From: Phycisphaerales bacterium
Lineage (GTDB): Bacteria > Planctomycetota > Phycisphaerae > Phycisphaerales > UBA1924
Assembly (NCBI GenBank): GCA_040221175.1
Contig: JAVJVK010000004.1
Span: forward strand, 248,001-312,000
Direction: 5' to 3'
DNA length: 64,000 bases
Position numbers and translations under genes: made by a program. The notes beneath the pieces were generated by a model. The model saw only the letters and a list, made by a program, of their open reading frames with translations. It did no database searches and was not told the origin of the DNA. Below are positions 1 through 64,000 of the stretch, in pieces; positions within the stretch are counted from its first letter, which is position 1; each line of letters starts with the position of its first letter.

Positions 1-321
1 GCCCTCGCCATTGCGCCACTCGTACTGGAAGCGGACGGCGATGCGATTCTCGCGAAAGCCCCAGAGCGCCTTGGCGAGCCGGTAGTCCAGCTCCCTTGCC
101 CACTTGTTGCTCAGGAAGGACTTGATCTCGTTTCGGCCACGCAGGAACGTGTCTCGGTTGCGCCACTCGCTGTCGGGCGAGTAGGCCATCGCCACGCGTT
201 GGGGGTCACGGCTGTTCCAGGCATCCTCGGCCGCACGCACCTTTGCGGTGGCCGTCTCGAGCGTGAAGGGCGGCACGAGCTTCTTGGAAGTCCCGGCGGC
301 GGGCTGAACGGCGGGGTTCAT
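1..321 (-). CDS. DUF1348 (NTF2-like fold) protein, partial
   Basis: The 107 visible codons start at the ATG whose complement lies at 319-321; the C-terminal part runs off the left edge of the window. The product opens [10 protein letters not shown] and contains [20 protein letters not shown], followed by a [10 protein letters not shown]-like stretch and [12 protein letters not shown], all typical of the DUF1348 branch of the NTF2-like (SnoaL-type) superfamily of small cone-shaped proteins. The biochemical role of DUF1348 is not established. The gene is divergent from a TetR gene, and a palindromic operator sits in its promoter spacer, so it is probably the main target of that regulator. Family assignment is secure; function is unknown. 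Confidence 0.85.
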
Positions 322-371
322 GGGGGTCTCCTGTCTTGGCCGCCCACCCCACAAGGGTTGGACGACAGAGA

Positions 372-399
372 ACTATACTGACTGATCAGTATGTATCAA
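372..399 (-). promoter_or_regulatory. Promoter of the DUF1348 gene with embedded TetR operator
   Basis: On the minus strand a -35 box TTGATA (394-399) and a -10 box TATAGT (372-377) are separated by 16 bases, about 50 bases upstream of the DUF1348 start. The spacer is filled by the near-palindrome ATACTGACTGATCAGTAT (375-392), arms ATACTGA/TCAGTAT. A repressor bound here would block RNA polymerase. The boxes are read by eye; binding by the neighbouring TetR protein is inferred from a second copy of the motif at 516-533. Confidence 0.6.
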
Positions 400-515
400 C
401 GTCTGGCCAGCAAGAAAATTCGGCCTGGGCACAGCAAAAAGCGCAAGTATCCCAGAATCAGGAGTTTATAGGGGCTAATTTTTTTGGAAGGAAGCCGTCC
501 AAGATCCAATTATCT

Positions 516-533
516 ATACTGGTTGGTCAGTCT
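516..533 (+). promoter_or_regulatory. Second TetR-type operator, upstream of the TetR gene
   Basis: ATACTGGTTGGTCAGTCT matches the operator at 375-392 in 14 of 18 positions, including ATACTG and TCAGT in the same spacing. It lies 28 bases before the TTG start of the TetR gene and contains a TATACT -10-like hexamer (515-520), consistent with autorepression. Confidence 0.55.
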
Positions 534-560
534 TTATGCCAACCATCGAAGGAGCCACGC

Positions 561-1160
561 TTGCCCCCCAGCCGCCGAGACGAACTCATCGATGCCGCCA
601 TGCGGGTCTTCTACAAGTACGGCTTCCACGCCACAAGCCTGGACGACATCCAGAAAGAGGGCGGCATCAGCCGCATGACCCTCTACAACCACTTCAAGTC
701 CAAGGACGAGCTCATCGTCGCGGCCATGCGTCGACGCGACGAGATCTTCCGCAATCGACTCATGAAGTTCGTCGATGCCAACGCCAAGACGCCTCGCGAG
801 CGCATCCTCGCGGTCTTCGACTTCCACGCCGACTGGTTCGACGGCGACGAGTTCTGCGGCTGCATGTTCATCAACGCCGCCGCCGAGTTCTCCGTCGCCC
901 AGTCCGCGCCGCGTCGATTGGCGGCGGATCACAAGCAGGACATCGTGCAGTATCTGCGAGAGCTGTGCGCCGCGGCCGGCATCGAAGACCCCGGCGAAGT
1001 AGCAGATCAACTCAACATCCTGCTCGAGGGCGCGATCGTCACCGCACGCGTAGTCGGGCAGGTCGCCAACGGAGGCGCCGAGCCGGCAACCGCGGCCCAC
1101 CTAGCCCGGCGCATGGCGGTCGACGTGCTGGACCGCGCGGGCGTGCCGAGCGACGCCTAA
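561..1160 (+). CDS. TetR/AcrR family transcriptional regulator
   Basis: A 199-residue DNA-binding repressor. Residues 5-52 form the TetR helix-turn-helix (RRDELIDAAMRVFYKYGFHA, then SLDDIQKEGGISRMTLYNHF). The C-terminal ligand domain contains FCGCMFINAAAEF, typical of the subgroup with TetR_C-type effector pockets. The TTG at 561 is chosen because GGAG lies at 551-554 with a 6-base gap and the protein then begins right before the HTH; the frame stays open further upstream but has no family similarity there. Two matching operators in the divergent region (375-392 and 516-533) suggest control of itself and of the DUF1348 gene. The stop overlaps the stop of the convergent PfpI gene by 3 bases. 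The ligand is unknown. Confidence 0.88.
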   Translation: MPPSRRDELIDAAMRVFYKYGFHATSLDDIQKEGGISRMTLYNHFKSKDELIVAAMRRRDEIFRNRLMKFVDANAKTPRERILAVFDFHADWFDGDEFCGCMFINAAAEFSVAQSAPRRLAADHKQDIVQYLRELCAAAGIEDPGEVADQLNILLEGAIVTARVVGQVANGGAEPATAAHLARRMAVDVLDRAGVPSDA

Positions 1161-1978
1161 CGATCCGCTTCCTCGGCCGCGATGCGCACGACGGCCTGAG
1201 CCGCACCCCGGGCCGACGCGGGATTCTGCCCCGTCACCATGCGGCCATCGACGACGACGTTCTCTTCGAAGTTGCCCGCCCCGACGAACTCGGCTCCAAG
1301 CTCACGAAGCCGAGTCTCGAGCAGGAAGGGCACCGCGTCAGTTAACTCCACCGCGTCTTCCTCGGCATTGGTAAACCCCGTGACGCGGCGGCCGGCGATC
1401 AGCGGCTGGCCGTCCTTGCCCCGCAGGTTCACCAGGGCGGCCGGGCCGTGGCAGACCGCGGCGAGGACGCCCCCGCTCTCGTACACCCCCTCGGCCGTCT
1501 CGCGTAGGCCCGGGCCGTCTGGAAAGTCCCACATCGTCCCGTGGCCGCCGGCGAAGAAGATCGCCTCGAAGGCGCTGGCCTTCATGCTCGTCAGCCGGGC
1601 CGTGCCTGGCACGACCATGCCGTCCTTGCTCTCGCGCGCGAACTTGTCCAGGAATCGCTGGCTCTCCTCGTCGACGTTCTCCAGGCTCCTGGGGTCGATG
1701 GGCGCCTGGCCACCCTTGGGGCTCGCGAGCACGACGATCCAGCCCGCCTCGTTGAAGACGTGCCAGGGGTGGGCCGCCTCGGACAGATAAAAGCCCGTGG
1801 GCTCGCCGGTGTCGCCCGGCCCCCCACCCAGTTGGTCATGGTTGGTCAGCACCAGCAGCACGGCGGGCCGGGCGTCGCTGGGGGCCAGCTTGCCGCTCTG
1901 GCAGCCTGTGAGCGCCCCGGCACACGCCATGGCTACGAGCAGGGACAGGGCGAGGCGGAACGTCCGGATAGGCAGCAT
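1157..1978 (-). CDS. DJ-1/PfpI family lipoprotein (type 1 glutamine amidotransferase-like)
   Basis: A 273-residue protein of the DJ-1/PfpI superfamily (HchA-like branch). The start at 1978 gives a lipoprotein signal peptide: MLPIRTF, hydrophobic core, then ALTGC lipobox (Cys about residue 26). The nucleophile elbow is AAVCHGPAAL, with FFAGGHGTMWDFPD before it and RRVTGFTNAEEDAVE after it, as in HchA-type proteins that act as glyoxalase/deglycase or chaperone. Export to the periplasmic face is unusual for this family but clearly encoded. It is convergent with the TetR gene. Whether it is an active glyoxalase III cannot be judged from sequence alone. Confidence 0.85.
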   Translation of the reverse strand: MLPIRTFRLALSLLVAMACAGALTGCQSGKLAPSDARPAVLLVLTNHDQLGGGPGDTGEPTGFYLSEAAHPWHVFNEAGWIVVLASPKGGQAPIDPRSLENVDEESQRFLDKFARESKDGMVVPGTARLTSMKASAFEAIFFAGGHGTMWDFPDGPGLRETAEGVYESGGVLAAVCHGPAALVNLRGKDGQPLIAGRRVTGFTNAEEDAVELTDAVPFLLETRLRELGAEFVGAGNFEENVVVDGRMVTGQNPASARGAAQAVVRIAAEEADR

Positions 1979-2078
1979 CGGGGGCCTCCAAGGGCAACGA
2001 TGAAAAACGCCGCGGCGGGCCCCCAACAATACCGCCGGGCGTGTTGCCGGCCGGGGCCCACCGGCGGAGGGTATGGCC

Positions 2079-2303
2079 ATGGAATCGATTCTCCACGAGA
2101 TCGTCAAGGACGGCGGGGTGTTCTGGATCGTCGGCGGGCTGATCGCGATCATCGCCATCGTGTTCGGCATCATCGGCGGGACGATCAAGGCCGTCGCCCG
2201 TGAGCGGACCCGCCGCGAGATCGCCGCCTACATCGCCGAGGGCTCGATGACCCCCGAGCAGGGCGCCAAGCTGATGAAGGCCGCGCCCAAGGACGAGTGC
2301 TGA
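2079..2303 (+). CDS. Small single-span membrane protein
   Basis: A 74-residue protein with one strong transmembrane helix (residues about 15-37, FWIVGGLIAIIAIVFGIIGG) and a basic, helical cytoplasmic tail (RERTRREIAAYIAEGSMTPE, then QGAKLMKA). The second ATG (2079) is preferred because GGAGG at 2066-2070 is 8 bases away, whereas it is only 2 bases from the ATG at 2073. The shape, a helix followed by a short domain with 'SMTPEQ', recalls PspB/SHOCT-type small membrane proteins, but the match is too weak to name a family. It ends one base from the stop of the convergent FG-GAP gene. Confidence 0.65.
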   Translation: MESILHEIVKDGGVFWIVGGLIAIIAIVFGIIGGTIKAVARERTRREIAAYIAEGSMTPEQGAKLMKAAPKDEC

Positions 2304-2304
2304 C

Positions 2305-3705
2305 TCAGCCGCACCCCGCCTGAAACGCGTCCTGGAACGCCAGGAAGTCGAAGATCGTCAGCTCGCCGTCGCCGTCGAAGTCGGCTTGGGGGTTGCCGTC
2401 CTGGAAGAGGTTGAGGTAGGTCAGGAAGTCGTAGATGGTGAGCGAGCCGTCGAGGTCGAGGTCGGGGGGGCAGATCTCGCACGAGAGGTCGAACGCGTGG
2501 GCGGCGCCGCGCTTGTCTCCATCGATCATCGTGTACGACGCGCCGACCACGACATCGTTGCCACGCATCGCCACGGCGCCGCCGTACTCGAGCACCCACT
2601 CGGGCGTGCTGGGCGGCAGTTCGGCAACCTGCGCCCACAGCCCGCCCGCGCCGCGTGCGAACACGTAGGCCGAGCCGGTCGGCCCCGCCGCCGTGTCGCC
2701 TTGCATCGACGTCACGACGAGGCGATCACCGTCGAGGGCCATGGCCCTGCCGAAACGGTCGCGCTCGTTCGAACCTTCCGCCGTGAACTCCTGAACGAGC
2801 TCCCAGCGTCCTTCGATCAGGCGATAGGCGTAGGCCGCGCCCTGGGCTGTTTCCGGGCGATCCGAGAGCATCCCGCCCAGCACCAGCGTGTCGCCCTCGA
2901 TAGTGACCGCGGTTCCCAGCCTTGGCCCCTCCAGCACGTCGGGCGCGATGAGCTTCTGCTCGAAGGCCAGCGTGCCGTCGGGCTGGCGGCGGAAGACGTA
3001 GGCCGCGCCGCCGTTGGTCACTGTGGAACTTTCCAACTGCGCCCCGATGACCACACGCTGGTCGTCGATGGCGAGGGTGTAGCCGAAGCCTGCGTCCTCA
3101 CCGACGGCATCGATCGACTCGAGAATCTCAATCTGATTCCATCTCTCGCTATCAAAGTGATAGACGATGGCGCCGTTGCCGCCGGTTGGCCCTACTCCGC
3201 CTTGGATCACAGCGATGTCACCGTGAAGCACCGCGCTATAGCCAAAGTCAAATCGAGATGGATTGAACACCTGCTGCCGCTCGACCCATTGCTCGCCGTC
3301 GTGCTGGAAGAAGTAGGCCGCGCCGTGCCCGCCCATGCCGGTTCCATCGCCCGCCGCGGTGGCCACCATCCAGTCCTCATGCACGGCCACCGCCGCGCCG
3401 TAGGCGAACCGCGGCCCCAGGTCGGCCGGCTCGACGCGCTGGGCCAGCACCCAGCGCCCGTCGGCGTCCTTCTCGTAGGCGTACACCATGCCGTTCGAGC
3501 AGGTGGGGTCGATCGTGCAATACCGGCTGTCGTGCCAGTCGCCGATGAGCAGGTGCCTGTCGGTCATGGCCACGGCCCTGCCGAAGCTGCTCGCGCTCGC
3601 GTCGGGCGTCAGATACTGCGGCTCGCACGAGGTCTGGACGGGGGCGGCACTCGACAGCCCATAGATGCAGCAACCCGCGATCAGCCATAACGAGTTCGTG
3701 TTCAT
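2305..3705 (-). CDS. Exported FG-GAP beta-propeller protein with GC-type dockerin
   Basis: A 466-residue secreted protein. Signal peptide at residues 1-20 (MNTNSLWLIAGCCIYGLSSA). Residues 30-405 hold repeated blades of the form FGRAVAMTDRHLLIG / AYVFRR, an integrin-alpha/FG-GAP-like propeller. Residues 412-466 form the Phycisphaerae-type dockerin: Cys pair, then PPDLDLDGSLTIYDFL and ADFDGDGELTIFDFL, ending AGCG. Each half carries a D-x-D-G-D/S calcium loop. In cellulosomal systems dockerins bind cohesins; the partner here is unknown. The paralogue at 4684-5985 lies on the other side of smpB and shares this architecture. Likely cell-surface or extracellular. Confidence 0.85.
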   Translation of the reverse strand: MNTNSLWLIAGCCIYGLSSAAPVQTSCEPQYLTPDASASSFGRAVAMTDRHLLIGDWHDSRYCTIDPTCSNGMVYAYEKDADGRWVLAQRVEPADLGPRFAYGAAVAVHEDWMVATAAGDGTGMGGHGAAYFFQHDGEQWVERQQVFNPSRFDFGYSAVLHGDIAVIQGGVGPTGGNGAIVYHFDSERWNQIEILESIDAVGEDAGFGYTLAIDDQRVVIGAQLESSTVTNGGAAYVFRRQPDGTLAFEQKLIAPDVLEGPRLGTAVTIEGDTLVLGGMLSDRPETAQGAAYAYRLIEGRWELVQEFTAEGSNERDRFGRAMALDGDRLVVTSMQGDTAAGPTGSAYVFARGAGGLWAQVAELPPSTPEWVLEYGGAVAMRGNDVVVGASYTMIDGDKRGAAHAFDLSCEICPPDLDLDGSLTIYDFLTYLNLFQDGNPQADFDGDGELTIFDFLAFQDAFQAGCG

Positions 3706-3787
3706 GTCGTCATTGTGACCGAACCCCGACCGCGATGCAACCCCATGTCACTCCAAACACCCAACACCCCCTCCCCTACCATCCCCC

Positions 3788-4288
3788 ATGGCCAAGAAGC
3801 CCCGCAAGCCAAAGCCCGTCATGATCGAGAACCGCAAGGCGCGGCACGAGTATGACATCCTCGACACGCTCGAGGTCGGCATTCGCCTGACCGGCAGCGA
3901 GGTCAAGAGCGTCCGCGACGGCAAGGTCTCTCTGGGCGAGGGCTACGTGCGGGCCCAGCTCACGCCGCTGGCACTCGAGCTGCACTCGGTGAACATCGCC
4001 GAGTATCCGCCCGCCCAGGGGCACCAGCACATCCCCACCCGAGTGCGCACGTTGCTGGCCCACAAGCGCGAGATCAGCAAGCTTGCCAAGGCCAGCGACG
4101 AGAAGGGCATCACCCTCATCCCGCTGCGGCTCTACTTCCAGGGCCCCTACGCCAAGCTCGAGATCGCCCTGGCCCGGGGCCGCGGCAAGGTCGACAAGCG
4201 GCACGCCATCGCCGACCGCGAGATGAAGCGCGAGCTGGACCGCTCGATGAAGAGCCGGCTCAAGGGCGGCGCCGGGGTGGTCGGGTAG
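3788..4288 (+). CDS. smpB: SsrA-binding protein SmpB
   Basis: A 166-residue protein that binds the tRNA-like domain of tmRNA and brings it to stalled ribosomes for trans-translation. Diagnostic stretches are visible: NRKARHEYDILDTLEVGIRL, TGSEVKSVRDGKVSLGEGY, LTLIPLRLYF-like ITLIPLRLYFQG, and the basic C-terminal tail ALARGRGKVDKRHAI ... REMKREL. Length is normal. The ATG at 3788 has no Shine-Dalgarno sequence (upstream is C-rich), so initiation may be SD-independent. No tmRNA gene is seen in this window. The gene sits between two FG-GAP/dockerin paralogues with which it has no obvious functional link. Confidence 0.97.
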   Translation: MAKKPRKPKPVMIENRKARHEYDILDTLEVGIRLTGSEVKSVRDGKVSLGEGYVRAQLTPLALELHSVNIAEYPPAQGHQHIPTRVRTLLAHKREISKLAKASDEKGITLIPLRLYFQGPYAKLEIALARGRGKVDKRHAIADREMKRELDRSMKSRLKGGAGVVG

Positions 4289-4289
4289 C

Positions 4290-4318
4290 GAGGCACGAAG
4301 GCACGCAGGCACAAGGGG
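4290..4318 (+). repeat. Solo GAGGCAC-type repeat arm
   Basis: GAGGCACGAAGGCACGCAGG and the following CACAAGGGG resemble one arm of the inverted repeat at 6082-6152 (three AGGCAC units). It begins two bases after the smpB stop. No complementary arm is seen nearby. Confidence 0.55.
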
Positions 4319-4404
4319 CGGGGAGGCCCAGGCCCGAGAACGCCGCGACCACGACCCCGCCAGGCCCGAAGCCGGCCACGCGAAGTGCGACATTCCTTGC
4401 ACGG

Positions 4405-4572
4405 GGAGCGGTTCCGGGCGTGCACGGAGCGACGCCGAGCGTACACGGCACGGCTCCGGGCGTACACGGAGCGACTCCGGGCGTACACGGAGTGGCTCCG
4501 GGCGTACACGCAGCGACTCCGGGCGTACACGGAACGGCTCCGAGCGTACACGGAGCGGCTCCGAGCACGCTC
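4405..4572. repeat. 21-bp tandem array, 8 units
   Basis: Eight head-to-tail units begin at 4405, 4426, 4447, 4468, 4489, 4510, 4531 and 4552. Consensus is GGAGCGRCTCCGGGCGTACA plus a final C; the last unit degenerates after position 15. Each unit contains the inverted repeat GGAGC-G-RCTCC followed by GTAC. The array ends 111 bases before the start codon of an FG-GAP/dockerin gene. A second array with the same period lies upstream of another FG-GAP/dockerin gene (49808-49954). No unique spacers are present, so it is not a CRISPR. Confidence 0.85.
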
Positions 4573-4683
4573 GGAACTCTTCTTGGGGTCGCCAGGGCGG
4601 TTTCTCTATCGGACGCATGGTTTGTTCGGGGGCTGCCGAACATCGGGCTGCAACCGGGCGCGCTGGCCGGCGGAAGAATGGGC

Positions 4684-5985
4684 ATGCGAGGAATTGCCCA
4701 TTGCGTGTGCGCCCTGGCGGTGGTCGTGGGTGGTCCGGGAAGCGCGCTCGCCGACGAACCCTGCCAGCTCCAGCGGCTGCTGGCTCCCGGGCCGTACGCA
4801 TCGACATCGTTCGGTAACGCCGTCGCTCGAAGTGGGGAGTACTGGTTCGTCGCCGACTACCGCGCAGAGGTCCTCTGCACCGGCTTTGGGTGCGGGGCCG
4901 GGGCGGTCTACGTGTACCAGATGATCGACGGGCAACTCGAGCATGTCCAAACACTCACGTCCCCATTCCCGCAGTCGCCGGACAACTACGGCATTTCGAT
5001 CGATGCGGACGATGTTCATCTGGTTGTTGGGGCACCGTTCAGCGGACTTCCAGGGCGCAGCGACCGACCTGGTGCCGTGTTCGTATACCGTCTTTCAGAT
5101 GGGTCATGGGCGGAGAGCGCACGAATAGAGCCACCCGCGGAAGCCCTCGAATTCGGCACGGAGGTGGCCGTTGATAATGGCCAATTGCTCGTATCAGAAA
5201 ACTACAACGACCGCCTAGGCCGTCTACCCCGCGTGCTGGCTTATGAAGCGCGGGGTTCGAATTGGGAACTACGCGACATTGTTTCCCGTCCCGACGACGT
5301 TTCAGAGAACTCGTGGTTTGGGATTGCACTCTCGCTCAGCAACGAACGGCTGGTCGTCGGAGCTCCTTTCGACAGGGCCGAGCGAACCAATGGCGGTTCC
5401 GTGCACGTGTACAGGCGTTCGGTCGACGGCACATACGAGTTGGAGCAGAGCCTTCGCGTGGACGCCGCCGAGCGGATCGGCCGCAGCATTTCAATCAGCG
5501 GCTCGCGTCTGCTGGCCGGGGCGCCGCTCGCCACTCGCGATTTCGAGTTCCAGGGCGTGGTTTACGAGTACGAGTTCGATGGCTCGCAATGGGTGCAGTC
5601 AGCGGAGATCCGCAGCAACGAGCCCGATCAGCAGGATACGTTTGGTACGACAGTCACGCTCGAAGGCAACCAACTCTTTGTCACGGCGGAGGGCGACAGC
5701 GTGGGCTCGGTCCAGGCGTTCGGGCGATCAGCCGATGGCGACTGGCAGCAGCAATCCCGCATCGTGCCCGACACCACGACGCTCGCTTTGCGCTTCGGGT
5801 GGAGCATGGCGACCGATGGCCGATTCCTGCTCGTGGGCGCCCCCGAAGAGAGCGACGTCTTCTCCAGCGACGACTACGGCGCCGCCTACTTCTTCGACCT
5901 CGCCTGCACCGACTGCCAGCCCGACCTCGACCTCGATGGCTCTCTCACCATCTACGACTTCCTTACCTTCCTGAACCTCTTTTAA
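4684..5985 (+). CDS. Exported FG-GAP beta-propeller protein, dockerin cut by a nonsense codon
   Basis: A 433-residue secreted protein, paralogous to the product of 2305-3705. The ATG at 4684 is preferred to 4678 because GGAAG (4672-4676) is then 7 bases away. Signal peptide is MRGIAHCVCALAVVVGGPGS up to ALADEP. Propeller blades repeat the pattern FGNAVARSGEYWFVAD / GAVYVYQ. The first dockerin half (CQPDLDLDGSLTIYDFL) is intact, but after FLNLF the codon TAA (5983-5985) replaces the CAG seen in the paralogue. The same frame then continues cleanly for 30 sense codons encoding the second dockerin half, ending at TGA 6076-6078. Either a recent nonsense mutation or stop-codon readthrough. Confidence 0.82.
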   Translation: MRGIAHCVCALAVVVGGPGSALADEPCQLQRLLAPGPYASTSFGNAVARSGEYWFVADYRAEVLCTGFGCGAGAVYVYQMIDGQLEHVQTLTSPFPQSPDNYGISIDADDVHLVVGAPFSGLPGRSDRPGAVFVYRLSDGSWAESARIEPPAEALEFGTEVAVDNGQLLVSENYNDRLGRLPRVLAYEARGSNWELRDIVSRPDDVSENSWFGIALSLSNERLVVGAPFDRAERTNGGSVHVYRRSVDGTYELEQSLRVDAAERIGRSISISGSRLLAGAPLATRDFEFQGVVYEYEFDGSQWVQSAEIRSNEPDQQDTFGTTVTLEGNQLFVTAEGDSVGSVQAFGRSADGDWQQQSRIVPDTTTLALRFGWSMATDGRFLLVGAPEESDVFSSDDYGAAYFFDLACTDCQPDLDLDGSLTIYDFLTFLNLF

Positions 5986-6078
5986 GACGGCGACGCGCTT
6001 GCCGACTTCGACGGCGACGGCGAGCTGACGCTCTTCGACTTCCTGGCGTACCAGACAGCGTTCGACGCAGGGTGTTGA
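5986..6078 (+). pseudogene. Stranded second half of the GC-type dockerin
   Basis: In frame with the preceding gene and directly after its TAA. It encodes DGDALADFDGDGELTLFDFL, then AYQTAFDAGC and TGA. This is the second calcium-loop half plus the conserved terminal Cys. A single C-to-T change (CAA to TAA) explains the split; there is no start codon or ribosome binding site for separate translation. Confidence 0.8.
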
Positions 6079-6081
6079 AGA

Positions 6082-6152
6082 GAGGCACCGAGGCACTGAG
6101 GCACAAAGGAATCAGAGATCCGCCCCTTCGTGCCTGCGTGCCTCGGTGCCTT
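6082..6152. repeat. GAGGCAC-type long inverted repeat
   Basis: Left arm 6082-6109 and right arm 6125-6152 are 28 bases each and pair at 24 of 28 positions, with a 15-base loop. Each arm is itself built from three GAGGCAC units at 8-bp steps. It sits between the convergent FG-GAP gene and the receiver-HTH gene and could end transcription from both sides. A left-arm-like copy without partner lies at 4290-4318. Confidence 0.7.
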
Positions 6153-6163
6153 CGTGCCTTCCC

Positions 6164-6793
6164 CTAAAACTCCGCCCCCGCCAGCCACTCGCTCGGCAGC
6201 GCGCCCAGCGCCTGGGCGATCATCAGCAGGCTCTCCAGGCTCGGCAGGTGCGCGCCGCGCTCGATGCTGCTGAGCTGGCTGACGCTGACGCCCGACGCCT
6301 CGCTCAGGTCCTTAAGCGTCCAGTCTTTCGCCGAGCGCGCGAGGCGTATCTGCCGGCCGAGCGCGGCGCGGAGCTTGTCCTGGGGCCGCACGCCCAGCGC
6401 GTACTCGCTGGCCGCCTGGGCGAGCACGCGGGTCAGCTCGGCGGGCTCGAAGGGCTTGGTGACGTAGTCGAAGACCTGCTTCTTGAAGGTCTGCCGCATC
6501 GAGTCCATGGTCGGGTGGCCGGTGATGACGATGACGCAGAGCTTCTCCCAGCGCTCCCGCAGCTCGGCCAGCACGTCCTCGCCGCGGTCCTTGCCCATGT
6601 TGATGTCCAGGAGCACGACCTCGGGGAGCCGGGCCTCGCACGCGTCGTAGAGCGCCGCGGGCGTGGCGACCGTGCGCACCTCGTGGCCCGCGTCGGCCAG
6701 CAGGCCCTCGAGGTACTCGCGAAAGTCCGCGTCGTCGTCGAGCGCGACGATGCTGAGGCTGGGAGCTGGGTCGTTCGTGTCGGGGCCGGCCAT
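6164..6793 (-). CDS. Response regulator: receiver domain fused to XRE-type HTH
   Basis: A 209-residue protein. Residues 13-130 are a receiver: acidic cluster DDD at 19-21, phospho-acceptor Asp63 in VVLLDINMG, Thr91 in VIVITGHPT, and Lys113 in DYVTKPFEP. Residues 140-205 are a Cro/C1-type helix-turn-helix (LGRQIRLARSAKDWTLKDLS, then SGVSVSQLSSIERGAHLPS). Receivers are normally joined to OmpR, LuxR or Fis DNA-binding domains; the XRE fusion is uncommon. No histidine kinase is encoded nearby, so it is an orphan regulator. It starts 18 bases downstream of the end of the hydrolase gene and may be co-transcribed with it. Confidence 0.9.
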   Translation of the reverse strand: MAGPDTNDPAPSLSIVALDDDADFREYLEGLLADAGHEVRTVATPAALYDACEARLPEVVLLDINMGKDRGEDVLAELRERWEKLCVIVITGHPTMDSMRQTFKKQVFDYVTKPFEPAELTRVLAQAASEYALGVRPQDKLRAALGRQIRLARSAKDWTLKDLSEASGVSVSQLSSIERGAHLPSLESLLMIAQALGALPSEWLAGAEF

Positions 6794-6810
6794 GGGCGGA
6801 GGATAGGGCT

Positions 6811-9267
6811 TCAGCGCCAGGCGCTCTGGGCCGGGTCGACCGACCAGTCGGGCCCGAAGAAGCCGGCGCCGATCACCCCCTCAAGGCCCTTCTCCAGCAC
6901 GTCGGGGGTGAGGAGCAGCCAGTCCGGATAGCCCACGCCCGAGATGAAGTACCGCGGCTCGTCGGCCAGGCGCCGGCCGATCGCGCCCGTGCCCGCGACC
7001 ACGCCCACCAGTGCCTCGTCGGTCCCGGCCCGCGGGTAGGCGAAGAACGCGGCCACGTCGTCGCGCTCGATGGTGCGATCCCCCACCGTCGCCGAGCCCC
7101 GGCCGATGCGTACGGGCCCGTCGCCGAGCAGTTGGTCCCACAGCCGGTGCGAGTCGGCGCAGCCGTAGAGGATGACGTTGCGATTCGCGTTGACCTCGGC
7201 ATCGGGATCGAAGGCCGTGTCGGGCACGACGTCGACCGCGCCGTTGGCCCGGTACTGCCAGGTGTCGGCGTCGTAGCGAGCCTTGGCGAGCGCCCAGGCG
7301 TTCTCTTCCTCGGTGCCGCCGGTGGCGTAGACGAAGGCCATGTTGTTGTCGAAGGCGTGCTTGAAAGGGCCGGCGCGGTGGGCGCCCTTGAGGGCGGGGT
7401 CGTGGAAGGGCGCGATCGCCTTCCATGGGTCGTCGAGCGTCGCACGCTGGAAGTCGTACAGGATGCCGCCGCCCATGCGGTGCACCTCCTGGCCATCGAT
7501 CATCACGGTGTCGCGGAAGTGCTCGCCATCGATCACATCGTGATCCAGCGAGAAGGCCAGCACGTTGCTCGTGGCGATGTCCATGGGCGCCTCGGCCGTC
7601 GGGCGCACCACCGTGAGCGTCGCGGGCTCCATGGACCGCGCCTGCCGCTGGATCGTGAACAGCCTCGCCTCGCTGCTGATGGCCGGGTTGATGGTGGTGA
7701 AGCGCTCCCGCGCCGGGGTCATGTCGATGGCGCGATCCTCGAAGAACCGCATCATGGGCGGCCAGTCGACGCACTGGTTGCCCCACCAGTGCCCGGCCCC
7801 GGGCCGCTCGTAGTACGCAAAGTCCGGGTGGAACTTTGCGAGCCGCTCGCGCATGAAGCGTGCCTGGCTCACCGGCACGTTGTTGTCCGCGTCGCCGTGG
7901 AGGACGTAGACGCCCAGGTCCTGGTAATTCTCTTCGAGCAGCAGCGTGCGGCTGGCATTGTTGGCGGTATTGAGGATCCGGCCGATGGGGTCGCCCTCGT
8001 CGAACTCGCCCGCGCCCCCATAGCTCCAGAAGTCCCGCCAGCCCGCGCTGGGGCCGATGGCGGCGAACTTCGGGGCAAAGTGGGCCCCCACCTGCCACGT
8101 GCCGTGGCCGCCCATGGAGTGGCCGGTGAGGTACGTCCGCTCGGGGTTCTGGTGCCCGTACGCCTCGCGGGCGTGGGCGAGCACCTCGATGGCGTCGAGC
8201 CGGCCCCAGTCCTCCCAGTCGAAGCCGAAGGGCCGGCGGTTGGTGGGCGCGACGATGATCGTGCCATCCTTGTGGCCGTAGGCATTGGCCTGGTTTCTCG
8301 CCTCGACGCTGGCGCCGTGCAGGGTCAGGATGAACAACTCGGGCCTGGAGCCCTCGACCGGCGGCGTGACGGCGTAGTACTGCACGCTGCCGTCGATGTC
8401 GCTGATGAAGGTTTGAGAGTGCTTTTCGTGGGGCTGGCGAACGCCTAGCGATATCGGCATCTGGACCCGTGTCATCCCCGACAGGGCCTCCAGATTCGTA
8501 GTGATCTCGCCGGTCTCCGAGGTCGCGGGGAGAACCATGTGTACTGGCAGCTTGCGGACGCCAAGAGGTGCGATTCCTCCGAGCCCGGGCGCGACCTGGG
8601 TGACAAAGCGTCCGCCATCCCACACGCCCTGCACGCCAATCAGTTGCTCGGCCGTGGCGTTGACCAGAGGTGCAGCGGCGATGTATTCGCCATCATTGAC
8701 AACGTCGGGCTTGGTCACGTCGCTGTCGAGCCAGAACAGCTCGGCTTCGGGCTCGCGCAGCTCGATCCGCATCCGCCCGCGTCCACCCTTGAACAGCAGC
8801 TCGTTGTCACCCTCGCGCAGCTCGATGGGCAGGGCCGTGATGCCCAGGTTGTAGACGTCGCCTCCGCGGCGCTGGCCGTTGACCACCACGTGCCGGTGGC
8901 CGCGGGCGTGGAGCATCGCGATGCGGCGCTGCGGCGAACGAATGACCACGTGGGCGTAGCCCCCGGCGAGCGCGCGGTCGTTGAACACGCCCTCGTCGTT
9001 GGCGCTCAGGGGCTTCCAGCTCGCCGACCGTCCGTCGGGGGTCGTGACCTCGTCGCCCTCGGCGGGCGGCTTCCAATCGCCGCGGACCAGGCTCAGCTCG
9101 ACCGGGTCGCTCACGATCAGGCTGCGCCCGCCGCGCGAGAGGCGGTCCAGGGCGAGCACGTCCTTGACCACCAGCGTGTCCGAATCGGCCGGCCACGGAA
9201 CGACGGCCTGGGCCAGCGCCTGGAGGCACGAGATGGATACGGCAAGGACGGCGGCAATGGTTCGCAT
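6811..9267 (-). CDS. Secreted alpha/beta hydrolase (prolyl oligopeptidase / polyhydroxybutyrate depolymerase-like)
   Basis: An 818-residue exported serine hydrolase. Start at 9267 is preferred over 9273 because GGAG is then 6 bases upstream. Signal peptide MRTIAAVLAVSISCLQALAQ. Residues 30-300 form beta-rich N-terminal domains. The catalytic domain contains ELFILTLHGASVE, the nucleophile motif YLTGHSMGGHGTW (Ser about residue 384), a probable Asp in YVLHGDADNNVP, and a probable His in RPGAGHWWGNQ. The order and spacing match prolyl oligopeptidase-family esterases. The remaining C-terminal 300 residues have no obvious catalytic motif. The substrate is not predictable: peptide, ester or polysaccharide-linked ester are all possible. 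Confidence 0.85.
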   Translation of the reverse strand: MRTIAAVLAVSISCLQALAQAVVPWPADSDTLVVKDVLALDRLSRGGRSLIVSDPVELSLVRGDWKPPAEGDEVTTPDGRSASWKPLSANDEGVFNDRALAGGYAHVVIRSPQRRIAMLHARGHRHVVVNGQRRGGDVYNLGITALPIELREGDNELLFKGGRGRMRIELREPEAELFWLDSDVTKPDVVNDGEYIAAAPLVNATAEQLIGVQGVWDGGRFVTQVAPGLGGIAPLGVRKLPVHMVLPATSETGEITTNLEALSGMTRVQMPISLGVRQPHEKHSQTFISDIDGSVQYYAVTPPVEGSRPELFILTLHGASVEARNQANAYGHKDGTIIVAPTNRRPFGFDWEDWGRLDAIEVLAHAREAYGHQNPERTYLTGHSMGGHGTWQVGAHFAPKFAAIGPSAGWRDFWSYGGAGEFDEGDPIGRILNTANNASRTLLLEENYQDLGVYVLHGDADNNVPVSQARFMRERLAKFHPDFAYYERPGAGHWWGNQCVDWPPMMRFFEDRAIDMTPARERFTTINPAISSEARLFTIQRQARSMEPATLTVVRPTAEAPMDIATSNVLAFSLDHDVIDGEHFRDTVMIDGQEVHRMGGGILYDFQRATLDDPWKAIAPFHDPALKGAHRAGPFKHAFDNNMAFVYATGGTEEENAWALAKARYDADTWQYRANGAVDVVPDTAFDPDAEVNANRNVILYGCADSHRLWDQLLGDGPVRIGRGSATVGDRTIERDDVAAFFAYPRAGTDEALVGVVAGTGAIGRRLADEPRYFISGVGYPDWLLLTPDVLEKGLEGVIGAGFFGPDWSVDPAQSAWR

Positions 9268-9310
9268 GGGCATCTCCGTGCCCGAGCGTATGGCCCCGGC
9301 CCCGCACCGG

Positions 9311-10606
9311 TCAGGCCGGCACGTCGTCCAGCACGGCCCGGGCGCACCGCTTGCCGCTGGACAGCGCGCCGTCGATCGAGCCGTTCTCCAGCCAGTCGCC
9401 GCAGGCGTAGAGCCCCTCGCCCAGCCGCGACGGCCACTGTGGGGTTTCCATGCGTGCCGGGCCCTGATCGGGCAACGCGTGCTCGATCCGATCGAGGTTC
9501 AGCAGTGTGGCGCCCTCGACGGCCTGGCCGAACCAGCGTTGCAGCTGCGGGCGGCACGCGGCATCGAGCGCTGCGTCGTCGGCGTGCTCGGCCAGCACCG
9601 CGGGATCGACCACGTTGGCGTAGAGCAGGTGGCGTCCGGGCGGGGCGTAGTGCGGCGACACGTCGCTCATCACCGCCAGGTGGTTGATTGGCCCCTGGCC
9701 ATCGCCATCGAGCACCAGGATTGGCTCGTCGGTGGGCGAGGCGTCGCAGGCATAAGCCAGCGTCGCCGTCGAGCGCCACGCCTGCGGGGGCGTCGGGGCC
9801 GTCGCGCGGCCCTCAAGCAGGCCGGCGGCCACGCCGCCATCGGTCGCCACAACCACCGTGCGGGCACGCCACGAGCCGCCCTCGGCATGCACGACCCACT
9901 GCTCGCCCGGGCGCTCGATCCGCTGGACGGCCGTGCCGGTCAGCAGCGCGTCGGCGGGCAGGCCCTCGGCCATCTGCGTGGGCAGGCGCCCCATGCCGTG
10001 GGCGGGCACGCACGCCCGCCCCTGCGCAAACATCCGGAACACGAACTCGAGCATCCGGCTGCAGGTGTCCAGTTCGCGGTCGAAGAACACCCCACCGAAG
10101 AACGGACGGAAGAATCGATCGATCGTGGACTCATCGAAGCCCGCGTCCCGCAGCGCCTCGATCGCGCTGCGGCCCGGACGCTTCCAGATGTTCTCGACCG
10201 GCCCGGCGAGCACGCGCAGCGACCACTCGGCCAGTCGGAGCTTATCACGCGTCGTCGCGATCGGCGTCCGAAAGCCCCGCAAGGCATCCCCGGGCCGTCG
10301 ACGCGGATCGGCCACGCGGTGAAAGTCTCCCGAAAGAATGACCTTGGCGCCGGGATAGAAGCACCGCAGGTCCAAGGACTCGTAGTCGAACGCCTCGGCC
10401 GCGTGCGGGTACGCCGTCAGCAACACCTGGAAACCCCGGTCGACGAGGTACGCGCCCTCAAGCGTCTCGATGGTTTCGGTTCGCACGCGTCCGCCCATAC
10501 GGTCCGACGCTTCGAGCAGCACGAACGGACGCTGCGCCGCGTGCAGCACCCTGGCGCAATTCAGCCCGGCGAGTCCGCCGCCAATGATCACCGTCTCAGT
10601 GTCCAT
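9311..10606 (-). CDS. FAD-dependent amine oxidase/protoporphyrinogen oxidase-like oxidoreductase
   Basis: A 431-residue flavoprotein. Residues 4-32 contain the Rossmann dinucleotide motif VIIGGGLAGLNCARVL followed by the acidic end of beta2 (LLEASDRMGGRV), the classic GR-motif of the amine oxidase/phytoene desaturase superfamily. A second FAD contact is near the C-terminus (LYACGDWLENGSIDGALSSG). The protein lacks a signal peptide. Close relatives are annotated only as NAD(P)/FAD-dependent oxidoreductases, so the substrate is unknown. It is divergent from dtd, with 32 bases between the starts. Confidence 0.88.
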   Translation of the reverse strand: MDTETVIIGGGLAGLNCARVLHAAQRPFVLLEASDRMGGRVRTETIETLEGAYLVDRGFQVLLTAYPHAAEAFDYESLDLRCFYPGAKVILSGDFHRVADPRRRPGDALRGFRTPIATTRDKLRLAEWSLRVLAGPVENIWKRPGRSAIEALRDAGFDESTIDRFFRPFFGGVFFDRELDTCSRMLEFVFRMFAQGRACVPAHGMGRLPTQMAEGLPADALLTGTAVQRIERPGEQWVVHAEGGSWRARTVVVATDGGVAAGLLEGRATAPTPPQAWRSTATLAYACDASPTDEPILVLDGDGQGPINHLAVMSDVSPHYAPPGRHLLYANVVDPAVLAEHADDAALDAACRPQLQRWFGQAVEGATLLNLDRIEHALPDQGPARMETPQWPSRLGEGLYACGDWLENGSIDGALSSGKRCARAVLDDVPA

Positions 10607-10638
10607 GCCCGCCTCGAAACAACGGAGTGAGCCAGGAA

Positions 10639-11094
10639 ATGCGAGTGATCGTCCAGCGTGTCATCGAAGCCAGCGTCACACTCCCACAAGAAGGCGATAT
10701 TAGCGGCCACATCGACCAAGGCCTACTGGCCATGGTTGGCCTTCAACGCGACGACACCGACGCAAGCCTCGACTGGATGGTGGAGAAACTCATCCATCTT
10801 CGCATCTTCCCCGACGAGAACGGGAAAATGAACCTTTCCATTAAAGAGTTGGAGGCCGCCAGCGTCCTCCTGATCCCGAACTTCACGGTTGGCTGCCACG
10901 TCGGCAAGGGGCGCCGCCCCAGCTTCGATGGTGCGCTGCCGCCGGATGCGGCCGACGTGATGTTTTCCAGATTCGTAGAGAAATTCTCACAAAAGTTTGC
11001 ACGGGTGCAGACCGGCCGGTTCGGCGCACACATGCTGGTCCGCTCGTGCAATGACGGACCGATTACGTTTGTTATTGAGTCTCAGGCTCAATAA
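10639..11094 (+). CDS. dtd: D-aminoacyl-tRNA deacylase
   Basis: A 151-residue enzyme that removes D-amino acids (and glycine from tRNA-Ala) mischarged on tRNA. The start MRVIVQRVIEASVT matches the family N-terminus; GGAG lies about 11 bases upstream. GKGRRPSFDGALPP and the Gly-cisPro proofreading motif (NDGPITF) are present. The other active-site motif, usually SQFTL, reads PNFTV here, so Ser-Gln is replaced by Pro-Asn. Codon use is less GC-rich than in neighbours. The end overlaps the convergent YkgJ gene by 23 bases. Confidence 0.93.
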   Translation: MRVIVQRVIEASVTLPQEGDISGHIDQGLLAMVGLQRDDTDASLDWMVEKLIHLRIFPDENGKMNLSIKELEAASVLLIPNFTVGCHVGKGRRPSFDGALPPDAADVMFSRFVEKFSQKFARVQTGRFGAHMLVRSCNDGPITFVIESQAQ

Positions 11095-11608
11095 CCCCCG
11101 CGTCGACCAGGAGCGACAGCATCGAACGCCACTCCATGTATCGGTATTCGATGCCGAGCGTCTCGTGGAGTCGCTTGACCATGGCGTGGGCCCGTTCGGT
11201 CAGATCCTCTTGCCATGCATCGGTCCCGGCGTCGCAGAAATAGGTTCGGCAACCCACGGGCTTGATGGCGTGGACGCCGCAGAGCTTGCCCACCTGGAAC
11301 GGGCATCCGCCCCGCAGCCGGGCCTGCTGGATCGTGTCCCTGGAGAGCAAGGGGTGCTCGCCTCGCAGTTGTCCGACGCACCAGGCCGCTTCGAGCCCGG
11401 TGACGTAGAGCCGATGGCCGTAGGACTCGAAGTTGCAGCAGCGCCCCGAGGCGACGCACATCGGCGCCCGGGCGGCCACCTGCTCGGCGATCATCGCATA
11501 GATCGCTTCGAGCCAGCAACCGACCTCGTCGCGTTCGGCAGCACGCAGCCACCCCCGCGCGACGTCCAGATCATGGGCATCGAAGCGATCGTTCGGGAAT
11601 CCGTTCAT
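11072..11608 (-). CDS. YkgJ-type cysteine-cluster protein (second of pair)
   Basis: A 178-residue cytoplasmic protein with a CxxxxxCC-type metal-binding cluster: Cys51, Cys57 and Cys58 (CVASGRCCNF), then Cys102, Cys110, Cys120 and Cys125 (GGCPFQVGKLCGVHAIKPVG, CRTYFC). This is the UPF0153/YkgJ zinc/iron-chelatase arrangement, although the first cluster has a wider Cys spacing than the usual CxxCGxCC. The function of the family is poorly known. Its ATG overlaps the TGA of the preceding gene (TGATG), implying translational coupling. It is the last gene of the operon that starts with a SpoIIE phosphatase. Confidence 0.85.
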   Translation of the reverse strand: MNGFPNDRFDAHDLDVARGWLRAAERDEVGCWLEAIYAMIAEQVAARAPMCVASGRCCNFESYGHRLYVTGLEAAWCVGQLRGEHPLLSRDTIQQARLRGGCPFQVGKLCGVHAIKPVGCRTYFCDAGTDAWQEDLTERAHAMVKRLHETLGIEYRYMEWRSMLSLLVDAGVIEPETQ

Positions 11609-12099
11609 CAGATCGGGCTCGCGTCGCGCGTAAGCCGGACGAGCGAGGCGGGCGTCCGCGGGCCGGAGTTCATGCCCGGGCACGTCGTCGCGGCACGATC
11701 CCATGAGCGTTCATCGCCCAAATTGCGCTTCCAGAACGGCCAGGTCCGGCATTGGAGGGGGCGATGGTCATACACCCCGCAGACGGCCCTGCCCGGCATC
11801 GACGTTCGGTCAAGGAAGACGCAGTCCCATCCAAACGCCGTGAGGCGTTCTCGCAGCGACGCCCCGCCGTCCAGGGGCTTGGTGAATTGCTCGACGAAGG
11901 CGGCTTCGGAAAGCCCCAGGTGGGCCGAAAGGTCGGCCAGTTCCGACCCGTCGAGCATGACCGATCCGGGCGCCCCGGTGCAGCAGTTGCCGCACATCGT
12001 GCAGCGGAACCGCAAGCCGTCTTCGGGGGCTCGCCGCCCCTGGTCGTCGGCAGGCCCAAAGGGGGAGGCTTCGAACCAGTCACTGCGATCTTCGCTCAT
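11608..12099 (-). CDS. YkgJ-type cysteine-cluster protein (first of pair)
   Basis: A 163-residue protein with the classical motif FRCTMCGNCCTG (Cys33, Cys36, Cys39, Cys40) and a second group of Cys in GRAVCGVYDHRPLQCRTWPF and CPG, the YkgJ/UPF0153 metal-binding pattern. Probably binds zinc or an iron-sulfur centre. The start codon overlaps the stop of the upstream SpoIIE-type phosphatase gene (ATGA), and the stop overlaps the start of a second YkgJ-type gene (TGATG), so the three are tightly coupled. What links a PP2C phosphatase to two such proteins is not known. Confidence 0.9.
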   Translation of the reverse strand: MSEDRSDWFEASPFGPADDQGRRAPEDGLRFRCTMCGNCCTGAPGSVMLDGSELADLSAHLGLSEAAFVEQFTKPLDGGASLRERLTAFGWDCVFLDRTSMPGRAVCGVYDHRPLQCRTWPFWKRNLGDERSWDRAATTCPGMNSGPRTPASLVRLTRDASPI

Positions 12100-13457
12100 G
12101 CCAGCACGCCGGCGGCGGTCTCGAAGGTCGCTTCCTGGAGCTGCGGCACCGGGGTATAGCGCAGCGCCACGATGGTCTGGTCGTCCTCTCGCGTCCGAGA
12201 CTGGGTATGCTCGTACACGGCGCCGTGCACCGAATCGACGACGCAGGCGGGCTGGCCCGAGCAGCTCTCGAGCGACGCGTCCAGCCCTTCGACGCCGAAC
12301 ATCTCACGCTCGGCGTTGAACGATTCGGTGATGCCGTCGGTGTATAGCACGACGGTGTCGCCCTCTTCCAGCCGGATCGAAGCGCTGGTTGCGCCCAGCG
12401 GCTCGAAGACGCCCAGCGGCAAGCTGCCCGCTTCGTCCAGGGGAACGACCTCGCCCGTGGCGCCCTTCTTCCAACGCGGCGGATTGTGCCCGGCCCTGCT
12501 GAACTGGAACTCGCCCGTGGAGGGGTCGTAGATCGCCAGGAATGCCGTCGTGAAGGCGCCCTCAAGCCCCGCGGCAACAAGGCGGCTGTTGGCATGCTCG
12601 AGCACCAGGTGCGGGTGCATGCCGCTCCCCTCGTACGCATGCAGGATGGCGTGCAGCATGGCCATCACGGTTGCCGCCGCTGCGCCATGACCCGAGACGT
12701 CGGCGATGAGGATGCCCCACCGCCCGTCGTCGAAGGGGAAGAAGTCGTAGTAGTCGCCGCCCGCCTGGTCGCTGGTGAGATAACTCGTGGCCAGCGACAG
12801 TCCAGGAATATCGGGGAGCGTCCGCGGCAACAGGCTCTGCTGGACCCGGGCAACCTCCTCGAACTGGGAACGCAGCCGCATTGTCGCGCTCTCGGCTTCA
12901 CGCACCGCCACGAGGTTCCGCGTGGCCGTACCGCTGAGGTTCGCGAGCATTACGAACATCTCGAGCGTTTCTTCATCGAACGACTCGGCATCCCGCACGA
13001 ACTGGAAGGCCCAGTTCAACGGCCGGCCTCGGTCGAAGATGGGCGTGGCAATCAACGACCGCATGTCGGCGGCCGCGTCGCCCAGCGCAGGATCCGACGG
13101 CACGCCGTCGAGCGACACGATGGCGGGCTCGCCCGCCTCGATGATCGGGCCAAGCAGGCCTGCGGTGTGGACGGGCAGCTTGGCCCAGTCTCGCCAGGGA
13201 TCAAATCGCTGGTAGGCCGCGGCGCCCCCGTCGTCGGCGCTGGCCACCTCGCGGGTGTGGATGAGCCGGGTGATCTTGTACTCGCCCTGCCCGAGCCCCC
13301 GCGTCGAGGCCGACACGTACAGGTCGACCGGGTGCAGCCGCCACATGCGCCGCAGGGCGGTCTGGATCTGCCCTGGCTCCTCGGCGCGGCTCACGTCCTC
13401 CAGCAACTCGCGAACGAGCGCCAGGCGGGCCTTCGGATCGGTCAGGACGTGGTCCAT
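12096..13457 (-). CDS. GAF-like sensor with SpoIIE/PP2C-type phosphatase output
   Basis: A 453-residue serine phosphatase. Residues about 10-190 resemble a GAF sensor (MRSLIATPIFDRGRPLNWAF, FDEETLEMFVMLANLS). Residues about 195-453 are the SpoIIE/RsbU catalytic domain: ARVQQSLLPRTLPDIPGL linker, QAGGDYYDFFPF (metal Asp235), LIADVSGHGAAAA (Asp253), AGHNPPRW and LYTDGITESF. Such enzymes dephosphorylate anti-anti-sigma (STAS) factors in partner-switching. The ATG at 13457 is chosen as the first ATG; the open frame further upstream would need a TTG. No STAS or anti-sigma gene is nearby. The stop overlaps the next gene by 4 bases. Confidence 0.9.
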   Translation of the reverse strand: MDHVLTDPKARLALVRELLEDVSRAEEPGQIQTALRRMWRLHPVDLYVSASTRGLGQGEYKITRLIHTREVASADDGGAAAYQRFDPWRDWAKLPVHTAGLLGPIIEAGEPAIVSLDGVPSDPALGDAAADMRSLIATPIFDRGRPLNWAFQFVRDAESFDEETLEMFVMLANLSGTATRNLVAVREAESATMRLRSQFEEVARVQQSLLPRTLPDIPGLSLATSYLTSDQAGGDYYDFFPFDDGRWGILIADVSGHGAAAATVMAMLHAILHAYEGSGMHPHLVLEHANSRLVAAGLEGAFTTAFLAIYDPSTGEFQFSRAGHNPPRWKKGATGEVVPLDEAGSLPLGVFEPLGATSASIRLEEGDTVVLYTDGITESFNAEREMFGVEGLDASLESCSGQPACVVDSVHGAVYEHTQSRTREDDQTIVALRYTPVPQLQEATFETAAGVLA

Positions 13458-13541
13458 GCTGAATGATATGGATTCCGATTCGCCCGGCCCTATTCCCAAC
13501 CGCAATCAAAGGGTGGGCCCACGGCCAATCGGGGAGAGCAA

Positions 13542-15662
13542 TTACCGGGCTTGGACGACGCTCGGCTCGCCAACCCGCCGGGCATGATGGCCGTGCCCGG
13601 ACTCATCGACCACGTACGGCCCCATCGACCGGTCGAAGGTATACAGGGCCAGGGTGTGCTCATCGGCTTCCAGTCGACGCGCTGGGCTGAAGCGCTCTCC
13701 GCGATAGCGGGCGATCCCCGACAGGCGGACCTCGTCGATCTGGCCCTCGAAGAAGCTCATAGGGCTGCCTGAACCATCCGGGTCGGCTCCGATGATCAAC
13801 GGCAGGCTGTTGGTCGTGCGATCCCACGCCGGGTCGACGCCCTCGGTCGAGACCAGCACGCCGTCCAGGTAGACCCGGGTGGCGTTTCCGTCGTAGACCG
13901 CGGCAACGTGGTGCCAGGCGTCGGTTCGGATCGAATCACGGACCCGGTTGTTGCGGTAAGCGCCCCCGAGATGGTTGCTGAAGCCCAGCACGCCATCGCT
14001 CACGAAGAAGCCGTACTCGCTGCTCTGGGTCTTGGTCAGCAGGCCCCGGCGGCCCTCGAAGTTCCGCGCGTTGAACCAGCACTCGATGGTGAACGGTCCT
14101 TGCTCGAAGCTGGCCACCTCGCTCGGCACCAGGATGGCGTCGTCCACGCCGTCGAAGTTCAGGGCCATGTTGGTCTCGGGTCGAGCGCCGCCCAGCAGGC
14201 TGGTCAGATCGACGGGCGCTTCCACTTCGGTGGTCGGCAGCGCGTAACGGGCGGTCTGGCCCAGGTAGTCGGCGTCGACCGCGAAGCTCAGGCGATCAAG
14301 ATACGCGTCGGCGGTCTGCGCGGGACGGCCCACGAGGAAGCCGACGTCCCTGGTTTCGCCGGGCTGAAGGATTGCATGCACGTGATCGGGCCGCACGAGC
14401 CAGCGGTTGTCGAGGCTGCTGGGGGTGACCTCGACCTGGAGTTGCCGATCGGTTGTGTTCTTGACCGTCAGGGCGACCTCGCCTCGGGCGCCGCCCTCGG
14501 ATCCGAATGCCACGACGCCGTCGACTTCGATACCCTGGCGCGCCTGCCGGGCCAGACTGTCGGCCATCTCTCCGGTGATCTCACGGACGTTCATCGCAGC
14601 GCCCACGGGATATGCCGTCATGGCAATCTGCTGGGGCCGCACGGTGATGAGGTGGTACTGGTGCAGCCAGCCGGCCTGAGGAACCTGATGGCTCTGTCCG
14701 CCACCCACGGTCGCCAGCGTGACGTATTCGATGCCATCGTCGCCGTTGGGTCCGAAGTCGTGCCGCATGCGGTGAATGTGCCCGGCAAAGACGGCCCGGA
14801 CGTTGCCAGCCTCGACCAGCATCGGATGCACGTTCTCGTTCCAGTCGCTGCCGTAGTTGTTGCCCAGCCATCGCGGATGGTGGACGAAGATGAACTGGTG
14901 GGTCGCGTCCCTGCCGCGCTCGAGGGCCTGGGCCAGGAACTCGCGCTGCTCGACCGTCATCTGCTGGCTCTCGGGCTTATGAATGCTCTTTTCGCCGGTC
15001 TGCTGGTTGCCCTCGTCGGTATAGAGCGCGATGAAGTGGCAGCCCTTGTGCATGAAGCTGTACCACAACGGACCGAAGTGCATTTCGTAGGCCGTCTCGT
15101 GCTCGCCCTCGGGCTTGTTGTCGCCCCGCCAGTAGACATCGTGGTTGCCCGCGACGGGGAACCAGGGGCACAACAGCTCGCCCATGACCGCCTTGAACTC
15201 GCCCATCTCGGTCATCCACTGGGCGCTCTGGTTGTAGCCATCGATCATGTCGCCGACGGTCATGACCAGGTCGGGCTCGATGAGGTTCACGTCGCGCACG
15301 GCGTCGGCCAGCACGTTGATACCGAGGTCGGGCCCGCCCGTGCGGTCGCCGAAGATCGCGAACACGAACGCGTCATCCTCACCCGGGAGGGGCAAGGTCA
15401 CCGACGAATCTCGCGTGGTGAAGAACCGCGTGCCATCGGGCGCCACCGTCGTGTGCGGGCGGTTGTGGGTGTGCAGGTGTCGTTCGTGGAAGAGGAAGGG
15501 TGTCTCCACATTGGGCTCATAGCCATCGTCCATGGCTCCCGGCTCGCGCACGCCGTCGCTGGTGCTGGCGCCGCTCGGCTCGCCGTGCTGAGCGATGGCG
15601 CTCAACGGAGTCGCGAAGCAAGACAACAGCAGCACCGCGGCCGCGGAATGGGCTTGACGCAT
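13542..15662 (-). CDS. Secreted calcineurin-like metallophosphoesterase with LamG domain
   Basis: A 706-residue exported protein. Start at 15662 gives a signal peptide (MRQAHSAAAVLLLSCFATPL) behind GGAGAG. The phosphoesterase domain (about 70-370) shows the full metal set: FAIFGDRTGGPD, MTVGDMIDG, VAGNHDVYW, FVHHPRW and FAGHIHRMRHD. Residues about 540-700 look like a concanavalin/LamG jellyroll (MALNFDGVDDAILVPSE, AWHHVAAVYDGN, RVYLDGVLVS, IDEVRLSGIARY). Expected to hydrolyse phosphate mono- or diesters outside the cytoplasm while the jellyroll binds sugar or protein. Clean single gene; substrate unknown. Confidence 0.92.
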   Translation of the reverse strand: MRQAHSAAAVLLLSCFATPLSAIAQHGEPSGASTSDGVREPGAMDDGYEPNVETPFLFHERHLHTHNRPHTTVAPDGTRFFTTRDSSVTLPLPGEDDAFVFAIFGDRTGGPDLGINVLADAVRDVNLIEPDLVMTVGDMIDGYNQSAQWMTEMGEFKAVMGELLCPWFPVAGNHDVYWRGDNKPEGEHETAYEMHFGPLWYSFMHKGCHFIALYTDEGNQQTGEKSIHKPESQQMTVEQREFLAQALERGRDATHQFIFVHHPRWLGNNYGSDWNENVHPMLVEAGNVRAVFAGHIHRMRHDFGPNGDDGIEYVTLATVGGGQSHQVPQAGWLHQYHLITVRPQQIAMTAYPVGAAMNVREITGEMADSLARQARQGIEVDGVVAFGSEGGARGEVALTVKNTTDRQLQVEVTPSSLDNRWLVRPDHVHAILQPGETRDVGFLVGRPAQTADAYLDRLSFAVDADYLGQTARYALPTTEVEAPVDLTSLLGGARPETNMALNFDGVDDAILVPSEVASFEQGPFTIECWFNARNFEGRRGLLTKTQSSEYGFFVSDGVLGFSNHLGGAYRNNRVRDSIRTDAWHHVAAVYDGNATRVYLDGVLVSTEGVDPAWDRTTNSLPLIIGADPDGSGSPMSFFEGQIDEVRLSGIARYRGERFSPARRLEADEHTLALYTFDRSMGPYVVDESGHGHHARRVGEPSVVQAR

Positions 15663-15845
15663 GACAATCTCTCCGGAAGTGCGAGGCTGGACGGGGCGTA
15701 CCGGCCCCAGCGTACCGCCCCAATATCCTCGCGTCCGCCATCCGCGCTTCAAACCGCGCACACTTCACGCAGCGCTTGCCGGATCTGAACACCACGCTTG
15801 CCATGCCCGCGTTATCCCCCGAACAGGCCGCTAGCATGAAACTCG

Positions 15846-16394
15846 ATGGGACGCCGCCAGATCCATTACGAGCAGGCCTTCAAGGCCATGCTGAGCGAAC
15901 GGGGCGTTCCGTTCGTAGCGGTCGACGAGGCTCGCCGGGCCATCCTGCCCGGCGAGCAGGCGCCACTCGAGACCACCCTGGCCGGGCAGACCAGAACGCT
16001 CAAGGCGTTCGACTACGTGCTGTATGGCACGCCCAATCTCCTCGTGGAGCTCAAGGGCCGCCGCCTGCCCGCCGGCTCGACGCGATTGGAGAACTGGGTG
16101 ACCGACGACGACGTCGACAGCCTTCGCCGCTGGTGCACCATGTTCGGTCGCGGCTATGTGGGGTGCTTCGTTTTTGTGTACGAGTGCCCGGGCGAACCCC
16201 CCGCCACGCCGAGCCCGCTGTTCGAAGACGTGTGGATGTACAAGGACCATTACTATGCCCTGCGGGCCATCGACGTGGAGGCCTACGCGGCACACATGAA
16301 GGTGCGCAGCGCGCGCTGGCGCACGGTGTGCCTGGCCAAGCCTGACTTTGAACGCTATAGCGGGCCGCTGATGGGACGGGCCGCGATGGCCTAG
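15846..16394 (+). CDS. HYExAFE family protein (PD-(D/E)XK-like)
   Basis: A 182-residue protein with the family-naming motif at residues 7-12 (HYEQAF). Residues 54-73 read AFDYVLYGTPNLLVELKGRR: Asp56, then Glu68-x-Lys70 on the next strand, the layout of a PD-(D/E)XK nuclease core. The family is conserved in Phycisphaerae and related planctomycetes and has no experimental function that I know of; nuclease activity is inference. The gene overlaps the stop of the convergent unknown gene by 4 bases. There is no mobile-element or defence context. Confidence 0.8.
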   Translation: MGRRQIHYEQAFKAMLSERGVPFVAVDEARRAILPGEQAPLETTLAGQTRTLKAFDYVLYGTPNLLVELKGRRLPAGSTRLENWVTDDDVDSLRRWCTMFGRGYVGCFVFVYECPGEPPATPSPLFEDVWMYKDHYYALRAIDVEAYAAHMKVRSARWRTVCLAKPDFERYSGPLMGRAAMA

Positions 16395-17587
16395 CGCACC
16401 GGTCGCTCGAGCAGCGGATAGCGAATCACCGCACGCGACGGCATCGGAGGGTGCTCGACGACCAATCGCAAGCAGTGGAAATCCTCGGCAGACCAGCCCG
16501 CGCGCTCGAACGACAGCCGCATCACCTCCGCGTACTGATCCGCCAGGGGCGTCGACACGTCGGCTCCTCGCCCCAGGTGCACCGGGCGATCGTTGATGGG
16601 CAGCTTGGCCGAGGGTGGAAACTGCGGCGTGTTCTGCCAGGCGCCGCCGTAGATCGACGTTTCGGCCTGCAACGCCTCGGGCATGTCCTTGTGTACGAAC
16701 AAATCGAAGAGGAGCGTCTCGACGGGCATACTTACCGCCGCGGCAAGCCATGCGGTTTCATCGGGCTTGGTCTGGTATCGCGGTACGTCGGCGCGATATC
16801 CGAAGCCGAAGTAGCAGCCAAACTCTCCGGTCTTGCCCACCGGTCCGTCGCCGACCTCGTACGTGACTTCGTCGCCATCCTCACGCACGTGGATCTCGGG
16901 CATGGGCCCGCGGGAGAACGAGGGCAAGAAGCCCCATGGCGCGTCCGGCGCCTCTTCGACCGCGAAACGCTGCACCTGGCCCTCGAACTCGTAGCGGCCA
17001 AGCCGGAACACGGGCCATCGCGGGATGGGACGGAACCGTCGGACCTTCTGCAACCCGGCGATGAGCATGACGTCGAGCATGTTCGGATCGTCGGCGTTGG
17101 GCGCCAGAACCTGCGCCGAAACCCGGGCCTTGGCCATCACGCCCCAGATGCCTGCATTGCCCCGAAAGGCGAGCTTCCGACTCTTCTCCAGGCCGGTCTC
17201 GGCCATGCTGTCCAGCATCAGATCCATCGTGGCCCGATCGCCACCGTGCGTAGCCACCATCGCCTCGATTTCGGCAATCGCAAGCCGGGTGCGCTGAAGG
17301 GCCGCGGCGTCGGCCCCAGCCTTCTCGGTCGCCTCCATCACCAGATCCAGCCCGGCCATTCCTGGCAGGAGCGGAAGGGCCTCGAATGCGTCCTCGGCCT
17401 GCAGCACCCGAGAGATCTTCCAGGTCAGGTTCTTGTTGAGCCCCAGCCGGCGCGAAACGTCCTGCGGGCGGTCCGGATCGGCCCCAACCTGCGAGTACAA
17501 GCCCAACAAGGCCCCGCGCAACTCACGGACGGCGTCGCGGCAGTGCTCTTCGAAGGTGGACCCGTTTGAAGTAGTCGTAGTACTCAT
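16391..17587 (-). CDS. Conserved protein of unknown function, HTH-like N-terminus
   Basis: A 398-residue protein I cannot assign. Residues 10-65 (EEHCRDAVRELRGALLGLYS, then RPQDVSRRLGLNKNLTWKIS) look like a winged or simple helix-turn-helix, suggesting DNA binding. The C-terminal part is mixed alpha/beta, rich in aromatics (GEFGCYFGFGYRADVPRYQT), and might be a sensing domain. Start at 17587 is the ATG 3 bases from an inverted repeat (GTTC-N7-GAAC, 17591-17605). No signal peptide or membrane segment. The open frame upstream of 17587 has no family-like sequence. Confidence 0.7.
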   Translation of the reverse strand: MSTTTTSNGSTFEEHCRDAVRELRGALLGLYSQVGADPDRPQDVSRRLGLNKNLTWKISRVLQAEDAFEALPLLPGMAGLDLVMEATEKAGADAAALQRTRLAIAEIEAMVATHGGDRATMDLMLDSMAETGLEKSRKLAFRGNAGIWGVMAKARVSAQVLAPNADDPNMLDVMLIAGLQKVRRFRPIPRWPVFRLGRYEFEGQVQRFAVEEAPDAPWGFLPSFSRGPMPEIHVREDGDEVTYEVGDGPVGKTGEFGCYFGFGYRADVPRYQTKPDETAWLAAAVSMPVETLLFDLFVHKDMPEALQAETSIYGGAWQNTPQFPPSAKLPINDRPVHLGRGADVSTPLADQYAEVMRLSFERAGWSAEDFHCLRLVVEHPPMPSRAVIRYPLLERPVR

Positions 17588-17590
17588 TCT

Positions 17591-17605
17591 GTTCAAATAC
17601 CGAAC
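17591..17605. promoter_or_regulatory. Inverted repeat GTTC-N7-GAAC before the unknown HTH-like gene
   Basis: GTTCAAATACCGAAC lies 3 bases upstream of the start codon at 17587, so a bound protein would interfere with translation or transcription start. The GTTC/GAAC half-sites resemble SOS-type boxes in some phyla but the geometry is not a known LexA site. Possibly autoregulatory. Confidence 0.3.
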
Positions 17606-17704
17606 AATTAGGGTCGTTGACGAACGTGACGCAGTTGCGACGACGCATGGTACCCGCTTGGGGGCCACACGCAACAATTTTTCCTGAATTTTCTCTGGGG
17701 AAAC

Positions 17705-17732
17705 TTGTGGAGATGGAACCAGGCGGCATAAT
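17705..17732 (+). promoter_or_regulatory. Sigma-70-like promoter of the dockerin gene pair
   Basis: TTGTGG (17705-17710), a 16-base spacer and CATAAT (17727-17732) precede the secreted HAF-repeat gene. The predicted leader is about 105 bases. The region also carries CCTGAATTTTCTCTGG (17683-17698), shared in 14 of 16 positions with the leader of a prepilin-like gene (23176-23191). Confidence 0.45.
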
Positions 17733-17844
17733 CTCTCGGACCGATTTCGCATCCCTGGGGCAGCGAGCCCTTTCACGGGCACGCCATGAAGCGAGCCCCA
17801 CCACGCACACGAGCGAGCCGCTCGCGGCTCCGGAGGCACGAGAA

Positions 17845-19104
17845 ATGCAGATTCGAACCATTGCAGCGGCCGCCGCCCTGGTGTCGGTGTCCGGCCTGGC
17901 ACTCGCCCAGGAGTTCTACACCATTCCCGTCGGCCAGGGCTTTGCCGACGACATCAGCAACACCGGCGTCGTCAGCGGCTCGAGCGGCTTCGGCGAGCAG
18001 TACTTCATGTGGACCGCCGACACCGGCTCGATGCAGATCGGTGGCGTCACCCCGGGCTTGGGCGTTGGCGGCCAGGGCAAGATCTCTGCCGACGGCCTCT
18101 TCATCAGCGGTACCACGTTCAATGCCGATCAGGGCTGGCACGAGATGTCGCGCTATGACGTCGCCGCCGGCGAGTGGACCGGCTTCGGCATGATCCCCGG
18201 CGTTGGCACGCAGATCGATGCCGAGGTCTCCAGCGGCTGGGCCATCTCGGGCGACGGCCGCCACGTCGTCGGGCTCGGCTGGACCAGCCTGGGCACCGCC
18301 GACACCCACGTCATGAAGTGGACCGAGGGCGTGGGCGTCATCGACATCGGCACCATGGCCGACGGCCAGTCGGCCCGCGCCAACGGCGTCAGCCACGACG
18401 GCGAGGTCATCGTCGGCTGGCAGGACGCGCCCGACGGCTTCCGCCAGGGCTCGGTCTGGATCGACGGCGTGCAGACGCTGATCACCGACGACATGGGCAC
18501 CCAGCTCTCCGAGGCCATGGACGTCTCGGACGACGGCGTCTGGGCCTTCGGCATCGCCTTCGGCGGCCTGTTCGATCCCACCGACACGTGGCGCTTTAAC
18601 ACCAGCACCGGTGAGTTGCAGACCATCCCTCGCCTGGCGGTGGGCGCCGACAGCCGCATGGCCGCGGCGGCGGTCAACCACGACGGTTCGCTCGCCGGCG
18701 GCGGCACCTGGGGCTTCGGCTCCCCGGCCAGCTTCGGCCGCGGCTTTGTCTGGCAAGAGGGCGTGGGCACCACATCGGTGGCCGACTTCCTCGACAGCAA
18801 GGGCGTCAGCTACCCCGCGGGCTACACCTTCGCGTTCGTGAGCGCGATCTCGCCCGATGGCAACTGGATGGCCGGCTGGGGCTACCCCGACACCCTACGC
18901 AACCTCCAGACCTGGGTGGTCCGCCTGGACGCGTCGTGCCCGGCCGACTTCGATGGCGATGGTGATTTGACCCTGTTCGACTTCCTCGCGTTCCAGAACG
19001 CTTTTGACGCCGGCGAAGCTGCCGCCGATTTCGATGGCGACGGCGAGTTGACCCTCTTCGACTTCCTGGCGTTCCAGAACGCCTTCGACGCCGGCTGCGA
19101 GTAA
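17845..19104 (+). CDS. Secreted HAF-repeat protein with GC-type dockerin
   Basis: A 419-residue exported protein. ATG 17845 follows GGAGG (17832-17836) by 8 bases and opens a signal peptide (MQIRTIAAAAALVSVSGLAL, AQ). The body has repeats such as WAISGDGRHVVGLGW and ANGVSHDGEVIVGWQD with VMKWTEGVGVIDIGT, the extracellular HAF-type (VGxS.../W) repeat. Residues about 364-419 are a complete GC-type dockerin: SCPADFDGDGDLTLFDFLAF, then AADFDGDGELTLFDFL, ending AGCE. The next gene is in the same direction 49 bases downstream and has a nearly identical dockerin, so the pair is likely one transcript ended by the terminator at 19926-19975. Confidence 0.85.
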   Translation: MQIRTIAAAAALVSVSGLALAQEFYTIPVGQGFADDISNTGVVSGSSGFGEQYFMWTADTGSMQIGGVTPGLGVGGQGKISADGLFISGTTFNADQGWHEMSRYDVAAGEWTGFGMIPGVGTQIDAEVSSGWAISGDGRHVVGLGWTSLGTADTHVMKWTEGVGVIDIGTMADGQSARANGVSHDGEVIVGWQDAPDGFRQGSVWIDGVQTLITDDMGTQLSEAMDVSDDGVWAFGIAFGGLFDPTDTWRFNTSTGELQTIPRLAVGADSRMAAAAVNHDGSLAGGGTWGFGSPASFGRGFVWQEGVGTTSVADFLDSKGVSYPAGYTFAFVSAISPDGNWMAGWGYPDTLRNLQTWVVRLDASCPADFDGDGDLTLFDFLAFQNAFDAGEAAADFDGDGELTLFDFLAFQNAFDAGCE

Positions 19105-19153
19105 GCCGCGCCCCGCCTGCTCACAAACTCTCACTTAGACAAGAAAGAGAACC

Positions 19154-19885
19154 ATGAACAAGACGATCATCCTGGCCCTGCTCGCCGCCACCGGCGCCGC
19201 GGCCCATGCGGACCCCATCACCGTCACGATCACCGGCGAGGTTGCTTCCAGCCGAATCACCGAGGGCGATCTTGCGGCCGTCTCGGCCGGCGACATCACC
19301 ACCGTCACGTTCCAGGTCGATTCGGACGAGTTCTTCGATGTCCTGCCCGGCGACCTGCGCAACTACCCCGTGAACAATGACTCATTCCTGCTGGACTTCG
19401 GCTCGGTCAGCACCACGATCGTGTCGGGCACCGAGGCGTTCTTCACGCTGGTTGACGGCTTCCCCGTCTCGGACGGCTTCATCCTGTCCACCTCGCGCAC
19501 CTCGCCGGGCGGCGTACCGCTCCAGACCTCCCCCTACCAGCTCGGCTTCGACCTGGGCTACGAGGGCTCGACGCTCGACTCGCTGGACATCGCCGATGCC
19601 CTGGGCCTCTACGAGTTTGCCGGCCTGACCCGCTTCAATTTCACTGTTTGGAGCATCTTCCCAGACAACGTCGCGATGGAGATCAACTTCGTCTCGATGG
19701 AGATCGCCAGCGACGTGTGCGCTGCAGACTTTGATGGCGACGGCGAGCTCACGCTCTTCGACTTCCTGGCCTTCCAGAACGCCTTTGATGCCGGAGAGCC
19801 GGCCGCCGACTTCGACGGCGATGGCGACCTGACCCTCTTCGACTTCCTGGCGTTCCAGAACGCCTTCGACGCCGGCTGCGAGTAA
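19154..19885 (+). CDS. Secreted protein with GC-type dockerin
   Basis: A 243-residue exported protein. Signal peptide MNKTIILALLAATGAAAHAD, preceded by AAGAGA. Residues 21-185 are a beta-rich domain with no recognised family (ITVTITGEVASSRITEGDLA at its start), similar in style to exported planctomycete proteins built like PEP-CTERM substrates but without that tail. Residues 190-243 are a GC-type dockerin (CAADFDGDGELTLFDFLAFQ; second half AADFDGDGDLTLFDFL; end AGCE), almost the same at DNA level as that of the upstream gene, pointing to duplication or gene conversion. Confidence 0.82.
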   Translation: MNKTIILALLAATGAAAHADPITVTITGEVASSRITEGDLAAVSAGDITTVTFQVDSDEFFDVLPGDLRNYPVNNDSFLLDFGSVSTTIVSGTEAFFTLVDGFPVSDGFILSTSRTSPGGVPLQTSPYQLGFDLGYEGSTLDSLDIADALGLYEFAGLTRFNFTVWSIFPDNVAMEINFVSMEIASDVCAADFDGDGELTLFDFLAFQNAFDAGEPAADFDGDGDLTLFDFLAFQNAFDAGCE

Positions 19886-19925
19886 GCCACGCCCCGTCTC
19901 CCTCGGCCAGCGTCCCCGCGCTGGC

Positions 19926-19975
19926 AAGACCGACTCCGCCGTGGCCGCACCCGCTGGCGGGGTCGGTTTTTGCGT
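19926..19975 (+). terminator. Intrinsic terminator after the dockerin gene pair
   Basis: AAGACCGACTCCGCC (19926-19940) pairs with GGCGGGGTCGGTTTT (19957-19971 region) with G-U pairs, followed by TTTT. It lies 41 bases after the stop of the second dockerin gene. Confidence 0.8.
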
Positions 19976-20026
19976 GCGCGCTCCATACTCTGTGGGCTTC
20001 CCCCCTGTTGAAACGAGGCCCCGTTC

Positions 20027-20842
20027 ATGACCCAGGACCCGGATCGCACGCCCGCCCCACCCGCCGCTCTCCTGGTCGTGGGCAACACCCGCGCCCGGAC
20101 CGCAAGCTACGCCGACGGGGCCGTCCACCACTCGGCTTCACACGCAGCCACCGACGCCGCGGCCATCGCCGACGCGCTCGCGCCCTTCCTGGACGATCAC
20201 CACGGCGCTCCGCTTTTGATCGCCAGCGTCAACCAGCCAGCCGCCCAGGCCGCCGCCGGGGCGCTCTCGGCGCACACCGAGCACGTTGCGTACGCGGGCA
20301 AGGAATTCGCCGTCCCGCTGGTCACCGCTGCGACCAGGCCCGATCGCGTGGGCATCGATCGACTCCTCTGCTGCCTGGCTGCCTTCCGCATGGCCGAGCA
20401 GGCATGCATCGTGATCGACGCCGGTACCGCCATCACGGTCGACTTCATCGACGGGCAGGGCACCCACCACGGCGGCGCCATCGCCCCGGGCGTGGGAGCG
20501 ATGCTCGCCGGCCTGAACTCCGCGGCGCCAGCGCTTCCGAAGCTGAGTGCCGCCGACGCGTTCGCGATCTCAATTCCTGAGGCCGAACCCTGGGGACGCG
20601 ACACCGAGCCCGCCATGGCTCTTGGCGTAAAGCAAGCCGCCATCGGGCTCGTGCACGGCCTGGTGGATCGCTTCGCGCTCGCCTACGGAGGCTACCCACG
20701 CGTCATCGCGACCGGCGGTGACGCCCTCCCGTTGTTCGAGAACGACGAGATCGTCGAGCATGTCGTGCCAGACTTGCAACTGGCCGGCCTTGCGCGCGCG
20801 TACGAAGCGATGGTGAACGCCGATGAGGACGACGACGGCTGA
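20027..20842 (+). CDS. coaX: Type III pantothenate kinase
   Basis: A 271-residue ASKHA-fold kinase for the first step of coenzyme A synthesis (pantothenate to 4'-phosphopantothenate). Recognised by RPDRVGIDRLLCCLAAF (GxDR pantothenate/dimer motif), CIVIDAGTAITVDFID (DAGTAxTxD phosphate motif), GGAIAPG and VIATGGDALPL. The first motif, usually D-I-G-N-T, reads LVVGNTRAR, so the conserved Asp is Val; this may be compensated or may lower activity. No CoaA or CoaW is seen in the window. Its 3' end is 6 bases from the convergent isomerase gene. Confidence 0.88.
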   Translation: MTQDPDRTPAPPAALLVVGNTRARTASYADGAVHHSASHAATDAAAIADALAPFLDDHHGAPLLIASVNQPAAQAAAGALSAHTEHVAYAGKEFAVPLVTAATRPDRVGIDRLLCCLAAFRMAEQACIVIDAGTAITVDFIDGQGTHHGGAIAPGVGAMLAGLNSAAPALPKLSAADAFAISIPEAEPWGRDTEPAMALGVKQAAIGLVHGLVDRFALAYGGYPRVIATGGDALPLFENDEIVEHVVPDLQLAGLARAYEAMVNADEDDDG

Positions 20843-20848
20843 ACCATT

Positions 20849-21874
20849 TCAGCGGACCTGGTTTTCCCAGCTCCACTGGAGCGACTCATCCAGCGGCTCG
20901 ACACGCATCGCGGCCCGAAGCCGCTCAAACAAGGCCGCCATTGCGCGCTGCTCGGCGTCCAGTTCCAATCGCTCGATCAACTCGCCACGCACCGATTCGG
21001 GCGGCGCCTGATCCGCCGAACGCTCATTCACGACGTACGCCACCGCGAATCCCTCGTCGAGTGCGATCACCGGCGTCAGCGTGCCCACGGCGGTTTCGAA
21101 GACGGCCTCACGGAACGCATCGGGGTACGTTGCGTCGAACCGTCCAACGGGGTCAAGCAATCCGCCGCGTGAGGCCGAGACGTCGCTGCTGTGCCTGGTT
21201 GCCAGCATCATGAATCGCGCCTCGCCCGACGCTCGCGACTGTGCGAGCGCCGCGGCAACCTCGGCTCGGTGGCGGGCAACCTCGCGCTCGCTGGCCATGA
21301 CCAGCACCCGCACCTCGCGCCGCGCGCCATAGAGCACCTCATACAACCGGGCGATGTCGGCCTCGGTCGGGGCGGCAGCGTCATCCCTCGTCAGCTTGCG
21401 CGCCAGGGCATTGCGGCGGAGCAGGCCTTCGAACCACGTGGGTCCCCACCCACGTCGCGCCCGCGCCTCCGCCACGATGCGGCCGCGCTGCTGCCGATCG
21501 GTCAGACCAACACCCGCCAGCGCGCGCTCCACGATCGCACGCTCCGCCTTCAGGTCATTTTCGTCGACCTGCACGCCCGCGCGGTCAGCCTCGCGCGCCA
21601 CGGCTCGATCAAGGGCGATGGCCTCGAGCCCGGCAGCCCCAGCTCGCTCGGCCAGCAGCGGCCAGAGGTCTTCGCGGGTCACCAGCGTGCCGTCGATGAG
21701 AGCCGAACGCGAAGCGGGCTGAAGGCGTGTCGGTCCGGCGTCGAAATCGCTCCCACGTTCGGTGGAAGAGCAGCCAATTCCAAACAAAATAAGAACAAGC
21801 GTCGCCGGCTGGCCGATTTTGAGGATTCGGGACGAAAAAAGGGAACCGGAACGCTGCAAAAAGGTTTGTGGCAT
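20849..21874 (-). CDS. Lipoprotein peptidyl-prolyl isomerase (SurA/PrsA-like parvulin)
   Basis: A 341-residue protein. N-terminal hydrophobic segment with lipobox FGIGC (Cys about residue 35). Residues 60-180 are a SurA-type helical region (IDGTLVTREDLWPLLAERAG). Residues 185-290 resemble a parvulin domain: ATRHSSDVSASRGGLLDPVG, FREAVFETAVGTLTPVIALD, FAVAYVVNE. Likely assists folding of exported proteins, of which this window encodes many. The start codon lies in the perfect palindrome CATTCCGGAATG (21872-21883), shared with the promoter region of the divergent prepilin gene; no good ribosome site is visible. Confidence 0.82.
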   Translation of the reverse strand: MPQTFLQRSGSLFSSRILKIGQPATLVLILFGIGCSSTERGSDFDAGPTRLQPASRSALIDGTLVTREDLWPLLAERAGAAGLEAIALDRAVAREADRAGVQVDENDLKAERAIVERALAGVGLTDRQQRGRIVAEARARRGWGPTWFEGLLRRNALARKLTRDDAAAPTEADIARLYEVLYGARREVRVLVMASEREVARHRAEVAAALAQSRASGEARFMMLATRHSSDVSASRGGLLDPVGRFDATYPDAFREAVFETAVGTLTPVIALDEGFAVAYVVNERSADQAPPESVRGELIERLELDAEQRAMAALFERLRAAMRVEPLDESLQWSWENQVR

Positions 21875-22037
21875 TCCGGAATGATCGGGTACACTGCCAA
21901 GACGTCAAGGGCCGACCCGAATATGTGTGATGGTTCCGATCAGCCATTCGCCGGGTCGTAGGGGGTTCTTGCTCGGGGGCCTCGTGGCCTCGCCAATGCC
22001 CGGTGATCGGCGGGCAGATCCAGGAAGGATGGACGAC

Positions 22038-23078
<1,041 letters not shown>

Positions 23079-23140
23079 GCCCAACAGGCCGGGCCAAGTA
23101 GACCGGGCCGAGCCCGTGTCACCAACATGAATCTTCGCAT

Positions 23141-23167
23141 AAACCCGCATAATGTGCGGGTTTTGTT
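23141..23167 (+). terminator. Intrinsic terminator after prepilin copy A
   Basis: Perfect 9-bp stem AAACCCGCA (23141-23149) / TGCGGGTTT (23155-23163) with loop TAATG and a T-rich tail. Confidence 0.88.
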
Positions 23168-23314
23168 ATAGTTACCCTGAAAATTCTCTGGACATGGATC
23201 GAACTCTCTGGTAATCTCAAAGTGTCGGGCTTCCCCCCGATGCGACGCTTCGGTGTTGCCTCGTGTTCTGGCCGCAACGGCGCGTCGCCCAAGGCTCTTT
23301 GGGGAGTACGAACC

Positions 23315-24367
23315 ATGTTGCGAAACATCTTGAATCACACCGGGACCAACGGCGTTCGCCGCGGCTTCACGCTCATCGAATTGCTGGTGGTCATCGCCAT
23401 CATCGCGCTGCTCATCAGCGTGCTGCTGCCCGCGCTGGGCGAGGCTCGCAAGACAGCGAGACTGGCCATCGATCTGGGCAACCTCAAGCAGTTTGGGTTC
23501 GCACTTGGAACCTACTCGGCCGACTATCAGGACCGCATCTACGCGTTCACCTGGAACGATCAGGACGACATCCGCCGCAACCGACAGAGCGATGCGGGTG
23601 GGCCGCTGACCGGCACCACGGCGATCCAGGCTTCGGCGGCTCAGGCCACCGACATCATCCGCTACCGCGCCAACCGCCCGGACTTCAACCAGCCCTCGAG
23701 TTGGATTCCCAACGTGCTGTACACGCACCTGGTGGTGAACGATTACCTGGCCCAGAAGCTACCCGAGAAGATGGTCGTCTCGCCCATGGACAAGTACCGC
23801 CTCCAATGGCAAGAGGACCCGCAGAACCTGTTCGACCAGAACTACTGGTTCCCATACCAGGAGCCGGCGAGCAATCCCAACATCCGTTGGCCCTACAGCT
23901 CGAGCTATCAGGTGGTGCCGGCGACGTACGACGCCTCGCAGGAGGGCAGCCGGATCTACCAGAACCCCAGCAGCCATCGCTCCTATTTCATCCCCGGCGG
24001 CGCCAAGATCGGCGAGCTGCGAATCACCGCGGTCGATGCGCCCGCCCAGAAGGTGTTCATGCACGACAGCAACGACCGCTACAGCAAGCAGGAGCTCTTC
24101 TTCGCCTTCCCGGATGCCAAGTCCACGATCCTGATGTTCGACCTTTCGGCCGGCCAGCGTGTCACCGACGACGCCAACCTGGGCTGGGATCCGCGGTCGC
24201 CGCGCTCCACGACACCCATGCGCTTCGTGTTCGACGCTTCGTCATCTGCCTGGGAGCCCCAGGCCCGCAGCCCCTCGCCGGTCAACGGCTACTACCGCTG
24301 GACCCGCGGCGGCCTGAAGGGCATCGACTTCGGCGGCACCGAGATCGATACCGGCCAGCTCCGCTGA
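23315..24367 (+). CDS. Prepilin-type (type II pseudopilin-like) protein, copy B
   Basis: A 350-residue paralogue of the other three tandem prepilin-like proteins. GGGGAG (23301-23306) precedes ATG 23315 by 8 bases. Leader ends VRRG; then [20 protein letters not shown]. The 70 residues after the cleavage site are the same in copies B, C and D, as is the block [20 protein letters not shown]. The variable parts are the stretch after DIRRN and the C-terminal third. Ends [10 protein letters not shown]. It has its own leader of about 150 bases and its own terminator, so it is likely transcribed independently of A and C. Confidence 0.9.
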
Positions 24368-24428
24368 TCAACTCGTGAGGGTGCCGATTCGACCCGCGGA
24401 TTGGCAAAAATCCGACATGAAAGCCGTT

Positions 24429-24464
24429 CGACCCGCGATTTAGTCTGGAATCGCGGGTCGTTTT
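24429..24464 (+). terminator. Intrinsic terminator after prepilin copy B
   Basis: Perfect 12-bp stem CGACCCGCGATT (24429-24440) / AATCGCGGGTCG (24449-24460), 8-base loop, then TTTT. Confidence 0.9.
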
Positions 24465-24569
24465 CGGTTAGTCTGAGGTTCAGATCGTGTAACGCCCGAG
24501 TTTGTTCGGTATTCTTCCGGATTATCGCGGGATGTGTTCAAGGACGACCTGGACCGAAGGGGACCCATC

Positions 24570-25613
24570 ATGAAGAACACGCGTGCCGCTGCCACGGCCA
24601 GCCTCCGCCAGAAGATGCGCGGATTTACCCTCATCGAGCTGCTGGTGGTCATCGCCATCATCGCGCTGCTCATCAGCGTCTTGCTGCCCGCCCTTGGCGA
24701 GGCCCGCAAGACCGCCCGCCTGGCCATCGACCTGGGCAACCTGAAGCAGTTCGGCTTCGCCTTGGGCACGTACTCGGCCGACTACCAGGACCGCATCTAC
24801 GCGTTCACCTGGAACGATCAGGACGACATCCGCCGCAACCAGCAGTCCGAAGGCGGTCCGCTGAGTGGTGGCTCGCCCATCGCCGCAACGGCCGCTCAGG
24901 CTACCGACATCATCCGCTACCGGGCGAACCGCCCGGACTTCAACCAGCCCGGCGGCTGGATCCCCAACGTCCTCTACACCCACCTGGTGGTGAACGACTA
25001 CCTCGCCCAGAAGCTGCCCGAGAAGATGGTCGTCTCGCCCATGGACAAGTACCGCCTGCAGTGGCAGGAGGATCCCAAGAACCTGTTCGACCAGAACTAC
25101 TGGTTCCCGTTCCAGGAACCGGCCTCGGGCTCGAACAAGCGCTGGCCCTACAGCTCGAGCTATCAGGTGGTTCCCGCCTCGTATGACGCGTCGCAAGAGG
25201 GCAGCCGCATCAGCCAGGCCACCCACCGCTCCTACTTCGTTCCGGGCACCGTCAAGCTGGGCGACCTGCGCATCACCGCGGTGGATGCGCCGGCCCAGAA
25301 GGTCTTCATGCACGACAACGTCGATCGCTACGCCAAGACCGAGCTCTACCACGCCTTCCCCGACGCCAAGGCGACCATCCTCATGTTCGACCTCTCGGCC
25401 AACGTCCGGGTGACCGATGATTCGAACCCGGGCTGGATGCCCAATTCGCCTCGTTCGACCAGCCCCACGCGCTACCAGTTCGTGGGCGGCTCGGCCTGGG
25501 AGCCCCAGGCTCGTGCCGACTCGATCGTAACGGGCTACTACCGCTGGACCCGCGGCGGCCTGAAGGGCATCGACTACGGCGGCACCGAGATCAACACCGG
25601 CCAGCTCCGCTGA
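24570..25613 (+). CDS. Prepilin-type (type II pseudopilin-like) protein, copy C
   Basis: A 347-residue paralogue. ATG 24570 lies downstream of AAGGGGA; the leader is [18 protein letters not shown] before FTLIELLVV. The early region is identical in protein sequence to copies B and D. Differences cluster after DIRRN ([20 protein letters not shown]) and around [16 protein letters not shown], where it has lost several residues relative to B and D. Ends [10 protein letters not shown]. Independent promoter region and a weaker terminator at 25651-25683. Confidence 0.9.
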
Positions 25614-25650
25614 GCCAGGCTCGCCAACCGATCCTCCAGAAGGAAACTTG

Positions 25651-25683
25651 CCGGCCGGGGTGGGAACACTCAGGCCGGTTTGC
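25651..25683 (+). terminator. Possible terminator after prepilin copy C
   Basis: Short stem CCGGCC (25651-25656) / GGCCGG (25673-25678), 16-base loop, then TTTGCCTGTT. Weaker than the hairpins after copies A, B and D. Confidence 0.4.
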
Positions 25684-25909
25684 CTGTTAAGATATCGTGA
25701 CGGAAAATTTGCGCGTGCCACCTGTCTCCATGCATCCAAGGCGGCATGACACGCGTACAACCACCGTTTGGAGCCTGCCGAGCCGCTTCGATCCGGACTC
25801 GGCATCCCACCTGTTCGGCATACGGCCGGATCGAGAAACGACCCGAGCAACGCTCGGCACGGTATCCAAGGAGCCCCCCTCGTGGGAGGCAGTGGAGGAC
25901 ACACGCAAC

Positions 25910-26971
25910 ATGATCACTCTCGCTGACCGCATCCGCCGTTCTCGCGGCGCCACCTCCGGCCGATCGGGCTTCACGCTCATCGAGCTGCTGGTGGTCATCG
26001 CCATCATCGCGCTGCTCATCAGCGTCTTGCTGCCCGCCCTTGGCGAGGCTCGCAAGACCGCCCGCCTGGCAATCGACCTGGGCAACCTGAAGCAGTTCGG
26101 CTTCGCCCTGGGTACCTACTCGGCCGACTACCAGGACCGCATCTATGCGTTCACCTGGAACGACCAAGACGACATCCGCCGCAACCAGCAGTCCGATGGC
26201 GGCGGCCTCACGGGCGGCACGGCCATCCAGGCGTCGGCGGCTCAGGCCACCGACATCATCCGCTTCCGCGCCAACCGGCCGGACTTCAACCAGCCCGGCA
26301 GCTGGATCCCCAACGTCCTCTACACCCACCTGGTGGTGAACGACTACCTGGCCCAGAAGCTGCCCGAGAAGATGGTCGTCTCGCCGATGGACCGCTACCG
26401 CCTCCAGTGGCAGGAAGACCCCAAGAACCTGTTCGACCAGAACTACTGGTTCCCGTTCCAGGAGCCGGCCAGCAACCCCAACATCCGCTGGCCCTACAGC
26501 TCGAGCTACCAGGTCGTGCCCGCCTCCTACGACGCCGGCCGCACCGCCTCGGAGCGCCTGTACCAGAACCCCAGCAGCCACCGGTCCTACTTCGTGCCCG
26601 GCGGCGCCAAGATCGGCGAGCTGAAGATCACCGCTGTCGACGCACCGGCCCAGAAGGTGTTCATGCACGACAGCAACGATCGCTACAGCAAGCAGGAGCT
26701 CTTCTACGCCTTCCCCGATGCCAAGACGACGATGATCATGTTCGACCTGTCGGCCGGCCAGCGCGTCACCGACGACTCGAACCTTGGCTGGGACCCTCGC
26801 ACGCCCACGCAGGATCGTGCCATGCGGTTCGTGTTTGACCCCACCGGTTCGGCCTGGGAGCCCCAGGCGCGCGGCCCGTCGGCGGTCGACGGCTACTACC
26901 GCTGGACCCGCGGTGGCCTCCAGGGTATCGACTACGGCGGCACCGAGATCAACACCGGCCAGCTCCGCTGA
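25910..26971 (+). CDS. Prepilin-type (type II pseudopilin-like) protein, copy D
   Basis: A 353-residue paralogue, closest to copy B. ATG 25910 follows GGAGG (25894-25898) by 11 bases; leader [20 protein letters not shown], then FTLIELLVV. It keeps the [20 protein letters not shown] segment found in B and absent from C. Ends [11 protein letters not shown] strong terminator follows at 27005. The shared blocks and shuffled variable regions among B, C and D suggest repeated duplication with gene conversion. Confidence 0.9.
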
Positions 26972-27004
26972 TCTGAAGCCTGCATCTTCGCAGAACACGC
27001 ACTC

Positions 27005-27029
27005 GGCCCGCCACTTGGCGGGCCGTTTT
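27005..27029 (+). terminator. Intrinsic terminator after prepilin copy D
   Basis: Perfect 8-bp stem GGCCCGCC (27005-27012) / GGCGGGCC (27017-27024) with loop ACTT and GTTTTC tail. Separates the prepilin array from serA. Confidence 0.88.
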
Positions 27030-27112
27030 CGTTGGTGGTGCGCTAGGATTCCGCCAACGCCCGCGGGGCGGCCCGCGCGGGGCCGCACGTGGTGGCCGAG
27101 GAGGTTTGCCCG

Positions 27113-28093
27113 GTGCGAGTGCTCATCGCCGACAAGTTCGAAGATTCCGGAATCAAGGCCTTGAAGCAGGCCGGTTGCGAGGTGGTGGTCGAGCCCGGGC
27201 TCGGCCCGGACACCTTGCCCGAGGCGCTCTCGAAGCACCAGCCGGAGATCCTGATCGTTCGTTCCACGAAGGTGCCCGCCAACGTCATCGAGGGGCAGAG
27301 CTCGCTCAAGGGCATCATCCGTGCGGGCGCCGGCCACGACAACATCGATTCGGCCGCCGCCAGCTCAAAGGGCGTGGCGGTGTGCAACTGTCCGGGCATG
27401 AACGCCGTGGCTGTGGCCGAACTGGCGATGGGCCACATCATCAACTGCGACCGTCGCCTGCCCGCTCAGGACGCCGAGCTGCGCACGGGGCACTGGAACA
27501 AGAAGGAGTACGCCAAGGCCCGCGGACTCAAGGGCCTGACGCTGCTGCTGGTGGGCATGGGCGCCATCGGGCGCGAAGTGGCCTCCCGCGCAAGCGCGTT
27601 TGGCATGGACGTGGTCGGCTGGTCGCGCAGCCTGACGCCCCAGAGCGCCGACCAATACGGCGTGCGCTTCGGCGGTAGCAGCCAGGATGACCTGAAGAAG
27701 TTGCTGGGGCAGGCCGACGTGGTCAGCATCCACGTGGCCGCGACGCCCGAGACCAAGGGCATGTGCGATGCGGCGTTCTTCGCAGCCATGAAGGACGGCG
27801 CCTACTTCATCAACACCGCTCGCGGAACGCTGGTGGACGAGGCCGCCCTGCTCGAGGCCATCAAGACCAAGGGCCTGCGCGCTGGCACCGACGTGTACCA
27901 GAACCAACCCGGCACGCCCGACGAGGCGTTCCAGACCCCCCTGGCCGCCGAAGGCGTGTGCTGCTCGCACCACTGCGGCGCCTCGACCGATCAGGCCCAG
28001 CAAGCCGTGGCGGACGAGACCGTCCGCATCGTGACCGAGTATCAGAAGACCGGATCGTTCATCAACGTGGTGAACCAGCTTCAGCCGGCGTGA
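27113..28093 (+). CDS. serA: D-3-phosphoglycerate dehydrogenase
   Basis: A 326-residue NAD-dependent dehydrogenase that commits 3-phosphoglycerate to serine synthesis. GTG 27113 is chosen: GAGGAGG lies 7 bases upstream and the protein then begins VLIADKFEDSG. Substrate and cofactor domains are visible: IIRAGAGHDNIDSAAASSKG, LTLLLVGMGAIGREVASRAS (Rossmann GxGxxG), YFINTARGTLVDEAAL (catalytic Arg), VCCSHHCGASTDQAQ (catalytic His). It lacks a C-terminal ACT domain, so feedback control by serine is not expected. It is followed by serC after 55 bases. Confidence 0.93.
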   Translation: MRVLIADKFEDSGIKALKQAGCEVVVEPGLGPDTLPEALSKHQPEILIVRSTKVPANVIEGQSSLKGIIRAGAGHDNIDSAAASSKGVAVCNCPGMNAVAVAELAMGHIINCDRRLPAQDAELRTGHWNKKEYAKARGLKGLTLLLVGMGAIGREVASRASAFGMDVVGWSRSLTPQSADQYGVRFGGSSQDDLKKLLGQADVVSIHVAATPETKGMCDAAFFAAMKDGAYFINTARGTLVDEAALLEAIKTKGLRAGTDVYQNQPGTPDEAFQTPLAAEGVCCSHHCGASTDQAQQAVADETVRIVTEYQKTGSFINVVNQLQPA

Positions 28094-28148
28094 GCACCGA
28101 CCAAACCAGAAGCACGACGCAGATTTCATGCGAGAGGAGATCGATACC

Positions 28149-29270
28149 ATGACGGCATCGGCAACGCGCGGCACCCTGATCGATTCGGCACAGACGCGCA
28201 GCACGTTCAATTTTTCGGCAGGTCCGGCAGCCTTGCCCGAGGCCGTGCTCCGGCGCGTGCAGCAGGACATCTGGGACATCGATGGCAGCGGCATCGGCAT
28301 CATGGAGCACAGCCACCGTGGGCCCGTGGTCGACGGCGTGTGGGAACGTACCGAGGCCGCGTGCCGGAAGCTTGCCAACATCCCCGATGACTACGCCATC
28401 CTCTACCTCCAGGGCGGCGCATCAACGCAGTTCTCGATGGTGCCGGCCAATCTGCTCCCCGACGGGGGCACCGCCGACTACATCAACACCGGCACGTGGT
28501 CGAAGAAGGCCATCAAGGAAGCCAAGCTGTATGGCTCGGTCAACGTGGCGGCCAGCAGCGAAGAGAGCAACTTCGACCACATCCCCACCGACTTGAAGTG
28601 CTCGGACAATCCGGCCTACCTGCACTTTACCAGCAACAACACGATCTTCGGCACCGAGTTCAGCACCGAACCCACGTGCCCCGATGGCTCGTTCCTGGTG
28701 TGCGACGCGTCAAGCGATATCTTCAGCCGACCGATCGACGTCAGCAAGTACGGGCTCATCTACGCCGGAGCCCAGAAGAATCTGGGCCCCAGCGGCGTCA
28801 CCCTGGTGATCGTTCGCAAGGACATTGCCGAACGCTGCGAGCGCACGCTGCCGAGCATGGGCATGTACAAGACCCACGCCGAGAACGACAGCCGCTACAA
28901 CACCCCGCCGGTGTTCGGCGTCTACGTCATGGGCGTGGTGTTCGACTGGATTCTCGAGAACGGCGGCCTGGAGGGCATGGGCGTTCGCAACGCTGCCAAG
29001 GCATCGACGATTTACGATGCCATCGACGAGGGCTTCTACAAGCCCCATGCGAAGACCGGTAGCCGGTCGATGATGAACATCACCTTCAACTGCCCCAACG
29101 ACGAGCTGAACAAGAAGTTCCTCGAAGAGGCGCAGGCCCAGAACTTCGACGGCCTCAAGGGCCACCGATCGGTCGGCGGCATCCGCGCGAGCATCTACAA
29201 CGCCTTCCCGCCCGCTGGCTGCCAGGCGCTCGCCCAGTTCATGCGAGACTTCGCCCAACGCAACGGTTAA
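28149..29270 (+). CDS. serC: Phosphoserine aminotransferase
   Basis: A 373-residue PLP enzyme (class V aminotransferase) converting 3-phosphohydroxypyruvate and glutamate to phosphoserine; it can also serve pyridoxal phosphate synthesis. ATG 28149 follows GAGGAGA by about 8 bases. Diagnostic features: FNFSAGPAALPEAVLRR at the N-terminus, LYLQGGASTQFSMVPANLL, YAGAQKNLGPSGVTLVIV with the PLP-binding Lys, and KGHRSVGGIRASIYNAFP near the C-terminus. Downstream partner of serA, likely one transcript. The last codons overlap the convergent glycosyltransferase gene by 4 bases. No serB is in the window. Confidence 0.95.
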   Translation: MTASATRGTLIDSAQTRSTFNFSAGPAALPEAVLRRVQQDIWDIDGSGIGIMEHSHRGPVVDGVWERTEAACRKLANIPDDYAILYLQGGASTQFSMVPANLLPDGGTADYINTGTWSKKAIKEAKLYGSVNVAASSEESNFDHIPTDLKCSDNPAYLHFTSNNTIFGTEFSTEPTCPDGSFLVCDASSDIFSRPIDVSKYGLIYAGAQKNLGPSGVTLVIVRKDIAERCERTLPSMGMYKTHAENDSRYNTPPVFGVYVMGVVFDWILENGGLEGMGVRNAAKASTIYDAIDEGFYKPHAKTGSRSMMNITFNCPNDELNKKFLEEAQAQNFDGLKGHRSVGGIRASIYNAFPPAGCQALAQFMRDFAQRNG

Positions 29271-30331
29271 CGCTGCCGGAGTCGAGTCATCGCCGCCTCG
29301 ATCACTTCGTCCGCCGCGATCGCCCGCATCATGCCGGCGTTCGCGGCGTTCTTGTGCGCGCTGGCATGATCCGGCCGCTCGTGCTGCAGGACGTCGGCTT
29401 CACGCCGATAGGGGCCGACCAGCCCGGTTAGCGTCGGGCCGAACAGGGCCACCAGAGGCCGTTCAAAGCCAACCGCCATGTGCAGGACGGCCGAGTCGTT
29501 GGCGACGACCAGCGACGATCGCTGGACGATGGCCATGAGTTCTCCGATGCCGGTGCGACCCACAAGATCCCGGACACGAGGATGTCGATCAGCCAGTTCG
29601 CACGTGCGTGGACACTGGTTACGCTCGCCACGACCTCCCACGATGACGATGGATGCGTTGGACTGGTCCAGCAGCGCATCAGCCAACTGGGCAAATCGTT
29701 CGTCTGGCCACTGCTTGGCGGGCCACCGGCTGGTCGGCGCGAGCACCACCAGCCGCCCATCGGCCGGTTCGCCCACCATGGCGGCCGCCGCCGTGCGCGC
29801 CGCCGCGGTCGTGTACAGCCGCATGTCGGGCGCGTCGATCGGCTCGGCAGCGCCGTACGAGTCGATTGCCGCCTGAGCCAGGGCGAGCATCTTGTCCACC
29901 GCGTGTTGTCCCGGTGGTGTCGGCACGCGACGCGTATACGCCAGGTGGGCGAGCTCCCGGGCATCGGCCGCACCAACTCGCACCGGAGCCGCCGTCGCCA
30001 TGGTCATTAGTCCGCTTCGCATGAGCCCCTGGCAATCGACGACCAGGTCGTAGCGGCGGCGGCGCAGGCCGTTGCCCCAACGCAAGGCGGCAATGAACTT
30101 GTCTGGTCTGGCCAAGGGCGAGAGATCCCGGCGTGGGAACGCAACCGCCTCGCTCAGCGCCGGATGGGCGACGATGGCCTCGGCAAAGGCGTCCTGCACC
30201 AGCCAGTCGATCGTCGCGTGCGGCCAGCGGGCCCTCAGGGCGGCCAGCACCGGCACGCTGCGGCACACATCGCCCAACGCGCTCGGGCGGATGATCAGGA
30301 TTCGCCGGGGCTGGCTGTCTGGAGGCTCCAC
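29267..30331 (-). CDS. Glycosyltransferase family 9 (heptosyltransferase-like)
   Basis: About 354 residues. N-terminal RRILIIRPSALGDVCRSVPV is the family 9 signature and the C-terminal half has LVVLAPTSRWPAKQWPDERF, SIVIVGGRGE and SSLVVANDSAVLHMAVGFER, the ADP-heptose binding region of WaaC/WaaF/OpsX-like enzymes. Suggests building of a lipopolysaccharide core, consistent with the diderm envelope of planctomycetes. The GTG at 30331 is the first start codon that leaves the N-terminus of normal length; its ribosome site is weak, so the start is uncertain. Divergent from a secreted unknown. Confidence 0.88.
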   Translation of the reverse strand: MEPPDSQPRRILIIRPSALGDVCRSVPVLAALRARWPHATIDWLVQDAFAEAIVAHPALSEAVAFPRRDLSPLARPDKFIAALRWGNGLRRRRYDLVVDCQGLMRSGLMTMATAAPVRVGAADARELAHLAYTRRVPTPPGQHAVDKMLALAQAAIDSYGAAEPIDAPDMRLYTTAAARTAAAAMVGEPADGRLVVLAPTSRWPAKQWPDERFAQLADALLDQSNASIVIVGGRGERNQCPRTCELADRHPRVRDLVGRTGIGELMAIVQRSSLVVANDSAVLHMAVGFERPLVALFGPTLTGLVGPYRREADVLQHERPDHASAHKNAANAGMMRAIAADEVIEAAMTRLRQR

Positions 30332-30391
30332 CGCCCAGTGTATCGGTGATTGTCCCGTGTGGGAGCGGCGTCGGGGCTCTATGCTGGAGGC

Positions 30392-31615
30392 ATGAAGCAA
30401 CGCGTTCTGCTGGCGTGTCTGACCCTGATCATGCTCCTCACCCCGAGCACATTGGGCCAGGGCACCGAGATCGAGGTTCAGCCCACCCCACCACCGCAGC
30501 AGGCGCTCGCGGCCATTCGCACGTCGGGGCAGGTTCCGCCCGAGGACGTGCAAGAGGCCGTCGAACATCTACGGGACGCCATGCTCCACATGAGCCAGTT
30601 CCGATCCCTGGGTGAGGCCGACGGCGTCGCCGCCCTGGTGCGGCTGGCGTTGGCCACCATGAGCATCGGTTCCGGCGCCACGGTCGTGGTGACGGGGATC
30701 GAGCCGGACCCACAGAATCCGGCACACGCCAGGAAACTCCACATCGCCGCATCGCTCTCGCTAAGCGGTGAAGCCGACGTTGATCGACTGGTCGGCGCAT
30801 GGCCCGCTCCTGACGGGGATGGCCTCGTGTTCATCCGAGAGAGCGATGCTGGCATCGAACTCTGCTTCACGAAAGTCGACTTCAAGGAAGGGTTTCTTCG
30901 ACCTGACGCACTCGATCCCTTCGCTTCGCACACGCCCGAATCCGCCGGTGGCGTCGAGTTGATGCTCGATCTGGAAGGACTCCGACGCGCCTGGCCGCAG
31001 TCCCTGGCCGATGGTCCCGCTCGCCGAGTCGTCGCCGTGACCGGTCTGGCCAACGCCCGCAAGATTCACGTACACGTGCCCGAGTCGAGTGCCGTGCGCC
31101 TGGCATATTCGAGCCGGGCCCTCCCACCCGAAGACGTCACGACCCGCAGCGGCCCCGTGCCCGACGCTGGGAATGTTGGGGCCCGCTGGCCGGCCCTCTT
31201 CGACGCAGGCCTGCGTACCTATGCCGTAGCGCTCGAGCCGGACGACCGCGAGGCGTTTGGCCGGCAATTCCAACAGTGGATGGGCCAGCACGGCAACCGG
31301 CTGCGCGGCATCGTTCAGGCCGTCGAGATCGGCATGAGCTGGTCGATCGACTCGACCGAAACCGGGCTGCGCACACGCATCGTGGTCCCGGTACGCGAGG
31401 GCATCGAAATCCCAAACCTGACCGAGGCGCTCAAGGCAACGCTCACCGGCGCAGGCTTCTCGGTCGAAGGTGATGCCGGTACGCTCTCGCTGCCTCCGAC
31501 AGTTGCAGACGCCTTTGGCGGTTCCGCACTGACCATCCAACTCGAACAAGTGGAACAGGGTGAAGGCCAAGACGCTGATGCGGCACCCGCACGCATCGTG
31601 GTGACGATCGAGTAA
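30392..31615 (+). CDS. Secreted protein of unknown function
   Basis: A 407-residue exported protein with signal peptide MKQRVLLACLTLIMLLTPST, LGQ. GGAGG lies one base before the ATG, closer than usual. No family is recognised: the body is alpha/beta with repeated acidic stretches such as GMSWSIDSTETGLRTRIVVP near the C-terminus. It is convergent with gspE (23 bases between the stops) and divergent from the glycosyltransferase. Its role is unknown. Confidence 0.75.
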   Translation: MKQRVLLACLTLIMLLTPSTLGQGTEIEVQPTPPPQQALAAIRTSGQVPPEDVQEAVEHLRDAMLHMSQFRSLGEADGVAALVRLALATMSIGSGATVVVTGIEPDPQNPAHARKLHIAASLSLSGEADVDRLVGAWPAPDGDGLVFIRESDAGIELCFTKVDFKEGFLRPDALDPFASHTPESAGGVELMLDLEGLRRAWPQSLADGPARRVVAVTGLANARKIHVHVPESSAVRLAYSSRALPPEDVTTRSGPVPDAGNVGARWPALFDAGLRTYAVALEPDDREAFGRQFQQWMGQHGNRLRGIVQAVEIGMSWSIDSTETGLRTRIVVPVREGIEIPNLTEALKATLTGAGFSVEGDAGTLSLPPTVADAFGGSALTIQLEQVEQGEGQDADAAPARIVVTIE

Positions 31616-31638
31616 CGGCTGTCGTACGGGGGACTGAC

Positions 31639-33330
<1,692 letters not shown>

Positions 33331-33332
33331 GG

Positions 33333-33368
33333 ATACACAGAGTGTATTGCCCCCTGGCTCAGCCGTAA
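33333..33368 (-). promoter_or_regulatory. Possible promoter and palindrome at the gspE start
   Basis: On the minus strand TTACGG (33363-33368), 16 bases, TACACT (33341-33346). The predicted start of transcription is only a few bases before the ATG, fitting the missing Shine-Dalgarno sequence. The perfect palindrome ATACAC-AGA-GTGTAT (33333-33347) covers the -10 box and could be an operator. Confidence 0.4.
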
Positions 33369-33409
33369 CGGGCCTTTACAGCCCGCCGACCGTTTTTCTG
33401 GTTATGGGG

Positions 33410-33438
33410 TTGACACGCCAGCATATTCATGTTACTAT
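33410..33438 (+). promoter_or_regulatory. Sigma-70 promoter of the DinB/ArsR operon
   Basis: Near-consensus promoter TTGACA (33410-33415), 17-base spacer, TACTAT (33433-33438), 76 bases before the DinB start codon. It overlaps an ArsR-type operator (33429-33448). Confidence 0.8.
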
Positions 33439-33448
33439 TTAGTCACAT
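33429..33448. promoter_or_regulatory. ArsR-type operator overlapping the -10 box
   Basis: ATGTTACTATTTAGTCACAT: arms ATGTTACTA and TAGTCACAT pair at 8 of 9 positions around a TT centre. It covers the -10 box of the DinB promoter. The pattern (TTACTA...TAGTnAC) resembles operators of the SdpR/ArsR branch with SRPBCC partners. Binding by the ArsR-SRPBCC protein encoded 600 bases downstream is inferred. Confidence 0.6.
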
Positions 33449-33513
33449 ATTGGTCCACGCTCAAACGCGGCCAATGCTGACCAAAGACCGCATTTCCCGC
33501 CAGGAGTTTCGAC

Positions 33514-34032
33514 ATGCCCGACGCACCCTCCGCCGCCCAGTCCTTCACCCACGTTCGCGACGGCCTGCGCAACATGGAGTTCGCCCGGACCCTGCTGCTC
33601 GAGATGGCCAAGGCCACGCCCGACGAGAAGTTCTACCAGCCCCCGGCCCAGGGCGGCAACCACGCGGCCTGGAACCTCGGTCACATCGCCGTCACCGACG
33701 ATCTGGTCCGCGCCCAGTTGGGCGGTGGCGAGCCCGTGCTGCCCACGGAGTGGCACGACATGTTCAAGGGTGGCAGCGAGTGCAAGCCGGGCGCGGAGGG
33801 GCACCCCAGCCGGGAAGAACTGCTCGACGGTCTTGCTCGATCCCGCGCGGCCGTGGTTTCCTGGTTCAGCGGCCTGAGCGAGAGCGAACTCATGGAGCCG
33901 CTCTCGGGCGGCATCGCCCAACTGGCAGCAGACCGCATCATGCTCATGGGCTCGCTGGCATCGCACGAGGCCTTCCATGCCGGCCAGATCAGCACCGCGC
34001 GACGCGTGTTCGGCATGCCTCCGCTCTTTTAG
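33514..34032 (+). CDS. DinB family protein
   Basis: A 172-residue four-helix-bundle protein of the DinB/YfiT superfamily. Family marks are AAWNLGHIAVTDDLVRAQLG near the N-terminus and LASHEAFHAGQISTARRVFG near the C-terminus, giving three His (in NLGHI, ASHEA and EAFHAG) that usually bind a divalent metal. Many members are thiol-dependent transferases or are uncharacterised. It is the first gene behind a strong promoter covered by an ArsR-type operator and is followed after 20 bases by the ArsR-SRPBCC gene, so it is likely in the same autoregulated operon. Confidence 0.9.
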   Translation: MPDAPSAAQSFTHVRDGLRNMEFARTLLLEMAKATPDEKFYQPPAQGGNHAAWNLGHIAVTDDLVRAQLGGGEPVLPTEWHDMFKGGSECKPGAEGHPSREELLDGLARSRAAVVSWFSGLSESELMEPLSGGIAQLAADRIMLMGSLASHEAFHAGQISTARRVFGMPPLF

Positions 34033-34052
34033 GCCTGCTGGTCTGAATCGGC

Positions 34053-34877
34053 ATGGACGCGAGCACACATCCGCCGCAGGCCGGCGTCGCCGACGCCGTG
34101 TGGAAGGCCCTGAGCGATCCCACACGGCGGGCCATCCTCGATCGCCTGCGGCAGGGCCGATCCACCACAGGCGAGCTGGCCGGCGCGTTTCCGGCACTCA
34201 GTCGGTTTGCCGTCATGAAGCACCTTTCGGTACTCGAAGAGGCCGGTCTGGTCGTGGCTCGCAAGGAGGGGCGCCAGAAGTTCAACTACCTCAACGCGGT
34301 ACCCCTGCGCAGGGTGTACGAGCGTTGGGTGAGCAGGTACCAGGACCGGTGGGCGGGGTCGCTCGTCGGCCTGCAGCGGCTCGCCGAGGGCGAGCATGCC
34401 AGCCAGGGAGAACGCGAAATGTCCACGCAGACGATCAACGTCTCGGCTACGGTGGTGCAGGCCGAAGTCACCATCGACGCACCGCCCGCCAAGGTGTATG
34501 ACCTGTTCTTCGACCGCCCGAACGACTGGTTCTACGAGAGCGAGGAAAGCCGCAAGACGCAGACCACCATCGCCGAACGCAAGATTGGCGGCCACTTCTA
34601 CATCGAAACCAAGCGAGATGCGGGCCCTCCCGACCAGAACGTCATCGGCACGTTCACCATGCTCAAGCCCGGCCGGAAGATCCGGATGCGTGGCGATTGC
34701 ACCATCCCAAGCGCCTTCATCGCGAACATGACCATCACGTTCGAGCCGGCAGGTCACGGCACCCGGGTCAGCGTCGAGCATCGCATGGCGGGCGAGTACG
34801 ACGAATCGTTGCCCGCTGGCTTCGAAGAAGGCTGGCAGGACGGCCTCCAGAAGCTCAAAGCGCTGGCCGAGGGCTGA
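34053..34877 (+). CDS. ArsR-type regulator fused to an SRPBCC (AHSA1-like) domain
   Basis: A 274-residue two-domain protein. Residues 12-105 are an ArsR-family winged helix (AVWKALSDPTRRAILDRLRQ, FAVMKHLSVLEEAGLVVARK, YERWVSRYQ), of the branch without metal cysteines. Residues 122-274 are a START/AHSA1-like SRPBCC domain (VQAEVTIDAPPAKVYDLFFD, KIGGHFYIETK, ITFEPAGHGTRVSVEHRMAG). In most genomes these two are separate adjacent genes; here they form one chain, suggesting that a hydrophobic ligand in the SRPBCC pocket directly controls DNA binding. A fitting operator lies at 33429-33448 upstream of the operon. Confidence 0.9.
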   Translation: MDASTHPPQAGVADAVWKALSDPTRRAILDRLRQGRSTTGELAGAFPALSRFAVMKHLSVLEEAGLVVARKEGRQKFNYLNAVPLRRVYERWVSRYQDRWAGSLVGLQRLAEGEHASQGEREMSTQTINVSATVVQAEVTIDAPPAKVYDLFFDRPNDWFYESEESRKTQTTIAERKIGGHFYIETKRDAGPPDQNVIGTFTMLKPGRKIRMRGDCTIPSAFIANMTITFEPAGHGTRVSVEHRMAGEYDESLPAGFEEGWQDGLQKLKALAEG

Positions 34878-35142
34878 AGACCCCTACCGCAACCGGACCA
34901 CGTAGTGGTCGGGCGAACGATCGAAGTCGCGGGCTCGCATCGTCGGCAAACCGACGCACTACAAATGCGATAAACAACCCAACGCCCTCTGTCGGCTTCC
35001 TGCTCTGCGGCTTGTTCGGCCGGGGCTCGACCATTCTGGCGACTGTACGACTCTTGCTCGATGAGGGCTGGGCGCGACGGGCGTGCAAGGCCGACCGACT
35101 CTCTGCCAAGAAGGAGGCGAGTGGATCCGCAAGGAGGATGCA

Positions 35143-35742
35143 ATGGCACGCGGGGTGAAGGGATTGGCAGCGGTGGTCGGTCTTGCCGTAGGCTTGTCGG
35201 TGCTGGCGATGTCGCCGGCAGGCACGCAACGGAGCACGGGCATGGCCGAACAAAGCTCACATGGGAACCTGGTCGTCGACGGCTCGCGCCACGTGGCCGA
35301 CGCCACCGATCGCATGATCGTCGAGTCACGCATCGTGCCGGCCACCCCGGCCGAGTGCTGGGCGAGGTGGACCACGGGCCAGGGTGTGGCCGGGTTCATG
35401 AGCAAGCACAACTCGATCGAACTGCGGATCGGCGGGCCCTACGAGGTGTACTTCGCCATGCAGTTGCCCGAAGGCCTCCGCGGATCGGAAGATTGCCGGA
35501 TCCTCAGCTACCTTCCCGAGCGCATGCTGAGCTTCGAGTGGAATGCGCCGCCGACGTTCCCCGAAATTCGTCAGGAGCGCAGCCGCGTGGTCGTGCTCTT
35601 CGAACCGGTCGAAGGCGGGACGAAGGTCGAGCTCACGCACCTTGGCTTCGGCCGCGGCAAACAGTGGGACCAGGTCTATGCGTACTTCACCAAGGCGTGG
35701 CCCCGCGTGATGGACGGCTTCGCGATGCTGGCCGAAGCCTGA
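35143..35742 (+). CDS. Exported SRPBCC (AHSA1-like) protein
   Basis: A 199-residue protein. GGAGG (35133-35137) precedes ATG 35143 by 5 bases. Residues 1-30 look like a signal peptide or membrane anchor (MARGVKGLAAVVGLAVGLSV). Residues 55-195 are an AHSA1-like SRPBCC fold: SRIVPATPAECWARWTTGQG, ELRIGGPYEVYFAM, RMLSFEWNAPPTFPEIR, VELTHLGFGRGKQWDQVYAY. Such proteins bind hydrophobic ligands. It may be part of the ArsR operon, but the 265-base gap before it allows its own promoter. The stop is 4 bases from the stop of the convergent phosphatase gene. Confidence 0.85.
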   Translation: MARGVKGLAAVVGLAVGLSVLAMSPAGTQRSTGMAEQSSHGNLVVDGSRHVADATDRMIVESRIVPATPAECWARWTTGQGVAGFMSKHNSIELRIGGPYEVYFAMQLPEGLRGSEDCRILSYLPERMLSFEWNAPPTFPEIRQERSRVVVLFEPVEGGTKVELTHLGFGRGKQWDQVYAYFTKAWPRVMDGFAMLAEA

Positions 35743-35746
35743 AGCT

Positions 35747-37015
35747 TCAGGCGGCCTGCTCTCGTGACTGGGCGACGGGCTTGAGCGCGATGGCAACGGC
35801 CGTCAGGTCGTCCTGTTGATGCAGCGAACCCGCCTGGCAGTCCACGCGCTCGGACAGCCGGCGGATAGCGCTGGCCGTACAAGCCTCTTCGCTGCGCCCG
35901 ATCCACGGGAGGTTCGCAAACTCGGTGAGGTACGCCTGCACGTCCAGCTTCCCGTTTGCCGAACCCAAAGCCGCCTCGTCCGCGTCGGGGAAGGCAGTCT
36001 CGAATCCGTCGCTATACAGGAGGAGCGTCTCGCCCGGCTGGAGCGTAAACGTAATCTGCTGATAGGGCTCGCCTTCGAAGACGCCAAGGAGTGCGCCTCC
36101 GGAGTCGTAGGATCGCTCCTCATCGCCGCCCAACACCAGTGCCGGCGGGTGGCCCGCGGTGCACAAGGTGACCTCACGCGTACGCAGATCGAGCGTCCCG
36201 CAGATCGCCGTCGCGAAGCGCGAACGTCCCCGTTGGGTGCGCACAAGGTCGGCATTCAGCGCGGTCATCGCTTCGGCCGGGGATCGCGTCGCCGCACCGC
36301 TCCGAAGGCTCCGAGAGATCACCATCGTGAGCAAGGCCGCGGGAACGCCGTGCCCCACGGCATCGGCCACGAAGAACCACAGGCGATCCTCGTCGATCCG
36401 CGTGACGTCGTAGATGTCGCCGCTGACGTACGTCGCCGGGCGGTACATCACGCCGAACTCCAATCCGTCGGCTTCGGGCAGCTCGGCAGGCAGCAGCTCC
36501 TGCTGGATGGCCGCCGCCAGGTTCAATTCCTCGTGCATGCGGTCCATTTCCTGGCGCACGCCGCCTTGAGCGCCCGTCAGGATGCGTAGCTCCTGTTGCA
36601 GCTCGACGATGGAGTCCTGGCGACCCAGCAGCGCCTTGAGGGCGGTGGCGATCGCGTGCGGGTCCAGGGCCGTATCGGCCCCGAGCAGCCCGCCACGGGA
36701 GATCTGGCTGCGCATGTCCGCCGGCATGCCAGGCATGAGCACGAAGCCAAAGGACGACACGTCGTGGAGCAGATGGGCAAACGCCACGATGGTGGCCTTG
36801 GGCGTCCCCTCGTCAAGCAAGACGAGCACGGCGTGCGCCCGAGCGGCATCGCTCGACTCGCTCTGGGCGATGAGCGTGTCGGCCAGATCCCCCACATCCA
36901 CGAATTCGGCCTGCGGAGCCTCTGCGCCCCAGGCAGCGCGGATCGCCTCCCAATAGGCCAGCGAATCACCGCCCGAAGGGTCGGAACTTGCCACGATGAT
37001 GCCCGGTGTTGCCAA
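35747..37015 (-). CDS. SpoIIE/PP2C-type phosphatase with receiver-like N-terminus
   Basis: A 422-residue protein of the RsbU/SpoIIE type. Residues 1-130 look like a degenerate receiver (GIIVASSDPSGG, HAVLVLLDEGTPKATIVAFA); residues 135-170 form a coiled linker; residues 170-422 are the phosphatase (LAAAIQQELLPAELPEADGL, YVSGDIYDVTRID with Asp200, FFVADAVGHGVPAALLTMVI with Asp218, LYSDGFETAFPD). TTG 37015 is used as start because GGGAGG is 7 bases upstream. Acts on a phosphoserine in an anti-anti-sigma partner in known systems; no partner is encoded here. Confidence 0.88.
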   Translation of the reverse strand: MATPGIIVASSDPSGGDSLAYWEAIRAAWGAEAPQAEFVDVGDLADTLIAQSESSDAARAHAVLVLLDEGTPKATIVAFAHLLHDVSSFGFVLMPGMPADMRSQISRGGLLGADTALDPHAIATALKALLGRQDSIVELQQELRILTGAQGGVRQEMDRMHEELNLAAAIQQELLPAELPEADGLEFGVMYRPATYVSGDIYDVTRIDEDRLWFFVADAVGHGVPAALLTMVISRSLRSGAATRSPAEAMTALNADLVRTQRGRSRFATAICGTLDLRTREVTLCTAGHPPALVLGGDEERSYDSGGALLGVFEGEPYQQITFTLQPGETLLLYSDGFETAFPDADEAALGSANGKLDVQAYLTEFANLPWIGRSEEACTASAIRRLSERVDCQAGSLHQQDDLTAVAIALKPVAQSREQAA

Positions 37016-37074
37016 CGCGCGCCCTCCCGAGGCGCGCCAAGGCGGCGTGCCCCTCCTCTGGAAGGGCTATCGGC

Positions 37075-37578
37075 TCAGCGAGCCATCTTCTGAAGCCGAG
37101 CGAACTCCAGTTCGACGGTATCCCCGCGCTCCAGGCCGAGTTCTCGGAGCTTGCCGGCCTGAAACTCCAGGGCAAACTGGGCGGCCGCGTTGCTGGGGTA
37201 CCTCGTCAGCCGCTGTTCGTAGGCCTGGCGGCTCTCGCCCTCCAACTGCGGCTCAACGGGCATCTCGTGCGTCGCCACGACCGTGCCGAACTGATCGAGA
37301 AACGCAATGTCGATGGGCACCAGACAATCACGCATCACGAATTCCAGCCGACGGGGCCTGGGAAACACGAAGATCATGCCACCGTCGGGCTCGATCTGCT
37401 CGCGTCCGCCAAGCCCTTTGAGCCGCTTCGCATCGTCGGCCGCGATTTCCAGGAAGAACGTCTGCCCGTTGATCGTGATCGTCTCGACGTCGTTCGAAAC
37501 GGCTTCGTTTGGCACGCAGGCGCCAAGCAGCACGCAGGCCACGGTGAAAAGGAAAATCAGGATCGTCCGAGAAGCCAT
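37075..37578 (-). CDS. DUF192 lipoprotein
   Basis: A 167-residue lipoprotein: signal peptide MASRTILIFLFTVACVLLGAC with Cys21 as lipidation site. Residues 35-160 carry the DUF192 pattern (ADDAKRLKGLGGREQIEPDG, GMIFVFPRPRRLEFVMRDCL, VPIDIAFLDQFG, NAAAQFALEFQAGKLRELGL). The function of DUF192 is unknown. Its first 22 bases overlap the end of gluQ, with the ribosome site (GGAGGACGACGC) inside gluQ coding sequence, so translation is coupled. Confidence 0.9.
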   Translation of the reverse strand: MASRTILIFLFTVACVLLGACVPNEAVSNDVETITINGQTFFLEIAADDAKRLKGLGGREQIEPDGGMIFVFPRPRRLEFVMRDCLVPIDIAFLDQFGTVVATHEMPVEPQLEGESRQAYEQRLTRYPSNAAAQFALEFQAGKLRELGLERGDTVELEFARLQKMAR

Positions 37579-38507
37579 GCGTCGTCCTCCGGCGTAAAGC
37601 GGGCGGGCCCGCGGGGCATGGTATCGAGGTCAAAGCGCTCGGCGAACTCGGCCGCGTCCATCGCCACCCGTGGCTGCTCGGGCATGCTCCACGAGGCCAG
37701 TAACCCCCAGATGCGCTCGATCGGCACGCCCCGCGCCCGATACGCCACCAATCTGCTGTCGCCGTGCCGCTTGGCAAGCCGACGGCCATCGGGCCCGAGC
37801 ACCAGCGGGAGATGGGTATATATGGGCGTTGGAGAGAGCCCGAGGGCCTGGTACAACAGCGCCTGCCTTCCGGCCGAATCGAGCAGATCATCGCCCCGCA
37901 CCACCTGGGTCACGCCCTGGCGGGCGTCGTCGACGACCACGGCAAGTTGGTACGCCGGCATGCCCCGCTTGGTCCATATGACGAAGTCACCAGCCTCGGC
38001 TGCCGGGTTGATCCGGGAGGGCCCCAGGAACGCGTCGTCGATCTCGACATCGCCCTCTGGCGTGGCAAACCGCCAGTTCGTTTCCCGGGCTGTGAATGGG
38101 GCTGGAGCGAGCGGCACGGGTCGGGCGACCGCAGCGGGCGCGCCATCGCCAGCATGCGGCGCCGATGCGGCCGCGGCGATCTCTCCCCTGGTCAATTCGC
38201 AGGGATAGGCCATGCCGCCGGCCGCCAGCGCCTGCATCGCGTCAACGTGAGGGTCCAGGTGCTGGCTCTGGATCACGGGCCCCTCGTCCCAGTCAATCCC
38301 CAGCCACGCGAGGATGTCGAGGGTCTGGTCGATCGCGCCGGGCTTCACACGCGGGCCGTCCAGGTCTTCGATCCGCATCGCGATAGCCCAACCGTGCCGG
38401 CGCGCGAGAATCCAGTTCACCGCGAAGGTCCTCGCATTGCCCAGATGCAGGGCGCCGGTGGGTGACGGGGCCAATCGCGTCTTCTGGGCTGGCAGGGCGG
38501 GGTTCAC
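37557..38507 (-). CDS. gluQ: Glutamyl-Q tRNA(Asp) synthetase
   Basis: A 316-residue truncated GluRS that attaches glutamate to queuosine at position 34 of tRNA-Asp. Class I features: RLAPSPTGALHLGNARTFAV (HIGH-like HLGN), MRIEDLDGPRVKPG, VVRGDDLLDSAGRQALLYQA, and the KMSKS counterpart GRRLAKRHGDSRLV. It begins at a GTG without clear Shine-Dalgarno sequence. The zinc site usual in this family (C-x-C followed by Y-x-x-x-C) appears reduced to one Cys (AYPCELTRGEIA). The stop codon region overlaps the DUF192 gene. Confidence 0.93.
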   Translation of the reverse strand: MNPALPAQKTRLAPSPTGALHLGNARTFAVNWILARRHGWAIAMRIEDLDGPRVKPGAIDQTLDILAWLGIDWDEGPVIQSQHLDPHVDAMQALAAGGMAYPCELTRGEIAAAASAPHAGDGAPAAVARPVPLAPAPFTARETNWRFATPEGDVEIDDAFLGPSRINPAAEAGDFVIWTKRGMPAYQLAVVVDDARQGVTQVVRGDDLLDSAGRQALLYQALGLSPTPIYTHLPLVLGPDGRRLAKRHGDSRLVAYRARGVPIERIWGLLASWSMPEQPRVAMDAAEFAERFDLDTMPRGPARFTPEDDAWLLGRS

Positions 38508-38637
38508 GGGGGCATTTGTAGGGAAGGCGTTGGGGCCGGGTTGGTTGGCCCGCCCCGGGCGCTACCGTTGAGGCCCGGCGGGCGGCACGTGGAGGAGTCG
38601 CGGGCCCCCGGATTCCGGCGGGATGGAGTGTGGCACG

Positions 38638-38940
38638 ATGGAGAAGCTCTCCGAAGCCGAGGTGAAGGATCGCCTGGCGAATCACCCCGAGTGGACCGAG
38701 GTCGGCGGCGAGATCCAGCGGACCTTCGAGTTCGCAGACTTCAAAGCATCGATCCGGTTCGTCAACGAGGTGGCCGAAGAGGCCGAACGCGTGCAGCACC
38801 ACCCCGACGTGCTGATCCGCTATTCAAAGGTGACCCTGACGGTCTCCACCCACGACGCCGGAGGGATCACCGTCAAGGACTTCGATCTGGCGAGTTTCGC
38901 CGATCAGGCGGCCGACGCAATCACCGCCGCGACCGCCTAA
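38638..38940 (+). CDS. phhB: Pterin-4-alpha-carbinolamine dehydratase
   Basis: A 100-residue enzyme that recycles 4a-hydroxytetrahydrobiopterin formed by aromatic amino acid hydroxylases; some members act as helper proteins in molybdopterin metabolism. ATG 38638 follows GGAG by 9 bases. The active-site pattern is visible: FADFKASIRFVNEVAEEAER then QHHPDVLIRYSKVTLTVSTH, followed by GGITVKDFDLASFAD (the His-His and the conserved Asp). No phenylalanine hydroxylase is seen nearby. Divergent from gluQ. Confidence 0.92.
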   Translation: MEKLSEAEVKDRLANHPEWTEVGGEIQRTFEFADFKASIRFVNEVAEEAERVQHHPDVLIRYSKVTLTVSTHDAGGITVKDFDLASFADQAADAITAATA

Positions 38941-38956
38941 GTATCGCAAGGGGCCG

Positions 38957-39307
38957 CTAGTGCGGCACTTCCTTGACGGCGTTTCGATTCCAGGCGGGCA
39001 CCCGGACCACGATGGGTCCATCGCCCTCAACCTCGCATTGACAACTCAGGCGGCTGTTCATCTGGAGCCCGGGAGCCTCCTCGACGCGGTCTTCCTCTGC
39101 CTCGGTGGCCTCAGCCACGTCGTCCATGCCCTTCTCGACATAGACGTGGCACGTGGAGCAGGCACACACGCCTCCGCACGCGTGCTCGATATTGATGCCG
39201 TTGTCGATGGCGACCTCGAGAAGATGCTCGCCCTTGGCGGCAAGCACTTCCCATTCCTGCCGGTCCGAACCGGTCAGGGCCTCGGGGTCTTCCAGAATAA
39301 ACTTCAC
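38957..39307 (-). CDS. [2Fe-2S] ferredoxin, adrenodoxin/Isc type
   Basis: A 116-residue electron carrier. GTG 39307 is the start, preceded by AAGGAGGT with a 6-base gap. Cluster ligands are in EHACGGVCACSTCHVYV (C-x5-C-x2-C arrangement) and a fourth in SRLSCQCEV. The loop ahead of the first Cys and the acidic helix (DDVAEATEAEEDRVEEA) match the Isc/adrenodoxin group that supports iron-sulfur assembly or P450-type redox. No partner reductase is encoded nearby. Confidence 0.93.
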   Translation of the reverse strand: MKFILEDPEALTGSDRQEWEVLAAKGEHLLEVAIDNGINIEHACGGVCACSTCHVYVEKGMDDVAEATEAEEDRVEEAPGLQMNSRLSCQCEVEGDGPIVVRVPAWNRNAVKEVPH

Positions 39308-39432
39308 GGGAACCTCCTTGGGCCCGTGATCATGATCGCTATGGCGTAGGTGCATACCTCAGGTTAGGCTCGCTGATTGCGGCTTGGAATCGTTCCAGAC
39401 AACACCATTCGGGATGTCTGGTATCCGCCTGC

Positions 39433-40548
39433 TCAGTCGCCCGCGAGCGCCTCGAAACGCTCGATCTCTGCTTCGCTCGGCTCGGCGTCCCGGCGCTGCA
39501 TGGCTGCTCGCGCCACCTCCAGGAACTTCTCGGTCCGGTAGGCCTTCTCACCGGCGTCGGTGACCCATCGCATCGCACGAACGCGACCGGTGATGGGCTT
39601 GGCGGCCGCCCACATCGTCCCCGTGCCGACCACGGCACCGGTCATGATGCGGGTGCCGATCGCGGTCTTGACGTGGTCTGCCAGGATGCAGCCCATGAAC
39701 GTCTCGCCCGTTCGCTGGCGGTCGATGACGACCTGGCCGTACGTGTTGAGCAGATTGCTGTTGGTGGTGCCCGCGCCCAGGTTGCACCATGCGCCAACGT
39801 AGCTGTCGCCGAGAAACCCCTCATGCGCCTTGTTCGCGTAGCCCTGGAAAATCACGCCCGTGATCTCGCCGCCGACCTTGCAGACCGGACCAATCGCCGT
39901 GTACGGACGGATGGTGGCGTGCTCGATGATCGTCGACCCCGGGCCGACGTATGCCGGCCCGATGACGACGGCATGGTGGCCGACGCGTGCGTTCTCGTCG
40001 ATCACGATGGCGCCGTTGCTCGCGTCGAGTACGGCACTCTCGGCAACCCTGGCTCCTTCCCGCACAACGACGCCCTTGGCCGGAGCCATCGATGCGAGAT
40101 CATTAGAAATGCACGCGTCCCGGTGCGTGCGCACGTGCCAGCATCGCTCGAGCAGGCCGGCCCGGTGCTCGCTGGTCGAGTATGAGGCCGGGTCCAGCGC
40201 ATCGGCCCCACCACCACCGACACGCGCCGCGAGGAGGGTGTTACCGCTCACCAGCGCCTGGCCCGCCTGCAGGGCGTCGATCGCATCCAGGTCTCGGGCC
40301 GCCAGGGGCCATCGGCCGTTGACGACTACGGATTCCTCGGGCGGCGCGTCGTTCACGGTCTGGCGAGGATGAATCACCTTGGCGATCGCCGCCAAAGACT
40401 CGGGCACGATGAGCGCACTGGGCTGCATGCCCGCGTTGGTCCACCGCTCGAATGCGGTCCACGCGCCCGTGCGGATATCGAAGGCGGGCCGCAGGTCATT
40501 CAGCGGCGCCAGTTCGCCCTTGCCGTCATCGAAGAGGATCAGCTTCAC
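39433..40548 (-). CDS. Alternative bacterial GlmU (GlcNAc-1-P uridylyltransferase / GlcN-1-P acetyltransferase)
   Basis: A 371-residue bifunctional enzyme for UDP-GlcNAc synthesis in the alternative branch found in Bacteroidetes and planctomycetes. GTG 40548 follows AAGGAG by 6 bases and gives the family start KLILFDDGKGELAPLNDLRP. The C-terminal half is a left-handed beta helix (IVIDENARVGHHAVVIGPAY, VGPGSTIIEHATIRPYTAIG) with the diagnostic acetyltransferase block SYVGAWCNLGAGTTNSNLLN. Last gene of the mreB-mreC-mreD cluster, linking precursor supply with cell-shape control. Confidence 0.85.
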   Translation of the reverse strand: MKLILFDDGKGELAPLNDLRPAFDIRTGAWTAFERWTNAGMQPSALIVPESLAAIAKVIHPRQTVNDAPPEESVVVNGRWPLAARDLDAIDALQAGQALVSGNTLLAARVGGGGADALDPASYSTSEHRAGLLERCWHVRTHRDACISNDLASMAPAKGVVVREGARVAESAVLDASNGAIVIDENARVGHHAVVIGPAYVGPGSTIIEHATIRPYTAIGPVCKVGGEITGVIFQGYANKAHEGFLGDSYVGAWCNLGAGTTNSNLLNTYGQVVIDRQRTGETFMGCILADHVKTAIGTRIMTGAVVGTGTMWAAAKPITGRVRAMRWVTDAGEKAYRTEKFLEVARAAMQRRDAEPSEAEIERFEALAGD

Positions 40549-40576
40549 GCCCTGCTCCTTTAGAAGTCCACGAAGC

Positions 40577-41137
40577 CTATGACCGACGTTGCCAGGGCCG
40601 GGGGCTGTTTCCGGTGAAGCCCAGAAGCGGTGCGATGGCGATGAGCAGCAAACCGAGCGGCAGGGCAAGGATCGCGGTGTAGCCGGCGGACCCGAGGCGA
40701 ACGAGGATCTCGCGCCCGGGTTCAAACGCCAGAGGGGCGCCGGTGAGCTTCTGGATGGTCAGCAGGATGACCACGACGACCTGTGCCGCCAGGACGCCGA
40801 AGAGCGTCAAGACCGAGAGCGTGGCCAGGTGATGGCGCACCAGCTTGCCGCGGAGCGTCAGGATGACCTGCGCCATGAGCACGCTGCCCAACGCATACGG
40901 CCCGATGAGCGGCTGGGCCGCACCGGCGAGCATGGGCCAGCCGCCGGTCAGGTCGAGCGTGAGCCCAAGCACCAGGCATGCCCACACCGCATGCATCGGC
41001 GGCGCGCTCAGGGCGATGTAGGCGCCCATGGCGAGCAGGAAGCTCGGCTGGACCGGGCCGATGGCAAGGGCGTCTCGCAGCCCACGCTCGAGCCCCAAGA
41101 GGAGATACGCGATGATGGCAAAGACGGGCCAGTTCAC
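40577..41137 (-). CDS. mreD: Rod shape-determining protein MreD
   Basis: A 186-residue inner-membrane protein with about five hydrophobic helices (NWPVFAIIAYLLLGLERGLR, FLLAMGAYIALSAP, VWACLVLGLTLDLTGGWPML, LSVLTLFGVLAAQVVVVILL, AILALPLGLLLIAIAPLLGF). Start is GTG 41137, whose GTGA overlaps the TGA of mreC, the usual coupling in mre operons. Anchors the MreB elongasome in known systems. Its identity rests on topology and on the position after mreC. Confidence 0.88.
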   Translation of the reverse strand: MNWPVFAIIAYLLLGLERGLRDALAIGPVQPSFLLAMGAYIALSAPPMHAVWACLVLGLTLDLTGGWPMLAGAAQPLIGPYALGSVLMAQVILTLRGKLVRHHLATLSVLTLFGVLAAQVVVVILLTIQKLTGAPLAFEPGREILVRLGSAGYTAILALPLGLLLIAIAPLLGFTGNSPRPWQRRS

Positions 41138-42036
41138 GGCGTGCCATCCTCCGACTCGTCTTCCTGCGGATCGATCGGTACGCGCAGCACGACTTCGCTG
41201 ACTCGCTCGAGCGGCACCGTGGGCGCGACGGTGATGATGGTTCTCGTCGGTTCGTCGGGCGCCGGCGCCACCTCCACGACCTCGCCCACGATCAGCATCT
41301 GAGCGCTGCGCGGCCACGTTTCGTCGCGCAGTCGCACGGTCATGCCGATCGAGATCTCCACTGGTGCGCGGCGGGTCTCATCAAACACCCAGGTCGCAGG
41401 GCCTGAGAGCATGCCCCCGCCCGCGGGCTCGAGCCGGCACTGGATGCCGCTTTGCAAGTCCTCTCCGGTCATCACCAGGGCCATCAGTCCACCGGCGGCA
41501 TCGTCGGTTATGGGGCGCACGACGCACCAGGCCCCCGTCACGCGCTCGACGCGCCCCAGCAACTGGAGCCCCTCCACGACGGCCACCGAGTTCTCGACCA
41601 CGCCTCGACCGGTGCCGGCGCGTACCTGCAACGCGCTGCTCGAAGCCTCGCTGAAGCGACCGATGACTGGCGCGGCAACCTGCTGCACGCCCAGCTCGGG
41701 CGTCAACTCAGCGCCGCGCTGGAGCTCGAAGACCAGCCGCCCGAGTTCGCGGACCTTCAGCTCCAGGTCGAGCGCACGCTGGCGGGCGACTTCGAGTTCC
41801 TGCTTGTACTGTTCGGCCAATGCGGGATCGGCCATCCGCCGGAACGGGCGAGTCAGTGGGTCGCTGACCCAGCGGACGGCGTTGCTGACCGGCGCCGACA
41901 CGGTAACGGCCACGTCGGCAAAGCCCGTCGTCCAGCGCGTGTATCGCATGGGCGTGATTGCGAGCAGGAACAGCACGACCAGGCTGGCACGCAGCAACGT
42001 TCGAGCACTGGGTCGTCTGGAGAATGGTCCGGCCAT
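41134..42036 (-). CDS. mreC: Rod shape-determining protein MreC
   Basis: A 300-residue periplasmic protein with one N-terminal helix (ARTLLRASLVVLFLLAITPM), a coiled coil (residues about 73-105, ALAEQYKQELEVARQRALDL) and the two-barrel domain: PVIGRFSEASSSALQVRAGT, NSVAVVEGLQLLGRVERVTG, MLSGPATWVFDE. Links cytoplasmic MreB to the penicillin-binding proteins. Lies 40 bases after mreB. Confidence 0.94.
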   Translation of the reverse strand: MAGPFSRRPSARTLLRASLVVLFLLAITPMRYTRWTTGFADVAVTVSAPVSNAVRWVSDPLTRPFRRMADPALAEQYKQELEVARQRALDLELKVRELGRLVFELQRGAELTPELGVQQVAAPVIGRFSEASSSALQVRAGTGRGVVENSVAVVEGLQLLGRVERVTGAWCVVRPITDDAAGGLMALVMTGEDLQSGIQCRLEPAGGGMLSGPATWVFDETRRAPVEISIGMTVRLRDETWPRSAQMLIVGEVVEVAPAPDEPTRTIITVAPTVPLERVSEVVLRVPIDPQEDESEDGTP

Positions 42037-42076
42037 GTCGCCCCGGAAGTCACGGGCTGATCAGTCGACCGGCCCG

Positions 42077-43207
42077 TTACACGTCGATGTCGTTCTCGAG
42101 GGTGGCCTTCCACTCCTCGATGTGCTCCAGGTAGATCGCCGTTCCGCGGGCCACGCAGGTCAGCGGATCGTCTGCCAACTTGCACTCAAGCCCCGTGGCC
42201 TTGCGAAGCACCTCGGGCAAGCCACGGAGCAAGGCGCCGCCACCGGCGAGCATGATCCCGTTCTCGACCAAGTCGGCCGCGAGTTCCGGCTCGACCTTTT
42301 CGAGCGTGCGCGTCACGGTCTCGATGATCTGGCTGATCGGTTCGCTAAGGGCCTCGCGGATCTCTTCGCTGGTGATGGTTGCCTTTCGCGGCAGGCCACT
42401 GATCATGTCTCGACCACGTACCTCGATCGTGCTCTCATCGCTCGACTTGCTGGCCGAGCCAAGCTCGATCTTGATGCGCTCGGCGGTCTGCTCGCCGATC
42501 ATCAGGTTGTACGTGCGACGCATGTGGTTCATGATCGCCTCGTCCATGTCGTCGCCGGCAACACGCACCGACTCGCACACGGCGATATCAGCCAGCGACA
42601 TCACGGCTACTTCCGTGGTGCCGCCGCCGATGTCCACGATCATGCTGGCGGTCGGCTCGGCCACCGGAAGCCCGGCCCCGATGGCCGCGGCAACGGGCTC
42701 CTCAAGCAGGTACGTCCGCCGGGCGCCGGCGTGCTCGGCGCTGTCGAACACGGCCCGCTTCTCGACGGCCGTGATGCCGCTGGGCACGCTGATCACCACG
42801 CGAGGGCCGATGAAGCCCCAGTTGCGTGTGAGTTGGTTCACCTTGCGGATGAAGTAGCCCAGCATGGCCTCGGTGATCTGGAAGTCGCTGATCACGCCAT
42901 CCTTAAGCGGGCGCACGGCAGCGATCGAGCCGGGCGTCTTGCCCAGCATCTCCTTAGCCATCCAACCGACGGCCTGCCCGTTCTTAAGCACCTCGTTGGT
43001 GCCCTTGCGCACCGCGACCACGCTGGGCTCGTTGAGCACGATGCCCTGGCCTCGCACGGCAACCAGCGTGTTACAGGTGCCCAGGTCGATACCCATATCG
43101 ACACTGAACAAGCTCGTGATACGGTCTAGGTACCGCACTGCCGCGTCGCCCTCCTGGCCAGCCGCCGCGGCGTCATTGCGACGGATACTCCGCATGGGGC
43201 GATCCAT
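42077..43207 (-). CDS. mreB: Rod shape-determining protein MreB (bacterial actin)
   Basis: A 376-residue actin homologue that guides lateral wall growth. Nucleotide-binding motifs: MGIDLGTCNTLVAVRGQGIV, VVISVPSGITAVEKRAVFDS, YLLEEPVAAAIGAGLP, IVDIGGGTTEVAVMSLADI and MLAGGGALLRGLPEVLRK. The N-terminus carries about 30 extra residues before the actin core. A promoter (TTGAGG/TATAAT, 43234-43260) is visible upstream. Presence of mreBCD agrees with rod-like or at least wall-containing growth. Confidence 0.95.
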   Translation of the reverse strand: MDRPMRSIRRNDAAAAGQEGDAAVRYLDRITSLFSVDMGIDLGTCNTLVAVRGQGIVLNEPSVVAVRKGTNEVLKNGQAVGWMAKEMLGKTPGSIAAVRPLKDGVISDFQITEAMLGYFIRKVNQLTRNWGFIGPRVVISVPSGITAVEKRAVFDSAEHAGARRTYLLEEPVAAAIGAGLPVAEPTASMIVDIGGGTTEVAVMSLADIAVCESVRVAGDDMDEAIMNHMRRTYNLMIGEQTAERIKIELGSASKSSDESTIEVRGRDMISGLPRKATITSEEIREALSEPISQIIETVTRTLEKVEPELAADLVENGIMLAGGGALLRGLPEVLRKATGLECKLADDPLTCVARGTAIYLEHIEEWKATLENDIDV

Positions 43208-43233
43208 CGGCCCCGGCGGACGGCAGGCGTGAG

Positions 43234-43260
43234 ATTATAGGAATCGGTCAGCATCCTCAA
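43234..43260 (-). promoter_or_regulatory. Promoter of the mreBCD-glmU cluster
   Basis: On the minus strand TTGAGG (43255-43260), 15-base spacer, perfect TATAAT (43234-43239), about 27 bases upstream of the mreB start. The spacer is short but the -10 is consensus. Confidence 0.55.
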
Positions 43261-43398
43261 GCGTGCTTGGGGCCACTTTGGTGCGCACATTCTGCGAACA
43301 GCATCGAACTACCGAACAAATACCGTTCTATAGATCGCTCGCAAGAATCGCTGCATTCCGCTCAATCCTCGCCTCTGGTCGACCGATACAACAAGCAA

Positions 43399-43418
43399 GG
43401 CCGGCCCGAAGGCCGACC
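43399..43418 (-). terminator. Intrinsic terminator after the DUF4331-DUF4198 pair
   Basis: On the minus strand GGTCGGCC (43411-43418) and GGCCGGCC (43399-43406) pair around a TTCG tetraloop, followed by TTGCTTGTT. Lies 88 bases downstream of the DUF4198 stop and separates it from the mreB promoter. Confidence 0.7.
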
Positions 43419-43505
43419 CGGACAACCAAACGAGGCGACGGAAGCCGCCGGGCGACCATGGGCATGACGCCTACGGTGGCCCGTTGCCATTTGGGCTGGG
43501 TGCTA

Positions 43506-44336
43506 TCAGCCTGCCGTGGGCGGAAGTACGACCTGGAAGGTCAAGGACGCCCAGAAGCTCTTCCAATCGGCGTCTTCACGATCATCGGTCCGAATCATGT
43601 GGAGGCACGTCAGCATCCACGGACCGGATTCGTCCAGCGGAACATCTGCAAATCCGTCTGCGTCGGTCTGTAGCACGCGACTGGCCGATTCCTCGTGCAT
43701 CCGCTGCTGCGAGACCGCGACCACCCGAGCATTCGGCAGGGGATCGCCCCGGTACAGCACCCGCACACGAGCCTGCCCGCCGGCAAAGGCCTCGTCGAGC
43801 GGCTCGAGCACCAGTTCCAGCGGCAATCCAACGATGCGGTCCCGCAGGCTGGTTGCCCCTGTCGATGGCTCGTCGAAGACGCGTACCAGCGCCTTGGCGC
43901 ATCGAACGTACACCTCGATCCCGGGCTGGTCAGACTCTCCCCGTGCCTTCCGCTGCTCGACCACGTGGTCAAGCCCCTGCTCGTCCAGGTATGCGGCAAA
44001 CCGCTCAGCACCTAGTTCGCTGCGCACCTCCTCGCTCTCGTACACGACGATGTTGGTTCCGGCGTCTCCAAAACGCGCCACGTTCGTCGACTGTCCATGG
44101 CGTCCCAGGACGGATTGCACTTCGTTCGACGAAATCAACTCGAACCGCTTGACGTACGGGTTGTTTCGCGGCACGAATTCGCCGTCGAAGCGGTGCCCGT
44201 GCATCAGGAAGAACTTGCCCAACGCACCGGGTCTGGCCTCGAACGTGCCGGGCCGGATCCAGAACTCGTGGGCGTTGACTTCGCCAACGAGCGAGAGAAG
44301 GGCGCAAGCGATCGACAGCATGATTCGCACGGACAT
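43506..44336 (-). CDS. DUF4198 exported protein
   Basis: A 276-residue protein with signal peptide MSVRIMLSIACALLSLVGEV, NA. The mature start HEFWIRPGTFEARPGALGKF is the DUF4198 signature; the family is linked to nickel or cobalt uptake in some genomes and contains carboxypeptidase-regulatory-like beta domains. The C-terminal domain has GGQARVRVLYRGDPLPNARV, the usual Ig-like fold. GGGAGGAA lies about 8 bases before ATG 44336. Likely co-transcribed with the DUF4331 gene upstream. No metal transporter is adjacent. Confidence 0.88.
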   Translation of the reverse strand: MSVRIMLSIACALLSLVGEVNAHEFWIRPGTFEARPGALGKFFLMHGHRFDGEFVPRNNPYVKRFELISSNEVQSVLGRHGQSTNVARFGDAGTNIVVYESEEVRSELGAERFAAYLDEQGLDHVVEQRKARGESDQPGIEVYVRCAKALVRVFDEPSTGATSLRDRIVGLPLELVLEPLDEAFAGGQARVRVLYRGDPLPNARVVAVSQQRMHEESASRVLQTDADGFADVPLDESGPWMLTCLHMIRTDDREDADWKSFWASLTFQVVLPPTAG

Positions 44337-44410
44337 GGCCAGATTCCTCCCATTGCAACGATGAAGATCCGCGATGCGTGTGACCGCACCGCGGAACAAT
44401 GAACGCGTGA

Positions 44411-46021
44411 TTAACGGAAGGCCCCGGCGCGCTCCCAGATGTTGAAGAACTCGAGCACGTCGAAGATCGTGATGGCGCCGTCGCCATCGATATCGGCAAG
44501 GTCAAAGTCCGTCGGCGTGCGATCCTTGCTGTTGTTCGTCCCCGCGTGCGGCGTCGCGGCGTACGGGAACACGGCGTGATAGGGCAGGTCGTTCTCGGTG
44601 ACGTTATCTCCGACGAGCGTGATCTCGCCGTAGGACGGGCCGCTGGCGACGGCGGTCAGCGCGATGTCGACGACGTCGTCTCCGAAGCGGCGCCCGTTCG
44701 GCCAGCCGCTAGAGACGCCGTCCACGTCGGCAGTGAGATCGCCGCCGATGAAGCCCAACCGGCTGAAGCCGTCGTCGCCCTCGAGACGAACCGGGCCGGT
44801 GGTGGTGGCGACGCGGATCACGTCGGGAATGAACACCGCGAGCAGGTCGGCGCGCCCTTCGGTCGCGAATTCGGTGCCATAGACAAGGTTGATGAGCGAA
44901 GCCACCTCGGGGTTCTCGGCGTAGCTTGCAAACTGTGCGTCGTCGATCGGATCGGTCGCGTTGAATCGGTCCTTGTCGGCCAGCGCCACCAGCACCTCGT
45001 TGAACAGCGGATTGCCCAGGCGATTGACCTGCACCCACGGCCCGCTGGAGCGGATGTCGTCGCCGGCGACGCGTTCGGTGAACTGACGGCGTGCCACCGA
45101 TGCATACACCCCCACCCCCTGCTGATCGCCGAAGAAGGCATCGGTGTATGGCAACTGGGGCAACGCATCGAGCGGGATCTGCACGGCCAACGTCAGCACG
45201 TTGAAGCCCTTGAAGCCGTCGACGCCGTTGCCGTCCTGGCCCAGCCCATCGCCCAGATCACCATCGCGATCCAGGATCCTGGGATTCAGCAGGTCGAACA
45301 CCCCCGGCACGTCGGCAAAGAAGCTATCGTCACGCGTGCCAGCGAAGAACACGGTGCCTCCGGTGCCATCCGTAATGGCCTGCTGCGTGTACGCATCCAG
45401 TTCGTCGAACGATCCGGCGCCAGACAACGCTGCCCCATCGGCGTCGTTGTACAGCGGCGTCACCCGATTGCCCGGATTGGGTGGCCCGGTCACGGCATCG
45501 CTCACCAGCACGGTCGACCCACCATCGTCGACGCGCTCGACCGCGTAGGTCTGGGTGAAGTTCTGCCGCGCGTCGCCGATCTCCATGATCGCCCCCGGCT
45601 CGGTGCCCAGGCCATAACTGAGGATGGTGTCGGGATTCTTCAGCCCGCCATCGACGTCGGAGAACGTGAAGTCATAGCGAACGAGCGTTTGCCCGGTCAT
45701 CGGGTCGGCAACGTGCAGGCTGTACCGCGCGTCGTCGGCGAATCGCTCGTAGTGCGGACCATCGCCCGGCTCGACGAACGGGCGGACGTTGGCCACGATA
45801 TTGAGCACTTCGACGCTCGGGTCGTCGTACTTGACGCCCACGAACGCGTAGACGTCGGTGAGATTCGCCATGGGATCCTGATCGATCAGCGGAGCATCGC
45901 TGTGGCTGGACGCATGGCTCGCAGGCGTGATCATCGCGGCCACGCCTGCCAGGGCGATCATGGACGCGGCGGCGGTGACGCCGGTGGAGGCACGCGCCAG
46001 TGTTGCTCGATTCAAAAGCAT
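44411..46021 (-). CDS. DUF4331 exported protein with partial dockerin-like tail
   Basis: A 536-residue exported protein. ATG 46021 is preferred over 46027 because AAGGAG is then 6 bases away. After the signal peptide, the mature protein begins ASSHSDAPLIDQDPMANLTD, the DUF4331 signature, followed by VYAFVGVKYDDPSVEVLNIV. The last 30 residues (DLADIDGDGAITIFDVLEFF) have one calcium-loop half of a dockerin without the second half or the terminal Cys. The function of DUF4331 is unknown. It is followed by the DUF4198 gene. Confidence 0.88.
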   Translation of the reverse strand: MLLNRATLARASTGVTAAASMIALAGVAAMITPASHASSHSDAPLIDQDPMANLTDVYAFVGVKYDDPSVEVLNIVANVRPFVEPGDGPHYERFADDARYSLHVADPMTGQTLVRYDFTFSDVDGGLKNPDTILSYGLGTEPGAIMEIGDARQNFTQTYAVERVDDGGSTVLVSDAVTGPPNPGNRVTPLYNDADGAALSGAGSFDELDAYTQQAITDGTGGTVFFAGTRDDSFFADVPGVFDLLNPRILDRDGDLGDGLGQDGNGVDGFKGFNVLTLAVQIPLDALPQLPYTDAFFGDQQGVGVYASVARRQFTERVAGDDIRSSGPWVQVNRLGNPLFNEVLVALADKDRFNATDPIDDAQFASYAENPEVASLINLVYGTEFATEGRADLLAVFIPDVIRVATTTGPVRLEGDDGFSRLGFIGGDLTADVDGVSSGWPNGRRFGDDVVDIALTAVASGPSYGEITLVGDNVTENDLPYHAVFPYAATPHAGTNNSKDRTPTDFDLADIDGDGAITIFDVLEFFNIWERAGAFR

Positions 46022-46178
46022 CGTCATCTCCTTCGCACGTTGGCGTGTGACAGCAGCCGGGGGCAGCGTTGCCCCTCCCCGCATCGATCGCACACCCGGA
46101 AGTGGTTCTGATGACCGGTTCGTGGCCCGGCCAATCGGCGATGCACCTCTGGCGAAACGATGTGGCCCCAAACGCAAA

Positions 46179-46206
46179 ACCGGCCCGCAGCGATCTGCGG
46201 GCCGGT
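46179..46206 (-). terminator. Intrinsic terminator after hppA
   Basis: Perfect 12-bp stem ACCGGCCCGCAG (46179-46190) / CTGCGGGCCGGT (46195-46206), CGAT loop, with a TTTTG tail on the minus strand. Placed 31 bases after the hppA stop. Confidence 0.88.
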
Positions 46207-46237
46207 CGACGTTGGGAGGGATCCGACGCTGGCGGAT

Positions 46238-49075
<2,838 letters not shown>

Positions 49076-49231
49076 GACGGGTCCCTTCTCCAAGGTTCAG
49101 GTTTGGTCAATTCTGGCTGAGTTCTGGCGTGGACGAATCCTGAGAAGGGCCGATCATAGATCGGACAACCCCACTTTCCGACCCGCCCGCGCGGGGAATC
49201 TGCCCCCATCGCCATCCGGAGCATCCCGCCC

Positions 49232-49525
49232 ATGCCCACGCCCATGCCCACCATGCCCGACACGCTCAAGACCATCGTCGGCGTCGCCCTGGCCTTCGCG
49301 CTGGGGGCCGCCTGCCGCTGGATCGACATCCCCGTGCCCGCCCCCAACCGGCTGATCGGGGCCGTCCTGGTGCTCGCCGTCACGCTGGGCTACCTGGCGG
49401 CCGACCGGGCCCTGCCCCCGCTGCCCGGCCCGGCCCAGACTGAACCGGCCCAGACAGAACCGGCCCAGGCTGACCCGGCCCAGGCTGACCCGGCGCAGAC
49501 AGAAAAAACCCGCGACGATCGGTAG
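49232..49525 (+). CDS. XapX domain (DUF1427) membrane protein with repeat tail
   Basis: A 97-residue protein. Residues 10-60 match the XapX/DUF1427 pattern: two hydrophobic helices, LKTIVGVALAFALGAACRWI, then PVPAPNRLIGAVLVLAVTLG. Residues 66-90 are a proline-rich tail of five PAQTE/PAQAD units (15-bp DNA repeats, 49431-49505). The role of XapX is unknown, though it occurs near xanthosine or carbonic-anhydrase genes in some bacteria. The 3' end overlaps the terminator of tRNA-Glu on the other strand. Confidence 0.75.
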   Translation: MPTPMPTMPDTLKTIVGVALAFALGAACRWIDIPVPAPNRLIGAVLVLAVTLGYLAADRALPPLPGPAQTEPAQTEPAQADPAQADPAQTEKTRDDR

Positions 49526-49535
49526 ACCGCCGCGG
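49504..49535 (-). terminator. Terminator of tRNA-Glu
   Basis: On the minus strand CCCGCGGC and GTCGCGGG pair around a 12-base loop and are followed by TTTTTT (49504-49509 region). It lies just after the tRNA and overlaps the end of the XapX gene. Confidence 0.7.
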
Positions 49536-49540
49536 GCGAA

Positions 49541-49615
49541 TGACCCCACCGGGATTCGAACCCGGGTTTCCAGGATGAGAACCTGGCGTCCTGGACCAGA
49601 CTAGACGATGGGGCC
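49541..49615 (-). tRNA. tRNA-Glu (anticodon CTC)
   Basis: Cloverleaf on the minus strand: acceptor GGCCCCA/TGGGGTC, anticodon stem-loop CCAGG-TTCTCAT-CCTGG with anticodon CTC, T arm CCGGGTTCGAATCCCGG, discriminator A. The CCA end is not encoded. Confidence 0.95.
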
Positions 49616-49643
49616 AGCCGGCAAAACGAAAACGCCAGAGGCA

Positions 49644-49672
49644 ACCTTAAGACGGATCGCGATCGCGGTCAA
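49644..49672 (-). promoter_or_regulatory. Promoter of tRNA-Glu
   Basis: On the minus strand TTGACC (49667-49672), 17-base spacer and TAAGGT (49644-49649), about 28 bases before the tRNA. Confidence 0.65.
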
Positions 49673-49807
49673 CTGAGCGGGCGGCCGCGTGCGAACCGCC
49701 GCGTGGCGCCCCCCGCGGCGGCCGATACCCCGAGGCGGCCGGGCGAGGCCGAGCCGGCGGGCCCCGGACCGGCCCCGCACGCGTCCGAAAACCCAAAGTG
49801 CCGGTCC

Positions 49808-49954
49808 CCGGCATCGCGATGCCGGCTCCGGGTACCGCGATCCCGAGCCCGGGCACCGCGATGCCAGCCCCGGGCACCGCGATCCCCGCCCCGGGCACCG
49901 CGATCCCCCAGTCCGGCACCGCGATCCCCGGCGTAGGGATCGCGATGCCCCGAG
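49808..49954. repeat. 21-bp tandem array, about 7 units
   Basis: Units begin at 49808, 49829, 49850, 49871, 49892, 49913 and 49934, with decayed copies to about 49996. Core is CGGGCACCGCGATCCC; the first unit contains the perfect palindrome GCATCGCGATGC. Period equals that of the array at 4405-4572, though the sequence differs. It ends 135 bases before the start of an FG-GAP/dockerin gene. Confidence 0.85.
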
Positions 49955-50089
49955 CGAGTGACGCGAAGCCGGGAGAGGGCATCGCGACGGGTGCGGCGGG
50001 CACGGGTCAGGCGAAAGCCCCCGGCGGCGGGCGAGATTCCGTAGGAGGGGCGGCGGGTTTCGGGTATGCTGGCGGCAAGGAGGATCGAT

Positions 50090-51388
50090 ATGCCCTACAT
50101 CCGCCGCTTCGTGCCCGCCATCCTCGCGATGGCTCCCTCGGTCGTGCTGGCCCAGGCATGCGATCCCTCCGAGATCTTCGCATCTCCCGTGCCTTACGAC
50201 GCGGGTCCCGGTGGAGCCTTTGTCGCCTTGGGCGACCTGGACGGCGACGGCAGCACCGACCTCGCCGTGGCGAACTTCAGGACCGACGACGTCAGCGTGC
50301 TGCTGAACAATGGCGACGGCACGTTTGCTCGGGAGGTGCGATACGCCGGCGGGCGGCTGCCGCGGACGCTGGCGATCGGCGACCTGGACGGCGACGGCGA
50401 TAACGACGTGGCCGTGGCGTTCCAGTTAAGCAGCGGCATCGTCGTCATGCTCAACAACGGCGACGGGACGCTCGCGCCCGGCGTGCTCTACGGCGCGGGC
50501 GAGGACGCCTTCGGCGTGGCGATCGGCGACCTCGATGGGGACGGCGACAACGACATGGCCGTGGCAAATCTCACCACCAATGATATCAGCGTGCTGCTCA
50601 ACAACGGCGATGGCACGTTCGCGCCCCAGGTTGTTTACGGCGTGGGTGCCGATCCCCAGTCCGTCGCTATCGCCGACCTGGATGGCGACGGCGATAGCGA
50701 TTTGGCCGTGATCAACTCGGGCGGGTCGGGCGGCGGCGGCGACAACGCCAGCGTCCTGCTCAACAACGGCGATGGCACGTTTGCGCCCGGTGTTTTCTAT
50801 CCGGTGGGTAACTGGCCCTTGTCCCTGGCAATCGGCGATCTGGACGGCGACGGCGACGCCGACATGGCCGTGGCAAACTACCGGATCGACAGTGTCAGTG
50901 TGCTGTTCAACAACGGCGACGGCACCTTCACGCGCCCGGCCTTCTACGACGCGGGCATCGAGCCTTCGTCCGTGGCGATCGGCGATCTGGATGGCGATGG
51001 CGACCTGGATGTGGCCGTGGGGCACGCAGACCGGGATGGCAACGACGTGAGCGTGCTGGCCAACAATGGTGATGGCACCTTTGCGGCCCGGGCGGTGTAT
51101 GGTGTCGGCGACCGGCCGTACGGGGTGGCGATCGGCGACCTGGACGGCGATGGTGATGCGGACGTGGCTTCTGCGAACTTCGAGAGCGGCGACGTCAGCG
51201 TGCTGCTCAACCGGTGCGCCTGCCGCGCCGACTTCGACGGCAGCGGCGAGCTGACGTTCATGGACTACCTGGCCTTCCAGACCGCCTTCCTGGCCGGCGA
51301 CCCGGCGGCGGACTTCGACGGCGATGGCCGCCTCAGCGTGTTCGACTTCCTGTTCTTCCAGAACGAGTTCCTGGCCGGCTGCCCCTAG
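50090..51388 (+). CDS. Exported FG-GAP/VCBS repeat protein with GC-type dockerin
   Basis: A 432-residue protein. AAGGAGG precedes ATG 50090 by 6 bases; signal peptide MPYIRRFVPAILAMAPSVVL, AQA. Residues 30-375 consist of about seven repeats of roughly 48 residues, each with IGDLDGDGDNDMAVAN and VSVLLNNGDGTFAP, a calcium-binding beta-propeller. Residues 376-432 form the GC-type dockerin, CRADFDGSGELTFMDYLAFQ then AADFDGDGRLSVFDFL, ending AGCP. The regularity of the blades at DNA level indicates recent internal amplification. Confidence 0.88.
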   Translation: MPYIRRFVPAILAMAPSVVLAQACDPSEIFASPVPYDAGPGGAFVALGDLDGDGSTDLAVANFRTDDVSVLLNNGDGTFAREVRYAGGRLPRTLAIGDLDGDGDNDVAVAFQLSSGIVVMLNNGDGTLAPGVLYGAGEDAFGVAIGDLDGDGDNDMAVANLTTNDISVLLNNGDGTFAPQVVYGVGADPQSVAIADLDGDGDSDLAVINSGGSGGGGDNASVLLNNGDGTFAPGVFYPVGNWPLSLAIGDLDGDGDADMAVANYRIDSVSVLFNNGDGTFTRPAFYDAGIEPSSVAIGDLDGDGDLDVAVGHADRDGNDVSVLANNGDGTFAARAVYGVGDRPYGVAIGDLDGDGDADVASANFESGDVSVLLNRCACRADFDGSGELTFMDYLAFQTAFLAGDPAADFDGDGRLSVFDFLFFQNEFLAGCP

Positions 51389-51396
51389 ACCAGCCC

Positions 51397-52248
51397 CTAC
51401 GCCGGCCCCAGCAGCACCAGCACCGTCACGTTGTAGCACGCGTGCGCCCCCACCGCCAGGCCGAAGCCGCGCAGCAGGTAGATGGCCCCCAGGTACAGCC
51501 CGCCGACCAGATACAACAGCGCGGGGGCGAGCGCCAGGCCGAAGACCGGGCCCGAGCCCGTCCACACGTCGTGGTAGAGCATGAAGGCGATGGCGCTGAT
51601 CGGCAGCGCGATGGCGACCGTCACGCCGGGCCTCAGGCGGCACAGGTCGGCCAGCACCGCGTGCAGCAGCGCGAGCAGCGCCATGCGGAAGAGCAGTTCT
51701 TCGTACAGCCCCGCCCCGATGGCGATGACCAGCCGCGCCTGCCAGCTCAGGTGGCCCAATGCGTCCAGGCTCGCGGGGACCAGCGGCGCGGGCGAGGGGC
51801 TCGGGATCGCCTGCACCGGCTCGCTCAGCCGCGTCAGCACGCCGGCGAACAGCAGCAGCGGCACCATCCACGCCACCGCCTCGGCGAACATCAAGGGCAC
51901 GACGAGGGGTTTCAGCCGCCACCGCCGCTTCTCGAACGCGTGCCACAGCAGCAGCACGACCACGATGACCGCCGCCGGCAGCGAGTAGCCGACGACCGTC
52001 GAGGGCGAGACCCCCAGGGTCTCCATCGCCCCGGCGATCATTGCCCACGCCCGCACGCCGCCCGAGGCGGCCAGCTCCTCGTGGTGCAGCGCCAGGCCAA
52101 CCTCGTAGATCAGGATGAGCGGCAGCAGGAAGGCCAGCACGTGCAGCGGCGTGCGCGAGGCGCGGGCGTACTCGGCCAGCGCCGGGCCCTCGGGCTCGCG
52201 ATCGTTCGGCCTGGTTTGGTCGCCCCGGGGCGCCGGCGTGCGTGGCAT
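51397..52248 (-). CDS. CPBP family intramembrane glutamic endopeptidase
   Basis: A 283-residue membrane protease with about seven hydrophobic helices. Catalytic motif GAGLYEELLFRMALLALLHA carries the EE-x3-R pair, followed by AFMLYHDVW and a further His in VGAHACYNVT, as in the Rce1/CPBP (Abi) family. Members cleave prenylated or bacteriocin-type substrates, but most are uncharacterised. It is downstream of rpsT on the same strand, with a terminator between them. Confidence 0.9.
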   Translation of the reverse strand: MPRTPAPRGDQTRPNDREPEGPALAEYARASRTPLHVLAFLLPLILIYEVGLALHHEELAASGGVRAWAMIAGAMETLGVSPSTVVGYSLPAAVIVVVLLLWHAFEKRRWRLKPLVVPLMFAEAVAWMVPLLLFAGVLTRLSEPVQAIPSPSPAPLVPASLDALGHLSWQARLVIAIGAGLYEELLFRMALLALLHAVLADLCRLRPGVTVAIALPISAIAFMLYHDVWTGSGPVFGLALAPALLYLVGGLYLGAIYLLRGFGLAVGAHACYNVTVLVLLGPA

Positions 52249-52282
52249 GCGGCCAATCGTAAACGGCGTGCGCCCGAAAACA

Positions 52283-52307
52283 AAAAAACCCGTCGCGATG
52301 CAACGGG
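52283..52307 (-). terminator. Intrinsic terminator after rpsT
   Basis: On the minus strand CCCGT and ACGGG (52289-52293 and 52303-52307) pair around a 9-base loop and are followed by seven T. Confidence 0.75.
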
Positions 52308-52344
52308 CTCGGTCATGGTCTTGCGTGCCGCCGGTGGGCGGGCT

Positions 52345-52617
52345 TCAGCCGCCGGTGGCCTTGGCCTTCAGGCGGGCGTTCAGGCGGCTCTTGCGGCGGG
52401 CGGCCTGGTTGGGGTGGATGACGCCCTTGGAAGCGGTGCGGTCGAGCACCTTCTGCACGGTGAGGAAGGCGGCCTTGGCCTCGTCGACCGAGCCGTGGGC
52501 CAGCTTCTCGTTGAAGTCCTTGATGGCTTCGCGCATGGCCTTGAGGCGCCAGCGGTTGCGGGCGCGGTGGCGTTCGTTCTGGCGGATGCGCTTGCGTGCG
52601 GAAACCGTGTGGGCCAT
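52345..52617 (-). CDS. rpsT: 30S ribosomal protein S20
   Basis: A 90-residue small-subunit protein binding 16S rRNA. The start MAHTVSARKRIRQNERHRAR and the helical body IKDFNEKLAHGSVDEAKAAF, KGVIHPNQAARRKSRLNARL are typical. ATG 52617 is preceded by GGGAGGAA at a 10-base distance; an upstream ATG adds no conserved residues. Its long GC-rich leader (52618 onwards) may host autoregulation, but no structure is clear by eye. Confidence 0.95.
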   Translation of the reverse strand: MAHTVSARKRIRQNERHRARNRWRLKAMREAIKDFNEKLAHGSVDEAKAAFLTVQKVLDRTASKGVIHPNQAARRKSRLNARLKAKATGG

Positions 52618-52854
52618 GTGCGAATCATTCCTCCCTAGAGGGCGCACCCCACATCCGGGGCACGCCAGCCGAGCCTGCGGCAGCGTGTGGGGCCGTTCCC
52701 CGCGGTCGCGTGACGCCGGCCTCGTCGCTGGGGCACGCCTCGGGTGAAGGGATTATTGCCGCCCAGCCCCCCGCCGATCAAGCCTGACAGCACGAATCCC
52801 GGCCCGATGGGCCCACAAATCGCCCCGGGAATCACGCCCGGCCGCCCCCGGACG

Positions 52855-52884
52855 TTGCCCCGGGGTGGGGGTCCGTGCTATCAT
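52855..52884 (+). promoter_or_regulatory. Promoter of tRNA-Arg
   Basis: TTGCCC (52855-52860), 18-base spacer, TATCAT (52879-52884), 18 bases before the mature tRNA end. Confidence 0.6.
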
Positions 52885-52902
52885 CGCCCCGCGTTCGCGC
52901 GA

Positions 52903-52976
52903 GCGGGTGTAGCTCAACTGGATAGAGCACCTGACTACGGATCAGGAGGTTTGGGGTTCGAATCCCTACACCCGTG
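52903..52976 (+). tRNA. tRNA-Arg (anticodon ACG)
   Basis: Cloverleaf: acceptor GCGGGTG/CACCCGT, D arm GCTCAACTGGATAGAGC, anticodon stem-loop CCTGA-CTACGGA-TCAGG with anticodon ACG (A34 normally edited to inosine), T arm TGGGGTTCGAATCCCTA, discriminator G. CCA is not encoded. Confidence 0.95.
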
Positions 52977-52996
52977 TTTGCTTCACGATCGTGCAC

Positions 52997-53029
52997 GGCC
53001 CCGGCGGCGACGCCCGGGGCCTTTTTTTT
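52997..53029 (+). terminator. Intrinsic terminator after tRNA-Arg
   Basis: GGCCCCGG (52997-53004) pairs with CCGGGGCC (53014-53021), followed by eight T. Confidence 0.9.
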
Positions 53030-53086
53030 GTGCTCGCCCGGCCGCAGACCGCCCGTTCGCATGCTCCGGCGCCCGAACAATTGCCC

Positions 53087-55777
53087 ATGCCCTCTTCCAC
53101 GCCCTCCAATTCCCCCTCGCCCCCCACCGTCACGTCGGACCTGGCCCGCGATCAGGCCGCCGTGCTCGACGCCCTGGCCCACGCCTGCCAGCGCGTAGGC
53201 ATGGGCGCGCACCATGCTGCCGGCCAGGCCCTGGCCGAGCGCTGCGGCTCGACCGCCGGCGAGGCCGACCTGGACCGGGCCGCCGCGGAACTGGCCTCGA
53301 TGGACCTGGACGCCCTGGCCGGGCTGATCCGCATCGGCGCCGCCCGCTTCCATCTGCTCAACAAGGCCGAGCAACTCAACATCGTCCGCGTCAACCGCCA
53401 GCGCGAGCTGGCCTCGGCCGACGGACCGGCCCGGCCCGAATCGATCGAGCAAGCGATGGAGCAACTGGTCGAAAAGGGCATGGACGCCGGCGGCATCGCC
53501 CGGCTGCTGTCCAGCCTGGACATCGGCCCCACGCTGACGGCCCACCCCACCGAGGCCCGCCGCCGCACCGTGCTGGACAAGCAGGCCGACGTGGCCGCCA
53601 GCGTCGTGCGGCTGGGCCGAGACGACCTGACCGCACGGGAGCGGGCCGAGGTGCACGGCCGGCTGGAACGCGCCATCTCGCTGCTGCTGACCACCGACGA
53701 CGTGCGCGTGCAGCGGCTGGACGTGCCCGCGGAGGTGCGCAACGGGTTGTATTTCGTCCGCACCACCATCTGGAAGGCCGTGCCCCGGCTCGTCCGTGAC
53801 GTGGCGTGGGCAGCCCGGCGCACGTTCGGCCACGACCAGCGTGACATCATCACCAACGACCTGCCGGCAATGCTCCGCTACCGCTCGTGGATCGGCGGCG
53901 ACCGCGACGGCAACCCGAACGTCACCGCTGACGTCACCCGCCGCACGCTCGAGCTGATGCGCCAGACGGCGCTCGAGCTGTGGAAGGGCGAACTCTCACG
54001 CCTGCATGATGCGCTCTCGGTCTCCAGCCAGCGTGCAGATCTGGGCGGTGACCTGCCCGCCGACGATGAGGGCCAGCATCGCAACGAGCCACTCCGCGTG
54101 AAGATCACCGAGATGATCGGCCGGCTCGACGACGCCCGCTACACCTCCCGCTCACTGCTGGACGACTTGCTCTCGCTGCGTTCGGCCCTGAACCATACCG
54201 CCATGCCCGGGCTCGTCCGCGTGGCCGAGGAGGGCCTGCTGGCCGACGCCATCACCCGGGCCCGGGCCTTCGGCCTGCACCTGGCCACGCTGGACATCCG
54301 GCAGCATTCGGGCGTGCACGCCGCCGCGGTGGCCGAACTGCTCTCGCTCGCGGGCGTCGAAGACAACTATCAAGAACTCGACGAGGCCGCGAAGCTGGCC
54401 GTGCTCCGAAAGGAACTGGCGCACGACCGCCCGCTGGCGCGCGAGGATGCAAGCCTGAGCGAGGACTCCGCCGAACTCATGGCCACCCTGCGCGTCGTCC
54501 GCAATGCCGTCCGGCGCGAGCCCGACTCGGTTCGCTGCTGGGTGATCTCGATGACCAGCCACGTGAGCGATCTGCTCGCCCTGCTGCTGCTCATGCGCGA
54601 GGTCGGCCTTGCGATCCAGATCGTGCCGCTGTTCGAAACCGTCGACGATCTGGCCAACGCACCTCGCCTGATGGATGAAGCGCTGGCCGACCCGATCTTC
54701 CGCGCCCACGTCGAGGCCACCAGCGATGGGCCACCCGAGCAGGAGATCATGCTGGGCTACAGCGACTCGAACAAGGACGGCGGATTCCTGATGGCCAATG
54801 CGGCCCTGCACGCCGCCCAGCGGCAGATCGCCGAAGTCTTCGAGAAGCACGACCTGCGGCTGCGGTACTTCCACGGCCGCGGCGGCACCATCGGGCGGGG
54901 TGGCGGCCGTGCGGGCCGGGCCATCCTGGCCGCACCACCCGCGGCTCGCAGCGGTCGGCTTCGCTTCACCGAGCAGGGCGAGGTCATCACCTTCCGCTAT
55001 GCACTTCCGGCGATGGCCCGACGGCATCTGGAGCAAATCGTGCATGCGGCGATGCTGGCCGAGGCCTCGCGTAGCCGCGGGGCCGGCGCCGACGAATTCG
55101 AGCGTCTGATGCTCGAGCTGGCCGGCCACGCGCGTCAGACGTATCGCGCGTTGATCGACGACGAGGCCTTCTGGCCGTGGTTCACCGGCGCAAGCCCGGT
55201 CGAGCACATTGCCGGCCTGCCCATCGCCTCGCGCCCGGTCTCGCGCGCCACCGGCAGCAAGCTGGTGTTCGACAAGCTCCGCGCCATTCCCTGGGTCTTC
55301 TCGTGGGTGCAGATGCGGGCCCTCGCTCCGGGCTGGTACGGACTGGGCTCGGCCATCGAGCACGCCAGCGATGCGCAGATCAACGCGCTCCGCGGCGCCG
55401 CCGACCAGCGGGCCTTCCTGGGCACGGTACTGGACAACGCGGCCCAGGAACTCGCCCGGGCGCGAATGCCGATCTTCAGGCGGTACGCCCTCCGTGCTCA
55501 GGGCGGCCAGCAGATGTACGACACCATCTCCCAGGAACACCAGCGGACGGCCCGCGCCATCGCCACGCTGACCGGGCGAGGCGATCTCATGGACCATGCC
55601 CCCGTCGTCGGCCGGTCGATCCACGAACGCAACGCCTGGACCGACGTGCTGAACCTGGCTCAGATCGAGTTGCTCACTCGCTACAGAGATGCGCCCGAAC
55701 AAGACCGCCAGCGCCTCGGGGCGGCGCTACAGGCCAGCGTCAACGCCATCGCAGCCGCCATGCAGTCGACCGGCTGA
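53087..55777 (+). CDS. ppc: Phosphoenolpyruvate carboxylase
   Basis: An 896-residue enzyme that carboxylates phosphoenolpyruvate to oxaloacetate, replenishing the TCA cycle. Active-site motifs are present in order: IGPTLTAHPTEARRRTVLDK (catalytic His), RSWIGGDRDGNPNVTADVTR, ATLDIRQHSGVHAAAVAELL, IMLGYSDSNKDGGFLMANAA and RYFHGRGGTIGRGGGRAGRA (glycine loop). Length is normal for the bacterial type. ATG 53087 is the first ATG after the tRNA-Arg terminator; no good Shine-Dalgarno sequence is seen. The M42 peptidase gene is convergent. Confidence 0.96.
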   Translation: MPSSTPSNSPSPPTVTSDLARDQAAVLDALAHACQRVGMGAHHAAGQALAERCGSTAGEADLDRAAAELASMDLDALAGLIRIGAARFHLLNKAEQLNIVRVNRQRELASADGPARPESIEQAMEQLVEKGMDAGGIARLLSSLDIGPTLTAHPTEARRRTVLDKQADVAASVVRLGRDDLTARERAEVHGRLERAISLLLTTDDVRVQRLDVPAEVRNGLYFVRTTIWKAVPRLVRDVAWAARRTFGHDQRDIITNDLPAMLRYRSWIGGDRDGNPNVTADVTRRTLELMRQTALELWKGELSRLHDALSVSSQRADLGGDLPADDEGQHRNEPLRVKITEMIGRLDDARYTSRSLLDDLLSLRSALNHTAMPGLVRVAEEGLLADAITRARAFGLHLATLDIRQHSGVHAAAVAELLSLAGVEDNYQELDEAAKLAVLRKELAHDRPLAREDASLSEDSAELMATLRVVRNAVRREPDSVRCWVISMTSHVSDLLALLLLMREVGLAIQIVPLFETVDDLANAPRLMDEALADPIFRAHVEATSDGPPEQEIMLGYSDSNKDGGFLMANAALHAAQRQIAEVFEKHDLRLRYFHGRGGTIGRGGGRAGRAILAAPPAARSGRLRFTEQGEVITFRYALPAMARRHLEQIVHAAMLAEASRSRGAGADEFERLMLELAGHARQTYRALIDDEAFWPWFTGASPVEHIAGLPIASRPVSRATGSKLVFDKLRAIPWVFSWVQMRALAPGWYGLGSAIEHASDAQINALRGAADQRAFLGTVLDNAAQELARARMPIFRRYALRAQGGQQMYDTISQEHQRTARAIATLTGRGDLMDHAPVVGRSIHERNAWTDVLNLAQIELLTRYRDAPEQDRQRLGAALQASVNAIAAAMQSTG

Positions 55778-55786
55778 ACAAGACCG

Positions 55787-57013
55787 CTACTCGCTCAGCA
55801 CGAAGCCGCGGTCGTCCCAGATCTTCTGGAGGCGTTGCTCAATGCCACCGCCGGGCGTGAGTTCGCGGCCGCAGGCAACCAGCAGGTCGACCAGGCCATC
55901 AAAGTCGCTCAGCGCGATCTGCTCGCTGCCGATCGCCGGTGGCGTGGTATTCGTGCCGGCCTGCACGGCGGCAAGGTCGGCCATGTTGTGGTAGTTGCCC
56001 AGCGGCAGGCACACGCACGTCGCTTCGTACCCGGCCGCGCAGAACACCGTCGCCTCGCACGCGCCGCCGGCCATGAGCTTGCGCTGCCAACGCCACTTGG
56101 GCATGTCGGCCTGCTTCTGCGCCGCCGTAGGCGTCGCCGGACCACCGGCAATCGCTTCGGCACGCGCCGCAACCGCCGCCGTCAGCCGCGGCGTGAAGAC
56201 CGTCAGCCGATCTCCGACCCGCACGATGGGTCCACCGCCGATCGGCGAATCATCGAACGCCCGGCTGTTCTCCAAGGCGATCACGGGCGAGTCTTCGGGG
56301 ATCGTCTTGCTCCGGCATGCGCCGATAGCTCCGACGAAGCCGATCTCCTCAGCCCGCGTAAAGAACACGCGCGCATCGCGCCCGATGGACTCGCCCTCGG
56401 ACTTGAGCTTCAACAAGGCATCGAGCGACGCCAGTGCGGCAGCCGCCGCCGCAAGATCATCGCACGCCGGAGCGTGCAGGATGCCCTCGGTAACGAACGC
56501 ATCCGGCAACGCCCACGTTGCGATATCTTCGGTGGACAGGCCCTCCGTCGTGTGGCCCTCGTCCAGCCTCGCTCGATATCGGCTGAACAACTCGTTGTCC
56601 GCGGACTGCGGCACGACCCGTTCCACGATGGTGGCGGGCATGCACTCGCCCTGCGCCGGGTGGACGTGCACCCGAGCATCCTTGAAGTAGTCCTCCATCA
56701 CGCCACCGCGGAACGCGAGCACCAGTTCCTGCTCACCCTCGATCGCATCGACTGCAAACCCAGGATGATCCAGGTGGGCTGTGATGTAGACCGGGTCGCC
56801 CGGGGCGAACGGCTCGGTCCGCCGGATCGTCATGTTGCCGTGGACGTCGGTCGAGATCGTCAGTTCGGGCCGCTGCGAAACCCAGTCCCGGATCCACCGG
56901 ATCACGCGGCCCTCTCGGCCGGCCACCGTGGGGATGCTGGTCAACGTGGCCAGCCAGTCGTGATGCACCTGGCGAGCCTCGGCGGACAGTTCGGGTGTCT
57001 GCGTTGTCGTCAT
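55787..57013 (-). CDS. M42 family zinc aminopeptidase
   Basis: A 408-residue peptidase. Metal and catalytic residues can be seen: VYITAHLDHPGFAV (first His and Asp), HAPACDDLAAAAAALASLDA (bridging Asp), FFTRAEEIGFVGAIGACRSK (Glu-Glu) and VCLPLGNYHNM near the C-terminus (last His). The pattern is M42/M28-type; relatives are often mislabelled endoglucanase. Cytoplasmic, no signal peptide. Confidence 0.88.
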   Translation of the reverse strand: MTTTQTPELSAEARQVHHDWLATLTSIPTVAGREGRVIRWIRDWVSQRPELTISTDVHGNMTIRRTEPFAPGDPVYITAHLDHPGFAVDAIEGEQELVLAFRGGVMEDYFKDARVHVHPAQGECMPATIVERVVPQSADNELFSRYRARLDEGHTTEGLSTEDIATWALPDAFVTEGILHAPACDDLAAAAAALASLDALLKLKSEGESIGRDARVFFTRAEEIGFVGAIGACRSKTIPEDSPVIALENSRAFDDSPIGGGPIVRVGDRLTVFTPRLTAAVAARAEAIAGGPATPTAAQKQADMPKWRWQRKLMAGGACEATVFCAAGYEATCVCLPLGNYHNMADLAAVQAGTNTTPPAIGSEQIALSDFDGLVDLLVACGRELTPGGGIEQRLQKIWDDRGFVLSE

Positions 57014-57203
57014 AGATCAGCATAGGTCGGCAGGCCCCGGGCCTTCGCCGAACCTCGGAACCGCAGCATTGGTATCGCCTGGCCATGGCGTGGCGGTCGC
57101 GACGCAAACACCGGTGTGAAGCCGTGGCGACAGCGAGCCACGTGATTTAGCGAGATCGGGTTCCTCGACTCGCGTTCGGTTGGCGCCGTCCTGGAGCGTG
57201 GGC

Positions 57204-57377
57204 GTGCAGGTCATTCGCCGGCGGGCGCTCGATCCGGGAGATCTGCTGCTCTTCGGAACGAGACAGGGCGCCGGCCGCGTCGTTCGCGGTGGCGCCCTGC
57301 TGGTGCTTCTCACCCTGGCATCGCTCGCCTGGGGCCTGACCCGGCGGCGTATCGACACGTCGTCGCGCCCCGATTAG
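57204..57377 (+). CDS. Possible small membrane protein
   Basis: A 57-codon frame starting at GTG 57204 with GGAG (57193-57196) 7 bases upstream. The product has a basic N-terminus (VQVIRRRALDPGDLLLFGTR), one hydrophobic helix (GGALLVLLTLASLAWGL) and a basic tail. No family is recognised. Reasons to doubt it: short, no homologue visible, and overlapping the convergent stop of the CvpA-like gene by 4 bases. Confidence 0.35.
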   Translation: MQVIRRRALDPGDLLLFGTRQGAGRVVRGGALLVLLTLASLAWGLTRRRIDTSSRPD

Positions 57378-59188
57378 CGTGTGCCGACGGCGACCTCGAC
57401 GCCGGGTTCCCAGGTCGCCACGACCATATTGCCGGCGACCATCGCCTGGATGTTCACCCCACCACTCACGCGGTAGATGAAGTACGTCTCCTGCACGGCC
57501 CGGCTCTGGCTCACCGTGAAGGGCAGTCGGCTGAGGTCGGTGATGGGCTGACCGGGCGTAAACCCGATGTACGTGTTCGCATCCTCGATGCAGATGTAGC
57601 CCACCGGCGGATAGAGCTGGCCCTGATCATCCACCAGCATGGGCGCCTGGTTGCCGTCGAGGTTCTGGAACACAGGACCATTCAACGCCAGCGGCGAGTC
57701 GCGACCGACATCGACCTGGACGATCCGCACGTCGCGCGACTGGGCAAAGCCGCCCACCCGAAGGGCCGGGTCGATGAACTGGCCCCGCAGCGAGTTGGAA
57801 GTGTACTGCTCGATGCCACCCACGATGGTGTAGTAGCGATCGCTGTCGCCCTTGAACACTTCCAGCCCGCGCTCGGTGCCCTTCTTGATCAGCAGCCGAC
57901 CGGGCAGCGTGTTCTGGAGGTACATGTAGTACTCGGACGGATCCAGTTCCTCACGGCCACGCATGGTCTCCAGTCGCACCGCCATGCTGGCGTCCATGTC
58001 GGCCAGATCGACGCCACCGTACTCGAACGTCGGCACCGCGTCATCGCGCGCCGTCGTGGTCGAGAAGGTCATATCCGGCTGCTTCTCGAGCTGCTGGCGA
58101 GCACCGCGGATGTAGATGGCAATCGGCCGATACCCGCGAGGCAGCGCGAAATCAAACGCCATGATGGCCTTGGCCCCACCGCCGACCGACGCGATGAACG
58201 TCTCGTCGGCATCGAAGCGGAACCGTGCCAGCGTCGGCTCTTCGGCATCGGCCTGGCTGATGACCGCCGAGGGATGGAACGCCCGGGTGTACCCGGTATC
58301 CCCCTGCTCGGCCACGAGCCGCACCTGCGCGTTGCCCAGCACGATCTTGGCGCCACCACCCAGTTCGCGGGCCAGCGCGTCGAACTCAACGACCACGCCG
58401 GCGACGTAGCCGTTGGAGATCTCCTCGCCATCCAGGCCTATTACGCGCTGCTGCACGTTCTGCCAGCGGTCTCGCATGAGCTCCTGGATGCTTCCACCGC
58501 GATCGATGTCGCCCAGCGCGTACCACTGGATGACCTTAAACTCCTCGGGCCGAGACGCATTGCGGCTTTGGCCGGCGAACGTCGTCCTCATGGCCGAACC
58601 CATCTCGTGGAAACCAGGATGCCACTTGGCCAGCGGCTGGCTCGTCGCCAGTGAACCGCGCGACATCCACGAATACAGCTCCGCGGTCCATTCGTCGACG
58701 TAGGGGCGGAATGGCGAGGAGTTGCGCACCACGCTACCGCGAGCGCCGCCGCCTTCCTGCGTGAACACCAGGCCCTGGACGGGCTTGTCGGGCCCGAAGC
58801 GCATCATGCTCAGCGACATCAGGATGAAGCCCACCGTGATAACGCCCGTGCCCAGGCCGCACACGCCCGCGCCAACGTACTCAACGTTCTCGTGGAACTT
58901 AAGGTTATTGGGCACGATCTTGTCGACCACGACCCGGAACAACGCCAGCGAGATCGCAAAAGACAATCCCAGCGACACGCCGTGGGCCGTATCACGAAGG
59001 ATCGTCCCGATGCCGCGGCTGGGAGCCTGGCTGAGCACCAGCATCGTCAGCGGCTCGTAGACCGCAAAGGCCACCGCACCCGCGGCAAGCACGCACAGCA
59101 GGTGCAGGAACGCACTGAAGAATCCGCGGATTACCCATACCCACGTGAAGATGAGCACGGCAGCCAAGGCAAAGACGGTAAAAAGCAT
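57374..59188 (-). CDS. CvpA-like membrane protein with large soluble domain
   Basis: A 604-residue protein. Residues 1-125 contain four hydrophobic helices in the CvpA arrangement (LFTVFALAAVLIFTWVWVIR, FLHLLCVLAAGAVAFAVYEP, HGVSLGLSFAISLALFRVVV, EYVGAGVCGLGTGVITVGFI). Residues 130-604 form a long soluble domain without a recognised family, far larger than typical CvpA proteins (about 160-200 residues). AAGGAG lies just before the ATG. It follows the PilB-like pseudo-ATPase by 26 bases and pilT by the same operon, suggesting a role in envelope assembly. Confidence 0.75.
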   Translation of the reverse strand: MLFTVFALAAVLIFTWVWVIRGFFSAFLHLLCVLAAGAVAFAVYEPLTMLVLSQAPSRGIGTILRDTAHGVSLGLSFAISLALFRVVVDKIVPNNLKFHENVEYVGAGVCGLGTGVITVGFILMSLSMMRFGPDKPVQGLVFTQEGGGARGSVVRNSSPFRPYVDEWTAELYSWMSRGSLATSQPLAKWHPGFHEMGSAMRTTFAGQSRNASRPEEFKVIQWYALGDIDRGGSIQELMRDRWQNVQQRVIGLDGEEISNGYVAGVVVEFDALARELGGGAKIVLGNAQVRLVAEQGDTGYTRAFHPSAVISQADAEEPTLARFRFDADETFIASVGGGAKAIMAFDFALPRGYRPIAIYIRGARQQLEKQPDMTFSTTTARDDAVPTFEYGGVDLADMDASMAVRLETMRGREELDPSEYYMYLQNTLPGRLLIKKGTERGLEVFKGDSDRYYTIVGGIEQYTSNSLRGQFIDPALRVGGFAQSRDVRIVQVDVGRDSPLALNGPVFQNLDGNQAPMLVDDQGQLYPPVGYICIEDANTYIGFTPGQPITDLSRLPFTVSQSRAVQETYFIYRVSGGVNIQAMVAGNMVVATWEPGVEVAVGTR

Positions 59189-59214
59189 CGCAAAACTCCT
59201 TGCGGGCAGGCTGT

Positions 59215-60951
59215 TCAGGCGCCGGCGGCTGCGGCGGGCTTGGGCGACGAGGCAGACTTGCTCTTGGAAGAACCAACCGTCACGCGGATCACCTCGTCCA
59301 CGCTGGTCTCGCCTTCCACGGCCCGGATGATGGCGGCCTGCTGAATCGTGGGCACGCCCTGCTTGCGGAATGCAGTGGCCAGGGCGTTCATGTCGCCCTG
59401 CTCAATCGCTGCCTTCTCTTCCGATCCGATCTCGAACAACTCGAAGACGCCGATCTGGCCCACGAAGCCCGTGCCGCCGCTCTCTGGGCACGGCACCATC
59501 TTCTTGTTGACTTCCACGTGCGTCCGATGGCGGTACAAAGTCTTCACCTTCTCGGGCGACAGTCCCAGCTTCTTCAGCATGTCCGGACTGGGCACGTACG
59601 CCTCGCGGCTCGACTTGGCCAGGGCCCGCACCAGTTTGCCCGCCAGCACGCCGCGCAGGGCTTTCGCGGCCAGCGCATTGTCGTGCAACGCCCGGCGATA
59701 GATCTCCACGGCCTGAAGTGCGTTCTCGGCGGGAATCGAGAGATACACGCGTGTGTGATCCAGGTCGCCCTTGGCCGACTCAACCGCGGTGGCCTCATCG
59801 ACCAGTTCGGCAACACCGACGACGCTGGGGTCACGACGAAGGATCGAACGGAGCAGCGTCGCGTGATCCGGTCCGCCGCCGGTGGGGCTCCAGTCGTTCT
59901 GGCGGATGCCTTCCAGCGTGTCCTGCTGTTCGAGCTCGATCGTCTGGATGTTCGACGTGTACGCGTCGTGCATCTTCAGAACGCTGTAAAGAAGCGTGGT
60001 TCGGCCCATGCCCTTGGGCGCGGCCAATAGAACGACGCCGGTGCCATCGTCCACGAGCTTCTGGAGCAGCTCGCGCTGCTGGGGCAGCAGCCCGAGGTTC
60101 TCGCCCTTGCGGCGAACGGACTTGGCGGGGTCGACCACCATCGTCAGCTTCAGGCCCTGCTGGCCGCCACTGGTGATGATGCGAAGATGGTGCCGCTCGC
60201 CACCCTTGGAGATGTCCGGCTCGCCCACCTGCCGACGACGCTCGCCCGGCTCGAGGCCGGACGCACTCTGCCAGAACGCGATGACGCGCATGGCGTCCTG
60301 CGGCGCCATCGGCTCGCCCACGACCGAGCGCAGACCGTCCACCGTGTGAGCGACCACGTATCCCTTGTCGCCGGCCGGCAGCAACTCGATCTTGTGGGCC
60401 CGCGCCGCCACGCCGTCGATGTAGAGCTTCTCCGCCGCCGCTCGCACGACCATCTCGTTGGTGCCCTCTTCGGGCGCCTCCATCGAAACGCCGTCCGGCT
60501 TGACGATCGAAAGCTGCACGCCGGTGACCTTGCGCGCCTCGCGGGCCTCCTTGCGCGCCTCCATCCAGCTGGCGATGTTCATCGTCAGCTTGTGCTCTTC
60601 GGGCACGCGTTCGTCCTTGTTGGCCGATTGCACGTACATGAAGGGCGGCACGGCGAGCAGCAGGGCCACGACCGGCACCGCCGCGAGGAACGCCACGATG
60701 CCCGTCAGCGGATTGAGCACGATGACGGCGATTGCCAGCAACGCCGTCACCATGTATGCCAGGTTCCACTTCTCGCGTGGCAGATAGAACCTCGCCGCGT
60801 GCTTGTCGGCAACGCTGGAGACGAACCATCCCCAGACCGCAAACATCGCCACGAAGATCAACGCCTTCCACCACGAGGCGAGCACGAACGCGGTGGCATC
60901 GGCAAGAACCGCCGATGGCGCGGGGGTGAGCAAGAGCTGGGTCAGATCCAC
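59215..60951 (-). CDS. Membrane-anchored GspE/PilB-like protein with degenerate ATPase motifs
   Basis: A 578-residue relative of the type IV pilus/type II secretion ATPases. Residues 22-107 hold about three membrane helices (ASWWKALIFVAMFAVWGWFV, AYMVTALLAIAVIVLNPLTG, AFLAAVPVVALLLAVPPFMY), absent from normal PilB. The ATPase domain (about 285-560) has AAPKGMGRTT (310-319) in place of Walker A GPTGSGKST, DPSVVGVAELVDE in place of Walker B, and no His box. Start is GTG 60951 behind AAAGGAA. Probably a non-catalytic scaffold or regulator of a pilus motor. Sits between pilT and the CvpA-like gene. Confidence 0.85.
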   Translation of the reverse strand: MDLTQLLLTPAPSAVLADATAFVLASWWKALIFVAMFAVWGWFVSSVADKHAARFYLPREKWNLAYMVTALLAIAVIVLNPLTGIVAFLAAVPVVALLLAVPPFMYVQSANKDERVPEEHKLTMNIASWMEARKEAREARKVTGVQLSIVKPDGVSMEAPEEGTNEMVVRAAAEKLYIDGVAARAHKIELLPAGDKGYVVAHTVDGLRSVVGEPMAPQDAMRVIAFWQSASGLEPGERRRQVGEPDISKGGERHHLRIITSGGQQGLKLTMVVDPAKSVRRKGENLGLLPQQRELLQKLVDDGTGVVLLAAPKGMGRTTLLYSVLKMHDAYTSNIQTIELEQQDTLEGIRQNDWSPTGGGPDHATLLRSILRRDPSVVGVAELVDEATAVESAKGDLDHTRVYLSIPAENALQAVEIYRRALHDNALAAKALRGVLAGKLVRALAKSSREAYVPSPDMLKKLGLSPEKVKTLYRHRTHVEVNKKMVPCPESGGTGFVGQIGVFELFEIGSEEKAAIEQGDMNALATAFRKQGVPTIQQAAIIRAVEGETSVDEVIRVTVGSSKSKSASSPKPAAAAGA

Positions 60952-61036
60952 GAGTGGCGTTCCTTTATCGTGTCAAGGGCCAGTCGGCTGAAAAGCCCAG
61001 CCGTCCAACGACGCCGGGCGGATTGGATAAACTGCA

Positions 61037-62221
61037 TCAGCGCTTCTGCGACGCGCCGCCGAACTTCTTCAGACGCATCTGGAGGTCGTCCTTGTTGGGG
61101 CTGCTCTCCATGGCGATACGCTGGTGGATGTACTCTTCCTCGATCAGCTTCACGAGCCAGGCGTTGAAGTCCACCATGCCCTGCTGCTGGGCTTCGATCG
61201 AGTTGAGGTACTCGCGAAGCTCGCCCTCACGCTCTTCCAGGATGTGCTTCTGCACGACAGTGTCGTTGATCAGGATCTCGATCGCAGGGATACGCGGGAT
61301 GTTCTCGTGCAACGTGGGCAGCAGCTTCTGGTACACGAACGCGCGCATCTGGTAAGCCAGCATCCGCCGGATGCCCTCGACCTCTTCGGTCTCGAACAGG
61401 CCGTAGATACGGCTGAACGTCTGCGTCGTGCTCGAGGCGTGGATGGTTCCGTACACCAGGTGGCCCGTCTCGGCGGCGTTGAGCGCGGCCTCGAACGTGT
61501 CCTTATCGCGCATCTCGCCGATGAGCACGGTGTCGGGGTTCTCGCGTACAAGCGCCTTGAGGGCGATCTTGAAGTCCAGCACGTCGATGCCAATCTCGCG
61601 CTGGTTGATGGTCGCCTTCTTGTCGTGGAAGATGTACTCGATCGGATCCTCGATCGTCACGATGTGGATCGGCTTGCGCTGGTTCACGTAGTCGATCATC
61701 GAGGCGATCGTGGTCGACTTACCCGAACCGGTCACGCCGCTGAGCAGCACGATGCCCTGGGGCTGCAGGGCGATCTGGCCCATGACCTCGGGTAGGTGCA
61801 GCTTCTCGAAAGGCAGGATGTTGCTGGTGATCAGGCGGGCCGCCAGGGAGATGTGACCGCGGGCCTTGAACAGGTTCATGCGGAAGCGGGCGCTCTCGTC
61901 GTAGTCATACGCGAAGTCGACGCTGCCGTAGTGGGCGAGGTCCTTGAGCTGGTCTTCATCCAGCGTCACCTTGATGATCTCCGCCCAGTCCTCGGCCGTC
62001 ACCGGCTTGGTGTCCAGAGGCTTCAGGGCGCCGCGCATCCGCAGCTTGGGCGGTTGGTCGGTCTTGATGATCAGGTCCGATGCGCCGAACTTGATACACG
62101 CCTTGAGGAACTCGCCAAGCCGGGTCGCGTGCGGGTCGCGCTGCCCGCCGAAGATGTCCGCGATCGGGGCCGTATGGCCCTCGGTTTCATCGCCCTGGAC
62201 CGCCGTGTGTGCACTGCTCAT
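61037..62221 (-). CDS. pilT: Type IV pilus retraction ATPase PilT
   Basis: A 394-residue hexameric ATPase. Motifs: FGASDLIIKTDQPPKLRMRG at the N-terminus, Walker A LLSGVTGSGKSTT (162-169), Asp box HIVTIEDPIEYIFHDKKATI, Walker B ENPDTVLIGEMRDKDTFEAA, His box TGHLVYGTIHASSTTQTF. The frame continues upstream but ATG 62221 gives the family length. The C-terminal AIRxG retraction signature is not clearly visible, so it could also be a PilU-like motor. First gene of the operon that continues with the PilB-like protein. Confidence 0.94.
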   Translation of the reverse strand: MSSAHTAVQGDETEGHTAPIADIFGGQRDPHATRLGEFLKACIKFGASDLIIKTDQPPKLRMRGALKPLDTKPVTAEDWAEIIKVTLDEDQLKDLAHYGSVDFAYDYDESARFRMNLFKARGHISLAARLITSNILPFEKLHLPEVMGQIALQPQGIVLLSGVTGSGKSTTIASMIDYVNQRKPIHIVTIEDPIEYIFHDKKATINQREIGIDVLDFKIALKALVRENPDTVLIGEMRDKDTFEAALNAAETGHLVYGTIHASSTTQTFSRIYGLFETEEVEGIRRMLAYQMRAFVYQKLLPTLHENIPRIPAIEILINDTVVQKHILEEREGELREYLNSIEAQQQGMVDFNAWLVKLIEEEYIHQRIAMESSPNKDDLQMRLKKFGGASQKR

Positions 62222-62592
62222 GCTCTGCCAACTCCCGTCGCCGCCGGGCGACGCAAAAACCGAAGCATCGTTTCCGGCCTCCAGAAGAGGCCTACCAGAT
62301 CCGACACGGGCAGGTTGCCCGACCGCCACGAGGGCTGGGGTTCGCCCCTACGGCATACGCAGGATCGAGCCCTAAATGTAGCGCCACTCACCCCCCCGAC
62401 CGTTACCGACGATGGCCCATTCTTTGCTCTGAAGAGTCAGATTCCGGGTTCTCGTCGACGATGGCAGCCGGTCGGGGCCTTTCGTGGACCCTGTTCGTAG
62501 GCGCGCGGGGGCGAGTTCCCCAGCCGCGCGCCCCCGTTGGGCGCACGAAAAGGGGCCCGCGCGGGCCCCTCAAGTCGTCGGCGTCCTGGGCG
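62222..62592. other. Gene-free stretch between the sigma factor and pilT
   Basis: The 371 bases contain the sigma-factor terminator (62548-62570) and the pilT leader. I searched for a GEMM c-di-GMP riboswitch consensus by eye and saw none. A GC-rich imperfect hairpin lies around 62500-62540. No open frame here has family similarity. Confidence 0.6.
62548..62570 (-). terminator. Intrinsic terminator of the sigma-factor gene
   Basis: Perfect palindrome AGGGGCCCGC/GCGGGCCCCT (62551-62570) followed on the minus strand by TTTT, 23 bases after the stop. Confidence 0.88.
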
Positions 62593-63663
62593 TCAGGCGG
62601 TCGGTGCGACCTCGCCCGCCTCGGCGTTCTGCTCTTCCTCTTCCTGGTTGACGCCCAGGAAGTTGGCCTCGAGCTCGACGCGCAGCTTCTCCATCGCCTT
62701 GTTCTGGATCTGGCGGACACGCTCCTTGGTGACGCCGATGATCTGCCCGACCTGCTCAAGGGTCATGGGCTTCTCTTCGCCGCTCTCCAGCCCGAAGCGG
62801 TGCTCGATCACGGTCCGCTCCACGTCGGTCAGGTCGGCACGGTTATCCATGACGATCCGCTTGACCTCCTCGGCCGCGTCACGCTCGAAGTCGGCCCGCT
62901 TGGTCTCCAGGAAGTTGGACTTCTCCAGCTTCGGATCGAAGTCGGTCGGGAAGCGCTGGCGGTACTTGCTCAGCTTCATGCCCTGGCGGCTGAAGGCCTT
63001 CAGGATCGCACGACAGGCGTACGTGCTGAACTTGTAGCCGCGACCAGCGTCGAACTTGTCCACCGCGCGGAGCAGGGCCATGTTGCCCTCGCTCACCAGG
63101 TCGGCAAAGTCGACTTCGCTCATGCGGGTCCGCTTGGCCATCGCCAGCACGAGAGCCAAGTTGGTCTCGGCGATCTGCTCGCGGATCAGGTCGGCCCGAC
63201 GGTACCACCACAGGATCTTCTCGGCCTGCTCGGGGTTCGGCTTGCGGTTGGGGTTCTCCCAGACCTCCTGCTGGAGCATCCACACGCGATGCCGCGCGTA
63301 GTTGAACTGGTGGAACAGCACCTTTTCCTCGGCCGCCGTCAGGATGACCTGCTGGCTGCTCTTGACGGTACGGGTCCGCGTGGCCGACAGGTCGTCCATC
63401 ACCGGGTGATACCACGCGGTATCGGGCTTCTGGATCTCGGGCGCCTCCTCGTAGATCTTGCCCTCGGCGCCGTCCTCGTAGAAGGCCGGGCTGTCGATGT
63501 AGTCCATCTCCTGGGCCATGATCTGGTCGAGCAGCCGCTCATCGTCGGGGCTCAGGCGACGGCGGGCGCCGCGCGCTACGACACCCTGACCGGCAATGCC
63601 GGCGTGCTGCCTGCGCCGAGCCTGCTCCAGCGGGCTCGGTCCTTTGCCACGATTCTGCCTCAT
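62593..63663 (-). CDS. Sigma-70 family RNA polymerase sigma factor
   Basis: A 356-residue sigma factor. Region 2 (residues about 165-227): NLALVLAMAKRTRMSEVDFA, DLVSEGNMALLRAVDKFDAG and YKFSTYACRAILKAFSRQGM, with the RpoD-like core and -10 contacts. Region 4 (about 275-332): VERTVIEHRFGLESG, TLEQVGQIIGVTKERVRQIQ, the -35 helix. Region 3 is very short and the N-terminus lacks the usual region 1.1, so it resembles a group 2/3 factor rather than a standard RpoD. The strong basic N-terminus (MRQNRGKGPSPLEQARRRQH) is unusual. Terminator at 62548-62570. Confidence 0.93.
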   Translation of the reverse strand: MRQNRGKGPSPLEQARRRQHAGIAGQGVVARGARRRLSPDDERLLDQIMAQEMDYIDSPAFYEDGAEGKIYEEAPEIQKPDTAWYHPVMDDLSATRTRTVKSSQQVILTAAEEKVLFHQFNYARHRVWMLQQEVWENPNRKPNPEQAEKILWWYRRADLIREQIAETNLALVLAMAKRTRMSEVDFADLVSEGNMALLRAVDKFDAGRGYKFSTYACRAILKAFSRQGMKLSKYRQRFPTDFDPKLEKSNFLETKRADFERDAAEEVKRIVMDNRADLTDVERTVIEHRFGLESGEEKPMTLEQVGQIIGVTKERVRQIQNKAMEKLRVELEANFLGVNQEEEEQNAEAGEVAPTA

Positions 63664-64000
63664 CGGTCACTTCCCTTCGCACTGGCCGGAACCCTTCAGG
63701 GTCCGGGCCGTGCGGCGACCCGCCAAGGGTCTTGCCATGCCGCACGTCATGCTGCCTTGCACTCGGGACGGATCACACCGGCCCGCGCGAATAACCCAAC
63801 ACCACTGGGTACGGCCTTGTTCGCCCGAGTGATACCAAAACCCGAGCGGCCGAACCACAATCACCACCCCGCCTCCCTCAAACGAGGGATTCGGGCCCCA
63901 TCAAGACTCGTACGGTCCTCCTACCGCCGAGACACGCAAAACACGGGTTTGCCCGTATACGAAAACACGGTTGAACCCTTGCTCGGTTGTCTTCGGCTCC
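63664..64000. other. Gene-free upstream region of the sigma-factor gene
   Basis: The 337 bases at the right edge contain no credible gene. On the minus strand a short hairpin ACGGG-CAAA-CCCGT followed by GTTTTG (63943-63956) could end an upstream gene outside the window. The rest may be a long leader of the sigma gene; an AGGGAAG ribosome site precedes the ATG. Confidence 0.5.

Follow-up and report, generated by a model that had tools for sequence, protein, structure and literature searches.

The window analysed here, a stretch of 64,000 nucleotides that is part of contig C4 in a genome of 3.44 Mb and 20 contigs, contains an FG-GAP gene that stops at a TAA in the middle of a dockerin domain and is followed by the rest of that domain in the same frame. 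This raises the question whether the stop is a young mutation, an error in the sequence or a signal that the cell reads through. The truncated gene (4684-5985, forward strand) has a signal-peptide-like start, FG-GAP repeats (FG-GAP_2, 8.7e-39, in five stretches) and the first half of a GC-type dockerin; the start at ATG 4684 (ATG 4678 is possible too) and the signal peptide were inferred by eye. The TAA at 5983-5985 is in frame with this gene and reads TTT TAA GAC at 5980-5988, within the wider context CTG AAC CTC TTT TAA GAC GGC GAC. The proximal half of the dockerin comprises 23 codons beginning at a Cys (5914-5982, forward strand). On the same strand the distal half keeps the frame for 30 codons (5986-6075) up to GGG TGT, after which a TGA at 6076-6078 closes the uninterrupted frame. 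The Gly-Cys end characteristic of GC-type dockerins is encoded at 6070-6075, downstream of the TAA, and would consequently be absent from the product. No frameshift was seen in the gene. A codon-usage scan of the whole window found seven stops with coding-like codons on both sides; the TAA at 5983 had the top score on both, and the other six appeared by eye to lie in antisense frames. An in-frame TAA with such a coding continuation is not chance.

The two halves were scored separately against the dockerin_GC model NF041540, which has 67 positions and a whole-protein cut-off of 29. The 21 amino acids upstream of the TAA (5920-5982) matched model positions 15-30 with 16.5 bits and the 30 amino acids downstream matched positions 33-67 with 23.1 bits (E 7e-5). 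Each of these scores remains below the cut-off because it belongs to half a domain only, and both refer to the halves and not to the read-through domain. The intact FG-GAP/dockerin paralogue at 2305-3705 on the reverse strand reaches 50.7 bits. The family is large: at least 150 GC-type dockerins are present in this genome, since 150 of 224 candidates were scored and all were above the cut-off (dockerin counts are lower bounds, with 150 scored of 224, 238, 233 and 234 candidates). The Pfam model Dockerin_1 gave 20 matches in the genome at E 0.001 or better. A literature search on the term "GC-type dockerin" returned no paper, and a loss of anchoring by the truncation is putative, taken from the family name ("anchored") alone.

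At the aligned place the paralogue at 2305-3705 reads TTC CAG GAC. The first-pass annotation had stated that the TAA stands within the dockerin exactly where this paralogue has CAG, and that 30 intact codons continue up to the terminal Cys; both statements are correct. For a broader comparison 83 distinct dockerins were used, 59 from the same genome and 24 from other genomes with the TAA gene included, and none of the other 82 has a stop at this site. Among the first 68 dockerins read, GAC, CAG and GAT predominate at this site, with CAA, GAA, GAG or AAA occurring occasionally. The codons CAA, GAA and AAA of related dockerins are each one base away from TAA, and CAG is two bases away, so that an intermediate has to be assumed for CAG because the change to TAA needs two steps. 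The ancestral codon may possibly have been CAG, but CAA, GAA and AAA are possible as well. A search of the genome with the read-through domain gave at least 158 matches, and among the matches listed the TAA gene is the only one with an internal stop. Two related genomes, G004 and G005, gave at least 152 matches apiece; among the matches listed none has an internal stop, and the shortest open frames are 216 aa (G004) and 228 aa (G005).

The genome G005 and the window share the same gene order, consisting of an SmpB-like, an FG-GAP/dockerin, a response-regulator-like and an esterase-like gene. The first of these (3788-4288, forward strand), which we take to be SmpB-like, is 98% identical to G005 C2:402-899. 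The response-regulator-like gene (6164-6793, reverse strand) and the esterase-like gene (6811-9273, reverse strand), both named by eye, are 90% and 71% identical to their counterparts in G005 (L126), and the sequence flanking the FG-GAP/dockerin gene on its 3' side aligns with 88% identity over 84 bases. In G005 the FG-GAP/dockerin gene of this position is uninterrupted and carries TTC CAG GAC at the site. In the FG-GAP part its identity to the window gene is only 31%; it matches the other dockerin gene of the window better (36.5%), and the window gene itself has a better match (51%) in a non-syntenic gene of G001. For these reasons we regard the G005 gene as a positional counterpart, which is perhaps not truly orthologous along its full extent, and this doubt weakens the dN/dS comparison given below. 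A scan of contigs for relatives of the gene yielded three distant loci.

Some further features of this region were observed. The FG-GAP dockerin genes at 2305-3705 and 4684-6078 share 31-41% identity with the genes at G005 L131 and L126, and the same-place neighbours share 71-98%. This pattern suggests a fast change or an exchange of the FG-GAP part with retention of the dockerin end. Between the SmpB-like gene and the truncated gene, at 4385-4575, the window has a tandem-repeat-like stretch with units near ggctccgggcgtacacgga (by eye), and G005 has a different repeated unit at this place (by eye). On the 3' side of the gene, at 6080-6160, an inverted repeat with gaggcac-like units matches its own reverse strand with 77% over 70 bases. 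It also matches G005 and a paralogue on contig C13, and is perhaps a terminator or a dispersed repeat.

Decay or relaxed constraint after the TAA, as in a pseudogene, was looked for by dN/dS and by profile score, and neither was found. Against a profile of 67 intact distal halves the distal half of the TAA gene scored 64.4 bits, with a median of 67.1 and 15 of the 67 scoring lower. Compared with G005 its 30 codons contain five synonymous and four non-synonymous changes, with three differing residues, which corresponds to a dN/dS of 0.20; the proximal half gave 0.21, and all dN/dS estimates in this study are based on 30 to 59 codons. So few non-synonymous changes in the distal half would be expected under neutrality with P = 0.03. 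The distal half has accordingly evolved under constraint during most of the period after its split from the G005 sequence, which means that the mutation is either young by this measure or has left the half in translation up to now. Absence of decay alone is equally compatible with translation of the distal half, and a young pseudogene would not yet show decay. Closer dating of the mutation is impossible because the distal halves of dockerins are alike and the counterpart is maybe no strict orthologue. Independent translation of the distal half was rejected, as no ATG, GTG or TTG is located inside it. A recombination junction at the stop was likewise rejected: the ten dockerins that match the distal half best are 88-91% identical to it, with no particular closeness to G005, so that no mosaic can be claimed.

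The first-pass annotation had considered a programmed readthrough that produces anchored and free forms of the same protein. Such a programmed or leaky readthrough with a long and a short product would agree with the intact continuation and its low dN/dS, and Belinky et al. 2021 (PMC7918605) argue that many bacterial genes with in-frame stops and low dN/dS are not pseudogenes. However, the stop is not conserved, as it is absent from the G005 counterpart and from the 82 other dockerins, and a stop shared between lineages would argue for function. Furthermore, TAA is an ordinary terminator in this genome: dockerin genes end with TGA (20 of 44), TAG (15 of 44) or TAA (8 of 44), with one gene without a stop in view, and in view of termination at all three codons a codon reassignment was rejected. 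No suppressor tRNA was found, since all 45 of the 45 tRNA genes detected have ordinary anticodons in a search that did not extend to selenocysteine tRNA, and the 90 bases after the TAA show no stimulating RNA structure (z = -0.01; 98 of 200 shuffles fold at least as well). The different stops in other interrupted genes described below also speak against it. Apart from the intact continuation nothing positive speaks for programmed readthrough, and we consider a readthrough of either kind very improbable.

Three further dockerin genes of the same genome contain lone in-frame stops, which differ in type and place. A gene on contig C7 has a TAG in its last FG-GAP repeat (L072, C7:266109-266111), a gene on C1 has a TGA just before the dockerin (L073, C1:226142-226144) and a gene on C15 has a TAG about 300 codons before the dockerin (L235, C15:142494-142496). 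Five distant paralogues aligned with the C7 gene gave no information on its ancestral codon. The C1 gene has orthologues of 80-85% identity in G001, G002 and G003, all with Arg (CGA, CGG, CGC) where the TGA stands; a 55% homologue in G001 was outside the site alignment, no match was found in G004 and G038, and G037 has only 42% homologues. In the 59 codons after the stop dN/dS was 0.14 (G001), 0.06 (G003) and 0.17 (G002), without any increase over the codons that precede it (0.18, 0.10 and 0.20, respectively). Judged from these alignments, the C1 gene represents the same process as the TAA gene with better orthologues, namely a lineage-specific change after which nothing has decayed yet. The four stops TAA, TAG, TGA and TAG at unrelated positions do not suggest a programmed device. 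That all four are leaky or are turned on and off within the population, and would thereby release free forms of proteins otherwise held by their dockerins, seems hardly credible to us.

The same genes bear on the possibility that the TAA reflects an error in sequencing or in the consensus, or the minority allele of a mixed population. Their presence in one genome is in favour of it, as is the single base that separates CAA from TAA. Counting only stops in or near the dockerin among the matches listed, 3 of 158 matches are interrupted in this genome and 0 of 304 in G004 and G005 together (P = 0.04, approximate); interrupted genes may be slightly more frequent here than in the related genomes, whether for biological reasons or because of the quality of the assembly. 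On the other hand, 37 ABC-transporter domains of the same genome contain no stop, although these genes are less dispensable and an imperfect control, the codon scan of the window produced a single clear case, and the TAA gene lacks a frameshift. Weighing these points, we regard an error or a minority allele as unlikely.

A truncation kept by selection, with only a free form made that is no longer held by the dockerin, was also considered. It would be in line with the intact FG-GAP part before the TAA and with the stop directly preceding the dockerin in the C1 gene, but the stops on C7 and C15 cut into the protein body, and we think this improbable. The idea that the stops are aimed at the dockerin was rejected with the C15 gene, whose TAG is located far upstream of this domain, after a scan of another 80 dockerin genes at their 5' ends (in rank order from the matches to the read-through domain, about half of that list, with two genes at contig ends dropped). 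A script assigned a signal-peptide-like start to 70 of the 80 genes, and 12 rows were flagged. One of these, the C15 gene, is clearly interrupted, and the signal peptide assigned to it was spurious; the remaining 11, of which 10 lack a signal-peptide-like start, were assessed by eye.

Taken together, the locus is probably best explained by a recent lineage-specific nonsense mutation that truncates one of at least 150 dockerin proteins and makes the gene an incipient pseudogene. A point mutation would have converted a sense codon, which is CAG, CAA, GAA or AAA in related genes, to TAA halfway through the C-terminal dockerin of a secreted FG-GAP protein. Translation would end there, and the protein, deprived of its second calcium-loop repeat and its Gly-Cys end, would be unstable, missing altogether or released from the hold of its dockerin. 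Since the genome has at least 150 dockerin genes, such a pseudogene would be tolerated. Of the three options offered by the first-pass annotation (recent mutation, sequencing error, programmed readthrough), a recent mutation is thus supported, and the comparison with relatives that it had named as a check gave a sense codon in the G005 counterpart (CAG) and no stop in 82 dockerins. In addition, the distal half is ordinary, TAA serves as a normal terminator and the C1 gene offers a parallel. As far as could be seen, the mutation is confined to this lineage. It is not proven to be real or fixed, as one genome is involved and the evidence is assembly sequence. By itself the finding has little weight, being one more young nonsense allele, and an intact frame after a stop is the look of any recent mutation. 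Readthrough, if shown, would mean that a stop codon controls whether the attachment domain of a secreted protein is retained, an unusual arrangement.

The case resembles the lone in-frame stops described by Belinky et al. 2021 (PMC7918605). That work reports many in-frame stops in bacterial genes with dN/dS < 1 and considers many of the readthrough events short-lived; the single stop, the lack of a frameshift and the low dN/dS are the same here. In contrast to those stops, no stop common to lineages was found here and the case is known from sequence alone. With cellulosomal dockerin/cohesin systems, including the "planctosome" proposed as a dockerin/cohesin system of freshwater Planctomycetes in PMC6461901, the locus shares dockerin-like C-terminal modules, whereas a search of this genome with the Pfam cohesin model found nothing up to E = 1. 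A further likeness is to the GC-type dockerin family NF041540 itself: two calcium-loop-like repeats and a terminal Gly-Cys are likewise encoded here, but the stop interrupts the frame between the repeats.
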